DNA of 64,000 bases from positions 31,096 to 95,095 of the forward strand of contig JANQQQ010000028.1 in the NCBI GenBank assembly GCA_028284935.1, in the 5' to 3' direction. The translations under genes were made by a program, and so were the position numbers. The stretch comes from Croceivirga sp. Its GTDB lineage: Bacteria > Bacteroidota > Bacteroidia > Flavobacteriales > Flavobacteriaceae. Below, in pieces: positions 1 to 64,000 of the stretch (its first letter is position 1; each line of letters starts with the position of its first letter). The notes under the pieces are model-generated. The model was given only the letters and a program-made list of their open reading frames with translations, did not search any database and was not told where the DNA came from.

Positions 1-75
1 TAAACCGATTAAGTTCCTGAGTCCGGGGGCGGTAATTCCATCATCATTGGTAACCAAAATCAGTGGTTTTTCCAT
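1..75 (-). CDS. surE: 5'/3'-nucleotidase SurE, N-terminal fragment (runs off the window)
   Basis: Reverse-strand translation from ATG at 75: MEKPLILVTNDDGITAPGLRNLIGL, matching the SurE N-terminal NDDGxxAPG motif; not in the ORF track because truncated. Confidence 0.88.
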   Translation of the reverse strand, partial: MEKPLILVTNDDGITAPGLRNLIGL

Positions 76-272
76 AAAGTATACTTATTGCTGCAAAAAT
101 ACGTTTTTCACTAGGATGGGAGTGTTTATCCGTTTAACAAAAAATTAAACGCCCCTCTAGAATGTGGCATGATTTTTTCAGTATCTTAGGGAATTCGTAA
201 GACGTTGAAATGCTGTTGTAGTAAGGTGTTAAAGAAATCATTTTAGTAAATCATCGTCCCAAAACCATACAT

Positions 273-2516
273 ATGAAAAAGAACCTTGTACTTGTCCTAT
301 TGGTCATTTTAATTGCGGTTGCCTCTTGCAGTTTTACTAATAAATCTTTTGAAACCAATGATAAGGACAAATTGTTATTGGACCTAATCACCTATGTCCT
401 TGAACGTGGTCATTATGAACCTAAAGACATTAATGACAAATTTTCCGCCAATGTTTTTGAGGATTTCATTGACATCCTAGATCCCACAAAACGGTATTTT
501 TTGGAAAGTGATGTCAAGGAGTTTGAGAAATACAAGTATCAAATCGATGACCAAATAAAGAATACGGACATCTCATTCTTCAACTTGGTCCACCAACGTT
601 TAATGAAGCGAATGGATGAGGCGAAAGGCATCTATGCGGAGGTACTTGAAGAGCCTTTTGATTTTGAAAAAGAGGAGACCATCAATATTGACTATGCCGA
701 GGTACCCTATGCCAAAAACAGAAGGGAACTTAAGGAAAGATGGAGAAAGCAACTGAAGTACAACGCCCTTGGTGTATATGACAATAAGGTAAAGATTAGA
801 AAATCTGCCATGACCACTGCTGAAGGGGATGGTTCTGTTAGTGTAGATGTTGATGTCAGTGCTTTAGATCCAGATAAAAAGGTATCGGTAAGGGACTTCG
901 AATCTTCCAAATCCACAGTTGATCCCGCTAAGGAGGAATTAAAAAACATGACCTTGGCCGAGGTAGAGGCCTCGGCAAGGGAAACGACTAAAAATACCCT
1001 GGACGAGTTCTTTGATTTTGTGGATGAATTGGAGCGTAAGGATTGGTTTGAACAATATGTCAATACCATTGTGGACGAGTTTGACCCACATACCTATTAC
1101 TTCGGCCCCTCAGAAAAAGATAAATTTGATATTAGCATGTCGGGCAAGTTTGAGGGTATTGGCGCACGGTTACAGAAAAAGCCGGAAGGAGCCAAAGTGG
1201 TTGAAATTATTTCCGGTGGACCCGTCTGGCAGGCCAAAAATTTGGAGGTTGGAGACGAGATATTGAAAGTAGGTCAAGATGGGGAAGAGCCTATCGATAT
1301 AGTGGGAATGCGTTTGGACGATGCTATAAAATTAATTAAAGGCCCCAAGGGTACTGTAGTGGATTTGACGGTGCGAAAAGTGGATGGTACCATTGATGTC
1401 ATATCAATTACACGGGATGTGGTAGAGATTGAAGAATCCTATGCGAAGTCGGCTACGGTCGAAAAAGATGATATAAAATATGGTCTGATACATTTGCCTA
1501 AGTTCTATGTAGATTTTGATGACTACACGGAGCGAAACGCTGCTACCGATGTCGCAAAGGAGGTGGAACGATTAAAGCAATCAGGTGCTGAAGGACTTAT
1601 ACTGGATTTGAGGGACAACGGCGGAGGTTCTCTTAAAACTGTTGTTGAAATGGCCGGTTTGTTTATAAAGGATGGACCCGTTGTTCAGGTTCGTTCTTCC
1701 GGTCAAAGAAAAGAAGTTCATGAAGATAAGGATGAGCGCATTCAATGGGATGGTCCTTTGGTCATTTTGGTCAATGAACTTTCGGCTTCTGCCTCCGAAA
1801 TATTGGCTGCGGCTATGCAGGATTATAAAAGAGCGGTCGTCCTTGGTAGCAAACAGACTTTTGGCAAGGGAACCGTACAAAATGTTATTCCCTTGGATAA
1901 CATTGTCCGTAGTAACGAACATGGGGATTTGGGCGCAATCAAAATTACGACTCAGAAGTTCTACCGGATAAATGGTGGATCTACACAATTGGAAGGGGTG
2001 AAAAGCGATATTGTTGTTCCTGATCGTTACAGTTATATCGATTTGGGTGAACGGGATCAGGAAAACCCCTTAGAATGGGATAGGATTTCACCCGCGGATT
2101 ATAATGTTTGGGATGGCTATATCGATTATGAAGCCACAGTGGCGAGGAGCAAGGCCAGACTTTCTGACAACCCTCAGGTCAAACTTATTGAAGAAAATGC
2201 CAGGTGGCTTAAAGAGCAGCAGGATGAAACAGTGGTTTCTTTAAACTACAAGGCCTATAGCTCCAGGCAAGATCGTAATAAGGAGAAATCAAACTATTTC
2301 AAAAACCTCTCTAAATATGATTCAAAGTTGACGTTTGAATCATTGAAATACGAGCAAGATCTTTTTACCCAAGACCCCGTTCTTAGGGAGAAAAGAGATC
2401 GTTGGCACCAAGATCTGGCGAATGATGTTTATGTTGAGGAAGCCATTAATGTTTTGCAAGACTTAAAACTCAATACCCTTAAAAAGGAAAACACCAAGTT
2501 GGCCGTAAAGGGGTAA
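273..2516 (+). CDS. prc: carboxy-terminal processing (tail-specific) protease, PDZ + S41 family, lipoprotein-like signal
   Basis: 747 aa; PDZ region, S41 core LILDLRDNGGGSL and ELSASASEILAAAMQDYKRAVVLGSKQTFGKGTVQ; DUF3340-like C-terminus. Confidence 0.9.
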   Translation: MKKNLVLVLLVILIAVASCSFTNKSFETNDKDKLLLDLITYVLERGHYEPKDINDKFSANVFEDFIDILDPTKRYFLESDVKEFEKYKYQIDDQIKNTDISFFNLVHQRLMKRMDEAKGIYAEVLEEPFDFEKEETINIDYAEVPYAKNRRELKERWRKQLKYNALGVYDNKVKIRKSAMTTAEGDGSVSVDVDVSALDPDKKVSVRDFESSKSTVDPAKEELKNMTLAEVEASARETTKNTLDEFFDFVDELERKDWFEQYVNTIVDEFDPHTYYFGPSEKDKFDISMSGKFEGIGARLQKKPEGAKVVEIISGGPVWQAKNLEVGDEILKVGQDGEEPIDIVGMRLDDAIKLIKGPKGTVVDLTVRKVDGTIDVISITRDVVEIEESYAKSATVEKDDIKYGLIHLPKFYVDFDDYTERNAATDVAKEVERLKQSGAEGLILDLRDNGGGSLKTVVEMAGLFIKDGPVVQVRSSGQRKEVHEDKDERIQWDGPLVILVNELSASASEILAAAMQDYKRAVVLGSKQTFGKGTVQNVIPLDNIVRSNEHGDLGAIKITTQKFYRINGGSTQLEGVKSDIVVPDRYSYIDLGERDQENPLEWDRISPADYNVWDGYIDYEATVARSKARLSDNPQVKLIEENARWLKEQQDETVVSLNYKAYSSRQDRNKEKSNYFKNLSKYDSKLTFESLKYEQDLFTQDPVLREKRDRWHQDLANDVYVEEAINVLQDLKLNTLKKENTKLAVKG

Positions 2517-2536
2517 GGTAATCCAAAAAAATCTAT

Positions 2537-2565
2537 AAAAACCCATCGTTTTGCGATGGGTTTTT
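2537..2565. terminator. bidirectional intrinsic terminator between convergent genes
   Basis: aaaaacccatcg-tttt/g-cgatgggttttt hairpin with T/A tracts on both sides. Confidence 0.8.
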
Positions 2566-2573
2566 TGCTTGGT

Positions 2574-3533
2574 CTACTTCGTAGTGGATGACCGCAAAAG
2601 GCGATCATTGATTGCTTTTCCAATACCTTGATCTGGGGCCTTTTCAATAATGATGATTTGGAGCCCCAAGGCATCGAGTTCATGCATGGCGGCATACAGG
2701 TTTTTCGCCATTTCTTCCAATGAGCCCTTCTGAGTCAGCACAATTTCCCTTTCTACCTTTAATCCCGTAGGCTTGCTAAAAGAGAGAAGACCCATTCTCT
2801 TGTCTTGATGAATCCCAACAGTTTCTTTGAGTTGGTCAGTTGCTAATGTTCTGGTATTTGGGGCATAATGCGAAGATAGCATCCCTGGTGCTTCGAGCAC
2901 TTTGGACTTGTTTTTAAATTGAAGCCTTTTTCCAAGCACCTCACCAATCTGTTCAACGGTGATCACACCCTTTCTGTAAATTATGGGGGTTCCATTTTCC
3001 CACCCAAGGATAGTAGATTCAATACCACTTGTACATGCACCCCCGTCTAAAATCAGTCGAATCTTTTCGCCTAATTGGGTATCAACATGTTCAGGACGAG
3101 TAGGGCTGATGTATCCGGAAGGATTTGCACTCGGTGCTGCTAAGGGATAATCCAAACTTTTGAGCAATTCCAAGGTGACAGGATGATTGGGTACTCGGAC
3201 AGCCACCCTATTTGAACCTGCAGTGACCATATCAGGTACTTTTTCCGCTTTTGGCAAAAGTAAGGTCAAGGGCCCCGGCCAGAATTGGGAAGCCAGTCTT
3301 CTAATTTCCTCGGTTATGGTGGTCACAAAAGGGGTGACGGATTCCAAATCTTTAAAATGTAGGATAAGCGGATTGTTGATAGGTCTACCTTTGGCTTCAA
3401 AAATTTTTACCAAGGCTTTTGCAGAGGTTCCCTTAGCCGCAAGACCATAAACGGTCTCCGTTGGAATGGCAACAAGTTCCCCTGAGTCCAAGTATTCTTT
3501 AGCGAGTGAAATATCTTTTACAATCTGAGCCAA
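2574..3533 (-). CDS. L-threonylcarbamoyladenylate synthase (Sua5/YciO/YrdC family)
   Basis: LVAIPTETVYGLAAKG...KGRPINNPLILH...PGPLTLLL...SANPSG, then C-terminal Sua5 domain (APGMLSSHYAP). Track ORF begins at 3578 but the promoter-like motif at 3549-3578 suggests a TTG start at 3533. Confidence 0.9.
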   Translation of the reverse strand: MAQIVKDISLAKEYLDSGELVAIPTETVYGLAAKGTSAKALVKIFEAKGRPINNPLILHFKDLESVTPFVTTITEEIRRLASQFWPGPLTLLLPKAEKVPDMVTAGSNRVAVRVPNHPVTLELLKSLDYPLAAPSANPSGYISPTRPEHVDTQLGEKIRLILDGGACTSGIESTILGWENGTPIIYRKGVITVEQIGEVLGKRLQFKNKSKVLEAPGMLSSHYAPNTRTLATDQLKETVGIHQDKRMGLLSFSKPTGLKVEREIVLTQKGSLEEMAKNLYAAMHELDALGLQIIIIEKAPDQGIGKAINDRLLRSSTTK

Positions 3534-3548
3534 GGAGTTAAATTTTGG

Positions 3549-3578
3549 CAAAAGTAAGGGTAGGTGGCAAATGGTCAA
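3549..3578 (-). promoter_or_regulatory. Bacteroidota-type -33/-7 promoter for the Sua5 gene
   Basis: Reverse strand: TTG-N19-TACTTTTG, matching TTG-N17-23-TAnnTTTG, immediately upstream of the TTG start. Confidence 0.5.
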
Positions 3579-3616
3579 AATTGTCTTATTTTACTTCCAG
3601 AAACCAATTGTGTTCA

Positions 3617-4417
3617 ATGACCAAAAACAGATTGATTTATACCGTCCTTTTGCTGGTGTGCGTCGTAGGTTTTTGGTTATTTGAAAACTTTTATACCCCG
3701 GGGCATTATTCTCAACCCAAGAAGGGAAACGGGAGTATTTCTTTTGCTGAAGAACTTTTGCCAAGCTCGACCCATGATGCTATTGTTATTCACGATTATT
3801 TTATGCTTTCTTACAGTGAGTCTCATGAGCAGGCGGAATGGGTAGCCTATACTTTGGAAAAATCGCATTTGACCTATGATGATAGAAAACGACCCTATTT
3901 CATAGAGGACCCCAAAGTAAAGACAAAATCGGCAGACTGGCGAAACTACAAGGGGTCCGGTTATGATAGGGGGCACCTTTGCCCAGCAGGGGATCGTAGG
4001 TTTACTGAATATGCTTATAATGAGACATTTTATACCAGCAATGTTACCCCACAGAACAAGGAATTTAATGCAGGGGTCTGGAATAGATTGGAAAAACAGG
4101 TCAGGCAATGGTGCAAAACCTATGGAACCCTGCATATCATTACTGGAGGCGTTTTAAAGGGGAATATGGAGGAGATCGGCGAAGAAGACGTGGATGTTCC
4201 CAATGCTTTTTACAAGATTTTGGTTCGAAAAAATGGAGATTCTTATAAGGTCCTTGCTTTTTTAATGCCCCACGAGGAAAGTAATTTGCCGCTGTCTGAT
4301 TTTTTGGTTCCTGTGGACAAGTTGGAGTCTTTGACCGGCTTGGACTTTTTTAAAGACTTAAAGGATGTTGGATCGGAACTGGAAAGAAATGTGGATACTT
4401 CCGGCTGGGCATTTTAA
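3617..4417 (+). CDS. DNA/RNA non-specific endonuclease (NUC1/EndA-like), membrane-anchored or secreted
   Basis: DRGHLCPAGDRR catalytic motif, YTSNVTPQNKEFNAGVWNRLEKQVR; hydrophobic N-terminus MTKNRLIYTVLLLVCVVGFWLF; start taken at internal Met 25. Confidence 0.9.
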   Translation: MTKNRLIYTVLLLVCVVGFWLFENFYTPGHYSQPKKGNGSISFAEELLPSSTHDAIVIHDYFMLSYSESHEQAEWVAYTLEKSHLTYDDRKRPYFIEDPKVKTKSADWRNYKGSGYDRGHLCPAGDRRFTEYAYNETFYTSNVTPQNKEFNAGVWNRLEKQVRQWCKTYGTLHIITGGVLKGNMEEIGEEDVDVPNAFYKILVRKNGDSYKVLAFLMPHEESNLPLSDFLVPVDKLESLTGLDFFKDLKDVGSELERNVDTSGWAF

Positions 4418-5700
4418 AGTTCACTCAGTCTAGCTGCATCAAACTTTAAGAAGATAAAGAGCATTGCCGTAAAAAAAATGAGTCCAGAACCCCCGTAACT
4501 AAAAAATGGCAAGGGGATGCCCACAGTAGGCAAGAGGCCAATTACCATACCGATGTTGATAAAATAATGAATGAGCAAAATGGAAATAATTCCGTACCCG
4601 TACATTCTTTGGAAATCTTTTTTCTGACGTTCCGCCACGTATATCAACCTTAAGAAAAAGAGGGTAAAAGTGATGATGATGGATACCGTGCCCAAAAACC
4701 CCCATTCTTCCCCTACCGAACTGAAAATATAATCCGTGTGCTGTTGAGGAACAAAATCCCCTTTTGTTCTTGTTCCTTCTAAAAACCCTTTCCCCAAAAA
4801 CCCACCAGATTCAATGGCTTTTTCTGATTGATAGGTATTATATCCAATGGTTTTTTTTATTTGCTCCAATCGCACTGGGTCTTTTTCAAGTCCTAACCAC
4901 AGGCTGAATCGGTCCCTATGCCGTTGCTCAAAAACGTTTTCATACACAAAGTTGACGGAAAAGGAAAATGCGGCGCATAGTACCAAAAACAAAATCAAAG
5001 GGAGTGTGGGTACTTTTAATTCCGGTTTTTTAAATAGAAAAAAAAGTGAAGTCAAAATACCCAATCCTATGCCTACCCATATTACGCCAAACATCAAGGT
5101 GGTAACAAAAAGTAGAATAAAGAGGAGTGCAAAACCTAGGTATTGGAGTGGAAAACCCTCTCTAAATAGAACGAAGAATAGGGAGAAATAGACAAGTGCA
5201 CTTCCAGGGTCCGGTTGGGGTACTATTAGTATAACGGGGGCCAAAATGATAAGAACCCCGTATAACTGATGTTTTGTCTTTTTTAAATCGGTTTGAATGT
5301 CACTAAGATATTTGGCCAAGGCCAAAGCAGCCGTAAGTTTTCCCAGTTCGGAAGGCTGAAAATTGAAGAAGCCTAAATCATACCAAGAAGTAGCACCTGC
5401 AATGGTCTTCCCAAAAAGGAACAGCCCCAGCAATAAAACCAAGGATATCATGTAAAACAGGCTTGAGAACCTTTCGAAAAAGTTGGAATCCAAAGAAAGA
5501 ATGATGACAATAAAAACTGTTGATATCCCAATAAAGAATAATTGCTTGCCATATAACGTGGACATGTCAAAAATTGAAGTATGGTTCTCAGTAAGGGTGG
5601 TACTATAAATATTAACCCAACCAAAGAAAACCAACATGATGAACAAAAGTACCGTAAGCCAGTCCAGCCTTTTGAGTACGTTTTTACCAGACATACTCAT
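4414..5700 (-). CDS. rodA: rod shape-determining protein RodA (SEDS glycosyltransferase)
   Basis: Multi-TM SEDS family; FFNFQPSELGKL, QPDPGSALVY, VGIPLPFFSYGGSG; overlaps the mrdA 3' end. Confidence 0.95.
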   Translation of the reverse strand: MSMSGKNVLKRLDWLTVLLFIMLVFFGWVNIYSTTLTENHTSIFDMSTLYGKQLFFIGISTVFIVIILSLDSNFFERFSSLFYMISLVLLLGLFLFGKTIAGATSWYDLGFFNFQPSELGKLTAALALAKYLSDIQTDLKKTKHQLYGVLIILAPVILIVPQPDPGSALVYFSLFFVLFREGFPLQYLGFALLFILLFVTTLMFGVIWVGIGLGILTSLFFLFKKPELKVPTLPLILFLVLCAAFSFSVNFVYENVFEQRHRDRFSLWLGLEKDPVRLEQIKKTIGYNTYQSEKAIESGGFLGKGFLEGTRTKGDFVPQQHTDYIFSSVGEEWGFLGTVSIIITFTLFFLRLIYVAERQKKDFQRMYGYGIISILLIHYFINIGMVIGLLPTVGIPLPFFSYGGSGLIFFTAMLFIFLKFDAARLSEL

Positions 5701-7552
5701 TGATCTTGAAAGGTTCACCGCTCAATGGTTTGGCATATTCATGCTCCAATGTTTTTTCCAACATCTTTCTCTCCAAGTCCTTTCTAGTAATTTCTCCCTT
5801 TATGAATTTTTCAATCATCAAGGAAGCAATGTGGCCCGCATATCTTGCACCATAATAACCGTTTTCTATGTAAACGGCAATGGCAATTTTTGGCTTGTTC
5901 ACTGGAGCAAAGGCAGTAAAAATGGAATGGTCAGTAAGCTGAACCCTTTCCCCATCAATTTTTGTAAAATTTTCTACGGTCCCTGTTTTTCCGGCAATAT
6001 CAATATCCGGTATTTGAATCCACTTTGCTGTACCATATTTGTAAACGTTGGCCATCGCCTGAACTACGGGGCCAAAATGCTGTGGATTGATGGTAGTATA
6101 TCTTTTTTGGGTGTATTTTGGGTCATCGATTCCTTTATCACCAATTTTTTTAATGATGTGTGGTGTGTAGAAAAATCCCCTGTTGGCTATGGCAGCTGTC
6201 ATATTTGCTAATTGAAGGGGTGTTGCCGCTACTTCCCCTTGTCCTATGGAATTGGAAATAATGGTCGAAGAGGCCCATCTGTTATCCCCGTACCACTTAT
6301 CATAAAATCCTTTGTCCGGTATCCTTCCAGGTGCCCCGGTTGGAAGATCTACCCCTAGATAGTCGCCAAGGCCAAAACTTTTCATGTGCCTTTCCCAGAC
6401 ATCCATACCTTCATCCGTGGTGTTGTACTTTCCATAAATCTTTCGGAAGGTGCCTGCAAAATAGGCATTACATGAACGAAAGATTCCAGAGTTCATATCC
6501 CGTATCCCACCTCCACAATGGCATCCCTTTTTTTGATTCCCTACATAGAAACCGTTATAACAGGTAAATTTTGTTTTGGAGTCGATTACGCCTTCTTGGA
6601 GTGCAACCAAGGCGTTCAAGGTTTTGAAAGGTGACCCCGGTGAAGGCTGCGCTAAAATGGAACGGTCCCAAGTGGGCCTCGAAATACTGTCATAGTGAAG
6701 TGTACTATAGTTTTTTGAGCGTTCCCTACCCACCAATAAAGCGGGATCATAAGTGGGCCCTGAAATCATCGCAAGTATCTCACCAGTCTCCGGTTCCAAG
6801 GCAACAATACCCCCACGCTTACCGACCATTAATCGCTCACCATATTCTTGGAGGTCTTTGTCTATGGTAATGTGGATTTCTTTTCCAAGTTCCGGCAAGG
6901 TATCCAGCCTACTGTTTTTATAGGGTCCTATATCTCTATTGAATCTATCTTTTTGGATGTATTTCACCCCTTTTCTTCCCCTAAGGATTTCTTCATATTG
7001 TTTTTCAATTCCTGTTCGTCCCTTTAACTCTCCAGCCCTGTAGTACGGATTGGTGCGAAGATCGGTCTCATTTACTTCACTGATATAACCAAGAACGTTG
7101 GCAGCACTATTGGTTTTATAGTCCCTTAGGGAGCGTTTTTGAATATAAAACCCTTGATATTTTCGCATTTTTTCCTGTAACCTAGCATAATCCTCTTTGG
7201 ACAACTGGGGTACCAAAACGGAGGGCAATCTTGGGGAATATATTCTGGCCCTGCGCATTTTTTCCACGAAATCTTCTTTGGTAACACTAAGAAGGGAACA
7301 AAACTCCAAGGTATCCAAAGTTTTGGTTTCCCTTGGAATGACCATGACATCATAGGCGGGTTGGTTTCCTACCAAAAGTTTTCCATTTCTATCATAAACA
7401 TATCCCCGTTCCGGATAGTCATAGACTGCTTTTATTGCAGGGTCTTCCAGTACTTGGTCCGGAGAAAAACTGAACAATTGCAGATAGGAGAGACGTCCAA
7501 CGAAGACAAACCCAATAATTACAACAAATGATGAAAGTAGTAGCCTTCTCAT
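5684..7552 (-). CDS. mrdA: penicillin-binding protein 2 (MrdA)
   Basis: 622 aa; transpeptidase motifs SPGSPFKT (SxxK-type), SNS, KTGT; adjacent to rodA, mreD and mreC. Confidence 0.95.
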   Translation of the reverse strand: MRRLLLSSFVVIIGFVFVGRLSYLQLFSFSPDQVLEDPAIKAVYDYPERGYVYDRNGKLLVGNQPAYDVMVIPRETKTLDTLEFCSLLSVTKEDFVEKMRRARIYSPRLPSVLVPQLSKEDYARLQEKMRKYQGFYIQKRSLRDYKTNSAANVLGYISEVNETDLRTNPYYRAGELKGRTGIEKQYEEILRGRKGVKYIQKDRFNRDIGPYKNSRLDTLPELGKEIHITIDKDLQEYGERLMVGKRGGIVALEPETGEILAMISGPTYDPALLVGRERSKNYSTLHYDSISRPTWDRSILAQPSPGSPFKTLNALVALQEGVIDSKTKFTCYNGFYVGNQKKGCHCGGGIRDMNSGIFRSCNAYFAGTFRKIYGKYNTTDEGMDVWERHMKSFGLGDYLGVDLPTGAPGRIPDKGFYDKWYGDNRWASSTIISNSIGQGEVAATPLQLANMTAAIANRGFFYTPHIIKKIGDKGIDDPKYTQKRYTTINPQHFGPVVQAMANVYKYGTAKWIQIPDIDIAGKTGTVENFTKIDGERVQLTDHSIFTAFAPVNKPKIAIAVYIENGYYGARYAGHIASLMIEKFIKGEITRKDLERKMLEKTLEHEYAKPLSGEPFKINEYVW

Positions 7553-7574
7553 AGTTCAAATTTACATTTCATCC

Positions 7575-8084
7575 CTAATCATATTCCCTTGCAAACAACG
7601 AGCTTAACAGTACACTTAGGAATAACGTAGCAATACTGGTAAACAGTATTTTCTTCAAAATTAAAAGGATATGTGTGAAACTTAAAATTTCAAAGGTGAA
7701 GAAGACAATATGTTGCAGTACGATTAATAAGAGTAAAAAAGTAATTCGCTGTATCCTAGTTGTATTTTTAAAGGTAAAACCCTGAAACTCATAATTGGCA
7801 CCAAAGCAGAAACGCATAACTACCGGTCGCACAAAGGCTAAGGTAAGACCTGCCATGGCGTGTAGGGCCATAGTATCTGAAAACATATCAATGACAAATC
7901 CCAAAAGGAAACCCAGGAATAGAAATAAAGGGCGATTGGTCTTAATGGGGTACCAATAAAAAAATAAAACATAAATCATGGGGTTGATAAAACCCATAAA
8001 GTTAAGTCGGTTGAAAATCATTACTTGGGCCAAAACCAAGAGCACAAAGCGAAGCCCGTTCAGAAAAATAGGGTTATTCGACAT
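7575..8084 (-). CDS. mreD: rod shape-determining protein MreD
   Basis: 169 aa polytopic membrane protein between mreC and mrdA. Confidence 0.88.
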   Translation of the reverse strand: MSNNPIFLNGLRFVLLVLAQVMIFNRLNFMGFINPMIYVLFFYWYPIKTNRPLFLFLGFLLGFVIDMFSDTMALHAMAGLTLAFVRPVVMRFCFGANYEFQGFTFKNTTRIQRITFLLLLIVLQHIVFFTFEILSFTHILLILKKILFTSIATLFLSVLLSSLFAREYD

Positions 8085-8886
8085 TCCCAGTGCTTTTTTG
8101 TAGTTCTAAAATTTCTTTTCTATCCCTGTTTTTGATAATGTAAACATTCTTAATATTGGCCATATCATTGAAGAGGTCCACTTGTATGTCATAAGAGCTT
8201 TGGTTTTGATTTAAGTCGTATTTTTTAATGACCCCAATGGGAATGTCCTCAGGGAAAATACTGGACATGGCCCCTGTACTTATGGTATCGCCAACGGTCA
8301 CGGTAGCTGACCTTGGGATATCGACCAGTTGTACCACATTGTAGTCCTTGGCATCCCATTTCAATGAACCAAAATAATCGGTGCTTTTGATTTTTGCATT
8401 GATATTGGATTTGGTGTTCAAAATGCTTTGTACGGTTGCATAGTTTTTGGAAGTATTCTCCACAATACCCAAAATGCCATAGGGTGCAATGACCCCCATA
8501 TCTTGTTTGACACTATCCCTTACCCCTTTGTTAATGGTAATATAATTTCTTGGCGAGGAAAACATATTCTTGACTACCCTTGCATGGATTATTTCATAAA
8601 TAGGCGCTTTATTGATTGCAACCGTATCTTTTTTGGAGTTAAATAGTAACAATCTGAGCCTTTCATTTTCTTTCGCCAATCGTTGATTTTCTTCTTTAAG
8701 GCCAAAGTAATCACTGACTGCACTTTTTGTTGATAATACACTTCCTGTAAGTAATTTGGATGAATTAAAAAACTTTGATTGGTGATAGGAATGTGAACGA
8801 ATGGTCAGGACCAAGCAGAATATCAAAAGAAGTCCGTAGAGAAACGCATTTCTATAATTGAGGATAAAGTTGATAATCCGTTGCAT
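8074..8886 (-). CDS. mreC: rod shape-determining protein MreC
   Basis: N-terminal TM, coiled coil, VVKNMFSSPRNYITINKG...GVIAPYGILGIVENTSKNYATVQSILN; overlaps mreD. Confidence 0.93.
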   Translation of the reverse strand: MQRIINFILNYRNAFLYGLLLIFCLVLTIRSHSYHQSKFFNSSKLLTGSVLSTKSAVSDYFGLKEENQRLAKENERLRLLLFNSKKDTVAINKAPIYEIIHARVVKNMFSSPRNYITINKGVRDSVKQDMGVIAPYGILGIVENTSKNYATVQSILNTKSNINAKIKSTDYFGSLKWDAKDYNVVQLVDIPRSATVTVGDTISTGAMSSIFPEDIPIGVIKKYDLNQNQSSYDIQVDLFNDMANIKNVYIIKNRDRKEILELQKSTGNVE

Positions 8887-8930
8887 TCCTAAACATTGAA
8901 ATGTCCATCAATAAAAGAGAGTGATGGGAA

Positions 8931-9959
8931 TTATTTAATCAGTATATTTTTATACCGTTCCAAGTTTTTCAGTGCTATACCCGTTCCCCGAACAACAGCT
9001 CGTAATGGATCCTCGGCAATATAAACGGGTAAATCCGTTTTTTGTGACAGTCTTTTGTCCAACCCCCGCAGCATAGAGCCACCACCGGCCAGATATATCC
9101 CAGTATTATAAATATCTGCTGCCAGTTCAGGGGGGGTTTGGGAGAGCGTTTCCATTACCGCATCTTCCACGCGAAGGATACTCTTGTCCAATGCCTTGGC
9201 AATTTCCCTGTAGGAAACCTGTACCTGTTTGGGCTTACCAGTCAACAAATCCCTGCCTTGAATCAACTTGTCGTCTGGAGGGGTCTGTAAATCTTCCGTT
9301 GCGGAACCAATTTCAATTTTGATTGCCTCAGCCGTGCTTTCACCGACGTAAAGGTTATGCTGGGTGCGCATGTAATAAATGATGTCATTGGTAAAGACAT
9401 CACCTGCAATTTTAACTGATTTGTCACAGACAATTCCACCTAATGCAATAACGGCGATCTCGGTGGTACCACCTCCAATATCCACGATCATGTTTCCTTT
9501 TGGTTGCATGATGTCCAATCCAATACCGATGGCTGCAGCCATGGGCTCATGAATCAAATAGACCTCTTTTCCATTAACGCGCTCAGCGGATTCACGCACT
9601 GCTCGCATTTCCACTTCGGTAATTCCGGATGGAATACAAATGACCATGCGCAAAGCTGGAGGAAACCATTTCTTTTTGAGGGCCGGAATATTTTTGATAA
9701 ACATGTTTATCATTTTTTCCGAGGCATCGAAATCGGCAATCACACCATCCTTCAAGGGACGAATGGTCTTAATGTTCTCATGGGTTTTCCCCTGCATCAT
9801 GCTGGCTTCCCGACCCACGGCAATAATTTTGCCCGAAACCCGGTCACGGGCCACTATGGATGGACTATCAACAACCACTTTGTCCAGATGAATAATGAGG
9901 GTATTAGCAGTACCAAGGTCAATGGCAATTTCCTCGGTCATGAAATCAAAAAATCCCAT
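8931..9959 (-). CDS. mreB: rod shape-determining protein MreB
   Basis: EEIAIDLGTANTLI, VDIGGGTTEIAVI, YLAGGGSMLRGLDKRL actin-fold motifs. Confidence 0.97.
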   Translation of the reverse strand: MGFFDFMTEEIAIDLGTANTLIIHLDKVVVDSPSIVARDRVSGKIIAVGREASMMQGKTHENIKTIRPLKDGVIADFDASEKMINMFIKNIPALKKKWFPPALRMVICIPSGITEVEMRAVRESAERVNGKEVYLIHEPMAAAIGIGLDIMQPKGNMIVDIGGGTTEIAVIALGGIVCDKSVKIAGDVFTNDIIYYMRTQHNLYVGESTAEAIKIEIGSATEDLQTPPDDKLIQGRDLLTGKPKQVQVSYREIAKALDKSILRVEDAVMETLSQTPPELAADIYNTGIYLAGGGSMLRGLDKRLSQKTDLPVYIAEDPLRAVVRGTGIALKNLERYKNILIK

Positions 9960-10013
9960 AAAGTTAGTTTAGTATCGGATTAAAGGTAAATTTTATCGGC
10001 AAAAGTAGGAAAA

Positions 10014-11546
10014 TTAATGCTTAAAATGCCGAGTGCCAGTCATTACCATTGATAGCCCATTTTCATTGCAATAATCAATGCTTAATTGGTCCTTTATGGA
10101 CCCGCCGGGTTGTATCACGCTGGTAATTCCGGCCTTATTGGCAATTTCCACACAATCTGGAAAAGGGAAAAACGCATCGCTGGCCATGACCGCCCCATTT
10201 AAATCAAATTCAAAATGGCTGGCCTTGTGGATGGCTTGGTTGAGGGCGTCTACCCTTGAGGTCTGACCTGTACCACTGGCACATAACTGTTTGTTCTTGG
10301 CCAAAACAATAGTGTTTGATTTGGTATGTTTACATAGTTTTGAGGCAAATATTAAATCCTCCAATTCTTGCGCAGTGGGTTTGCTATCGGTTACATAGCT
10401 CAAATCTTCGATAGCATCCGTTTTCGCATCTTTTTCTTGCAATAATGCCCCGTTCAAACAGGTTCTGACCAACATTTTGGGGAGTTCCACTGGTTTTTGA
10501 ACAAGAATGATACGGTTCTTCTTACCTTTTAAGATTTCCAAGGCTTCTTGGGAATAGGAAGGTGCAATGACGACTTCACAGAACAATTGGTGGATTTCTT
10601 CCGCGGTCTCTTTGTCAATTTCCGTATTGGCAATTAAAATACCTCCAAAGGCTGAAACAGGATCTCCCGCCAAAGCATCAATGTAGGCTTGTTTTATAGT
10701 AGCCCTTGTGGCCAGGCCGCAGGCATTGTTGTGCTTTAAAATGGCGAACGTTGGGGCATCATTTTTAAATTCTTCCATGAGGTTGACAGCGGCATCAACA
10801 TCCAGCAAATTATTATAGGAGAGCTCTTTTCCATGAAGTTTGTCAAACATAGCCTCAAAATCGCCAAAGAAAAATCCTTGTTGATGGGGGTTCTCCCCAT
10901 AACGTAAGACTTTGCCCTGGGTTTCACTGAATTTTAGGGCTGCTTGTTCATGGTCTTTGTTGAAATAGTTGAAAATTGCGCAGTCATAGTGTGATGAAAT
11001 ATTGAAAGCTTTTGTAGCAAACCATTTTCTGTCCTCCAAAGAGGTTTCCCCGTTCCCTGCGGAAATGAGCTCCAGAAAGCGATTATAATCTTCCATTGAG
11101 GAAACGCAGAGCACGTCTTTGTAGTTTTTTGCCGCAGCGCGAATTAAAGAGATGCCCCCTATATCAATTTTCTCAATGATGTCCTGTTCTGAAGCGCCGC
11201 TGGCAACGGTTTTTTCAAAGGGATACAAATCAACAATAACAATATCCAATTGTGGAATATTAAATTCCTCCATTTGAGCCACGTCACCCTCATTGTCCTG
11301 ACGGTTCAAAATGCCCCCAAAAACCTTGGGGTGCAAGGTTTTTACCCGGCCCCCTAAAATGGACGGATAGCTCGTTACATCCTCAACGGCGACTACATTA
11401 ATGCCCAAATCCTTGATGAACTTTTCGGTGCCTCCCGTGGAATAAAGGGTAACCCCCAGCTCATCTAACTTTTTTACTATAGGTTCAAGACCGTCTTTAT
11501 GAAAAACGGAAATAAGGGCAGCCGAAGCTTTTTTGGTAGTACTCAT
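10014..11546 (-). CDS. purH: bifunctional phosphoribosylaminoimidazolecarboxamide formyltransferase/IMP cyclohydrolase
   Basis: 510 aa; LYSTGGTEKFIKDLG, GGRVKTLHPKVFGGIL, LRYGENPHQQGFF, KHNNACG. Confidence 0.97.
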   Translation of the reverse strand: MSTTKKASAALISVFHKDGLEPIVKKLDELGVTLYSTGGTEKFIKDLGINVVAVEDVTSYPSILGGRVKTLHPKVFGGILNRQDNEGDVAQMEEFNIPQLDIVIVDLYPFEKTVASGASEQDIIEKIDIGGISLIRAAAKNYKDVLCVSSMEDYNRFLELISAGNGETSLEDRKWFATKAFNISSHYDCAIFNYFNKDHEQAALKFSETQGKVLRYGENPHQQGFFFGDFEAMFDKLHGKELSYNNLLDVDAAVNLMEEFKNDAPTFAILKHNNACGLATRATIKQAYIDALAGDPVSAFGGILIANTEIDKETAEEIHQLFCEVVIAPSYSQEALEILKGKKNRIILVQKPVELPKMLVRTCLNGALLQEKDAKTDAIEDLSYVTDSKPTAQELEDLIFASKLCKHTKSNTIVLAKNKQLCASGTGQTSRVDALNQAIHKASHFEFDLNGAVMASDAFFPFPDCVEIANKAGITSVIQPGGSIKDQLSIDYCNENGLSMVMTGTRHFKH

Positions 11547-11635
11547 GGGTGTTTCAGTTGGAAAATTGGAAAAGCCAAAAGTACTTTTTTTGCCTCCTGA
11601 TGTAAAGTCAGGTTATCAACAATTTAGGGCAAGTT

Positions 11636-12088
11636 TTAAAGAATTCTGACTACTTGCCCATTCACCCATTCCAAAAAACGTTCGTCAGCTTCAGAAAAGG
11701 GGTCGGCGGTATTGGAATCGATGTCGATTTGCCCAATATTTTCGCCATTCTTGAACATAGGCACCACAATTTCGGATTTTACGGTTAGACTGCAGGCAAT
11801 ATAATTGTCCTGGGCATGTACATCAGGGACAACAAAGTTTTGATTGCTTTCCGCCACTTGACCACAGATGCCTTTGCCAAAAGGGATGATGGTATGGTCC
11901 GTAGGTTCCCCCACGTAGGGACCAAGTTTTAATTCACGTTTGTCGCCATTTTTAAAATAGAACCCAACCCAATCGTAGTAGTCTATGCTATCGCTAAGCA
12001 ATTGGCAAATCTGCTGCATTTTTTCATTTGAATTCCGGTGTGATTCAGAAATAATTTGTTCAACTTTGGTTTTCAGTGACTCAAACAT
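11636..12088 (-). CDS. GAF domain protein, free methionine-(R)-sulfoxide reductase-like
   Basis: DWVGFYF..., GKGICGQVAES, YIACSLTVKSEIVVPM: Cys present in the GxC and IAC positions typical of fRMsr. Confidence 0.8.
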   Translation of the reverse strand: MFESLKTKVEQIISESHRNSNEKMQQICQLLSDSIDYYDWVGFYFKNGDKRELKLGPYVGEPTDHTIIPFGKGICGQVAESNQNFVVPDVHAQDNYIACSLTVKSEIVVPMFKNGENIGQIDIDSNTADPFSEADERFLEWVNGQVVRIL

Positions 12089-12152
12089 GGATGAAATAAT
12101 TGAACGGTAAAAGTCGTTGAAAATTCAAAAAATTACAATACAATTTTCTTTA

Positions 12153-14519
12153 TCAAGGTTTATTCAAAGCGATTAAATGATTCTCAGAAATTATTTTTCC
12201 CGAATCAGAATATCCTTCTATGACAACCATAATTTTATTTTCGTTTTCGACAGGCACTTTAAAACTTAATGATTTGAAATTGCTTTTAGCCTTTATGGAT
12301 TTCCAGCCCAACACCCCAAAATGCTTAAATCCGGTGTTGTTCGTTTCAAAATAATTGGGGCGTCTAAATTGCTTTGGTGAATCAAAACCTTTATCAACGA
12401 TAATTTCTTTAGTTATTTTTTCGCTTGCTGGAAGCGGACGATTAATGTATTTCTCATTGGTAAAAACTACTACTAAGGCAGAACAACTATTGGAGCGATC
12501 CCAATATATTTCATCAATGAACTCCATCCGGGTTTCTTGATAAATATCTATGTAAGGGTTAAAAACACCATTAAAGATAATTGAAGGAAAAATATAACCA
12601 CATCGCTGTGTCCTATTTGCTAACTGAATGGTACCTGCCCTTCTGATATCGTAAAAAAATGGGCTAATGGGAATGTCATAAAAACCTTGATTTCTAACGA
12701 ATTCTTTTAGGGTTTTCAAACCAATTGTACTATCAACCTTTACACCAAAGAATGAAGGAAAAAAATGTTGATAGGTCATTTTTTTTGCCTTAACAGTGAC
12801 CTCATCCAGTTGTTGAATATTTGTGCCTATGCCCGAAAGAGAGAAATATTCGTCAGCGAATTCTTTTGATTTATGGACGTGATTCGTCTTGAATCGATGT
12901 CTAAAGCTGGCAATAACAGGTTTAATCGTATAATTGAAATTGGCTTTGTGGGGCTTTTCATCCTCTCCTATCATTGAAAGATTTAGTTTGCTGCCTTTGG
13001 CCAATATCAATTCCTTAAAACTAAATCTACCTTCTAAAACTTCGGTATTAATCAACAGTTCGTTTTCCTTTGAAAAAAGGACCACGTTCTTTGGCTTGAT
13101 TTTTTTGTTGTGTGGCTCTACAATCCCTTCAATGCCGCCGGTAAATGTATTGGACGTTGGGACAGTAAGGTTTTTGTTAAGAGCCATCCTAAAATCATAT
13201 TTTGGTTTGGCCATAACGGTAATTTGATCAATAAAACTTAAATCTTCCAATGAAATTAGGTCCTTAGTCCACAAAAAACGCCAATCCGGTCCAGGAAAGT
13301 AGGGTTCCAAATGATGCGTAAAAAAAGCTCTCTTTCTAAATCGTTGTGATTTGGTATCCCCAGGCAATATGGAAATACTTAAATTTTGTTCCTTGGCTTT
13401 TGATTTATTACGGAAGTTCAAGGAAAGTTGAACGGAATCACTTACTTGAGCGCTTTTGATAATGTCAAACTTCTTGGATTCCAACTCCGAATTGTGAAAG
13501 AACAACCTTTCTGCATATACTTTTCCTTTGCCATCAACAACGGTAGCTGTAATCATTCCTTTTGGGAGTGCATCGTAATCCACTTTAAACTGGGATTGGC
13601 CGGTTTTGGGACTTGGCACAACAGGCATACCAATGACACTTTTATCTTTATGAATAAGTAGTGTAAGACGTCCTAATTTTTGATGCTCATTAAATCTTTT
13701 ATCAGATACCTTTAGAACAATTTCTTTCTTCAGCGGATTTCTGGTAAAAGCCAAGGTAACACCCTCTGTAGCAACGTTTGGTAACTTTTTCTCTAAAATT
13801 TCTCCTTTAAGGAATAGCCTTAAGCGATAGCTTTGAGCATATTCGGGAATAAGCGAGAACGTACCAAAACCGTAACCGTTAAAACTAATCTTTGAGATTC
13901 GCTTGTTTTCGGCATTAAGTAGTACAACAGAATCAGGGACTAAGGTTCTTCCCATCCCATCGATGGTACGAACCGTACACTTTCCAAAAACACCCGTAAG
14001 TAAATGACCGCCCTCTGGAGCAATTACAATCTCTGGATTTCCACTTTTTTTTACATAATCATAGTTTACAAAATCATTGGCTGAAAAATTGTTGATTAGG
14101 ATTGGAAATTTGGAAGAGTCATCTTCTTCAAAATTTTGCATTGAAGCAGTATAGGCTTGTAAAAAGTATAACCCTGAAGCAAGGGAATTTGGTAAAAGCA
14201 GGTCACCTCTTCCTAAACCATCGGCATACAATATAGTTTTCTGTGCTATGATTTCCCCATTTCCATTGATCAAGTCCACGTAGACGAATTCTCTTTCTTC
14301 ACTAGGTAAATTAAGGGTCTTGTTAAAAATATATGTGCTGAACCAAACATGTTCTCCAGTAAAAAAAACCGTCTTGTTCAAATGCAAGTGCACACTTTTT
14401 CTATCTGTTTTAAAATAGTTTTCATACTGCTGAATGATGCTTTCTGTCTCAAAGGAGTTCTTCTGTGCAATTGCTTGAAAATGAATTAACATCGTTAATG
14501 AAAGGAGAAGTTTTTTCAT
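12153..14519 (-). CDS. exported protein with MG2/macroglobulin-like domains and TonB-plug-like C-terminal segment, function unknown
   Basis: Signal peptide MKKLLLSLTMLIHFQAIAQ; KSVHLHLNKTVFFTGEHVWFSTYIFN...; LDEVTVKAKK plug-like motif. Confidence 0.6.
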   Translation of the reverse strand: MKKLLLSLTMLIHFQAIAQKNSFETESIIQQYENYFKTDRKSVHLHLNKTVFFTGEHVWFSTYIFNKTLNLPSEEREFVYVDLINGNGEIIAQKTILYADGLGRGDLLLPNSLASGLYFLQAYTASMQNFEEDDSSKFPILINNFSANDFVNYDYVKKSGNPEIVIAPEGGHLLTGVFGKCTVRTIDGMGRTLVPDSVVLLNAENKRISKISFNGYGFGTFSLIPEYAQSYRLRLFLKGEILEKKLPNVATEGVTLAFTRNPLKKEIVLKVSDKRFNEHQKLGRLTLLIHKDKSVIGMPVVPSPKTGQSQFKVDYDALPKGMITATVVDGKGKVYAERLFFHNSELESKKFDIIKSAQVSDSVQLSLNFRNKSKAKEQNLSISILPGDTKSQRFRKRAFFTHHLEPYFPGPDWRFLWTKDLISLEDLSFIDQITVMAKPKYDFRMALNKNLTVPTSNTFTGGIEGIVEPHNKKIKPKNVVLFSKENELLINTEVLEGRFSFKELILAKGSKLNLSMIGEDEKPHKANFNYTIKPVIASFRHRFKTNHVHKSKEFADEYFSLSGIGTNIQQLDEVTVKAKKMTYQHFFPSFFGVKVDSTIGLKTLKEFVRNQGFYDIPISPFFYDIRRAGTIQLANRTQRCGYIFPSIIFNGVFNPYIDIYQETRMEFIDEIYWDRSNSCSALVVVFTNEKYINRPLPASEKITKEIIVDKGFDSPKQFRRPNYFETNNTGFKHFGVLGWKSIKAKSNFKSLSFKVPVENENKIMVVIEGYSDSGKIISENHLIALNKP

Positions 14520-14617
14520 TTTGGCCTTTTCTTAAAAATAGAACATTTACAATGCTCATTTTTGAAATGAATTGTTAAAACTCAAGAAATCAAAAGGATA
14601 AAAACTAACTTTGCCTT

Positions 14618-15028
14618 GTGAAGGAAAAATTGTTGCGGTTACTTTCTCCCCCCCTTGCGGCGCTGTTGGTGCTTTCTACGATTTCATGGTCGGTAGAGAA
14701 GCATCTATGTATGGGTCGTGTCATGGACATTGCTTTCTTTCACCAGACCGATGGCTGTGGTATGGAAGAGGCTATGGTATTAATGGGAAAAACCGCATCC
14801 GATATGGGTTGCTGCGGTAATGAATCCTTTACCTTGGAAGGCCAAGATGACCTACAGCAGTCTTGGGAGGAACTTGACGTGGATGCCCAACAGTTTTTGG
14901 TTGCTTTCGCATATTCGTTTCTGGAAATACTGTCCCAATCCATGGGAGAGGATGTTCCCAAAACCATTTATCCACCCCCTTTATTGGTGCAGGATTTGAA
15001 TATTTTGCACGACGTCTTTTTGATTTGA
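14618..15028 (+). CDS. HYC_CC_PP family protein (small cysteine-rich metal-associated protein)
   Basis: SVEKHLCMG, DGCGMEEAM, MGCCGNESF and TIYPPP motifs; GTG start; directly upstream of TonB receptor and HMA genes. Confidence 0.72.
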   Translation: MKEKLLRLLSPPLAALLVLSTISWSVEKHLCMGRVMDIAFFHQTDGCGMEEAMVLMGKTASDMGCCGNESFTLEGQDDLQQSWEELDVDAQQFLVAFAYSFLEILSQSMGEDVPKTIYPPPLLVQDLNILHDVFLI

Positions 15029-15092
15029 TTTGTTCCTGAACGGGCATGTATTTGCCGTTGAATAAGGAGTCAAATATCAAATCTACAATGCA

Positions 15093-17336
15093 ATGAAATC
15101 ATATGTTTATTTAGGAACCCTTCTGATTGGGAGTATCCTATCGACCGCTGCCCAAGAAAAAGTAGAGGGTATGGTCATGGAAGCCAATAATGAAGGAAAG
15201 CATATCGGCCTACCGGGTGCCAATGTATATTGGTTGAATTCGCCTGTAGGCACAATTACAAATAGCGATGGCCTATTTTCCATACCGTACAGCAAAGCCT
15301 ACAACAAGCTTATTATCAGTTATGTTGGTTTTGAAACGGATACGTTAACCATCAATGAACCCAGGACGGTGCACCACTGGCTAAAATCTTCCAATCAATT
15401 GGATGAGGTTACTGTTGAACAAGAACGGGAGGCACTTCAAAAGACCTATTTTTCAGCCCAAAATGTGGTGACTGTCAACAGTGCCGAATTATTGAAGGCA
15501 GCTTGCTGCAACCTTTCCGAAAGTTTTGAGACCAATCCAGCCATTGATGTAAATTTCAATAATGCTTTGAATGGGACGAAACAGATTCAAATGTTAGGGT
15601 TAACGAGCCCCTATTTATTGATTACCGAAGAGAACATTCCCATGGTGCGTGGCGCATCACAAACCTATGGATTGACCTTTACCCCAGGGACTTGGGTAGA
15701 AAGCATTCAAATTACCAAAGGCGCTGGTAGTGTGGTCAACGGTTTTGAAAGTATTTCAGGGCAGATCAATACCGAATTGGCAAAACCTCTGACGGATATC
15801 CCACTTTTTGTGAACGGCTACGCCAACTTAAATGGAAGGTTGGAATTGAATACCCACTTGAATTATAAGTTATCGGAAAAACTGAGCACAGGACTGTATT
15901 TACACGCTAATGAACGTCCGTTTGAGGTGGATAACAACGAGGATGGGTTTTTGGACATTCCTTTGGCCAGTCAAATCAATGTTTTGAACCGGTGGCAATA
16001 TCAAAACCCGGAAAAAGGATGGGTAAGTTTTTTCAACCTAAGATTTTTGAATGATGAAAAACAAGTAGGGCAGACCGATTTTAATCCTGATATGGATAGG
16101 TTCACGGCCAATGCCTGGGGCGGCGAAATCGACACCAAGCGTTTTGATACTTCCTTAAAATTGGGTTATGTCTTTCCAGAATTACCCTTTCAGAGCTTTG
16201 GTTTTCAGGCGGCCTATAGCAACCACCAACAGGAGTCCTACTACGGATTCAACGTTTATGATATTGACCATGAGAGTATCTACTCCAACCTTATTTTCAA
16301 CTCTATTATTGGTAGTACAATGCATAAGTTTAAAGCGGGATTGACCTTTGCATATGATAATTATGTAGAGTTGGTAAATAACATCAATTTTGAGCGTTCG
16401 GATAATTCTGCGGGAGCTTTCTTTGAATACAGCTACGATAACTTGGAAAAGGTGAGTCTTACCGCCGGACTTCGATTTGACACCCATAACCGCTTGGGGA
16501 ATTTTTTCACTCCTAGGTTTCATATTCGATACACGCCATGGGAGCGGGGGAGTTTGCGGGGCTCTTTTGGAATTGGGCGTAGAGCGGCGAATATTTTTGC
16601 CGAGAACCAACAATTGTTTGGTTCATCAAGGGCTATCCAACTTTTAGGCAATGATGGGCCGGTTTATGGTTTTGAACCGGAAAAGGCCACTAATTTTGGG
16701 TTAAGTTTTATCCAAGGCTTCAATTTGTTTGAACGTCAGGGAAATGTCTCCATCGATTTTTATCGAACTGATTTTGAAAATCAGGTCGTTGTGGATTGGG
16801 AAAACCCTAGGGAAATCACGTTTACCAATCTGGATGGGGAAAGTTATGCCAACAGCCTGCAAATTGAGCTGAATCATGAGCTATTGCCGAATCTTGATTT
16901 GCGAGCGGCTTATAAATTTTACGACGTAAAGACCCAATATCAAACAGGATTGCTTCAACGACCTTTGGTGGCTCAAAATCGATTTTTTGCCAATTTGGGC
17001 TATGAAACCGAATTAAAGCAGAACGGAAGTCAATGGCGTTTTGACTATACCTTGCACACTATTGGGGAACAACGTTTGCCTAGCACTGACGCTAATCCCC
17101 TTCCACTCCAATTGAGTGATTTTGTGGATGGCTATAGTTTGATGAATGCCCAGATTACCAAGGTGTTTTCAAAAAAATTTGAGGTGTATCTGGGCGGTGA
17201 AAACCTAACCGGTGTAACGCAACCCAACCCTGTTTTGGGAGCAATGGACCCCTTTGGTGCAAATTTTGATACTACTATTGTATATGCCCCTATTTTGGGT
17301 AGAATGGTATACGCAGGATTTCGATTTAAATCTTAA
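15093..17336 (+). CDS. TonB-dependent outer-membrane receptor, putative metal-related
   Basis: Carboxypeptidase-regulatory-like N-domain, LDEVTVEQ plug, barrel repeats and aromatic C-terminus (GRMVYAGFRFKS); cysteine pair KAACCNLSESF near the plug. Confidence 0.88.
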   Translation: MKSYVYLGTLLIGSILSTAAQEKVEGMVMEANNEGKHIGLPGANVYWLNSPVGTITNSDGLFSIPYSKAYNKLIISYVGFETDTLTINEPRTVHHWLKSSNQLDEVTVEQEREALQKTYFSAQNVVTVNSAELLKAACCNLSESFETNPAIDVNFNNALNGTKQIQMLGLTSPYLLITEENIPMVRGASQTYGLTFTPGTWVESIQITKGAGSVVNGFESISGQINTELAKPLTDIPLFVNGYANLNGRLELNTHLNYKLSEKLSTGLYLHANERPFEVDNNEDGFLDIPLASQINVLNRWQYQNPEKGWVSFFNLRFLNDEKQVGQTDFNPDMDRFTANAWGGEIDTKRFDTSLKLGYVFPELPFQSFGFQAAYSNHQQESYYGFNVYDIDHESIYSNLIFNSIIGSTMHKFKAGLTFAYDNYVELVNNINFERSDNSAGAFFEYSYDNLEKVSLTAGLRFDTHNRLGNFFTPRFHIRYTPWERGSLRGSFGIGRRAANIFAENQQLFGSSRAIQLLGNDGPVYGFEPEKATNFGLSFIQGFNLFERQGNVSIDFYRTDFENQVVVDWENPREITFTNLDGESYANSLQIELNHELLPNLDLRAAYKFYDVKTQYQTGLLQRPLVAQNRFFANLGYETELKQNGSQWRFDYTLHTIGEQRLPSTDANPLPLQLSDFVDGYSLMNAQITKVFSKKFEVYLGGENLTGVTQPNPVLGAMDPFGANFDTTIVYAPILGRMVYAGFRFKS

Positions 17337-17364
17337 ATTAATAACATAATAAAAAAATAGAATA

Positions 17365-17724
17365 ATGAAAACTTTTGCAGCTACTGGTCTTTTTCTAATA
17401 ATGAGTGTCTTGTCCTTTTCACAAGACAAGAACAAGAAAATGAATTTCGAGGTCGATGGGGTGTGTGAAATGTGCAAAATGCGAATTGAAAAAGCGGCAC
17501 TGGGGGTTCCTGGGGTAAAATTTGCCTCATGGGATATCCCAACCCATCAACTATCACTAGTTGTTGACGAACGAAAGACCAACTCCATGGAAATTAAAAC
17601 GGCCTTAGTGGCTGCGGGACATGATACTAAAGAGCTCAAAGCAACACAGGAGGCTTATGATAACATACATCCTTGTTGTAAGTATCGGGAGGATGATACG
17701 GACCACAGTGAAAAGCACCATTGA
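17365..17724 (+). CDS. secreted heavy-metal-associated (HMA) domain protein
   Basis: Signal peptide, VDGVCEMCKMRIEKAALGVPGV (CxxC HMA motif), Cys/His-rich tail HPCCKYREDDTDHSEKHH; 4 bp overlap with next gene. Confidence 0.82.
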   Translation: MKTFAATGLFLIMSVLSFSQDKNKKMNFEVDGVCEMCKMRIEKAALGVPGVKFASWDIPTHQLSLVVDERKTNSMEIKTALVAAGHDTKELKATQEAYDNIHPCCKYREDDTDHSEKHH

Positions 17725-18431
17725 TGAAGCAAACGTATGCCATTTCTGGAATGACCTGCGGAGGTTGTGTTGCTTCGGTTACTGAGAAACTTTCAAAAGT
17801 AAGTGGGGTTGAACGAGTAGAAGTTAATCTAGAAAGAGGAGAGGCCGAGGTTGATATGCAAAACCAAGTCTCACTTTCAAATTTAAAAGCGGCTCTTCCT
17901 GAAAAATACACTATCCGGTTGCAAGAGGAGTATAGTGCTTCCTTGGATATTGCCAATGCGAAAACCAAATTACAGCAACTTCAACCCTTGTTCTTGATTT
18001 TTGCCTATTTGTTTGGTGCGGCCTTTCTTTTAAATTATCAGCACTGGAATACCCAAGAAGCCATGCTTGATTTTATGGGGCTGTTCTATATTGTGTTCAG
18101 TTTCTTTAAGTTCTTGGATCTAAAAGGTTTTCCAGAAAGTTTTGGAATGTATGACCCTTTGGCCAAGGCCGTTCCGGCCTATGCCCGGATATACCCTTTT
18201 CTTGAACTCGCTCTCGGCCTGCTGTTTTTAATGCGATTTCAGGTGCAAACGGCACTTATTGTAACTGTAATCATATTGGGCATTACCACGGTAGGAGTGA
18301 CCAAAACACTGTTGGATAAAAAGTCTATCCGTTGCGCTTGTCTGGGAACAGCTTTAAAACTGCCCATGACCGAGGCCACGTTTATTGAGAACACCATAAT
18401 GCTTGTTATGGCAGGAATCATGCTTGTGTAG
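17721..18431 (+). CDS. HMA domain fused to MauE/DoxX-like membrane domain
   Basis: N-terminal GMTCGGCVASVTEKLSKVSGVERVEVNLE; four TM segments with IRCACLGTALKLPMTEATFIEN, as in MauE-like proteins. Confidence 0.78.
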   Translation: MMKQTYAISGMTCGGCVASVTEKLSKVSGVERVEVNLERGEAEVDMQNQVSLSNLKAALPEKYTIRLQEEYSASLDIANAKTKLQQLQPLFLIFAYLFGAAFLLNYQHWNTQEAMLDFMGLFYIVFSFFKFLDLKGFPESFGMYDPLAKAVPAYARIYPFLELALGLLFLMRFQVQTALIVTVIILGITTVGVTKTLLDKKSIRCACLGTALKLPMTEATFIENTIMLVMAGIMLV

Positions 18432-18440
18432 GGATAAATA

Positions 18441-18467
18441 AAAACGCCCTGAACCTCAGGGCGTTTT
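18441..18467. terminator. intrinsic terminator between convergent HMA-MauE and groEL
   Basis: aaaacgccctga-acc-tcagggcgtttt hairpin. Confidence 0.85.
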
Positions 18468-18521
18468 TGTTAAAATATATTTCCGCAAACAAGTTCAGTT
18501 TATGCCTGTCCGCGCTGCGGA

Positions 18522-20159
<1,638 letters not shown>

Positions 20160-20268
20160 TTAAATTTTTAAAAAAATTAAATTTCCAAAACTCAAATCCC
20201 AAATCCCTCTAACGGTTCCATTGAAATAAAGCTTTGGAGTTTATTATTTGTTATTTGAATTTTGACAT

Positions 20269-20547
20269 TTATACAATTGCGAGAATATCGCTCTGTCTCA
20301 TGATTAGATAGTCTACGCCGTCCAATTTAAGATCGGTCCCTGCATATTTTCCATAAAGCACAGAGTCCCCAACACTGACTGTCATATCTTCATCTTTGGT
20401 ACCTGGTCCAACAGCTACCACTTTTCCCTTTTGAGGTTTTTCTTTGGCGGTATCTGGGATAATGATACCCGAAGCTGTTTTGGTTTCAGCTGCCATAGGT
20501 TCAATTAGGACCCTGTCCGCTAATGGTTTAATGTTCACTTTAGCCAT
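20269..20547 (-). CDS. groES: co-chaperonin GroES
   Basis: 92 aa, [44 protein letters not shown]. Confidence 0.98.
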
Positions 20548-20594
20548 TTGTATAAATTTTTAAGTTTTATTTTAACAATTCTGCATTCAATTGG

Positions 20595-20609
20595 TCAGAA
20601 ATTGTGCCA
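20595..20609 (-). promoter_or_regulatory. possible sigma-54-like -24/-12 element upstream of groES
   Basis: Reverse strand TGGCACAATTTCTGA: perfect -24 TGGCAC, partial -12 (CTGA versus TTGC) at correct spacing. Confidence 0.3.
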
Positions 20610-20636
20610 TGCTGGCAAAACTGACAAACTGCTAAA

Positions 20637-20670
20637 ACAAAAATGCCAGCTTGTCATTTAAGCTGGCATT
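20637..20670 (-). terminator. intrinsic terminator downstream of secG
   Basis: Reverse strand TGCCAGCTTaaatgacAAGCTGGCATTTTTGTTTT. Confidence 0.8.
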
Positions 20671-20696
20671 AATGTCTTATTATACTACTGTTTGTT

Positions 20697-21059
20697 TTAT
20701 TGAATGGTATCCAAGGAATTATCGGAGGCAGGTACCTCTTCAGGAATTTGTTCCGGAACGGTTTCAGGAATTGTAGTTTCCACATCGTCACCCTGCAACA
20801 ACTTTGAATCCGGAGTACTGTAACTTCCTTTAAGGGCAACATTGGAGAGCAAAATTAGAACAATTAAAAGTCCTGCCAAGGTCCAAGTGCTCCTGTCCAG
20901 AAAATCCCCCGTTTTCTTTACCCCACCGGCTATTTGGGTTCCTCCACCTCCAAAAGAAGAGGAAAGTCCCCCACCTTTTGGGTTCTGCACCATAATGACC
21001 AAAACCAATAATAGGCAAACAAGGATAATCAACACCAAAAAAATTGAAAACGTACTCAT
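20697..21059 (-). CDS. secG: preprotein translocase subunit SecG
   Basis: VIMVQNPKGGGLSSSFGG...FLDRSTWTLAGLLIVLILLSN. Confidence 0.95.
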   Translation of the reverse strand: MSTFSIFLVLIILVCLLLVLVIMVQNPKGGGLSSSFGGGGTQIAGGVKKTGDFLDRSTWTLAGLLIVLILLSNVALKGSYSTPDSKLLQGDDVETTIPETVPEQIPEEVPASDNSLDTIQ

Positions 21060-21060
21060 T

Positions 21061-21933
21061 TTAATCCTTTTCTTTTTGCAGTCTTTTTACTGCAGTAATT
21101 CGGTCGGCAAAGAAACCACTTTTTTCTGGATATTTCAAACTCAATATTTTATAAGCTTGGATCGCTTTTTTATATTTTTTCTGTTCCAAATACACCTTTG
21201 CCAAAGTCTCTGTCATCAACTCGGTCGTATCAATTTTGACAGAATCGGCGATGTCTATTTTTAGTTCGGTCTCCTCCCTTGGAACAATTTTTGGGTTGCT
21301 TTCAATAAACTTATCGAGCAGTTCAAATTTTTTCTTTTTGGCCAAAGGCGTTTTCTCAGGTTCCGCACTCCTTTGTATGGGATGCTTCTGGGTAAGTTGT
21401 AACCATTCGGAAAAGGAGTGTTTCTCATTTTTGGTAAACGTTAGGGGCTTTCCCAATTCCAAGACCTTTTCAGATGTGGCATCCTTTGGAGGCTCTTTTA
21501 GGTCAAACAAGGCTGGATCTAAAATTTTTTCTGCATGATGTATATTTTGCGGTAGTGGTTCCTCATCGGATGCACCAAAAATCATTTCAGTGCTGGGATT
21601 GGGTTCAATTTCTTCCGATAGGGTTTCCTTCTCGGAAAGTTGGGTTTCCCGCCCCAATAAGGAATTGGCAACGTGATTTTGATCAAATTCCTTTGAGGTA
21701 ATGTATTCAAAAAGAATTTCGCGATCCGTAGTGTGGGCCGCGGCAAGCTTTAGGGCAGCATTGTATTTGTAGGACTCAAGATTTTTTAAACCTTTTAAGA
21801 GCAATGCCCTGGCCGCCTGAAAATAAGGGTACTCCTCCAGAATGGTCTCCAGTTCCCTAGTTTGGCCTGGGGAAAGGATGGTATTTGGATTTTGGAGCAG
21901 TTGTTTAAAATCGGAAACGTTCATAGCTACCAA
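21061..21933 (-). CDS. conserved TPR-like hypothetical protein
   Basis: 290 aa in the lptE-secG cluster; LAKVYLEQKKYKKAIQAYKILSLKYPEKSGFFADRI is a TPR-like repeat. Confidence 0.7.
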   Translation of the reverse strand: MVAMNVSDFKQLLQNPNTILSPGQTRELETILEEYPYFQAARALLLKGLKNLESYKYNAALKLAAAHTTDREILFEYITSKEFDQNHVANSLLGRETQLSEKETLSEEIEPNPSTEMIFGASDEEPLPQNIHHAEKILDPALFDLKEPPKDATSEKVLELGKPLTFTKNEKHSFSEWLQLTQKHPIQRSAEPEKTPLAKKKKFELLDKFIESNPKIVPREETELKIDIADSVKIDTTELMTETLAKVYLEQKKYKKAIQAYKILSLKYPEKSGFFADRITAVKRLQKEKD

Positions 21934-22442
21934 TCTGCCAATGAGGCATTGAAAATATCCTGGGTTATCCGTTCAAATATGACTTCATGCGCTTCGCTTT
22001 TGACATTTTCCAAAAGTGTGGTTCCAGGAAAATCGAAGAAAAACGAAAACCGTTGTTCAAAATCAGAGTCCTCTTTTGTGGTATTGTAAAAACGCACGTT
22101 CACGCTCATTGTTAGTCGGTTTTGGGCCGCGGTCTGGTTGGCAGAGGCACTCATTGGAGAGACCCTATATTCCACAATTTCGCCTTCATAAACCAGATCC
22201 CCCGCATTGCTGGTTAGGGATAGGCTGGTAAGGTTGGCAATCAAATCTTGAAGGGCATTGGTGAAGTCCCGATCCAACTGAGGCTCAATAGTGGAACCTG
22301 GACTTTGGTCCGCATAATTTTGAAAAAAGTTGACCTGAAATGACTGCGCCGTTCCTGTGCTGGCTCCCGAAAAATTATAGATGCCGCAACTTTGGGAAAA
22401 TCCCAAAAAACAAACCCCAAAAAGCAAAACTATTTTTTTCAT
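21927..22442 (-). CDS. lptE: LptE-family LPS assembly lipoprotein
   Basis: Lipobox FSQSCGIYNFSGA, LDRDFTNALQDLIANLTSLSL...GDLVYEGEIVEYRVSPMSASANQTAAQNRLTMSVNVRFYN; start set to internal MKKIVLL. Confidence 0.82.
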   Translation of the reverse strand: MKKIVLLFGVCFLGFSQSCGIYNFSGASTGTAQSFQVNFFQNYADQSPGSTIEPQLDRDFTNALQDLIANLTSLSLTSNAGDLVYEGEIVEYRVSPMSASANQTAAQNRLTMSVNVRFYNTTKEDSDFEQRFSFFFDFPGTTLLENVKSEAHEVIFERITQDIFNASLADW

Positions 22443-22452
22443 CTTCCTAACA

Positions 22453-23727
22453 TCACAGGTCATATTGCTTAATTTTACGATACAACGTCCGTTCAGAAAT
22501 CCCCAATTCAGCTGCAGCCGCTTTTCGTTTTCCACGATTGCGTTCCAAGGATTTTTTGATAAGCTCAATTTCCTTTTCCTGAAGGGAAAGGGTTTCTTCC
22601 TCTTCAATTTCCTCGGCAAAGTGATACCGGTCTTCGGTAGGTTGCGGTGTGGCGACCGTTACATTTTGAACTATGGGTTCGGGGAGGGATAGTACCTCGG
22701 CAACAGTTTCTTCTGCAGGTACGCTTTCTTTGTCGTCCCCATATATCTTGCGAATAAGTGTTTCATTCTCTTCCTGGACCTTTTCGGAATTATCTCCTTT
22801 TAGCAATTCCAAGGTCAACTTTTTTAAGTCGTTGAGGTCACTTTTCATATCGAAAAGTACTTTGTACAGAATTTCACGTTCGTTGCTGAAATCACTTTCC
22901 TTTCCATTGGCATTCACAACGGCGGGGAGGTTGGTCGTTGCTATGTTGGGCAAATAGGTATGCAGCGTGGCTGCTGATATTTCCCGGTTCCCCTCCAATA
23001 CGGAAATTTGTTCGGCTATATTCCTGAGCTGTCTGATGTTCCCTGGCCATCGATGTTTCAACAATAATTGAACAGCGTCTTCAGTCAAGCGTACGGTGGG
23101 CATTTTATACTTTTGGCCAAAATCAGAAGCGAACTTTCTGAACAACAAGTGAATGTCCCCTTGTCTTTCGCGAAGTGGTGGGATATTGATTTCAACCGTA
23201 CTCAAACGATAATACAAGTCTTCTCGAAACTTCTCTTTCTTAATGGCTTCGAACATATTGATATTGGTTGCCGCTACTATGCGAACATCCGTCTTTTGTA
23301 CTTGTGAGGATCCTACCTTCAAGAACTCTCCGTTTTCCAAAACCCGTAACAGCCGTACCTGTGTTGTCAAAGGAAGTTCCCCTACCTCATCCAAAAAAAT
23401 GGTTCCGCCATCCGCAACTTCAAAATAGCCACTACGGGTTTGGGTTGCCCCGGTAAATGCGCCTTTTTCGTGCCCAAAGAGTTCACTGTCGATAGTTCCT
23501 TCGGGAATGGCCCCGCAATTGACGGCAATGTATTTTGCATGTTTTCTATGGGAAAGGGAGTGTATAATTTTAGGAATGGACTCTTTTCCAACACCACTTT
23601 CTCCGGTTACCAAAACGGAAATATCCGTTGGGGCAACCTGCATTGCTTTTTCCAAGGCACGATTGAATTTGGGGTTATTCCCAATGAGTTCGAATCGCTG
23701 TTTTATGGCCTGTACGTTCTCCATCAC
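22453..23727 (-). CDS. sigma-54 interaction domain transcriptional activator without receiver domain
   Basis: GESGVGKE Walker A, GAFTGA loop, LRNIAEQ, C-terminal Fis-like [26 protein letters not shown]. Confidence 0.93.
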
Positions 23728-25196
23728 TGATTTTCGCTATAACCCACAGCTTCACCCAATAGCGTGGCTGAAGTACAATCGTTGATTTTAATATTTACAT
23801 ACTCTCCCACCTTGTAATTTTCCTTAGGGAAAACAACAACGGTGTTCTGGGAATTCCTACCCATCCAATGGGCATCTGATTTTTTTGAAGCCCCCTCAAT
23901 CAATACTTCTTCAATCCTGCCAAGGTGTTGCTGTGTTCGAAATAGCCCATGCTTTTGCTGAAGGTCGATGATTTCCCGTAACCGCCTTTTTTTTGTGGTC
24001 TCGGGCACATCATCTTCCAATTTTCTAGCAGCCAATGTCCCAGGTCGCTCGGAGTAGGCAAACATAAACCCAAAATCGTATTTTACGTATTCCATCAAGG
24101 AAAGCGTATCTTGATGGTCCTCTTCCGTTTCCGTAGGAAAGCCGGCAATCATATCCTGACTAATGGCACAGTCAGGGATGATTCGTTTAATGTTATCGAT
24201 AAGTTCAAAGTATTCCTCCCTTGTATGCAAACGGTTCATGGCCTTTAAAATGCGGTTGCTTCCGCTCTGCACGGGCAAGTGGATGTAATTACAGATATTT
24301 TGGTACTTGGCCATGGTTTCAATGACATCCAATGTCATATCCTGCGGATTGGAGGTGGAAAATCGAATACGCATCTTGGGTTGTGCCAAGGCCACCATTT
24401 CCAATAATTTGGCAAAATTGACCGAAGTCGCCTTTTGAATTTCTGTAGCTTTTTCAAAATCCTTTTTCAACCCGCCACCATACCACAAATAGCTGTCCAC
24501 ATTTTGGCCTAGCAACGTAATCTCTTTGAATCCACGCTGCCAAAGGTCTTTGACCTCTTCCAGTATGGATTGGGGATCTCTACTGCGTTCACGCCCACGT
24601 GTAAAAGGCACCACGCAGAACGTACACATATTGTCACAGCCACGGGTGATGGAAACAAAGGCGGTTACCCCGTTCGAATTTAATCGCACAGGTGCAACAT
24701 CGCCATAAGTTTCATCTTTGGAAAGGATCACATTTACGGCATTTCTTCCTTCGTCAATTTCTTGGATGAGGTTGGGAAGGTCTTTGTAAGCATCAGGACC
24801 TACCACCATATCCACGATTTTCTCCTCTTCCAGGAATTTACTTTTTAAACGCTCGGCCATACAGCCCAGGACTCCAACTTTCATCCCCGGGTTGACCTTT
24901 TTTACGGCATTGAATTTCTCCAACCGCTTGCGAACGGTCTGTTCTGCTTTTTCACGGATGGAGCAGGTGTTCACCAGAACCAAATCTGCCTCGGTCAATT
25001 CGTTGGTGGTGTTAAACCCTTCTTTGGCCAGAATGGAAGCAACAATTTCACTATCCGAAAAATTCATCTGGCAGCCATAACTCTCAATGTATAGCTTTCT
25101 GGAATTTGTACTGTTGGTATCCAAGACGAGCGTAGACCCTTGCTTGTCTTCCTCTATTATTTTTTCCGCATTGTAATGGCTCATTATCTCTTCCAA
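23724..25196 (-). CDS. miaB: tRNA-2-methylthio-N6-dimethylallyladenosine synthase MiaB
   Basis: [16 protein letters not shown], radical-SAM [24 protein letters not shown] domain. Confidence 0.96.
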
Positions 25197-25338
25197 AATT
25201 CAGGAATGCAAAGATAGTGTTTCATCCAGAAGTGTGACAATTTGACAGTTAAAAATGCTTTTTTTTATCTTTTATTTAGCTAAAAAAGGTATCGAAGTTC
25301 CTTGCTTGTATTTGTTGGATATTAGTTTTCATTTGGTG

Positions 25339-26670
25339 TTAACTGAACTTGGTCATTCCCGGCATAGGGATGGTATAGTTCCCATTTTCATCAGGTAAAA
25401 CGGGAGCTTCACTGCTCCAACTGAGATTATCGGGTACTAAGCTTTGTGCGGCGTTGAATGCCTGCTCCCATGTTATGGTCTGACCTGAATAGGTGGCCAT
25501 ACGCCCCATGATGGCCGTTAAGGTGGACTTGGCAGCATTTTCGGCATCTGCAATAACTTCTTTGTTTCTAATGGATGCAAAAAGTCGATCATGTTCTACT
25601 TGGTAGGGGTTGGGATCATCTTCTTTGTTGGCGTTCAAAAGGGTAGTTCCCTCTAGATTGGTGATCAGTCCCTTTTGTGCCTCAATGGAACCTTTGGTAC
25701 CCTGAAAAGCCTCATCAACCCTATTGAAACACCCTTTTTGATGTCTACACTGACTGGAGATGACGGCGCCACTTGGATAGGTAAACTCCACAAAGTGGTG
25801 GTCAAAGATTTCACCATGGTCCGGTCCTGTTCGGGTTTGTCGTCCGCCCATGCCCTGTGCTGACTTTGGGTATTCCCCAAGAAACCAGTTCGCCACATCA
25901 ATGTTATGGATATGCTGCTCCAGGATATGATCGCCGCATAACCAATTGAAGTAATACCAATTGCGCATCTGGTATTCCAATTCGCTCTGTCCTGCCTGTC
26001 TTTTCCTTACCCAAACACCGGCACTGTTCCAATACACTTGTCCCGAAAGGATCTGTCCTATAGTACCTTTTTTAACCTCATCGAAAAGCAAGTTGTACTT
26101 TTTTTCATAGTGACGTTGAAGACCTACCACTACATTCAATCTTTTTTGCTTGGCCAATTTTGCGGACTCCAAGACCCTTCTAACCCCTACGGCATCCGTA
26201 GCAACGGGTTTCTCCATGAAAATGTGCTTGTCCTGGGCAACAGCATACTCAAAATGTATGGGTCTGAAACCGGGAGGTGTGGCAAGAATAACCACATCAG
26301 CCAAATCAATGGCTTTGCTATAGGCATCAAAACCAACAAAACGATTTTTTTCCTTCACCATGATTTTGCGCTCACCCTCAAAATGCTCCACAATTGCCGA
26401 AAGACTACCTTCCAAACGATCTTGGAAAGCATCTGCCATGGCCACCAATTCCACATCCGGATCCGCGGTAAGTGCCTGTACGGCAGCACCTGTACCACGA
26501 CCTCCACACCCTATCAGGGAAAGTTTAAGTTTTTGGTTTCCTTCCATATAATTCATGGCGTTCATTGATGTACTATTGGCAAGAACTGCCCCTGTTGCCA
26601 ACCCAGTGGTTTTGACAAATGTTCGCCTAGTTAGTTTGTCTTCGTTATCTTTTTTTTGGTTTTGTCCCAT
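25339..26670 (-). CDS. Gfo/Idh/MocA family oxidoreductase with Tat signal
   Basis: TRRTFVKTTGLATGAVLA twin-arginine signal; LSLIGCGGRGTGAAVQAL, EKPVATDAVGVRR; start set at MGQNQKK. Confidence 0.9.
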   Translation of the reverse strand: MGQNQKKDNEDKLTRRTFVKTTGLATGAVLANSTSMNAMNYMEGNQKLKLSLIGCGGRGTGAAVQALTADPDVELVAMADAFQDRLEGSLSAIVEHFEGERKIMVKEKNRFVGFDAYSKAIDLADVVILATPPGFRPIHFEYAVAQDKHIFMEKPVATDAVGVRRVLESAKLAKQKRLNVVVGLQRHYEKKYNLLFDEVKKGTIGQILSGQVYWNSAGVWVRKRQAGQSELEYQMRNWYYFNWLCGDHILEQHIHNIDVANWFLGEYPKSAQGMGGRQTRTGPDHGEIFDHHFVEFTYPSGAVISSQCRHQKGCFNRVDEAFQGTKGSIEAQKGLITNLEGTTLLNANKEDDPNPYQVEHDRLFASIRNKEVIADAENAAKSTLTAIMGRMATYSGQTITWEQAFNAAQSLVPDNLSWSSEAPVLPDENGNYTIPMPGMTKFS

Positions 26671-26674
26671 GTCT

Positions 26675-27649
26675 TTATGATTTTGTGTGTTTTTCTTTCC
26701 AATAAACTTGTTGTTCCTTTCTGCTTGGGGTAGTATAGGGTCGCACAATTCGAAAACCTATGAAAGGGGCATCCGTATGCCACCATTTGCTCTTGGGGAT
26801 TTGGGGATCACGTGCCTTCCAAGTTTTGTTGGAAGCCATTCTGGATGCACTTCTAAGGTTTTCCGTAGAACTTGACCAAGAACCGCCCCTTAATGTTCTT
26901 GGATACGTTTTTACCGGCTTTTCAAATGGGTTGTCCACCTTTTTTCGCTTAGCATAGGTGTCCGCTGCATAAGCATCCAACGTCCATTCTGCCACATTAC
27001 CATGCATATCGTATAAACCAAAGGGATTTGGTTTTTTGAGTCCTACCTTATGGGACGTACCATTGCTGTTTTGATTGGACCATGCAAAATCATCAATTTG
27101 GGAGGTGTCATTACCGAAGGAATAAGCCGTTTGCGTGCCTGCTTTGCAAGCGTATTCCCATTCAGCTTCAGTAGGCAGTCTGTAGAAGTTACCAGTCATG
27201 GCGGAAAGCCATTCACAGAATTTAGAGGCCGCGTATTGTGTCATGTTCACAGCAGGAAATCCCTGAATGCCCATGCCATTGGTCATATCAACATAAGGAA
27301 TGGTAGCTCCTGCAACCGCATCAACATTAATGGATACCTCGTTCCCGATCCCTTGTTCGTTCTGCTGGGCATCTATTTGTCTTTCCACAAATAAATTGTA
27401 AATATCCCAGGTAATTTCAAATTGAGCCATCCAAAAGGAATCTATCCGGACTTGATGTTGAGGCCCTTCATCGGGCAATCGACCCGACTCTTTTTTTTCA
27501 CTTCCCATGATAAAATGCCCACCCTTAATGGGAACCATTTCTATTTGAAATTGGGTCCCGGAAATCTTTTGGGAATAGGAGTCAAAAGATTTCTGGCATA
27601 GAACGTTCTGGAAACCAAAAAAAACGGATAGTAAAAAAAAGGTTCTCAA
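26675..27649 (-). CDS. formylglycine-generating-enzyme (SUMF1/FGE-sulfatase) domain protein, exported
   Basis: MVPIKGGHFIMGSEKKESGRLPDEGPQHQVRIDSFWMAQFEITW...RLPTEAEWEYACKAG...LRGGSWSS...IGFRIVRP. Confidence 0.88.
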   Translation of the reverse strand: MRTFFLLSVFFGFQNVLCQKSFDSYSQKISGTQFQIEMVPIKGGHFIMGSEKKESGRLPDEGPQHQVRIDSFWMAQFEITWDIYNLFVERQIDAQQNEQGIGNEVSINVDAVAGATIPYVDMTNGMGIQGFPAVNMTQYAASKFCEWLSAMTGNFYRLPTEAEWEYACKAGTQTAYSFGNDTSQIDDFAWSNQNSNGTSHKVGLKKPNPFGLYDMHGNVAEWTLDAYAADTYAKRKKVDNPFEKPVKTYPRTLRGGSWSSSTENLRSASRMASNKTWKARDPQIPKSKWWHTDAPFIGFRIVRPYTTPSRKEQQVYWKEKHTKS

Positions 27650-27797
27650 ATGAAAGGTTTGTAAATGAATGAATTAAATGTATGACTTAATCCATCATGT
27701 TTTCAAGTTTTTTTGAAATTTAAAACGCAACTTTGTTCAACAAAAACCATCTATTTAGCGTTATTTTAAAATAAATCTTCAACAAAAAACTTAGAAA

Positions 27798-29042
27798 ATG
27801 AAAAAGAACGCCCTACTGATTTTATCTTTTTTGACCTTAACCCTATTTTCTTGTGAGACTAATGATAATGAGGAAGATGGCGAATTTGCCGACTTTTTGG
27901 TCGCTAGACCCATTACCATGACTAGAGCCGAGTTTGCCAATAGCGTGGATATTATTGACCCAGCTCCTATAGACGAATCAGGAAAGATTTATGCCTACCG
28001 AGACTATATTTTTGTGAATGACAAGTACAAAGGAGTACATGTTATTGATAATAGCAATCCGGAATCCCCACAGAAAATTTCGTTCATCAAGATTGCTGGT
28101 AATGTGGACATTTCCATTAAAGACAACTTTTTGTACGCTGATAGCCTAACGGATTTAATTGTGCTTGATATTTCGGATATCAATAGCATTGAGATCGTAA
28201 ATCGCTTGGAAGGGGTGTTGCGGGACAATGTGGTATGGCCAGCGGCGGAGATTTTCGAGTGGGAGGACATCGATTACGAAAACGAAATTTTGGTGGGCTG
28301 GGAAACCACGGTTGAACGCCGCAAGATAGAGGAGGTCCGGACCGATATCTTCTTTGAAGACGCTGTTGCAGCAAACGACTCCGGAGGGGATACCGGACAA
28401 GGCGGTTCATTGGCAAGGTTCAAAATCGTTGGTGACTACTTGTACGCTGTGGACAGCCATAACATCAATGTTTTTGACATTTCCAATTTGGAGGCACCCC
28501 AAGATTTGGATGATGTCTATGCCGGCTTTGATATCGAGACTATTTTCAATAGGGGCGAACATTTGTTTTTGGGCAGTATGAGGGGGATGTACATTTATAA
28601 TATTTCAAATCCCGCCACTCCAACTTTTGTATCCGAGTTTGAACATGGTACGGCCTGTGATCCGGTGGTGGTCGATGAGAATTATGCTTACGTCACCCTA
28701 CGGGGAGGGAACTTTTGTGGTGCCACTGAAAGCGGATTGTACATAGTGGACATTACGACTATTGAACAGCCGGAGCTGAAAGTCATTTATCCAATGGATG
28801 AACCGTATGGACTTGGTATTAAAGACGATAAGTTGTTCGTTTGTGATGGAAGTTCGGGATTGAAGGTATACGATAAATCTGCAGTTCCTGACCTGCCACA
28901 GTTAAATCATTTTAAAGATATTGTTACGTTTGATGTTATTCCAATGGAAGAACAGTTGTTGATGGTCGGTGATGGAATCTTATACCAATATGAATATCTG
29001 GATAATGAAATTCATTTGATAAGTAGTTTGAATCTGAACTGA
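27798..29042 (+). CDS. LVIVD-repeat beta-propeller lipoprotein
   Basis: Lipobox TLFSCETN; repeated '[13 protein letters not shown]', '[13 protein letters not shown]', '[13 protein letters not shown]', '[13 protein letters not shown]', '[12 protein letters not shown]' units. Confidence 0.85.
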
Positions 29043-29043
29043 G

Positions 29044-29583
29044 ATGAAAGTATTTCGATATATTTTTTGGTTAGCCGCCCTGATGGTATTGGGTTTATCT
29101 TCATGCTCTTCGGATGACGGACAAAAGGAAGATTTAGAGGCGCAGTTCAATGCCCTTGTTCGGCTTTCGGAAAGTGTGGTCTGTGAGGACATTGGTGAAT
29201 GGAGATATGCCGGTTTAGGAGCAAAACCCTGTGGGGGACCTACGGATTATATTGCGTATTCCATTCGCATTGACACCGTTGATTTTCTAAGGCGATTGGA
29301 GGAGTACAACGAAGCGGTTCGTGCTAAGAATGAACGCGAAGGTTTAATTTCAGATTGTGCGCTGGAACCCGCACCAATCGGAGTGCAATGCCAAGATGGA
29401 AAACCGGTTTTAATTTATAGCCCTTGCGATTTGGAACCAGATGTTGGCCCATGCGATGCAGCATTTCCAAGATATTATTTTGATCAAGAGACTCAAGAGT
29501 GTAAGGAATTCATTTGGGGAGGTTGTGAGGGTACCGTGCCTTTTGAAACTATGGAAGAGTGCAGGATTTGCGAAGGTGGTTGA
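29044..29583 (+). CDS. lipoprotein with C-terminal Kunitz/BPTI-like domain
   Basis: Lipobox [11 protein letters not shown]-terminal [49 protein letters not shown] follows BPTI cysteine pattern; ATG one base after the LVIVD stop. Confidence 0.75.
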
Positions 29584-29632
29584 TCGCGAAACTCGATGAA
29601 AATCTAAATAATCCGCTCGCAATAATAGCATG

Positions 29633-29659
29633 AAATATCCCGTTTTTTACGGGATATTT
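29633..29659. terminator. intrinsic terminator after the Kunitz-like lipoprotein
   Basis: aaatatcccg-ttttttac-gggatattttttt hairpin. Confidence 0.8.
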
Positions 29660-29684
29660 TTTTGGTTTCAGTTTTCTGACAAAA

Positions 29685-29713
29685 TTTGAAATTAAAAAAT
29701 TCACATACTTTTG
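29685..29713 (+). promoter_or_regulatory. Bacteroidota -33/-7 promoter for topA
   Basis: TTTG-N17-TACTTTTG, 20 nt upstream of the ATG at 29734. Confidence 0.6.
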
Positions 29714-29733
29714 TTGCCATTAAATCCAATCGA

Positions 29734-32217
29734 ATGCCCAAGAACTTAGTCATAGTCGAGTCCCCTGCGAAGGCTAAAACCATAGAAAAATTTTTAGGAA
29801 AAGACTATCAGGTAGAGTCCAGTTTTGGACATATTGCTGATTTGCCCTCAAAGGAACTGGGCGTAGATGTCGATAAAAATTTTGAACCCAAATATATTGT
29901 TGACAGAGAGAAAAAAGCGCTGGTCAAAAAGCTAAAGGATTTGGCCAAAAAGGCGGACATCATTTGGCTGGCGAGTGATGAAGATCGTGAAGGAGAGGCC
30001 ATTTCCTGGCATTTGGCAGAACAGTTGGGACTGGATAGGGAAAAGACAAAAAGGATTGTTTTCAATTCCATTACAAAATCGGCGATTCAAAAAGCGATTG
30101 AAAACCCCAGAACGATCAATTATGATTTGGTCAATGCCCAACAGGCACGACGGGTTTTGGACAGACTGGTGGGATACGAACTTTCCCCGGTCTTATGGAA
30201 AAAGATAAAACCGGGACTTTCGGCAGGGCGTGTGCAGTCAGTTGCCGTGCGATTGATAGTCGAGCGTGAACGTGAGATCGATGCTTTCGATCCACAAGCC
30301 AGCTTTAGGATAAAGGCATCGTTTAAGACTGCTGACGGGAAAAATTTTGACGCTAAGCTGAACAAGGCATTTGAAAGTAAGCAAGCTGCTGAAGATTTTT
30401 TAAAAAATAATATTGGAGCAGATTTTTCCGTGGCCAAACTGGATAAAAAGCCGGCGAAAAAATCACCTGCAGCCCCATTTACTACTTCTACATTACAGCA
30501 AGAAGCATCACGAAAACTTTACTTTTCAGTGGGTCGTACCATGCAGGTAGCCCAGCGGTTATATGAGGCAGGGCTAATCACCTATATGAGGACGGACAGT
30601 GTCAATCTTTCCCAAGAGGCACTAAATGCAGCTAAAAGCGCCATAGTCTCCAACTACGGCGAGGAATACAGTACCGTTAGGAATTACACAGGGAAATCAA
30701 AAGGGGCGCAGGAAGCACACGAGGCGATTCGCCCTACCGATATGAATTTACAATCTTCAAACTTGGAGCGCGATCAAGCAAAACTCTATGAACTCATTTG
30801 GAAACGAACCCTTGCCTCCCAAATGAGCGACGCTCAATTGGAGCGTACCAATGTTAGGATTGAGTCGAATGGGCATTCCGAAGAATTTACGGCCAATGGA
30901 GAGGTAGTCACCTTTGATGGTTTTCTCAAGGTATATCTCGAAGGAGTGGATGAAGAGGACGCCGTTGAGCAGGAAGGAATGTTGCCAGCCATGAGAGTCG
31001 GTGAACAATTGCATAATAATTATATTAGTGCTACTGAGCGCTTTTCAAGACCTCCTTATCGTTACACAGAAGCCTCTTTGGTCAAAAAATTGGAAGAGTT
31101 GGGCATTGGTCGACCTTCCACCTATGCGCCAACCATTTCCACGATTCAAAATAGGGAATATGTCCAAAAGGGTGCAATTGAGGGAACGGAGCGTTCTTAT
31201 GCCGAACTCGTTTTGGAGTCGGGTGAACTGACCGAAAAGAAACTGAGTGAAATGGTAGGGTCGGATAAAGGTAAATTGGTGCCCACGGATATTGGGATGA
31301 TTGTCAACGACTTCTTGGTCAATCATTTTACCAATATTTTGGATTATAACTTTACGGCCAAGCTGGAAGAGGATTTTGATGAAATTGCTTCGGGGGACGA
31401 AGACTGGCAAAAAGTTATGCGCGAGTTCTATGAGAATTTTCATCCCACGGTTTTGGATGTTGAAGAAAATGCCGAGCGTGCCAGCGGCGAGCGTGTATTG
31501 GGAACAGACCCAAAAACAGGAAGGCAAGTGGCTGCACGATTGGGACGTTTTGGACCTATGGTACAGATCGGTACGGTTGAAGAAGAGGAAAAACCCTTAT
31601 TCGCCAGTTTGTTGCCGGATCAATCCATTTCCACAATTACCTATGAAGAAGCCATGGAGCTGTTTCAACTTCCAAAAAAGCTGGGAGTATATGAAGGTGA
31701 GGAAGTGGAAACCAATGTAGGGCGCTATGGTCCCTATGTCCGTTTTGGGAAAAAGTTCATTTCATTGGATAGGGGTGAAAGTGCTTTTGATGTGGATATG
31801 GAAAGGGCCATTGAATTGATTAAGGAGAAGCAAAAAGCCGATGCACCCATCGCCAATTATGAAGGTAAGGATGTGACCAAAGGTGTTGGTCGTTTTGGTC
31901 CTTTTATCAAATGGGATGGGATGTTCATCAATGTAAACAAGAAATACGACTTTGATAATTTATCACAGACCGATATTCAGGAGCTGATTGAGACAAAAAA
32001 GCAAAAGGAAAAAGAAAAGTTGGTTCAGTCCTGGCCAGAGGAGGGCATCCGCATTGAAAAAGCAAGGTGGGGCAGACATAACGTCATTAAAGGAAGGATT
32101 AAGGTTGAACTCTCAAAAGATGTGGACGCGGCTCAACTTTCTTTGGAGGCTGCCAAAGAGCTCATTGATAAAAAAACACCGAAAAGAAAAACAAAGACTA
32201 AAGCAAAAGCTAAATAA
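29734..32217 (+). CDS. topA: type I DNA topoisomerase TopA
   Basis: MPKNLVIVESPAKAKTIEKFLG, LASDEDREGEAISWHL, LITYMRTDSVNLS, IGRPSTYAPTI; start moved to internal Met 17. Confidence 0.97.
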   Translation: MPKNLVIVESPAKAKTIEKFLGKDYQVESSFGHIADLPSKELGVDVDKNFEPKYIVDREKKALVKKLKDLAKKADIIWLASDEDREGEAISWHLAEQLGLDREKTKRIVFNSITKSAIQKAIENPRTINYDLVNAQQARRVLDRLVGYELSPVLWKKIKPGLSAGRVQSVAVRLIVEREREIDAFDPQASFRIKASFKTADGKNFDAKLNKAFESKQAAEDFLKNNIGADFSVAKLDKKPAKKSPAAPFTTSTLQQEASRKLYFSVGRTMQVAQRLYEAGLITYMRTDSVNLSQEALNAAKSAIVSNYGEEYSTVRNYTGKSKGAQEAHEAIRPTDMNLQSSNLERDQAKLYELIWKRTLASQMSDAQLERTNVRIESNGHSEEFTANGEVVTFDGFLKVYLEGVDEEDAVEQEGMLPAMRVGEQLHNNYISATERFSRPPYRYTEASLVKKLEELGIGRPSTYAPTISTIQNREYVQKGAIEGTERSYAELVLESGELTEKKLSEMVGSDKGKLVPTDIGMIVNDFLVNHFTNILDYNFTAKLEEDFDEIASGDEDWQKVMREFYENFHPTVLDVEENAERASGERVLGTDPKTGRQVAARLGRFGPMVQIGTVEEEEKPLFASLLPDQSISTITYEEAMELFQLPKKLGVYEGEEVETNVGRYGPYVRFGKKFISLDRGESAFDVDMERAIELIKEKQKADAPIANYEGKDVTKGVGRFGPFIKWDGMFINVNKKYDFDNLSQTDIQELIETKKQKEKEKLVQSWPEEGIRIEKARWGRHNVIKGRIKVELSKDVDAAQLSLEAAKELIDKKTPKRKTKTKAKAK

Positions 32218-32229
32218 TATACCCCAATT

Positions 32230-33387
32230 ATGGCCTTTGATTTTTTAGTGCCAGTAAGTGAAAAGGTTTTGGCCTTTTCAGAATTTCTACCCCCACAGGC
32301 ACTGGGAAAAAACATTTATAAGCATACTGAAAAGAAAGGTCTTCCGGTATTTGCCAATGCAACCGTTGCCATTTTTGGTGTCTTGGAATCCCGTAACGCC
32401 TTCGAAAAAAAGCCGGAGAAACTTGATGTTGATGCGTTGCGAATAGAACTGTATCGATTAATGATGGGCAACTGGAATTCCACCATTATCGATATTGGCG
32501 ACATAGAAGAGGGTGACTCCGTGGAGGATACCTACTTTGTGGTCAAGCAAATTATGGCCGGTCTTCTTGAAGAGAAAATTATACCTATTATTATTGGGGC
32601 CACTCAGGACATTACCTTTCCTACGTATAGAGCATTTGATGGTATCAAGGATATGATCAACTTGGTATCCATTGATAGCCGATTTGATTTTGGTGAGGAC
32701 GATGAGTTGATTTCTTCAGAATCCTATATGAGTAAGATCATTACGGATAAGCCCAATAACTTATATAATTTTTCAAACCTAGGATATCAAAGCTACTTCA
32801 ATGCGCAAGAGGAAATTGATTTGATGGAGCGTCTTTTTTTTGATGCCTATCGATTAGGGGACATTATTTCAGATTTGACCATGGCTGAACCTGTATTAAG
32901 AAACGCCCATTTGGTCAGCTTGGATATGCGTGCTGTCAAAGCAAGCGAGATGGGGGTGTCCTCAAGTTTTTCCCCTAATGGTTTTGACGGAAGGGAGATA
33001 TGTGCCATTGCCCGCTATGCCGGGATAAGTGATAAGGCCCGCGTCTTTGGTATCTATGAAATTGAAAACACCCCCCTTTCATTTAGGCTTGTGGCACAGA
33101 TCATATGGTATTTTATTGAAGGGCTAAGTTTTAGGGTCAAGGAAGTGCCGACTTCCAACGATGAAGACTTTACCAGGTTTACCGTGCCTACGGATACCGA
33201 GGAATTGGTGTTCTTCAAAAGTCACGTTACAGAACGATGGTGGGTAGAAGTTCCTTCTATTTTGCCAGAGCATACTAAAAATAATTCAGTGGCGTTATTA
33301 CCATGCACTCAACAGGACTATCTGGAGGCATGTAACCAAAATATTCCTGAACGGTGGCTTAAAGCTTATAAGAAGGGCTTAAACTGA
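32230..33387 (+). CDS. arginase/formimidoylglutamase-fold family protein, likely lacking canonical metal ligands
   Basis: PIIIGATQDITFP (cf. GGDHS), SIDSRFDFG (cf. DAHxD), SLDMRAVKASE (cf. SxDxDxxDP); immediately upstream of gldK. Confidence 0.78.
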   Translation: MAFDFLVPVSEKVLAFSEFLPPQALGKNIYKHTEKKGLPVFANATVAIFGVLESRNAFEKKPEKLDVDALRIELYRLMMGNWNSTIIDIGDIEEGDSVEDTYFVVKQIMAGLLEEKIIPIIIGATQDITFPTYRAFDGIKDMINLVSIDSRFDFGEDDELISSESYMSKIITDKPNNLYNFSNLGYQSYFNAQEEIDLMERLFFDAYRLGDIISDLTMAEPVLRNAHLVSLDMRAVKASEMGVSSSFSPNGFDGREICAIARYAGISDKARVFGIYEIENTPLSFRLVAQIIWYFIEGLSFRVKEVPTSNDEDFTRFTVPTDTEELVFFKSHVTERWWVEVPSILPEHTKNNSVALLPCTQQDYLEACNQNIPERWLKAYKKGLN

Positions 33388-33506
33388 AACAAATATTTTT
33401 GGTAGATAAACCGTGTTGGCACAATAAATTGCTCAAATTGAAGTTTTGTGATTATGAAATTGTGTTGCACAGTTTACAATCTTAAATCGAAAATTTAACC
33501 TAAAGT

Positions 33507-34892
33507 ATGAGAAAGCTATTAATATCATCTCTAGTACTTGTTTTTTTATTGACCAGCTGTGGGTCAAAATCAAGGTCTAAAGGTGAGCTGGTCGGTGTGC
33601 GAGGGAAGAAGTGGTATCCCGAGAAGCCATATGGAATGGAATTGATACCTCGAGGCTCCTTTATCATGGGTAAGGCCGATGAAGATCAAGCCAAAATATT
33701 GAACGCTCCTACTAGAACTGTTACCGTACGTTCCTTTTACATGGACGATACGGAAATTACCAACAGTGAATATCGTCAGTTCGTGGAATGGGTGAAGGAT
33801 TCCGTTGCGAGAACCAAATTGGCCATTTTGGCCGATGAACTGGGTCTTGGACCGGAAGACGACGATAGCATTGGTGAATTTGCCTTTCAAAGTGCGGATA
33901 CCACTAAACTATCCGTTTGGGAAAAATACAAAATTGACAACTATCTAGGTATGGGGGATGATCCTTACGAAGGATATGCCCTTAACAAGAACGTTGATTT
34001 GGTATGGGACACCAATGATTATCCAGATGAATTCTATGCTGAAGTCATGGATTCCCTCTATTTGGCGGAAGAAGAGACCTACAACGGTCAGCGTACCATT
34101 GACGTAAAGGCATTGAAGTACAAGTACAATTGGATGGATATTGAAGCCGCTGCAAGAGCCAAGTCAGGCAAACGAAGTGATTTTATTAAATCCGAACAAT
34201 TGGCCATTTATCCAGATACTACAGTTTGGATACGTGATTTTGAATATTCGTACAACGAACCTATGCACAATGATTACTTCTGGCATGATGCCTACAGTGA
34301 TTATCCCGTAGTAGGTGTAAATTGGCAACAGGCCAAGGCATTTTGTCATTGGAGGACCAAGTTCAAGAATGATGACCAAAAAAGCCGTGGTAAGCAATTT
34401 GTGAATCAATTCCGTTTGCCCACGGAAGCTGAATGGGAATATGCTGCAAGAGGGGGTATCGAAGGCGGTACGTATCCATGGGGTGGTCCTTATGTGATAA
34501 GTGATACCGGTTGTTTTATGGCCAACTTCAAGCCCCAAAGAGGGGATTATGCTGCAGATGCGGCCTTGTATACCGTAGAGGCCAAGTCGTATGAACCTAA
34601 CGATTTCAATTTGTACAATATGGCCGGTAACGTATCTGAATGGACAAATTCCAGTTACGACCCCGGAGCTTATGATTACGTTTCCACAATGAATCCAAAT
34701 GCTGGTTCTGGTCAAAATAGGAGAAAAGTTATCCGAGGCGGTTCATGGAAAGACGTAGCGTACTTCTTACAAGTGAGTACCCGAGATTACGAATATCAAG
34801 ATTCTGCCCGAAGTTATATTGGCTTTAGGACAGTACAGGATTATATGGGAGAGGAAGATTCCACTAGGGGTCAAGGCCTTCCAAACAGATAA
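33507..34892 (+). CDS. gldK: gliding motility / T9SS lipoprotein GldK (FGE-like fold)
   Basis: Lipobox LLTSCGSKS; GMELIPRGSFIMG..., RLPTEAEWEYAARGG, VIRGGSWKD; followed by gldL, gldM and gldN. Confidence 0.96.
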   Translation: MRKLLISSLVLVFLLTSCGSKSRSKGELVGVRGKKWYPEKPYGMELIPRGSFIMGKADEDQAKILNAPTRTVTVRSFYMDDTEITNSEYRQFVEWVKDSVARTKLAILADELGLGPEDDDSIGEFAFQSADTTKLSVWEKYKIDNYLGMGDDPYEGYALNKNVDLVWDTNDYPDEFYAEVMDSLYLAEEETYNGQRTIDVKALKYKYNWMDIEAAARAKSGKRSDFIKSEQLAIYPDTTVWIRDFEYSYNEPMHNDYFWHDAYSDYPVVGVNWQQAKAFCHWRTKFKNDDQKSRGKQFVNQFRLPTEAEWEYAARGGIEGGTYPWGGPYVISDTGCFMANFKPQRGDYAADAALYTVEAKSYEPNDFNLYNMAGNVSEWTNSSYDPGAYDYVSTMNPNAGSGQNRRKVIRGGSWKDVAYFLQVSTRDYEYQDSARSYIGFRTVQDYMGEEDSTRGQGLPNR

Positions 34893-34954
34893 AAAGGAAT
34901 AATTTACAAATCAGTAACCAATTCTTATTTAAATACTTAATTAAAACTAAAATT

Positions 34955-35608
34955 ATGGCACAGTCAAAATCAACAAAAAAACTGTTTAACATGGCCTACG
35001 GCCTTGGAGCATCGGTGGTAATCATTGGTGCATTATTTAAAATCCTTCACTGGGAATTTGGACCACTGAACGGTGGAATATTACTTGCAATAGGTCTTAT
35101 TACCGAAGCATTGATTTTCGCAATCTCCGCATTTGAACCCGTGGATGACGAATACGATTGGTCTTTGGTATACCCAGAATTGTCCAATGGTCAGCAAGCC
35201 AAGGGCAAGAAAAATGATGTAAAAGAGGCTCAGGAAGCCGAGGGTATCCTTGGTAGAAAGTTGGATGAACTATTGAAGGAGGCCAATATTGATTCTGAGT
35301 TGTTTACTAGCCTAGGTGAAAGTATAAGAAGTTTTGAGGGAGCTGCCAAAGATATGGCCCCTACTACTGACGCCATTCAAAACACACAAAAATACTCTGA
35401 AGAGTTGTCCCATGCAGCTGCCCAAATGGAATCTTTGAACAGTTTGTATAAAGTACAATTGGAAAGTGCCAGTCGTCAAGCTTCCATCAATGAGGAAGTG
35501 GTACAAAACGCTGGTGCCCTTAAAGAACAAATGGAGTCTTTGGCTACTAACCTATCTTCTTTGAACGGAGTGTATGGTGGTATGCTATCCGCTATGTCCA
35601 AAAACTAA
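34955..35608 (+). CDS. gldL: gliding motility / T9SS motor protein GldL
   Basis: LFNMAYGLGASVVIIGALFKILHWEFGPLNGGILLAIGLITEALIFAISAFEP, two TM helices. Confidence 0.97.
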   Translation: MAQSKSTKKLFNMAYGLGASVVIIGALFKILHWEFGPLNGGILLAIGLITEALIFAISAFEPVDDEYDWSLVYPELSNGQQAKGKKNDVKEAQEAEGILGRKLDELLKEANIDSELFTSLGESIRSFEGAAKDMAPTTDAIQNTQKYSEELSHAAAQMESLNSLYKVQLESASRQASINEEVVQNAGALKEQMESLATNLSSLNGVYGGMLSAMSKN

Positions 35609-35664
35609 TTAGGCCCCCAATTAAACCAAACTTTAATCACATTTAATTAAAACTAATTAGTAAA

Positions 35665-37245
35665 ATGGCATCAGGAAAAGAAACACCACGTCAGAAGATG
35701 ATCAACTTAATGTATTTGATCTTCATCGCGATGTTGGCTTTGAATATGAGCAAGGAAGTTCTTGCAGCGTTCGGATTAATGAACGAAAAGCTGGAGGTTT
35801 CCAATGCTAAAACAGATGAAAATAACTTGGCATTTTTTGAAAACTTAGCCACGAAGGCTTCTGAAAACGAAGCCGAGTATGGGACTTTGTACAAAAACGC
35901 TCAAGAAGTAAAAGAGCTTTCCACAAAGTATTACAATTATTTGGAAGGATTGAAAAAAGAGATGACTGCAGATTTGGAAGATCCAAAAGACTATGTTGTT
36001 ATGGATAAATCTGACTTTTTAGACAATCTTTTTTTCCAAGGTGACAATTTAAAACCTGAAGGTAAAAAGTTCTTGGGTATGATCAACGACTACCGTGATG
36101 GTGTTGTTGGTGCACTTCCAGAAGGTAAATTCGGAGATATTAAAGAAGCTGTTACCACTAGATTTGCGACAGGTGATGGTAAAAAGAATGATGGTAAAGT
36201 TGAGAAAAGGGATGGAACCCGACAAGATTGGATCAATTACCACTTTGAAGGTTTTCCATTGGTAGCTTCCTTAACCAAGATTACACAATTGCAGGCTGAT
36301 ATTAAGGCCACTGAGCAAGAGGTGTTGAAAGGATTATTGGAGGGTAACTTAACTGCCGCAGTTTCTTTGACAAATTTTGCTACTTCTTTAAATGCTTCCA
36401 AATCTGCTTTTTACAGTGGTGAGAAGTATGATGGGAAGATTATTATCAGTAAAACTGATAAAACCTCTACTCCTGTTAGGGCAGAATTGACCTTGGATGG
36501 TAGAAAACTGCGGGAAGGAAAAGATTTCCGTTTGGAAGCAGGAGGTGTACAAATGCTGATTAACTCAGGTGCCGCAGGGGACCATGAGGTTGCCGGGATG
36601 TTATACTTTATGCAGGATGGCAAGGAAATTGAAGTTCCAGTTGCCAATAAGTTTGCCACTATCAATAAGCCAAATGCTGCTGTAATTTCTGCGGACAAGA
36701 TGAACGTGGTGTATCGTGGTGTGGCTAATCCAATGACCATTTCCATTCCTGGAATTCCAGATAACAAAGTTTCAGCTTCGGCTTCGGGATTGAGAAAAGT
36801 TAGTGGTAGTAAGTATATCATGAATCCAGGTACAGGTCGTGAAGTGACCATCAATGCTTCTGGTGTATTGCCGGACGGACAGCGAATCAACACTCCTGCT
36901 ACCTTCCGTATTAAGGATATCCCAAGACCGGCAGGTACCATTCGAGGGGAGGCTGGTAGCACCAAAATGCCAAGAAGAAATTTGGAGATCTCTACTATTG
37001 GATCCATGTTGGAAGACTTCGATTTTGACTTGAACCTTGCCGTAAGCGGATTTAAATTTAAGGTTCCCGGTCAACCTACCGTAAACGTAAATGGTAATAA
37101 GCTTGATTCCAGGGCAAAATCTGCCTTGAAAAGAGCAAAAAGGGGTGATGCCGTACAGATTTTTGATATCAAGGCATACATCACCAACAACAAGAGCTAC
37201 AAGTTGAAGAAAGTATCTCCTGTTGTAGTTGAATTGACAAACTAA
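35665..37245 (+). CDS. gldM: gliding motility / T9SS motor protein GldM
   Basis: MASGKETPRQKMINLMYLIFIAMLALNMSKEVLAAFGLMNEKLE. Confidence 0.97.
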   Translation: MASGKETPRQKMINLMYLIFIAMLALNMSKEVLAAFGLMNEKLEVSNAKTDENNLAFFENLATKASENEAEYGTLYKNAQEVKELSTKYYNYLEGLKKEMTADLEDPKDYVVMDKSDFLDNLFFQGDNLKPEGKKFLGMINDYRDGVVGALPEGKFGDIKEAVTTRFATGDGKKNDGKVEKRDGTRQDWINYHFEGFPLVASLTKITQLQADIKATEQEVLKGLLEGNLTAAVSLTNFATSLNASKSAFYSGEKYDGKIIISKTDKTSTPVRAELTLDGRKLREGKDFRLEAGGVQMLINSGAAGDHEVAGMLYFMQDGKEIEVPVANKFATINKPNAAVISADKMNVVYRGVANPMTISIPGIPDNKVSASASGLRKVSGSKYIMNPGTGREVTINASGVLPDGQRINTPATFRIKDIPRPAGTIRGEAGSTKMPRRNLEISTIGSMLEDFDFDLNLAVSGFKFKVPGQPTVNVNGNKLDSRAKSALKRAKRGDAVQIFDIKAYITNNKSYKLKKVSPVVVELTN

Positions 37246-37252
37246 GAAGACA

Positions 37253-38158
37253 ATGATGAATTGGAAAAATGTAATCTTGATTGTAGCGCTGGGAATCCTC
37301 CCGGTATCCCTAATGGCACAGGCAAACATTTTGAATGCCAAGAAGCCCGAGGATATCGGTAAGAAAACCGAGGCGCAAATGGCTTCAGATGATGATAAGC
37401 CATTGGACTACGGTTATGTGGACGACAGGGATATCCTCTGGTCCAAGACCGTATGGGAGACCATTGATTTGGACGAACGTGTAAACTTTCCACTATATTA
37501 CCCAACCGATACCATCGGAATAGGGGCGGATAGAAGATCATTGTACCATGTTATGATGAAGAATATCCAAAATGGAAAATTGACTGATGTTTATACCGAT
37601 TCCTACTTTACCGAGAAGCGTAATTTTGGTGACCTTACCGCTACCTTGCAAAAAGTAGATACCACTGATTTGGGATACGAGCAATTGAATGCCGGTGAGC
37701 AGATTTCTCAGGAGTTTATCAACCGAAGGGATATTTCTGCCGCAGACATTGAGGAGTATCGCATAAAAGGTATCTGGTATTTTGATAAGCGTCAAGGGGA
37801 ACTAAAGTATCGTTTGCTGGGCATTGCTCCGGTAGCTCCCGATGTAAACTTTATTGATGACGAGTCGGTTGACCCAGGCGAGAACAAAGTTGAGTTGTTC
37901 TGGGTGTGGTACCCAAGTGCCAGGGAAATTCTGCACAAGGCCAAAGTATTCAACAACAGAAATTCGGCCCAGCCCATTTCATACGATATGTTGTTGAACG
38001 CCCGAAGGTTCAACGGAGTCATCTATAAAGAGGATAATGTTCACGGTGACCGTGCAATCAAAGATTATATTTTTGATAATGCCCTGTTCCAATTACTGGA
38101 GGCAAACCGTATAAAGGAGACCGTAAGGGATCGCGAACAGGATATGTGGGCCTATTAG
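37253..38158 (+). CDS. gldN: gliding motility / T9SS protein GldN
   Basis: Signal peptide; DDRDILWSKTVWETIDLDERVNFPLYYPTD; last gene of gldKLMN. Confidence 0.96.
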   Translation: MMNWKNVILIVALGILPVSLMAQANILNAKKPEDIGKKTEAQMASDDDKPLDYGYVDDRDILWSKTVWETIDLDERVNFPLYYPTDTIGIGADRRSLYHVMMKNIQNGKLTDVYTDSYFTEKRNFGDLTATLQKVDTTDLGYEQLNAGEQISQEFINRRDISAADIEEYRIKGIWYFDKRQGELKYRLLGIAPVAPDVNFIDDESVDPGENKVELFWVWYPSAREILHKAKVFNNRNSAQPISYDMLLNARRFNGVIYKEDNVHGDRAIKDYIFDNALFQLLEANRIKETVRDREQDMWAY

Positions 38159-38190
38159 CCTCAACCAAAATTTTCCAATTCAAATAATGC

Positions 38191-38216
38191 AACGTCCCGA
38201 TTTTCGTCGGGACGTT
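38191..38216 (+). terminator. intrinsic terminator after gldN
   Basis: aacgtcccga-ttttcg-tcgggacgtt followed by a T tract. Confidence 0.88.
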
Positions 38217-38259
38217 TTTTTTTGCCCAATGTTTTGCCTTTTGTAATTCTTACGGCGCT

Positions 38260-38372
38260 GTCACATTGAGTACAGTCGAGATACAGTCGAAGTGAAAGCG
38301 ACGGGCAATCTCAAACCTATTTTGACCGTTTGAAAAACCTCATTTAGATTTCCCGCATTCGCTCGAAATGAC
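38260..38372. repeat. intergenic palindromic repeat-like element
   Basis: Outer ends gtcacattgag... and ...gctcgaaatgac form an imperfect inverted pair, with internal cagtcgag/cagtcgaa; resembles TGTCATTTCGAGC-type intergenic elements of flavobacteria. Confidence 0.45.
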
Positions 38373-38396
38373 CTTATGAGTTCCTACCTTTACCCA

Positions 38397-39449
38397 ATGG
38401 ATGTGGACTACATTGTTGTTGGTTTAGGATTGGCAGGAATCTCCTTTTGTGAACAATTGGAGGAAAACGGGAAATCCTTTATGGTGGTTTCCGATGATTC
38501 CGAACAGGCCTCCTTGGTGGCTGGGGGGCTTTACAATCCGGTCATCTTAAAACGGTTTACGTTGGCATGGAAGGCCGATGAACAAATGAAGTTGGCCCTG
38601 CCCTTTTATGCGGCACTGGAGAAAAAGCTCAAGGTAAAACTGGATTATAAGGTCCCTGTGTATCGCAGGTTTGCTTCCATTGAGGAACAGAACGGCTGGT
38701 TTGAGGCTTCTGATAAAATTGGTCTGAAAGATTTTTTGTCAGTCAAAATAATGGAGAACAGCAATGATTTCATTGATGCCCCTTTTGGCATGGGAGAAGT
38801 GTTGCATACAGGAAGGGTGGATACCAAAAGACTAATTGATACCTACAAGGCCTACCTCTTAAAAAAGGGTGGCATGCGTCAAGAAAATTTCAACATTGAC
38901 CATCTTGATTTTGAAGATGATAAGGTTCGATATCAAGATATAGTGGCCAAAAAAGTGGTTTTTGCTGAAGGCTTCGGACTAAAAAGGAATCCTTTCCTTA
39001 ACTATTTGCCCCTTAATGGCACCAAAGGCGAATTGTTGACCATTCATGCACCTTCCTTAAAGGAAAAGAGCGTCATCAAGTCCTCCGTATTTATTATTCC
39101 TTTGGAAGACGACCGCTATAGAATTGGTGCCACCTACAAATGGAAGGATAAAACCAGTATACCCACGGAGACTTCCAAAAAAGAACTTTTGGAAAAGCTA
39201 AGGACATTTCTTCGTTCCGATTTTGAAGTAGTCGACCACGTAGCAGGAATTCGCCCAACAGTTGCCGATAGGAGACCTCTGGTTGGACAACATCCCAAAC
39301 ATAAGAATCTATATGTGTTAAACGGTTTTGGCTCTAGAGGGGTATTGATTGCCCCTTTTGCCGCCCAGCAACTCTATGGATGTATAGCATATGGAAAGGA
39401 AATCGATTCAGAAATGAATATCAAACGATTTGAGCATTCATACAGCTAA
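38397..39449 (+). CDS. FAD-dependent (DAO family) oxidoreductase
   Basis: VDYIVVGLGLAGISFCEQLEENGKSFMVVSDD dinucleotide fold; GIRPTVADRRPLVGQHPKHKNLYVLNGFGSRGVLIAPFAAQQL; start at internal Met. Confidence 0.88.
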   Translation: MDVDYIVVGLGLAGISFCEQLEENGKSFMVVSDDSEQASLVAGGLYNPVILKRFTLAWKADEQMKLALPFYAALEKKLKVKLDYKVPVYRRFASIEEQNGWFEASDKIGLKDFLSVKIMENSNDFIDAPFGMGEVLHTGRVDTKRLIDTYKAYLLKKGGMRQENFNIDHLDFEDDKVRYQDIVAKKVVFAEGFGLKRNPFLNYLPLNGTKGELLTIHAPSLKEKSVIKSSVFIIPLEDDRYRIGATYKWKDKTSIPTETSKKELLEKLRTFLRSDFEVVDHVAGIRPTVADRRPLVGQHPKHKNLYVLNGFGSRGVLIAPFAAQQLYGCIAYGKEIDSEMNIKRFEHSYS

Positions 39450-39895
39450 ACCTTTTTTTTTGCCAAATTTTCATCGTATTTCATAAACAGATTGATCCAA
39501 ATGTTGCGGGAAAGTCGGATGATCACTGGTAGAAAAAGGACCAAAGTAACTACGATGGCTATAAAGGAGGTTTTTAAATCGGTGCCAATAAAAAGAAAAC
39601 TGATCACAAAGGCCGCTACGGCAAAGGCGATGCCCACAGCATAACTCACATACATGGAACCATAAAAAAAGGAGGGTTCAATTTTATACTTAGTGTTACA
39701 ATGGGAGCAGCGTTCATGCATTTTAAAGAGCTTGGTAAGTACGTATGGGTTAGGGTTTTCATACATGCTCTCCTGATGACATTTAGGACAACTTCCTGTT
39801 AAAATGCTATACAGTTTTGTGCCTTTTCCTAACATTGGTGTTGTTTTTGGCAAATTTACCCTATTGGACAATGTTATATTGATGAAATTTGTCAA
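39446..39895 (-). CDS. DUF983 family membrane protein
   Basis: CPKCHQESMYENPNPY...CSHCNTKYKIEPSFFYGSMYVSYAVG. Confidence 0.82.
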   Translation of the reverse strand: MTNFINITLSNRVNLPKTTPMLGKGTKLYSILTGSCPKCHQESMYENPNPYVLTKLFKMHERCSHCNTKYKIEPSFFYGSMYVSYAVGIAFAVAAFVISFLFIGTDLKTSFIAIVVTLVLFLPVIIRLSRNIWINLFMKYDENLAKKKV

Positions 39896-39924
39896 TAATA
39901 TTTATGCAAACATAATTAGAGCTA

Positions 39925-41838
39925 ATGCTGAATATCCATAATCTAAGTGTTTCTTTCGGTGGCGAATCCCTTTTTGAGGAGATTTCGTTTCGTCTAAACC
40001 CTGGGGATAAAGTGGGACTCATAGGCAAGAACGGAGCAGGGAAATCTACCCTCTTAAGGCTATTGTCCAAAGAAATGCGGGCAGATTCAGGAGTAATTGC
40101 TTCGGATAAGGAAGTTAAAGTAGGTTTTCTGAAACAGGATATCGACTTTGAACAGGGAAGGACTGTGTTACAGGAGGCCTACCAAGCTTTTCAGGAAATT
40201 AAGCAATTGGAACTTCAATTGGAGAACATCAACCAACAACTGGCGGAACGGGAGGACTATCAGAGCGAAGCATACAACCAATTCATGGTGGATTTGAACG
40301 ATGTCACCCATCGCTATGAAATATTGGGGGGCTATCATTACCAGGGAGATACGGAGAAGGTACTGTTGGGGCTTGGTTTTAAAAGGTCAGATTTTGAAAA
40401 TAATACCGAAACCTTTTCAGGAGGTTGGCGTATGCGTATTGAATTGGCCAAACTGCTCCTACAGAATAACGATGTCCTTTTGTTGGATGAACCTACCAAT
40501 CACTTGGACATTGAATCCATTATTTGGTTGGAACAATTTCTTAAGAACTATGGAGGTGCTGTGGTCATCGTTTCCCACGACAAAATGTTCTTGGATAACG
40601 TGACCAATAGGACCATTGAGATATCCCTCGGTAGAATTTATGATTACAACAAGCCCTACTCCAAGTATTTGGTGTTGCGCAAAGAGATGCGGGAGCAGCA
40701 ATTAAGTGCCCAGAAAAACCAAGAAAGGGAAATTCAGCAAGCAGAACGATTGATTGAAAAGTTCCGGGCCAAATCCACAAAAGCATCCATGGCCCAGTCA
40801 CTCATAAAGAAGTTGGATAAAATGGAACGCATTGAAGTGGATGAAGAGGACAATAGCGCTATTAAGGTACGCTTCCCCATTTCCCAACAACCGGGAAAAG
40901 TAGTGGTTGAAGGGAAGGGCCTGGGCAAGGATTACGGAGAACATAGGGTGTTGGAGAACGTGGATTTAATGATTGAGCGATCGAGCAAAATTGCCTTCGT
41001 TGGGCAAAATGGACAGGGTAAAACCACTTTGGCAAGAATGATTGTTGGCGAGTTGGAACATACCGGAGAATTAAAACTGGGCCACAATGTGCAATTGGGC
41101 TACTTTGCGCAAAACCAAGCGGATTATCTTGAAGAGAGTAAAACCATACACGATTTGATGTTGGATGCTGCTAACGAAACCAATAGAACCAAAGTTAGGG
41201 ATATTTTAGGCTCATTCCTTTTTAGGGGTGATGATGTGGATAAACAGGTAAAAGTGCTCTCTGGTGGGGAAAGGAACCGCTTGGCTCTTGCCAAGATGCT
41301 ACTGCAACCTTTCAATGTGCTCGTCATGGATGAGCCCACCAACCACTTGGATATTAAATCAAAAAATGTTTTAAAACAAGCGCTTAAAAGTTTTGAGGGA
41401 ACCTTGGTCCTAGTTTCCCATGACCGTCACTTTCTTCAGGGGCTAACGGAAAAAGTATACGAATTCAGGGATGGGGAGGTAAAGGAATTTCTGGGGGACA
41501 TTGATGATTATTTGGAGCAACGTAATGCAATGGATTTTAGGGCCATTGAGAAAAAGAGCGAAAATGGGCAGGGAAACAGCACTGAAAAGAAAAGCAAAAA
41601 TGCAAATGACTATCAAAATCAGAAACGTTTAAAAGCCGTTAAAAACAAATTGGGGTCCATTGAAAAAAAGATTACGCTCTTGGAGGGCGAAATAGGGGAA
41701 ATGGATCACGAACTGTTGATGCAGTATGATAAGACGGTGGCCAACCCCTCTTTTTTTGATGACTACCACGGGAAAAAGGAACTTCTGAACCAGTTGATGC
41801 AGGAATGGGAAAACCTATCCACTGAGTTGGAATCTTGA
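39925..41838 (+). CDS. ABC-F family ATP-binding protein
   Basis: Two ABC domains: GKNGAGKSTLL/ETFSGGWRMRIELAKLLL/LLLDEPTNHLD and GQNGQGKTTLA/LSGGERNRLALAKMLL/LVMDEPTNHLD; no TM domain. Confidence 0.95.
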   Translation: MLNIHNLSVSFGGESLFEEISFRLNPGDKVGLIGKNGAGKSTLLRLLSKEMRADSGVIASDKEVKVGFLKQDIDFEQGRTVLQEAYQAFQEIKQLELQLENINQQLAEREDYQSEAYNQFMVDLNDVTHRYEILGGYHYQGDTEKVLLGLGFKRSDFENNTETFSGGWRMRIELAKLLLQNNDVLLLDEPTNHLDIESIIWLEQFLKNYGGAVVIVSHDKMFLDNVTNRTIEISLGRIYDYNKPYSKYLVLRKEMREQQLSAQKNQEREIQQAERLIEKFRAKSTKASMAQSLIKKLDKMERIEVDEEDNSAIKVRFPISQQPGKVVVEGKGLGKDYGEHRVLENVDLMIERSSKIAFVGQNGQGKTTLARMIVGELEHTGELKLGHNVQLGYFAQNQADYLEESKTIHDLMLDAANETNRTKVRDILGSFLFRGDDVDKQVKVLSGGERNRLALAKMLLQPFNVLVMDEPTNHLDIKSKNVLKQALKSFEGTLVLVSHDRHFLQGLTEKVYEFRDGEVKEFLGDIDDYLEQRNAMDFRAIEKKSENGQGNSTEKKSKNANDYQNQKRLKAVKNKLGSIEKKITLLEGEIGEMDHELLMQYDKTVANPSFFDDYHGKKELLNQLMQEWENLSTELES

Positions 41839-41981
41839 TTTCATAGCAAAAACGTCACATACAGAATCAACCACTTCACAACACCTGGTATTACGTTTAC
41901 AACAAAGTAAGCAATTAGATGGCCTGTAATTTGGGTGTTAGTACTGGTAATACTTAATTTGTAGGTAAAATCTTACTAATT

Positions 41982-42887
41982 TTGATTGAGATAATGAGAT
42001 TACGTAGTTCCACGGTATTCATTTTAGTAATAATCGTCCATTTCGGGTGGGCTTCAAATGTGTCTATATCAAAAGCTGAAAAAGAAGCATTGTTGGATCT
42101 GTTTGAATTTACCAATGGGACGTCTTGGACCAGCAGCTGGGATTTAAACACTCCAGTTTCTTCATGGAAAGGGATTCGCATACAGGATAACCATGTAATC
42201 GCCATCAACCTATTCAACAATAATTTGGATGGGGTACTACCAGAAAGCTTGGGAGACCTGAAGTACTTGGAGCATTTGAATTTGGCATTCAATAACCTAA
42301 CCGGGGTTTTACCTAAAGATATTGTCAAGTTGGAAAACCTAAGGGTGCTGAAACTGGAGATGAACAGAATTAAGGGAGCTCTACCCGAAGGTATTGGTCA
42401 ACTTGAAAGATTGGAGGAATTCTCCATGTTCAATAATTTCCTATCGGGTCCTATCCCGAACAGTTTTGGAAAAATCAAAAACCTGAAAATATTGAATCTT
42501 TCCAGTAATAATCTAAAGGGTATTATTCCACAATCCTTGGGTGATTTGACCAATTTGGAAAAATTGGGCTTGTTTGAGAATAGTTTGGAAGGGTCCATTC
42601 CAGGTGAATTTGGGAACCTTACCCATCTAAAAGAGTTGGTTTTGGCCAATAATCAACTAGGAGGGGAAATACCGGTGGAGTTTTCACAATTGGCAAGTCT
42701 TAGAATCCTACAAATCCAAAACAATAGGTTTGACTCTTTCACTGGATTGAAGAACATGGATGCAAAACAGTTTTTGGTGTTTGACACTGATGATAAAACA
42801 ATACACCCTTACAAGGAAATTAATCTTCAAAAAACACGTACCAGAATGGCGGATACCAAATTTGAGGATGATGACAATAATGAGTAG
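41982..42887 (+). CDS. exported leucine-rich-repeat protein (plant-type LRR consensus)
   Basis: Signal peptide; about seven repeats of LxxLxLxxNxLxGxIPxxLGxLxN (e.g. LKILNLSSNNLKGIIPQSLGDLTN). Confidence 0.85.
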   Translation: MIEIMRLRSSTVFILVIIVHFGWASNVSISKAEKEALLDLFEFTNGTSWTSSWDLNTPVSSWKGIRIQDNHVIAINLFNNNLDGVLPESLGDLKYLEHLNLAFNNLTGVLPKDIVKLENLRVLKLEMNRIKGALPEGIGQLERLEEFSMFNNFLSGPIPNSFGKIKNLKILNLSSNNLKGIIPQSLGDLTNLEKLGLFENSLEGSIPGEFGNLTHLKELVLANNQLGGEIPVEFSQLASLRILQIQNNRFDSFTGLKNMDAKQFLVFDTDDKTIHPYKEINLQKTRTRMADTKFEDDDNNE

Positions 42888-42915
42888 TTAGTTATACTTT
42901 AGTTTGTTTGGTTCG

Positions 42916-42943
42916 GGGGACGCAGCGGTGTGTCCCCTTTTTT
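42916..42943 (+). terminator. intrinsic terminator after the LRR gene
   Basis: ggggac gcagcggtgt gtccccttttttg. Confidence 0.7.
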
Positions 42944-43041
42944 GTTTTACCATCCTAAGGTTCCATTAAACATTTATGAAATATTTAACCAAGAGGGCAT
43001 AGCCAAGACAATAGATTTGCACTGAACTAATCGGCAGCTAC

Positions 43042-44175
43042 ATGCGCAAGACTATTTTATCGGTTCTCCTTGGTATTGTTGTAATCATAGGGGCATATTT
43101 CCTTTCGGGGGTAATTGCCAACAGTAAGGAAGACAAGAGGCCAAGACCTCAAAAAGTAATTAAGACTGTATTTGTGGATACTGTTTCCAATGGAGAGGTT
43201 CCTATTGTTGTTCCCGCCAATGGAAATTTAGTGGCCAAAAGACGAGTGGAGCTTTTCGCGGAGGTGCAAGGCGTTTTTAGACCGGGCAATAAGCCGTTTA
43301 AACCTGGCCAGCAATACCGCAAGGGGCAGACCCTAATCCGAATTGATGCTTCTGAATACTATGCCAGTGTTCAATCGGCAAAGAGCGACCTGTACAATTT
43401 AATAACTTCTATAATGCCCGATCTGCAATTGGACTATCCAGAGCATTTTCCCAAGTGGCAGAAGTATTTGGCCAATTTTGATTTGGAGAACTCCACTCCT
43501 TCACTTCCAGAGGTTACCTCTGAAAAGGAAAAATATTTTATCACGGGACGAGGTATCTACAGTAGCTATTACAATGTTAAAAATCTGGAACAACGTCTTT
43601 CAAAATATACCATTTCTGCTCCGTTTTCAGGAACACTTACCGAAGCCTTGGTTACGGAAGGTACATTGGTCAGGGCAGGTCAGAAATTGGGGGAGTTTAT
43701 TGAAACAGGTACATATGAGTTGGAGGTGGCCATTAGCAAAACGTATGCAGACTTTTTGAGGGTAGGGGAAGAGGTAAGCTTGTCCAATCTAGAAAAGACC
43801 AATGAATTTATGGGACAGGTGATTCGGGTTAATGGTAGGGTGGACCAGTCTTCACAAACCATTACCGCTTTTATTGAGGTGAAAGGGGAGAATCTAAAAG
43901 AAGGGCAATATTTAGAAGCCAACCTTAACGCCAGGAATGAAAATGATGCCATAGAAATAGATCGTTCTTTGCTGTTGGAAGACGATAAAATCTTTGTGGT
44001 CAGAGATTCCATTCTGGATGTAATTGATGTTAACCCTATTTATTTTACGGATAAAAAGGTAGTCCTTAAAAATGTCCCCAACGGCGAAACTATTGTTTCA
44101 AGACCTGTTTCAGGTGGATATGCTGGGATGCTTGTGAAAGTATATGGTGCAGCAACTAATGGAACTACCCAATGA
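43042..44175 (+). CDS. RND efflux periplasmic adaptor (membrane fusion protein)
   Basis: N-terminal TM, VVPANGNLVAKRRVELFAEVQGVF, YTISAPFSGTLTEALVTEGTLVRAGQKLGEFIE; first gene of a tripartite operon. Confidence 0.92.
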   Translation: MRKTILSVLLGIVVIIGAYFLSGVIANSKEDKRPRPQKVIKTVFVDTVSNGEVPIVVPANGNLVAKRRVELFAEVQGVFRPGNKPFKPGQQYRKGQTLIRIDASEYYASVQSAKSDLYNLITSIMPDLQLDYPEHFPKWQKYLANFDLENSTPSLPEVTSEKEKYFITGRGIYSSYYNVKNLEQRLSKYTISAPFSGTLTEALVTEGTLVRAGQKLGEFIETGTYELEVAISKTYADFLRVGEEVSLSNLEKTNEFMGQVIRVNGRVDQSSQTITAFIEVKGENLKEGQYLEANLNARNENDAIEIDRSLLLEDDKIFVVRDSILDVIDVNPIYFTDKKVVLKNVPNGETIVSRPVSGGYAGMLVKVYGAATNGTTQ

Positions 44176-47100
44176 AAAAACTGATTTCCTATTTCATCCG
44201 GTATCACGTTGCGGTAAACGTAATTATCATTTCCTTTTTCATCTTTGGAATTGTTGGTTTTTTCACCTTGAATTCTTCTTTTTTTCCTTTAGTTGATTCA
44301 AAGAATGTATCCATAGTTATTACTTATCCTGGAGCGTCTCCTCAAGAAATCGAAGAAGGGGTAGTATTAAAAATCGAAGATAATCTTAAAGGATTAGAGG
44401 GGGTAGACCGGGTAACTTCTACTTCTCGTGAGAACTCAGGTTCCATTAATGTTGAGATTGAAAAGGGATATGACATTGACTTTATGCTATTGGAGGTCAA
44501 GAACGCCGTGGATCGTGTCCCGACCTTTCCTTCGGGAATGGAACCTTTAGTAGTCTCAAAGGTAGAGGCGGTGAGGCAGACCATCAGTTTTGCAGTAAGC
44601 GGGGATCAAATTTCGTTGGCTACCTTAAAGCAGATCGGTCGACAGGTCGAGAATGATTTGAGGGCGATTGATGGCATCTCCCAAATTGCCATTTCTGGAT
44701 ATCCCGACGAAGAAATAGAAATTGCGGTAAACGAAAATAACCTTTTGGCCTATAATGTTTCCTTTAATGAGGTGTCCCAAGCAGTAGCGAATGCCAATCT
44801 TTTGGTGACAGGAGGGAATATTAAGACAGATGCTGAGGAGTATTTGATACGGGCGAACAATCGTTCCTATTATGGGAAAGAATTGTCCAATATTGTTGTT
44901 AGGGGAGATGCTTCGGGCAGAACCGTACGTCTTAAAGATGTTGCTGAAATTAGGGATCGGTTTTCCGAGACCCCAAATGCTTCGTATTACAATGGTAATC
45001 TTGCGGTCAACGTTTCTATTACAAGTACCAATACAGAAGATTTAATTGGTGCTGCGGATAAGGTAAAAGACTATATCGAAGAATTCAATGAGAAATATAA
45101 TAACGTTAAGTTAAATGTCTTAAGTGATTCTTCAGTAACTCTAAATCAAAGAACAGAACTACTAGGAAAGAATGCCCTTCAGGGTATGTTATTGGTATTG
45201 TTATTCTTATCACTTTTCCTAAATACCCGATTGGCTTTCTGGGTGGCCTTTGGACTTCCCGTGGCCTTTTTGGGAATGTTCATTTTTGCTCCTATGCTGA
45301 ATGTAACCATCAACGTGCTTTCCCTTTTTGGGATGATCATTGTTATCGGGATTTTAGTAGATGACGGTATTGTTATTGCAGAGAATATTTATCAGCATTA
45401 TGAAAAGGGAAAAAAGCCCATACAAGCTGCCATTGATGGAACCATGGAAGTAATTCCGCCCATTGTATCGGCTATCGTAACGACCATCTTGGCATTTTCC
45501 ATCTTTCTCTTTTTGGACGGTAGGATCGGGGATTTCTTTGGGGAGGTATCGGTCATTGTAATCTTGACCCTAACGGTTTCTTTGGTGGAGGCGCTTATCA
45601 TACTTCCCGCACATTTGGCACATTCCAAAGCCCTAAGAAAGCAAAACAAGGAGGCTAAGACGGGTATTGGCAGAGTTTTTTCCCAGCTAAGGGTCATCAA
45701 CAAAATGGGAGATAGGTCCATGGCGTGGATGCGTGATAAACTCTACAGCCCGGTACTACGTTTTGCCCTCGAGTATAAAATGCTGACATTTTCCTTTTTT
45801 GTGCTGGCCCTCTTTCTAACGTTTGGATCCATAGGAGGAGGAATCATCCGCACCGCATTTTTTCCAAGGATTGCCAGTGATCGGATAGCGGTAGAACTTT
45901 TAATGCCCAATGGCACCAATGAAAAGGTGACGGATTCCATTATCAGTTTGATACAGGAAAAAGCGGCTATTGTCAACCAAGAGCTTACGGAGGAGTACCT
46001 AAAGGGCACCAATAAAGACCTCTTTGAAAACATAATCAAAAATGTGGGTCCCGGTTCCTCTGCGGCGACCTTGGTCATCAACCTTCTTCCAGGGGAGGAG
46101 CGCCCCGATGCCATCAGGGCCGACTTGGTGACGAGAAGGCTTCGGGAATTGGTCGGACCCGTATTCGGTGTGGAAAGTTTGATTTATGGATCCGGAGGTA
46201 ATTTTGGAGGTGATCCCGTTTCCATTTCCTTGCTTGGCAATAATATAACGGAACTTAAAGCCGCCAAGGCTGAACTTAAAACAGCGATGGTGGAAAATTC
46301 ATTATTAAAGGATGTTGCGGACAATGATCCAGCAGGAATCAAGGAAATTCAGTTAGGGCTTAAGGATAATGCATATTTGCTTGGTCTTGATTTACGCAAT
46401 GTAATGGATCAGGTCCGTGCAGGATTTTTTGGAGCCCAGGCCCAACGCTTTCAAAGGGGACAGGACGAAATTAGGGTGTGGGTACGATACGACCGTGAGA
46501 ACCGATCGTCCATTTCTGACTTGGATGAAATGCGAATCTTGACCCCTTCCGGTTCCAGGGTTCCCTTGAAAGAGATTGCGGATTATGAAATTGAACGGGG
46601 GGACGTGGCCATCAATCATTTGGATGGGCAAAGAGAGGTGAGAATTAGCTCCGATTTAAAGGATCCTGACAATACCAGTGCACCAGATATGCTGAATTGG
46701 ATTAGAACTGAAGTAATGCCTAATATTCAGTCGAAATATCCTTCCGTTACTGCTTCTTACGAGGGTCAAAATAGGGAACGAAATAAGTTATTTGATTCTT
46801 TGACTTTTGTTGGATTGAGTGTTTTAGGATTGATTTACATTACCATTGCCTTTACGTTCCGTAGTTTTAGTCAACCATTACTTCTTTTAATTTTGGTGCC
46901 ATTTAGTCTTACTGCCGTATCATGGGGTCATTGGATACACGGTTTTCCCGTAAATATTCTTTCCATGTTGGGGATTATCGCCCTCATCGGAATTATGGTG
47001 AATGATGGTCTGGTATTGATAGGTAAGTTCAATGGAAATCTTAGGGAAGGAATGACTTTTGATGATGCCATTTACGAGGCGGGAAGGTCTAGGTTTAGGG

Positions 47101-47459
47101 CCATATTCCTGACATCGGTAACCACTATCGCTGGTCTGGCACCGCTATTGTTGGAGAAAAGTAGGCAGGCACAATTTTTGAAACCCATGGCCATTTCCAT
47201 TGCCTATGGAATTGGGTTTGCTACGGTCCTTACCCTGGTAATGTTGCCCATATTTCTATCCTTCAGTAACCAGATCAAGGTGTCCGCCAAGTGGTTGCGC
47301 ACAGGTGACAAGGTGAGCAAGGAGGAAGTGGAACGGGCCATAAAGGAGCAACAGGAAGAAGCCCATCTTTCTGAGAGTGCAATATCATCTTTAAACGGCC
47401 ATCAAAAATCTTTGGATATTAAAGACAAATCCCAACAAGAATTAGAAGAGATATTATGA
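44172..47459 (+). CDS. RND multidrug efflux permease (AcrB/MexB-like)
   Basis: 1095 aa; VVITYPGASPQEIEE, GILVDDGIVIAENI, GIMVNDGLVLIGKFN. Confidence 0.95.
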   Translation: MKKLISYFIRYHVAVNVIIISFFIFGIVGFFTLNSSFFPLVDSKNVSIVITYPGASPQEIEEGVVLKIEDNLKGLEGVDRVTSTSRENSGSINVEIEKGYDIDFMLLEVKNAVDRVPTFPSGMEPLVVSKVEAVRQTISFAVSGDQISLATLKQIGRQVENDLRAIDGISQIAISGYPDEEIEIAVNENNLLAYNVSFNEVSQAVANANLLVTGGNIKTDAEEYLIRANNRSYYGKELSNIVVRGDASGRTVRLKDVAEIRDRFSETPNASYYNGNLAVNVSITSTNTEDLIGAADKVKDYIEEFNEKYNNVKLNVLSDSSVTLNQRTELLGKNALQGMLLVLLFLSLFLNTRLAFWVAFGLPVAFLGMFIFAPMLNVTINVLSLFGMIIVIGILVDDGIVIAENIYQHYEKGKKPIQAAIDGTMEVIPPIVSAIVTTILAFSIFLFLDGRIGDFFGEVSVIVILTLTVSLVEALIILPAHLAHSKALRKQNKEAKTGIGRVFSQLRVINKMGDRSMAWMRDKLYSPVLRFALEYKMLTFSFFVLALFLTFGSIGGGIIRTAFFPRIASDRIAVELLMPNGTNEKVTDSIISLIQEKAAIVNQELTEEYLKGTNKDLFENIIKNVGPGSSAATLVINLLPGEERPDAIRADLVTRRLRELVGPVFGVESLIYGSGGNFGGDPVSISLLGNNITELKAAKAELKTAMVENSLLKDVADNDPAGIKEIQLGLKDNAYLLGLDLRNVMDQVRAGFFGAQAQRFQRGQDEIRVWVRYDRENRSSISDLDEMRILTPSGSRVPLKEIADYEIERGDVAINHLDGQREVRISSDLKDPDNTSAPDMLNWIRTEVMPNIQSKYPSVTASYEGQNRERNKLFDSLTFVGLSVLGLIYITIAFTFRSFSQPLLLLILVPFSLTAVSWGHWIHGFPVNILSMLGIIALIGIMVNDGLVLIGKFNGNLREGMTFDDAIYEAGRSRFRAIFLTSVTTIAGLAPLLLEKSRQAQFLKPMAISIAYGIGFATVLTLVMLPIFLSFSNQIKVSAKWLRTGDKVSKEEVERAIKEQQEEAHLSESAISSLNGHQKSLDIKDKSQQELEEIL

Positions 47460-48826
47460 TGCAGAAGATTTTCCTGCCCACCTTCTTATGTTCTATCCTT
47501 TTTTGTACCTCTTTGTTTCCTCAGGAAGTACTGACCAAACAAGAAGCAATTCGGTTGACACTGGAGAATAATTTGGGTATTCAAATAGCTGAAAATAATG
47601 TTGAAATTGCTGAGAACAACAAGAGTGTTTTAAACTCAGGTTTCCTTCCTACCCTTACCGGAACTGCTGGAGCCAATTACCAACGTGATGACTCTACCTT
47701 TGAATTTCCAGGTCAGTTTTTCATTGATGAGGAGACGGGAGAGCGAGTACCTAGGCCAGACGCCGAGCTGTACAAGGCTGAAGCACAACGCTACAATGCA
47801 AGGCTCACGGCAGATTATGTTCTTTTTGATGGGTTTGGAAGATGGTACGATATGAAAAGACTCAAGGAGGAATATAACCTGAGCTCCCTACAAGCACGCG
47901 AAACCTTGGAGAATACCATTTTACAGTTGTTCACGGTGTATTTTGAGGCGGCCCGCATTTCCGAGAACATTGAAGTATTGAAGCAGACCTATGAGAATAC
48001 GAAAAGTCGACTTCAACGGGCAAATTACAGTTTTGAATTTGGGCAGGTAAATAAACTCGAAGTATTAAATGCTGAAGTGGATTTGGTCAATGACAGTATC
48101 AACATGATGAACGAAAGACAGTTGTTGGAAAATACATTGAGGGATTTAAACATCGTTTTGAATGCAGATTTGCAAAGGCAATTTGCTGTTGATACAACAC
48201 TTGCATTTATCAACGAATTGCAATTGGAGGATTTTGCTTCCCAAGGCGAAAATAACAATGTGAGAATGCTTCAGGCCAAATCCAATATGACCATTAATGA
48301 TTACTCCTTAAAATCCGCCAAATCCGTTTTTTTACCCACGGTTGGCCTGACTGGATTTTATGGATGGAACCTTAACAATAATGCCCCTGGGCCTTTCTTT
48401 CCCGGGGTAACGGTAAATAACCGACGGAACTTTGGACTCGGTGCCACGTTGACTTGGAGTCTTTTTGATGGGGGCAATGGAATTACCCAAGTAAAAAATG
48501 CGAGAATTTTGCTGGAATCCCAAGATGCCCAACAGGAACAAATTGCACAGGAGGTTAAAAGGGATATTGCCAATGCCAAAGGCGATTTTCAAAATCGGTT
48601 TAAAGTCTACCAATTGCAGCAACAGAATGTCATTACAGCAACCGATAATTATAACCGTTCCAATGAGCGTTACAAATTAGGTCAAATTACATCCGTGGAA
48701 CTGCGTCAGGCCCAAATTAATCTGTTGAATGCCAGGACGAGTAAGAATTTGGCCAAGTATAATGCCAAGTTGGCAGAGCTTCAACTCCTGCAACTTACGG
48801 GACAGCTTTTGAACGTAGAACTTTAA
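47456..48826 (+). CDS. TolC-family outer-membrane efflux protein
   Basis: Signal peptide, coiled-coil repeats (LTLENNLGIQIAENNVEIAENNKS; ERYKLGQITSVELRQAQINLLNARTSKNLAKYNAKLAELQLLQLTG). Confidence 0.94.
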   Translation: MMQKIFLPTFLCSILFCTSLFPQEVLTKQEAIRLTLENNLGIQIAENNVEIAENNKSVLNSGFLPTLTGTAGANYQRDDSTFEFPGQFFIDEETGERVPRPDAELYKAEAQRYNARLTADYVLFDGFGRWYDMKRLKEEYNLSSLQARETLENTILQLFTVYFEAARISENIEVLKQTYENTKSRLQRANYSFEFGQVNKLEVLNAEVDLVNDSINMMNERQLLENTLRDLNIVLNADLQRQFAVDTTLAFINELQLEDFASQGENNNVRMLQAKSNMTINDYSLKSAKSVFLPTVGLTGFYGWNLNNNAPGPFFPGVTVNNRRNFGLGATLTWSLFDGGNGITQVKNARILLESQDAQQEQIAQEVKRDIANAKGDFQNRFKVYQLQQQNVITATDNYNRSNERYKLGQITSVELRQAQINLLNARTSKNLAKYNAKLAELQLLQLTGQLLNVEL

Positions 48827-48835
48827 AACAAAAAG

Positions 48836-49018
48836 GTGCTGGAACACTTTTTTCAATGTCCGTATTGTTGGGAAGAAATCTCGGTGCTATTGGATTCCTC
48901 CGTTCCCTCGCAAAGTTATGTGGAAGACTGTGAAGTGTGCTGTAATCCAATCGAAATTACTTCGAACTTCATTGGTCAAGAATTGGCTGATTTTTCCAGT
49001 CGGGAGTTGGGGCAATAG
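48836..49018 (+). CDS. CPXCG motif-containing cysteine-rich protein
   Basis: 60 aa, FFQCPYCWEEISVLLDSSVPSQSYVEDCEVCCNPIEI: paired CxxC-type zinc ribbon. Confidence 0.85.
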   Translation: MLEHFFQCPYCWEEISVLLDSSVPSQSYVEDCEVCCNPIEITSNFIGQELADFSSRELGQ

Positions 49019-49252
49019 ATATTGAGGGCCAGTTCCTCACTTTGGATGGTCTAAATTAATAATGGAGATTTCACCCACATAGGTATTTTCAAAGGAGAAA
49101 CACCAAATTTTCAAGTTGGTAATGCAAAACAGGGGTGTATTCCTATAAGATTCGGTGAAAGAAAAATAATCCATTATATTCACAGGGAAAATACTGCCCA
49201 TTCGATAAAAAAATGGGAGGGGCGACCTAATACCTAATCAAACCAAAAAGAA

Positions 49253-50713
49253 ATGAGTGATCAACAGCAAGTATCCCAAGAGAACGAGAGTTATAGTCTA
49301 CCCAGAGTCATCTTCTTATCATTCGTTGCGGCGATAGGCGGTTTTTTGTTTGGATTTGACAGCGGGGTCATCAATGGTACTGTGGATGCCTTGCAGATTG
49401 CATTTGACTCCGATGCTACCGGTACTGGTTTTAATGTTGCGTCGGTGCTGTTAGGATGCGTTGTGGGTGCCTTTTTTGCCGGTACATTGGCCGACAGGTT
49501 CGGAAGAAAACCGATGATGTTGGTCGCTGGTGTAGTTTTTATTATCAGTGCATGGGGATCTGGTATCTCCCAAGGTTCATTGGAATTTGTTATTTATCGA
49601 TTGATTGGTGGCCTTGCCGTAGGTGCGGCCAGTATATTGGCACCTCTTTATATCAGCGAAATTGCTCCTGCAAAAATTAGAGGTCGCTTAGCTACCCTGC
49701 AACAATTAATGATTGTGATTGGGCTTTTTATGGCCTTTATGAGTAATTATTCCCTTGTAGGGATATCGGGTGGTGCGGAAGAGGAACTATGGATGGGCTT
49801 CCAAACTTGGTCATGGATGTTTTGGGTTGAAATCCTTCCCGCCGCCATATTTGTGATCGTGCTTCTTTTTGTACCTGAATCACCGAGATATTTGGTGGCT
49901 TCCAACCAGTCGGAGAAGGCACTAAAAGTGCTGACTTCCATTGGCAATGCCACTCAAGCTGCTGCCAAGGTGGAAGACATAAAATCTACCGTTAGGGAAG
50001 GGAGTCGTCCCAAGCTTAGTGATATTATCAGCAAATATACCGGCAAAATTCATCCTTTGGTTTGGATTGGTATTGGCATCGCCGTATTACAACAGCTAAC
50101 CGGGATTAATGTCATCTTTTATTACGGGGCAACACTTTGGCAGGCCGCTGGCTTTACGGAGGCCGATGCACTACTTACCAATGTTATTGGTGGAAGCGTG
50201 AATATCTTTTTTACGTTTGTTGCCATAGTTTTAATTGACAAAGTAGGTAGAAAGCCGTTATTGCTCGTCGGTTCCATCGGACAAGCGGTCATGCTTGCGG
50301 TAATGGCCTATCTTTTCGGTACTGGGACTTTGGATGCTGCCAATAATCTCGTTCTGGAAGGAAACAATGGAACCTATGCTTTAATTGCGGCCAACGCCTA
50401 TATCGCCTTTTTTGCGGCCTCATGGGGACCCGTGATGTGGGTAATGCTGGGAGAAATGTTCCCCAACCAATATCGAGGAGCTGCACTGGCGGTATGTGGT
50501 ATAGCCCAATGGGGATCCAATTTCGCCATCACCATGACGTTCCCGATCATGTTAACGTATTTAGGACTCGGTGTTTCCTATGGCGTTTATGCGCTGTTCG
50601 GTCTAGTCGCCTATTTCTTTGTGAAGTCTTTGGTCAAAGAGACCAAGGGAAGGACTTTGGAAGATATGTCCCGTGAGCAAGATGAAGAGGAAAGAAAACA
50701 TGCGACACAATAG
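49253..50713 (+). CDS. MFS sugar porter family transporter
   Basis: GFLFGFDSGVINGT, ADRFGRKPMM, PLYISEIAPAKIRGRL, VPESPRYLV, KETKGRTLEDM. Confidence 0.95.
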   Translation: MSDQQQVSQENESYSLPRVIFLSFVAAIGGFLFGFDSGVINGTVDALQIAFDSDATGTGFNVASVLLGCVVGAFFAGTLADRFGRKPMMLVAGVVFIISAWGSGISQGSLEFVIYRLIGGLAVGAASILAPLYISEIAPAKIRGRLATLQQLMIVIGLFMAFMSNYSLVGISGGAEEELWMGFQTWSWMFWVEILPAAIFVIVLLFVPESPRYLVASNQSEKALKVLTSIGNATQAAAKVEDIKSTVREGSRPKLSDIISKYTGKIHPLVWIGIGIAVLQQLTGINVIFYYGATLWQAAGFTEADALLTNVIGGSVNIFFTFVAIVLIDKVGRKPLLLVGSIGQAVMLAVMAYLFGTGTLDAANNLVLEGNNGTYALIAANAYIAFFAASWGPVMWVMLGEMFPNQYRGAALAVCGIAQWGSNFAITMTFPIMLTYLGLGVSYGVYALFGLVAYFFVKSLVKETKGRTLEDMSREQDEEERKHATQ

Positions 50714-50781
50714 GGCATCGGCTACTTATTTGCTTTGATACCCCTTGATTTTTTCATAAGAAAAACGATGAACCCAAAAAA

Positions 50782-50808
50782 GCTCCTTGATTTTCAAGGA
50801 GCCTTTTT
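50782..50808 (+). terminator. intrinsic terminator after the sugar porter gene
   Basis: gctccttga-ttt-tcaaggagcctttttt. Confidence 0.85.
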
Positions 50809-51108
50809 TAGTAGGGGACATAACTCAAACCAATGATTTGTAGGTTACATTCACCTCTGGGCCGCTTCCATGTCCGCAGGGTTTTCCTTAACTAAGACCC
50901 ATTACCTTGTTTGGATGCTTCGCTGTTGGAATTTAATAGGTTCTATAACAGTATTGTTGTGCCATGTATTCAACAGACTGGCCTTTTCAACTCGATTCTC
51001 ACAAGTACCAATGCCAAACCATGTTTTTTTATTCAAAAGATGGATTGCGGAATTTTTATCCGAACTTACAATTCAGAAGTAATATCCCATTTTCCACAGA
51101 AAGAATAA

Positions 51109-52251
51109 ATGATGGACATAAAAACCTTCCCTGAACTTCTGGGTGTATTGACGGGTTTTTTGAGCCTTTTCTTTGCCTTTTTCCTTTTGACCTTGAAAAC
51201 GAAGAAACCAATCAGTAACAACCTGATTGCCATGTTTCTCATTGTTTTTGCTATCGATACTGGAGGAAATGTGTTATTGGATACTTATGTCTATCCCAAA
51301 CATCCTGGACTGGGCCTACTTTTAAGCTCCTTAATTTTTTTGGAGCTTCCATTTTTCTATCTCTATTTACGCACTATTCTTTACAATGATTTTAGATGGA
51401 AGCCTGTCCATGTGCTACATGGGGTTCCTTTTTTATTGGCATTTCTGATTTTACTTCCCAATTTCTATTTGGCCAGTTTTGAAGAAAAGTATACTGTTCT
51501 AAAAGGCGAAGCCCCTGTGTTGATAGAGCTTAAAATTGCATATATCCTTATCCATCTACAAGTTTTATTTTATCTCATTGCCAGTTTTATTCTTGTCTCC
51601 CGCTACCGAAAGCTTTATTTGGAAAACCATTCGAACACCAAATGGTTTAACCATAAATGGTTATTTCAATTGGTAGTGTTCCTCAGTATTAATTTTTTGG
51701 TCTCTACTTTGAAGAATACTTCTTTGTTTCTTAAAAAACCGATACTTTATGAAAACGTAGCAATGATCACTAATCTCTTGGCGTTGGCATTGATTTCTTG
51801 GATAGTATTTAAAGCCCTACGCCACCCCGAACTTTTTAAAGGGGTGAATTCAAGAACGCGATTGGCTAAACAACTAGTCAAAAAAAACGATGCGAATCTT
51901 CAGCTGACAGAAAAGGAAAGGAACCTTTGGAAAGCACTCAAAAAATATATGGTACAAAGCGAACCCTTTATGAATGCTTCGTTATCAATATCTGACGTAG
52001 CGGAACATTTGGAAGTGCCATCAAAGGAACTCTCCATACTCATCAATCATAAAATTCACAAGCACTTTTTTGATTTTGTAAACGAGTATAGGATTGAAAA
52101 GGCAAAATCAATTTTTGAGAGTAGTGTCGATAAAAAACTCACGGTTCTGGAAGTACTTTATGACGTTGGTTTTAACTCAAAATCTTCGTTCAATACGGCC
52201 TTTAAGAAACATACTGGACTGACGCCGACCCAGTTTCGCCATCAACTTTAG
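51109..52251 (+). CDS. membrane-anchored AraC-family transcriptional regulator
   Basis: N-terminal multi-TM domain; C-terminal AraC HTH ENEYRIEKAKSIFES...VLEVLYDVGFNSKSSFNTAFKKHTGLTPTQFR. Confidence 0.92.
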   Translation: MMDIKTFPELLGVLTGFLSLFFAFFLLTLKTKKPISNNLIAMFLIVFAIDTGGNVLLDTYVYPKHPGLGLLLSSLIFLELPFFYLYLRTILYNDFRWKPVHVLHGVPFLLAFLILLPNFYLASFEEKYTVLKGEAPVLIELKIAYILIHLQVLFYLIASFILVSRYRKLYLENHSNTKWFNHKWLFQLVVFLSINFLVSTLKNTSLFLKKPILYENVAMITNLLALALISWIVFKALRHPELFKGVNSRTRLAKQLVKKNDANLQLTEKERNLWKALKKYMVQSEPFMNASLSISDVAEHLEVPSKELSILINHKIHKHFFDFVNEYRIEKAKSIFESSVDKKLTVLEVLYDVGFNSKSSFNTAFKKHTGLTPTQFRHQL

Positions 52252-52334
52252 TTTCTATAGGACGTTCCAATCCATTTCAAAAAAGCGTTTGACTTTTTTT
52301 AATCGGTCGACTTGAACGCTACTATGGGTCAATT

Positions 52335-53114
52335 TTGTTTCCAAATGACAAAACAAAAACCGGACAGATGGAGATAAAAAGAATTAAACCGATACGACTG
52401 GGAACCTCTGCTATCATTTTTTTTGGGGCCGCACTACTATTTTTAGTCTTGGAGCGTATGGTGTTGCCCTTTCTTAATGATAGAGGGGTTTCCCAACCTA
52501 TTATGTTCTTGGTGATGGCATCGCCCCATGTTATATTCTTCATTGGAGCCCTGATTGGATTTCTACTGGAAGGGCATCCTTTGAATTGGGATTCGTTGAT
52601 GAGCCGTTTTCGATATAAAAAAATCAAGGGAAAAAAATGGTTATGGACCCTATTGTACGTGGTGGTCTTTGTTGGCCTCTACCTCTTTGTGTATACCTTT
52701 GCTTTGCCATTGGTCAAAATTATCCATGCATGGTTCCCAACAACAGAACTCTTGACGGACATCATGAGCGATGGTGAAACCTTTGTCGGGTATCCCCTAA
52801 AAGGAAACTGGTGGTTGTTAGGTCTATTTATGGTTTTGTATTTCTTCAATATTATGGGAGAGGAATTTTTATGGAGAGGCTACCTGTTTCCAAGACAAGA
52901 AAAAACCCATGGTAAACGTACATGGGTTGTTCACGGCTTGCTTTGGACCTCTTTCCATCTATTTGCGCCTTACAATGCTATTATGGTGTTTCCTGGGGCT
53001 ATGTTTATGTCCTATATTACGCAACGAATACAGAACAATACGGTGTTTCTTATAGCTCATGCTATGTTGAATGGTATTCCTGTAGTTATGCTTATCATGG
53101 GAATCATAGGATAA
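52335..53114 (+). CDS. CPBP family intramembrane metalloprotease (Abi-type)
   Basis: EEFLWRGYLFPRQE, LWTSFHLFAPYNA, IAHAMLNGIP motifs; alternative start at 52368. Confidence 0.9.
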   Translation: MFPNDKTKTGQMEIKRIKPIRLGTSAIIFFGAALLFLVLERMVLPFLNDRGVSQPIMFLVMASPHVIFFIGALIGFLLEGHPLNWDSLMSRFRYKKIKGKKWLWTLLYVVVFVGLYLFVYTFALPLVKIIHAWFPTTELLTDIMSDGETFVGYPLKGNWWLLGLFMVLYFFNIMGEEFLWRGYLFPRQEKTHGKRTWVVHGLLWTSFHLFAPYNAIMVFPGAMFMSYITQRIQNNTVFLIAHAMLNGIPVVMLIMGIIG

Positions 53115-53415
53115 TCACTAAAAAATTTCCAATAAGGTTGACATTTTGGGTAGTGATTGAGCCATTTTAATTTACAATCCTATGTAAATACCCTCTAATT
53201 ACTAATGAAAAGAAAAAAGAAACCCTACTGATATCGATATACAAGGATCATAGAAAATACTTTCCGAGACAGAAATTCCCTAATGTGCAATTGACCTTAA
53301 TCAATGTTTACAAATCATTTGGTCTACGAATTAGGATTGGTAGTGTTATTCAATTTGATTGTAAGTAAGCAAAATGAAATGGGCAATTGCCCCTTTTTAC
53401 AGGGTTCTAAAAAAA

Positions 53416-53815
53416 TTATGCTCTTCTCGCTACAAGACGCATTTCAGTAAAAGTTGTTCTTGGCGTTAAAGAGGCACAGCTATTTGGTGCGCAATCAATA
53501 CTATTGGGACTTTCTGCAACAAACAAAAGGACACCAAAATAATCAATGCTAGATAGTGTCGTTTCTAATTCAAATCTAAAAGAACCATCTTGGGAAAGTG
53601 TAATGTTCCTTTCAATTATAGTTTCATCAAGTTGACCAATCCCTTCAACTCTTTTCATACAAAGGAATCTTAATGTCGCACCTGTCTCACGGGACAAGTC
53701 ATCTTCATAAATGACTACACCTTCGTAGGTGGTGGCACTATTTTCATTATCATTTGAACTACATCCTAAAAAAAGCAAGGATTAAAACAATTAAAAATGC
53801 AGTGTGTTTTATCAT
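53416..53815 (-). pseudogene. small lipoprotein gene interrupted by a +1 frameshift in an A7/T7 run between signal peptide and lipobox
   Basis: Frame 1 from 53815: MIKHTAFLIVLILAFF...; main ORF (TTG at 53778) gives LFLGCSSNDNENS; one T fewer in the homopolymer at 53768-53774 restores MIKHTAFLIVLILAFLGCSSNDN (400 nt minus 1 = 133 codons). Confidence 0.65.
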
Positions 53816-53869
53816 TACCATCATTTATTTCGGTTGATAACCTACAGCTACGGGCCAAAAAGTGTTCAT

Positions 53870-54709
53870 TTATTCTCTCAAAAAATCCAATACTAACGTA
53901 TTAAATTCGTTAGGTTGCTCCCAAAACATGGCATGGCTATAAATGGAATTGACCTTAACATTTGGAACATTGGCATACAGCCATTTGCTGGCTTTTTCAA
54001 ACCAAGATTCCCTAACAAGAAATAAGGATGGTTTGTTTAGATGTTTTGCTTCCTCAGTATAATCACATGCCAATCCATCAATATATAAGCTTAAGGCAAC
54101 GTGAGGGGGGGTCATCAGTATTTCTCTTCGCATCCAAGCTTTGGTATCGTTGTCAATAGGGTCTTTTAACATCCATTCAATTATCCCATCCGGATTTGAA
54201 GGTTTTGAAATCATTCTCTTTAAACTACTTCTATAATCATCAAATGTTCCATATGCCCATTCTTTCTCAACATCACCAATCCATTTTGGTGGTTCATCAA
54301 TAAAAACCAGCTTAGAAATTTTGTCGGTTGAATAGGCACGGATATATTCGAACATCGTAAGGCATCCACTGGACCATCCTACCAGTACCACATTTTGTAA
54401 CTTCTTTTTCAATATTAATTCTTGAAGATCTGTTGCATGGCTCGCATAGTTATTTTGGTCAACGGTATTGTCAGATCTTCCTTGACCTCTTGGGTCATAG
54501 GTGATTACGTGATAATTTCTAGAAAAGAAAGGTTTTTGTTTATTGAAAAAATGATGGGTCATCGTCCAACCAGGGATGAAAATGATTGTTTCTCCCTTAC
54601 CCATTTCATCCACAAAAAGTCTTGTCCCATCTGGTAATTCAAAATAGTTTCCCTGACCATAGATTGAAATGGTAAAAAGTAAAACCACAAAAAAACTAAA
54701 AGGTCTCAT
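53870..54709 (-). CDS. exported alpha/beta hydrolase
   Basis: Signal peptide MRPFSFFVVLLFTISIYGQ; TIIFIPGWTMTHHFF, YDPRGQGRSD, LVGWSSGCLT nucleophile elbow; start at internal Met 20, overlapping the upstream gene by 14 bp. Confidence 0.88.
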   Translation of the reverse strand: MRPFSFFVVLLFTISIYGQGNYFELPDGTRLFVDEMGKGETIIFIPGWTMTHHFFNKQKPFFSRNYHVITYDPRGQGRSDNTVDQNNYASHATDLQELILKKKLQNVVLVGWSSGCLTMFEYIRAYSTDKISKLVFIDEPPKWIGDVEKEWAYGTFDDYRSSLKRMISKPSNPDGIIEWMLKDPIDNDTKAWMRREILMTPPHVALSLYIDGLACDYTEEAKHLNKPSLFLVRESWFEKASKWLYANVPNVKVNSIYSHAMFWEQPNEFNTLVLDFLRE

Positions 54710-55916
54710 AGATGCGTTTTGGTAAGGATTCTTTGTATTGGATTTGCAAATAATTATTCCCGTCAATTAACTTGGCAAAGCCTGCAGGGGTAATTTCTGG
54801 ATTTTCAGGGCCAATTAAAGTTGCCACATCCCCGATCTTAATTTTAGTTTCCGATCCAAGGGATATATTGGTATGACTGGAATTGACGTTGACCACCTTG
54901 TAAAGCTCATTGCCCAAAAGGACTTTGGCCCCATTTTCTGCCCTGCTGTCATATCCATCAGCCCAGCCAATGGGTAAAGTGGCAATCCATTCCTCGCGTT
55001 CAACTTTATAAAATCTAGAAAAACCAATCGTATCACCAGCTTTTAGTTTTTCCAATCGTATTACCGGTGCTTTAAGACGGTAGGACACCTCCAACGGAAA
55101 TTCCTTCGCTTTTTCCATTTTAGCGTTCGGGAAAGAACCATGTAATAGAATTCCTGGGCGAACGGCATCTTGATGCGAATTGCTTAAATCCAAAAGGGAA
55201 TAGGATGGCGCCAAATGTGCCAATCCAGTGGATATACCATTTTCGTTCAAATTCTTAATAAGGGTTTCAAATCGATGAATTTGTCGTATTGCAAAATCCT
55301 TTGGGGAAGTAAGGGTAGAAAAAGTATGGGTTATTTTCAAACCGCCACTCTTTGATATTTCTTGTGCGATCGTATGGGTTTGCTCATATGGGATACCCAT
55401 TCTTCCCAGCCCGGTATCTACGTATAGCGCAACTTTTACAAGTTTTTTAGTCTCTTGGGACAAAAGCTGGATTTTTTTTAAAGAGTCTTTCGAAAAAATA
55501 CTTAAAATAACGTGTCCATTTACAAGGGAGGGCCCATTATCAAAATCAAAGTCGCCCATTAACAAAATGGATTTTTTAACCCCCGCTCTCCCGATAGCAA
55601 TGGCACTTTCATCGGTAACGACCGCTATACTTGCTATGGATGTCGAATTATTCAAAATTTTGGCCACTTGGACATCTCCCAATCCATAAGCATTGTTCTT
55701 TAAAACGGCTATAACGGGTTTTCCTCCGGCCATCTTACTAATTTGGGCAGCATTATGCAAATAAGCTGATTTGGAGAGTTCCAACCAAGGCTTGCTTTCG
55801 TAAGACCTTTTAAATAAAAGGGGAGTATTGGCGAGAAGCTGGGGTCCAACGGTTATGGTTGTTAAACCAGCAAGAGTATTATAAATAAACTGCCTTCTAT
55901 TTTGTTCCATTGCCAC
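54696..55916 (-). CDS. exported alanine-racemase-family PLP protein (Tat-like signal), divergent active site
   Basis: RRQFIYNTLAGLTTITVGPQLLA signal; AVLKNNAYGLG (PLP Lys), YVDTGLGRMGI, AVRPGILLHG, EEWIATLPIGWADGYDSR; Phe at the usual catalytic Tyr position. Confidence 0.85.
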   Translation of the reverse strand: MAMEQNRRQFIYNTLAGLTTITVGPQLLANTPLLFKRSYESKPWLELSKSAYLHNAAQISKMAGGKPVIAVLKNNAYGLGDVQVAKILNNSTSIASIAVVTDESAIAIGRAGVKKSILLMGDFDFDNGPSLVNGHVILSIFSKDSLKKIQLLSQETKKLVKVALYVDTGLGRMGIPYEQTHTIAQEISKSGGLKITHTFSTLTSPKDFAIRQIHRFETLIKNLNENGISTGLAHLAPSYSLLDLSNSHQDAVRPGILLHGSFPNAKMEKAKEFPLEVSYRLKAPVIRLEKLKAGDTIGFSRFYKVEREEWIATLPIGWADGYDSRAENGAKVLLGNELYKVVNVNSSHTNISLGSETKIKIGDVATLIGPENPEITPAGFAKLIDGNNYLQIQYKESLPKRIYETF

Positions 55917-55942
55917 TTAAGTTGGCTAAAAATGTCGTTAAA

Positions 55943-57082
55943 TTAAGGTTTCATAATTTTTTCCAATATCCCCATGACAACAGTTTCAGACGCTGGAGAA
56001 TCATAATTTGAAAGTACAACAACATTTAATCCGGTTGGCCCATGATAGCCCACGGTTGCACTAACACCTGGTGACGCACCTATAAAATCAAACACAGCCC
56101 TTTCCGTTTCCAGTTTTTCGTCTTCAAAATTGGATATTAAAAGGGATAAAGAAGTCGTATCAATAAATCTTTCATTAAAAATAGAATTAATGAATTCTGA
56201 CATATCCCCTATGGTTGAATAACCACCACCATCTGAAGCTCCCCTAACTGACATTATTTCACTAAATGTTACATTCTCTCCATTTTCAGTTTTTGTTAGG
56301 GGCTCAGCGAATGTGGAGTCCAACTCAGAAAAACTTGGAAACCCAGTGTCCTTCATGTTGAGGGGGGAAAAAATATTTTCTTCTACGAAGGAATAATAAT
56401 CCTGACCGGAAACTTGTTCAATTATTCGTCCCAGCAAAATAAATCCTTCATTACTATACTTATAATTGGTCCCGGGGTTGAATTCTAGAATTTTCTTTTC
56501 AATAAAATTAACGTAATCAGATATTTGGTACAGGTCAGTTTTTGATTTTTTGTACTCGGGGTCATCCCAATAATGACCGAAACCAGATTTATGGGAAAGT
56601 AGGTTTCTAATGGTAATATCATTGGCTCTTGGATCCGAAAAACTGAAGCTAAATGCATCAAGTTTGTCCTCATAATTCAATTTGCCATCATTTATCAATT
56701 GGATAGCAGCCAGAATGGTGAACAGTTTTCCAACTGAGGCAAGAGAGAACTTGGTGTTGAGATCATTTTTTATCGTACCACCACTATTGCTAAAACCGAC
56801 ACACTTTTTTATAACCCTTTTTGAATTCCTGTCGGAAAGAACAATACAACCTGAAAATTTTCCTTCTTTGGAAAGATGATCAATGAGGTCCTCTATTTCC
56901 TTTTTGAATATATTTTTCTCCTGTTGGGAATAAGTTGAATTCGATAAAAGTGATGCCAATAGTACTAAGACAGCTAGTTTAAAAGAAAATTTATCTACCA
57001 ATCCAAAGCTAAATTGATATGACATTCTTGGTAACTCTTTGTAACTGATTTTCATAAGTTCAATGATTGATATTGTTGCCAA
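55943..57082 (-). CDS. exported serine hydrolase, class C beta-lactamase/DD-peptidase fold
   Basis: SLASVGKLFTI (SxxK), YKYSNEGFILLG (YxN), VGYHGPTGLN; probable start at internal MSYQFSF (57025) with signal peptide. Confidence 0.88.
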   Translation of the reverse strand: MATISIIELMKISYKELPRMSYQFSFGLVDKFSFKLAVLVLLASLLSNSTYSQQEKNIFKKEIEDLIDHLSKEGKFSGCIVLSDRNSKRVIKKCVGFSNSGGTIKNDLNTKFSLASVGKLFTILAAIQLINDGKLNYEDKLDAFSFSFSDPRANDITIRNLLSHKSGFGHYWDDPEYKKSKTDLYQISDYVNFIEKKILEFNPGTNYKYSNEGFILLGRIIEQVSGQDYYSFVEENIFSPLNMKDTGFPSFSELDSTFAEPLTKTENGENVTFSEIMSVRGASDGGGYSTIGDMSEFINSIFNERFIDTTSLSLLISNFEDEKLETERAVFDFIGASPGVSATVGYHGPTGLNVVVLSNYDSPASETVVMGILEKIMKP

Positions 57083-57201
57083 ATTAATTGGGTCAATTCC
57101 TAATAGGTATTTCAGAAATTGCTTTTTAAGTGTTCTTTTTCGATGATTTCAAATCCAGTCCTGATTTATTGGTTAACTGCCGTGAATAGACCGTACTTAA
57201 A

Positions 57202-57264
57202 AATCAAGCAATTTTTGAAAGGACTTTTATTTTAAAATCACTTTAAATTGAAAATTGCTTGATT
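57202..57264. repeat. 14-bp perfect inverted repeat with 35-nt spacer in the divergent intergenic region
   Basis: AATCAAGCAATTTT (57202-57215) and AAAATTGCTTGATT (57251-57264). Confidence 0.8.
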
Positions 57265-57292
57265 CCTAACGCTTACCCTCATTAAAGGCATA

Positions 57293-58105
57293 ATGAACAA
57301 TAAAAAAACTACAGTCTTTTTGATACTTACGTTTTTGTGGTCTTGGACCTTATGGTTTAAAGGTTTAGATCATTTAATTGATGGTATTACCCAAGATTCC
57401 ATCGACAGTTTTTTGATATTTTTTTTTGCAGGTATTTATGGACCAACTATTAGTGCCATAGTAACCGCAATTATTTTTGATGGTTTCAAAGGGGTTTTGG
57501 ATTTACTTAAGAAAGTATTTATTTGGAAGGTCCCATTAAAAATATACTTGTTCATTATTCTTTTGCCTGCACTATTTGTTAGTATCGGAATTGTGCTCTA
57601 TTACCTATTTATCGGAGCTATTGGAAGCTTTGATGAGATGGGTTTTATAGCAATTCCCGCTGTGCTGTGGGCCGGGTTCTATGCAGGGCCTCTGGGGGAA
57701 GAATTGGGTTGGAGAGGCTTTTTGCTTGTCGAATTTCAAAAAGGATTTTCTAGTCTAAAAAGTGCAATTATTATTGGGATAATCTGGTTTGTTTGGCATA
57801 TACCTCTATTCTGGGCGCCATTCGGAACACTGGTTAGTGGAGAATCAATTACTTTTTTTCCTGTTCTCACCTATTTTTTAATGCTCATCTGCCTATCCAT
57901 CATAATTACTTGGTTGGTAATCAACTCAAAAGGCAGTGTTCTAGTTGCGCTCCTTTTTCATTTGTCCATAAATGCAGGAATAGTGCTGTTGTTTTTTCCC
58001 GAATTGAATATGGATTTCAAGAAGGTGCATTTATTGTCCGGAATAGGAATGCTAGTATTTACTTTAATGCTACTACTAAATAATAAATTAAAAAGAAATA
58101 CCTAA
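57293..58105 (+). CDS. CPBP family intramembrane metalloprotease (second copy in window)
   Basis: PLGEELGWRGFLLVEFQKGFSS, GIIWFVWHIPLFWAPFG, LLFHLSINAG. Confidence 0.92.
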   Translation: MNNKKTTVFLILTFLWSWTLWFKGLDHLIDGITQDSIDSFLIFFFAGIYGPTISAIVTAIIFDGFKGVLDLLKKVFIWKVPLKIYLFIILLPALFVSIGIVLYYLFIGAIGSFDEMGFIAIPAVLWAGFYAGPLGEELGWRGFLLVEFQKGFSSLKSAIIIGIIWFVWHIPLFWAPFGTLVSGESITFFPVLTYFLMLICLSIIITWLVINSKGSVLVALLFHLSINAGIVLLFFPELNMDFKKVHLLSGIGMLVFTLMLLLNNKLKRNT

Positions 58106-58219
58106 GAGTTTATCGGCACCATTAAAAATGCCATCAAAAATTATAAAAAATCACTGGAACTTAATCCTAAGAATACGAATGCCGTAAAGATGATAGAACG
58201 TATAAGCTTCAAAAAATAA
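58106..58219 (+). pseudogene. C-terminal TPR remnant of a lost gene
   Basis: In-frame immediately after the CPBP stop: EFIGTIKNAIKNYKKSLELNPKNTNAVKMIERISFKK*, a canonical TPR C-terminus without start codon or upstream domain. Confidence 0.65.
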
Positions 58220-58274
58220 AGGCTTAACAATGAAAAAGGGGAAAGTTATCTTTTTTGGCAATCCTGTTAAGCCT
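58220..58274. repeat. 10-bp perfect inverted repeat with 35-nt spacer downstream of the TPR remnant
   Basis: AGGCTTAACA (58220-58229) and TGTTAAGCCT (58265-58274). Confidence 0.75.
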
Positions 58275-58425
58275 AAAATCCAAGGCAAGTTGATTTAGAA
58301 TCGAATGCTAGGGGATTCCCATTATAAAAGTATTGGGCGAACAATTCCAATAAGAATAATGTTAAAATCTGTAACTATTGAAGTTTTTTAATGTCCTTAA
58401 TTAGTGAGGAAACTTTTTACAAACT

Positions 58426-59337
58426 ATGGATTACAGGCCAAGTCTTATCTTTATTGACAATGGTGAAATGCCGGAGTTTCCAGATTTCTTTTCAAACGAA
58501 GTGTATATCTCTAAAGGGAAGTCTCCAGAGTATCCAACGCCTGTTTCATACTCCTCTTCCTATACGTTGAAATGCGTTGTTAGTGGAAATGAAAAATATG
58601 AAGTTGATGGAGAAGTAAAAACCCTTGATAAAGGGACAATTCTGTTCATTGAGCCCAAGTCCAAAGTTCAATTCTTAACCGCAGAGGGACTTGCTACATC
58701 TATCTTTCTCGATGAAAAAATGTTGAAACAGGCCCACCATCAAATAATAATGGGGCCAAAAATACTTGATTATCCTTTCGATGAACCAAGAGATGGGAAT
58801 GTTCCATTTTACGCACTTAAAAGCTATCAGAACACCCATGAACTTAGGGCTATTGTTTCAAAGGTATTCAGTTATAAAGGCGAGGTGGACTTAAATTTCT
58901 ATTTAGAGTTATCTGAAAAGATCATCCTTGCGCAAAATGAGGAATTTCTTAAAAAGGATAGGCTCGGTTTCAAAAAAAAGACAACTAAATTTGAAATTTT
59001 TAAGCGACTCCTAATTGCCAAAGAATACCTCGAAGATAATTTAAGCTCCAATATTTCCTTGGATGAACTGGCTTTGGTTGCCTGTCTTTCAAAGTACCAT
59101 CTAATCAGAACCTTTAAATTGGTTTTTGGTAAATCTCCTGGTCAATATCATATTGATTTAAAAGTTAATCGCATTAACCACCTGCTTTCATCACAAACCA
59201 AAATTGAATCTCTAACTCAACTTGCCTTGGATTTTGGGTTCAATGAATATTCTGTCTTTTATAAACATTATACCAATAGATTCCATAAAAAACCAAGTAT
59301 CGGTTTGGGAAAGAAAAAAAAATTCTATTTTAACTAG
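58426..59337 (+). CDS. AraC-family transcriptional regulator
   Basis: Cupin-like N-domain; HTH AKEYLEDNLSSNISLDELALVACLSKYHLIRTFKLVFGKSPGQYHIDLKVNRINHLL. Confidence 0.92.
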   Translation: MDYRPSLIFIDNGEMPEFPDFFSNEVYISKGKSPEYPTPVSYSSSYTLKCVVSGNEKYEVDGEVKTLDKGTILFIEPKSKVQFLTAEGLATSIFLDEKMLKQAHHQIIMGPKILDYPFDEPRDGNVPFYALKSYQNTHELRAIVSKVFSYKGEVDLNFYLELSEKIILAQNEEFLKKDRLGFKKKTTKFEIFKRLLIAKEYLEDNLSSNISLDELALVACLSKYHLIRTFKLVFGKSPGQYHIDLKVNRINHLLSSQTKIESLTQLALDFGFNEYSVFYKHYTNRFHKKPSIGLGKKKKFYFN

Positions 59338-59759
59338 TATTTGGCCATATTTTTTCAAATTCCCTTCACACTTCCAAATACCAGATTTGATACCAAATTA
59401 GGAGCTCAAAAATGATATGAAGACTTTCAACAAATAGTAAATTCGGTATTCTTTTTTGGACATATTTTTGCCGGCTAGGAGGGAACAACTACTTTTTATC
59501 CTTACCCTATCCTTACTCTTTGTACTAAAACACTCAAGAATATTCTAAACCAAATGGTCTTCTTCTATCTTAATTCATAGCGCTTTAGCCTGAGACTGTG
59601 AATTCCTTAATTGATGAAGGAAGCAATCGAGGTGTATTCTCCATATAAATTTTAAAAAGAGCAATTTTTGAAATCTTCATTGATCCATTGATGGCTATAA
59701 TCACCTTTGGGTATCTCTTGTTTTTTTGAAAAAACAAGGCAATAGAATCTAAATAGACT

Positions 59760-60995
59760 ATGAAAAACGTTGTATTTTTTATTATGACTGTCCTTATTAG
59801 TGGCTGTGTGGAAGAATTTCAATATGATGGTGCAACCAACTTATTGGATTCCAATCAAAATATTCTGGTTGTTGAGGCCAATTTGACCAACGAAATAAGT
59901 TCGCAACAAATCCGCTTGAGTAAGGTTGTGGATTTTGGTAACGATTCCATAGCCCTACCCCAAAGCAATGCATTGGTAAGAGTTATTGATCAGAATGAAA
60001 ATGTATATGAATTTAAGGAGAAAGAAAACGGTATTTATGCGTCATCTTCAACATTCTCTATTAAGGAAAACAATGCTTATCGATTGGAAATTCAAACACC
60101 TAATGGAGATGTATTTGTTTCCTCCCAGGAAAGACTTCCAGAAGGAGAAAGCAAAATTGGAAATATGGTTGCGGAACGGGAAATCTTAAAAAACGGGATG
60201 GATGGAGTAACCATTTATTTGGAGAATGGAAGCGCAAATACAAACAATCTCCCCTATAGGTATGAATTTGAGGAAACCTATAAGATCGTTGCACCGTATT
60301 GGACATCGGTAGATTTTCAACTTACCGATTATGACCCTTGTTTTCTGCCTATTGAGTATAATTTAGATGTTGTTCCGAGAACTGAGGAGCAACAGGTTTG
60401 TTTCAATACGCTTCATTCAAAGGGTGTACTCCAATTGACCAACACTTCAAGTAAAGCAGCTATAAGGTCTATTGAGAAATCGGATTTTATTATTTCAAAC
60501 CGCTATAGCATACTTGTTAAACAACTTTTGGATACCCAGGGAGCAAGAGACTTCTATAGGCAATTAAGCGCGTTTAATTCCAATGATTTTGTTTTTTCAC
60601 AAATCCAGGTTGGGGAATTACCTACCAACATCACAGTAATTGCTGGCGAGACGGGAGTCATTGGTTATTTCTCTGTTTCCAATCTAGATAAAAAACGCAT
60701 TTTTTTTGATTTTGGAGACATTTTTCCAAATGAATCTAAGCCCGATTTCGTAAAAAATTGTCAAATTTTTTCCGCTCCTCTGGAACCTTTTGCGTTTTGC
60801 GTGAATGGTATCGCGCCATATTTTTGTGAAGAACCCATTTTGGAACAAGTGGATGATAATTTAGTTTCTTATTATGATCAAAACCCAGAAGAAGGTGCAA
60901 ACGACTGTGAAGGTCCTTTTTTGATGGTTGATCGGGTTTGTGGGGATTGTACGGTTTTAGGAAGTAATATTAAACCCGATTTTTGGGTGGATTAG
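59760..60995 (+). CDS. DUF4249 family lipoprotein
   Basis: Lipobox VLISGCVEEF; ILVVEANLTNEISSQQIRLSKV...NALVRVIDQNENVYEFKEKENGIY. Confidence 0.78.
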   Translation: MKNVVFFIMTVLISGCVEEFQYDGATNLLDSNQNILVVEANLTNEISSQQIRLSKVVDFGNDSIALPQSNALVRVIDQNENVYEFKEKENGIYASSSTFSIKENNAYRLEIQTPNGDVFVSSQERLPEGESKIGNMVAEREILKNGMDGVTIYLENGSANTNNLPYRYEFEETYKIVAPYWTSVDFQLTDYDPCFLPIEYNLDVVPRTEEQQVCFNTLHSKGVLQLTNTSSKAAIRSIEKSDFIISNRYSILVKQLLDTQGARDFYRQLSAFNSNDFVFSQIQVGELPTNITVIAGETGVIGYFSVSNLDKKRIFFDFGDIFPNESKPDFVKNCQIFSAPLEPFAFCVNGIAPYFCEEPILEQVDDNLVSYYDQNPEEGANDCEGPFLMVDRVCGDCTVLGSNIKPDFWVD

Positions 60996-61083
60996 ACAAG
61001 AAATACCGGTAGTATATTGATGTGTAGCTCACTGAGAAGGGACTATCCTTTTGTTAAGAGATGATCTAGTTCATATAAGGCAT

Positions 61084-61113
61084 AAAGGCACCTAATCTAC
61101 ATTAGGTGCCTTT
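61084..61113. terminator. bidirectional intrinsic terminator
   Basis: aaaggcacctaat-ctac-attaggtgccttt perfect 13-bp stem between convergent genes. Confidence 0.88.
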
Positions 61114-61148
61114 ATATATATTTTAAAATAAGTATTATACTTTGAATC

Positions 61149-62111
61149 TTACTGCTTGGTGAACAAATACGTGGTCTGCACCGGCGGGCCACAATCTGAT
61201 TGCGCATCATCGGTAAACGTAACCAAGAAACTACTGTCATCGTTGATATCATAGGTTTCCTGGACATCAGGCTGGGTGAAATAATCGGTTCCATCCGAAC
61301 AATTGCACGAGTTATTCTGATTGGGAACCGAAATACTACCACAGATCAATTCAAAGCTAAATGCCGCAAACGTACCCGAACAGAAAAACGGGTAGAACTC
61401 GGTCTGAAAGGTCCTTGTCACCGATGTTGTCCCTACGGCAAGTTCCACAACCGATCCACTTGAAAAAGTATTACTGACCCCATCGGAAAATGGCGTGGTC
61501 TGCTCAATTAGATAATCACCAACAAATGCAGTTGCCTCAACTGGGCATGACACCGTGGGGAAATAAATGAACGGGGAACTGTAAAAGGATCCCCCCAAGT
61601 TATTGGCATTGGAGTTGGTGGAGGAGAACGTCCTTCCGTCGTTCAACACGAGCTCAAAACGGATGGGGAAGAAATCCCCACCGAACAGATCGGCCTCGCT
61701 GACCCCGGTAAAGGAGAGCAACTCACCAAAAGATACAGAAAATGAAGTCCTTGGCAGGCCAAAGGGCCCCTCGGTAAAGTCCGCACTGGACAGGGTGGCA
61801 AACAATGCCTCGGCCACATCGAAATCAGGTTCGCCCACTTCCACCGTATTGTCACTAAAGGCAATATAAATGTTGATGTTGTCCACCAATGTTCCCCCTT
61901 CTATATCCTGAACTTCAAATTCAGCGGAGAACTCTGCATCCGCATCCCCAATGGGGAGCTCGTTGGAAATCAGGTTCACGGTCCTCAAAGCGGCACCCCT
62001 GGTGATACCATCCGTTACCGTATCCACCGGCAAATCGGACTCTTCACAGCTTGCCAGGGCAAGTGTCCCTGCTACCGCAAACAATATGTATTTATTAAAA
62101 TAGTTCTTCAT
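61149..62111 (-). CDS. hypothetical lipoprotein of a SusCD locus
   Basis: Lipobox LALASCEESD; directly downstream of susD-like gene in the same orientation. Confidence 0.72.
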   Translation of the reverse strand: MKNYFNKYILFAVAGTLALASCEESDLPVDTVTDGITRGAALRTVNLISNELPIGDADAEFSAEFEVQDIEGGTLVDNINIYIAFSDNTVEVGEPDFDVAEALFATLSSADFTEGPFGLPRTSFSVSFGELLSFTGVSEADLFGGDFFPIRFELVLNDGRTFSSTNSNANNLGGSFYSSPFIYFPTVSCPVEATAFVGDYLIEQTTPFSDGVSNTFSSGSVVELAVGTTSVTRTFQTEFYPFFCSGTFAAFSFELICGSISVPNQNNSCNCSDGTDYFTQPDVQETYDINDDSSFLVTFTDDAQSDCGPPVQTTYLFTKQ

Positions 62112-62124
62112 CTTTTAGATTTTA

Positions 62125-63825
62125 TTAGTTAGCAGGTGGGAATGCAGGGCTTGCTGGGTTGGTATCCCAGAAGACCTGATTGGTCAAGTCGGATCTTTGC
62201 GTCAGGTTGGGGTTGTTGATCACCTCGTCCTGGGGATAAAGGAACGTCCTTGGGAACGGTCCCGGGTTCTCCTGCCAGTTGGGCAGTACCGTTGTTGGGT
62301 ATCCTGTCAACCGGTAATAGTTATAGGCCTCGGTCCCCCCACCGAACAGGGTGGTAAAGTACTGTTCCGCAAAAAGGTTCTCCTGGTCATCCCCTGTTGC
62401 TGCGTTGAAATCGGCCACGATGCCATCAATGTAATCCGTGACATCGGTTGCGGATGGCTCAAAGGAAGTGTCCCTACTGCCATCAAGGGCGCCAAAGGAC
62501 TGTACCTTCGCTATCGACTTTTCCAGACCGGACCTTAGGAAGGTGGCCCTATCGGCTGCGCTCGTTGCCATAATACCCCTCCAGAAATCAACGTAAGAAG
62601 AAAGGAAGATGGGCTCTATACCGGCACCTCCTCCACCAAGGCTCAGCCCTACGTTGGCAAAACGGTCGTCATCAAATAGGCCTCCGGTCGGGTAGACACC
62701 CACGGCCGTCCTGAAGAAGTTGTCCGGTGGGGCACCTTCTGCATTTCCATGGGACCTTCCCCAGTACCCGTTCTCTACACTGCAGTAGGTGAAACCACCA
62801 TTAAGGTAGTGTGGGGGCGGGATGGCCAAGGAACAGGACAGGGTCTCCCCATTAGGTGGGGCATCCGCACCAGGGGTGGTCTCGTTCTGGCGGTAGAAAT
62901 AGTACCGTATCCTCGGGTCATTGTTGTCCAACATCAGCTCCATCAACCAGTTGGACTGGTAGATGTTGGCTCCTGATGGCGTATAGTCATTGGCATAGTC
63001 CGGATGTCTATCGTCCGGTTGCAGCTCACTGGTCCCATAGGCAAACTGGAAATCGTCTTCCGCGTCCTGGATGTAGTTGCCGCCGTTGATAATGGCATTG
63101 AAAGCAGCGGTGTCCCCCGTAAGCACATAGGAACGCAAACGGATGGTATTAATTAGTCTGATCCATTTTGAAGTATCACCATTATAGAACAGATCAAGGG
63201 CTCCTTGAGGATTTGGATTTCCGGATAACAAAGCTTCCGCTTCATCTAAGATTGCAAAAGCTCCGTTATAAATGGTTTGTCCATCATCTAAGATTGGAGC
63301 TGGAAACTCAATCGCATTGGCTGCTTGGGTAAGTGCAGCTTCTCCAATGTAATCCGCCAATAGGAACAGCATATGTGCCTGCATGACCTTGGAAATACCA
63401 ATATGGAAGGAATAATCAATGTCACCATTTTCATTGATGGTTTCCAAGTTCTGCAGGTTGGTCAGCATCCCGATGGCAATACTTGGATCTACCGGATCGT
63501 TGACATCACTTACGTCACTACTATAGTACCTTCCCCAAATTTGGTTAAAGGTATCACCAGGATAATTGTTGAAATAATCCAAACCGTTCATATAGTCGAT
63601 ACGCGTCAATTCCGCTCCCAGATCACTGATATCGTCCATATTGGACGCATAGGCCAGTTGGACCGAGTTCAAGAGCAGGTTGGGATCTGCCGCATCGGGG
63701 GAAAGGTCGTTGGGACTTACCGTCAAGTCCAGTTCCGTGGTCTCGCAACTTGTGAACACCACAAGACCCATGACCACTAACGTAAAATATCTATAAATTT
63801 TTCTCATTGTTCTGTTCATTAACAA
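62125..63825 (-). CDS. SusD/RagB family nutrient-binding outer-membrane lipoprotein
   Basis: Lipobox VVFTSCETTELDL; LNSVQLAYASNM..., SDVNDPVDPSIAIGMLTNLQNLETINENGD; adjacent to SusC-like C-terminus. Confidence 0.88.
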   Translation of the reverse strand: MLMNRTMRKIYRYFTLVVMGLVVFTSCETTELDLTVSPNDLSPDAADPNLLLNSVQLAYASNMDDISDLGAELTRIDYMNGLDYFNNYPGDTFNQIWGRYYSSDVSDVNDPVDPSIAIGMLTNLQNLETINENGDIDYSFHIGISKVMQAHMLFLLADYIGEAALTQAANAIEFPAPILDDGQTIYNGAFAILDEAEALLSGNPNPQGALDLFYNGDTSKWIRLINTIRLRSYVLTGDTAAFNAIINGGNYIQDAEDDFQFAYGTSELQPDDRHPDYANDYTPSGANIYQSNWLMELMLDNNDPRIRYYFYRQNETTPGADAPPNGETLSCSLAIPPPHYLNGGFTYCSVENGYWGRSHGNAEGAPPDNFFRTAVGVYPTGGLFDDDRFANVGLSLGGGGAGIEPIFLSSYVDFWRGIMATSAADRATFLRSGLEKSIAKVQSFGALDGSRDTSFEPSATDVTDYIDGIVADFNAATGDDQENLFAEQYFTTLFGGGTEAYNYYRLTGYPTTVLPNWQENPGPFPRTFLYPQDEVINNPNLTQRSDLTNQVFWDTNPASPAFPPAN

Positions 63826-63831
63826 TTTTTA

Positions 63832-64000
63832 TTAAAAAGTGGCTCTTAGGGTCACACCGTACCTTCTACTGGAAGGACCGTTCAAGAAGTCAAAGCCCCT
63901 TGAGTTACCAACACCGGCACCCTGTACGTTGGGATCGAAGTTGGCACCATCAGGGGTGTTATAGGCATCGAACCAAAGGTTGAACCCCTGTGCGGTGATG
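63832..64000 (-). CDS. SusC/RagA family TonB-linked outer-membrane protein, C-terminal fragment
   Basis: Reverse-strand reading: ITAQGFNLWFDAYNTPDGANFDPNVQGAGVGNSRGFDFLNGPSSRRYGVTLRATF*, a typical SusC C-terminus; runs off the window. Confidence 0.88.
   Translation of the reverse strand, partial: ITAQGFNLWFDAYNTPDGANFDPNVQGAGVGNSRGFDFLNGPSSRRYGVTLRATF

Follow-up and report, generated by a model that had tools for sequence, protein, structure and literature searches.

The Kunitz/BPTI inhibitor domain is common in animals and, to our knowledge, has been studied almost only there, which raises the question of what such a domain does in a small lipoprotein of a marine flavobacterium. The gene lies within a 64,000-nucleotide stretch of Croceivirga sp. 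DNA (here called the window, to which all positions refer), and a preliminary description had interpreted the protein as a surface-anchored inhibitor of an acidic-P1-preferring protease, or as a repurposed scaffold. Our analysis upholds the Kunitz fold, the lipoprotein character and the rarity of the domain, finds no support for a dedicated acidic-P1 design, and adds three elements which that account had overlooked, namely an operon with an LVIVD-repeat gene, a second cysteine-rich module and a flavobacterial Kunitz clade (Table 1).

Table 1. Features of the LVIVD–topA locus in the window.
Feature	Position	Strand	Details
LVIVD-repeat lipoprotein gene, first in operon	27798..29042	+	414 aa; Pfam LVIVD E 7.8e-14
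Kunitz-bearing lipoprotein gene	29044..29583	+	ATG, 179 aa; begins 1 bp past LVIVD stop codon
Signal peptide and lipobox (LSSC)	29044..29106	+	lipidated Cys21, then S-S-D-D; sequence inspection
N-terminal 4-Cys module (Cys47, 63, 105, 116)	29122..29418	+	no Pfam family, no PDB fold match
Kunitz/BPTI domain	29425..29571	+	Cys128-Cys176 (BPTI C5-C55), spacing 9-16-8-12-3; HMM, PDB search, fold
P1 residue Asp138 (BPTI position 15)	29455..29457	+	third most variable of 43 non-Cys clade positions
Intrinsic terminator	29632..29660	+	12-bp stem, TATCCCG...CGGGATA
topA, conserved downstream flank of slot	29734..32217	+	Pfam, synteny

The presence of a genuine Kunitz/BPTI domain is confirmed. The sequence and cysteine spacing first quoted for it were exact, corresponding to residues 128-176 at the C-terminal end of the protein, and a Pfam HMM search matched this part to PF00014 with 53.5 bits (E 2.7e-14; curated cut-off 21 bits), finding no second Pfam family in the same protein and no further Kunitz match in the whole genome. 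A phmmer search of PDB chains returned 109 distinct sequences at E <= 0.01, of which those listed are Kunitz-type, with SmCI, TFPI and boophilin at the top; the best-matching stretch was domain 3 of SmCI (9.7e-12), with BPTI proper at 9e-6. An AlphaFold2 model of the lipoprotein, for which 21 relatives served as input, has a mean pLDDT of 86.6 (88-94 in the Kunitz part), and Foldseek matched it to Kunitz structures with prob 1.0 and an rmsd of mostly 1.4-2.0 A. The six cysteines stand in BPTI order, and the fold match together with their invariance among homologues implies that disulfides would form in the pattern 1-6, 2-4, 3-5.

Compared with the Kunitz/BPTI family (PF00014, MEROPS I2), the domain shares the six-Cys framework, the GPC-x-A loop, the R-Y-Y-F core, the GGC motif and the predicted fold, but it is one residue shorter in each of two intervals, from Cys4 to Cys5, where VP stands in place of the BPTI motif NN, and from Cys5 to Cys6. 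It also has Trp instead of Tyr35 and an acidic P1. Among individual solved domains, sequence comparison ranks SmCI domain 3 highest (PDB 4bd9; SmCI is the carboxypeptidase inhibitor of Sabellastarte magnifica). The chain is 54% identical in the Foldseek alignment, with GPC..SFPRYYYD and CKEFI.GGCEG in common, but SmCI is a tri-domain secreted animal protein with a Lys P1, a full NNF loop and no lipid anchor.

The Kunitz domain is the last of three parts, following a signal peptide with lipobox and a 4-Cys module at about residues 27-125. The lipobox is evident on inspection, in keeping with the earlier assignment to a bacterial lipoprotein, and a surface location would be signalled by a lipobox together with a polar residue, then an acidic run after Cys +1. 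Acidic lipoprotein export signals of this kind are known in Bacteroidota, as SDDDD in B. fragilis and SDDFE in F. johnsoniae (PMC5080379), and the post-Cys sequence SSDDG resembles both, such that the protein is probably located in the outer membrane and surface-exposed. The 4-Cys module follows the pattern C..D..W....G.K.CGGP..YIAY...SDC...P...C..G..V..Y and was modelled as alpha-beta-beta-alpha-beta-beta with a pLDDT of 88.4; it matched no family in Pfam, and its fold gave no significant match against PDB or viral structures (best E 0.73 and 0.16). It also occurs as a stand-alone lipoprotein and is widespread in the genus; a further copy is found at G000:C21:135387-135749 (L072).

Kunitz domains are rare in these bacteria, as had been supposed, with 11 credible matches in 400 genomes of the family, none in 14 control genomes, and presence in two of the 11 genomes of the genus. 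A twelfth match (G186, L012, 22 bits) was discarded, as it lies antisense within a giant open frame. When 12 distinct flavobacterial domains were placed in a tree with ten animal and seven other bacterial domains (PDB alignments supplied nine from animals, with BPTI added by hand as the tenth), they formed one clade (96/92) with all of the comparison set outside it. All 12 have the spacing 9-16-8-12-3, and thus the one-residue deletions in common, together with the signature WGGC-x-G-x-VPF. The canonical inhibitory loop (Gly12, Cys14-Cys38, a small P1', Gly36-Gly37) is present and invariant, with Gly12, Ala16, Gly36, Gly37 and all six cysteines identical in the 12 homologues. Most pairwise comparisons are saturated at synonymous sites. 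The two pairs that escape saturation give dN/dS values of 0.04 and 0.11, so the domain is under purifying selection and maintained by it; a third pair gives 0.08, but its dS of 2.5 makes this value unreliable.

Against this fixed framework, P1 varies. Asp138 had been identified correctly, but the idea of a dedicated acidic-P1 design was not supported, as the 12 homologues carry six different residues at this position (D, E, F, L, K, N; 2.36 bits) and the close relatives L013 and L014, of the same architecture, have Phe. This variability likewise ruled out Asp as a conserved specialisation; Asp138 is, judged on the 12 homologues, one of several P1 versions without special design. P1 is acidic in seven of the 12, and a Glu/Asp-specific target is therefore possible for some members. 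Four different residues occur at P3, and the two positions adjoining the terminal Cys are more variable than P1 in these 12 sequences. Protease-contact positions average 1.26 bits versus 0.81 elsewhere, a difference that is suggestive only (permutation p = 0.08, 12 sequences), and hypervariable contact sites are not claimed here to prove an arms race. Most known serine proteases accept Asp poorly at P1, and it is neither the Lys nor the Arg of a trypsin-type inhibitor. The earlier statement that trypsin-type inhibition is unlikely was reasonable; it is not absolute, however, as PDB entry 3btd, which we take to be the Asp variant of BPTI, belongs to a set of solved complexes of ‘ten P1 variants’ of BPTI bound to trypsin, and P1 alone therefore does not decide activity.

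The gene order miaB, LVIVD, slot, topA, an arginase-family gene and gldK/L is kept across genera, and in the window the T9SS cluster follows about 4 kb downstream of the Kunitz gene (gldK at 33507, then gldL and gldM), bearing out the description of a T9SS-bearing bacterium. Relatives of the LVIVD-repeat lipoprotein, a predicted surface beta-propeller, occur in 158 of the 400 genomes. In two relatives that lack the small lipoprotein gene (G783 and G782), the TATCCCG...CGGGATA terminator stands directly behind LVIVD, and from its shared position it follows that the slot gene would lie within the LVIVD transcript. Given also the 1-bp gap, the Kunitz gene therefore appears to occupy a slot in the LVIVD operon, and its position suggests that the two genes are co-transcribed as a two-gene operon.

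The data establish the fold family, the lipoprotein signal, the operon layout, the clade, the P1 variability and the purifying selection; protease inhibition, a surface location, the target and the reason for the LVIVD pairing are inferred. By a narrow balance of probability, we regard the protein as a standard-mechanism inhibitor, anchored at the cell surface, whose target would be an extracellular serine protease. Its specificity would be interchangeable, and it would be co-expressed with the LVIVD protein. The lipoprotein would be anchored in the outer membrane with the Kunitz domain displayed at the cell surface, where it would inhibit its target by substrate-like, tight binding. The loop framework (Gly12, Cys14-Cys38, Ala16, Gly36-Gly37) would stay fixed, while P1 and P3 would be swapped between species, and such exchange may retarget the inhibitor to proteases of competitors, predators or hosts, or of the bacterium's own T9SS secretome. 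For the Asp138 protein, a trypsin-like target is improbable, and the enzyme would be one that prefers an acidic P1 or tolerates various residues there. The LVIVD beta-propeller lipoprotein would be made from the same two-gene operon.

The tightness of the LVIVD linkage suggests a job beyond free inhibition and speaks against this reading. In the main rival to an inhibitor, the Kunitz fold may have been repurposed as a disulfide-locked docking module for the LVIVD propeller or for a surface ligand, inhibiting no protease, which we consider possible if somewhat unlikely. Ten of the 12 flavobacterial Kunitz domains are encoded directly behind LVIVD, one of them with a 205-nt gap, and non-inhibitory uses of the Kunitz fold are well known in animals; the frequency of acidic P1 residues would also fit. 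Among 97 LVIVD loci inspected, including that of the window, most pass straight from LVIVD into topA, and 14 have a small lipoprotein gene behind LVIVD, each encoding a Kunitz domain, a 4-Cys module or both, within a scan for lipobox-type ORFs or HMM matches up to 500 nt that may miss other occupants. The slot of relatives can therefore hold Kunitz alone, the 4-Cys module alone, both or nothing, as if these were interchangeable LVIVD partners. Conversely, one Kunitz gene stands before topA without LVIVD (L027) and another at an unrelated locus (L021), and a docking module would not predict an invariant inhibitory loop (Ala16, Gly36-37) beside a varying P1.

Two of the 14 occupied slots place the Kunitz domain behind a different N-terminal region. 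This third slot architecture (L020:5373-6050 and L023:5460-6137) has about 150 residues without a Pfam match before the domain.

The pairing itself can be followed in three genomes of the genus (G778, G779 and G781; loci L069, L068 and L067) in which the flanks are ~90-95% identical to those of the window, while LVIVD and the module are only ~60% identical and LVIVD falls in a distant clade of the LVIVD tree; LVIVD and its partner therefore appear to have been replaced together, which would support a functional pair. These genomes carry the 4-Cys module alone, and no Kunitz remnant was readable before topA in them. G778 has an ambiguous EPGPGN tail before topA. Separately, a second LVIVD-like gene at L075:3737-5007 (G000:C13) is broken into two neighbouring ORFs with a slight overlap, for which sequencing error is unlikely because both parts also come apart in the same three genomes.

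A second alternative, which we consider improbable, is that the domain was acquired from a marine animal and serves as a host-interaction factor, blocking host defence or digestive proteases. The nearest solved relative is indeed a domain of a marine annelid inhibitor, and a precedent exists in F6W77 of Acinetobacter baumannii, for which the authors raise the idea of host transfer (PMC11511053). The SmCI branch of the tree is weak, however (81/69 on about 50 columns), the clade spans several genera at one chromosomal locus, and the GC of the Kunitz gene is near that of adjoining genes (0.45 vs 0.42-0.44), though its GC3 is lower (0.32 vs 0.44-0.46). As for a mobile origin, the Kunitz domain was unmatched on plasmids and the whole protein was unmatched in phages. 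Finally, a relic or passenger without function, for which one might cite the patchy presence in the genus and the five changes in Kunitz presence on the LVIVD tree, is very improbable, being disfavoured by the purifying selection seen in the two resolvable pairs, by the intact ORFs and by the invariant cysteines and loop framework.

Returning to the surface-anchored inhibitor, a broader and distinctly tentative picture, more doubtful than not, is of a bacterial surface system that would pair the LVIVD propeller lipoprotein, by way of one exchangeable gene slot, with small disulfide-rich lipoproteins carrying a Kunitz domain, the 4-Cys module or both. The Kunitz partner would be an inhibitor whose P1 may have diversified between species as part of an arms race against proteases of the environment.

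Kunitz inhibitors have been recorded in bacteria before, and the window gene would be a variant of that kind. F6W77 (KABP1-5) is a secreted bacterial protein of five tandem, animal-type Kunitz domains with Arg or Leu at P1; some of the domains inhibit factors Xa/XIa and others act on elastase, a division that apparently follows the P1 type, and the protein is thus a precedent for serine protease inhibition by bacterial Kunitz domains. The text consulted mentions neither a lipid anchor nor an LVIVD operon for it (PMC11511053). Within the same phylum, a Saprospiraceae protein (L017:4878-6011) has five tandem PF00014 domains with P1 D/D/D/Q/L and a GPCDA loop; it differs in having CxxxC ends and NNY loops of full length, as in animals, and it lies outside the flavobacterial clade and at a different locus. 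No description of the flavobacterial Kunitz clade, the LVIVD slot or the 4-Cys companion was found in full-text open-licence literature, where Kunitz with Flavobacteriaceae yielded fish responses only and no such protein.

As a compact, selected and lipid-anchored clade at one locus, these domains make a eukaryote-type inhibitor on a bacterial surface accessible to small-scale tests, with natural P1 variants available in near-identical frames. The conserved operon of LVIVD is brought to notice as well, together with a lipoprotein module of four cysteines that has no assigned family or fold. Kunitz sequences also occur further afield: at L031:1408-1614, a Kunitz start (CSLKPDAGFCMAAFKRYYYD) stops mid-domain, as if frameshifted or mis-sequenced, and short Kunitz lipoproteins from two other families of the class (L029:1411-1656 and L030:1417-1665) carry a divergent YSGCSQxGFAT signature.
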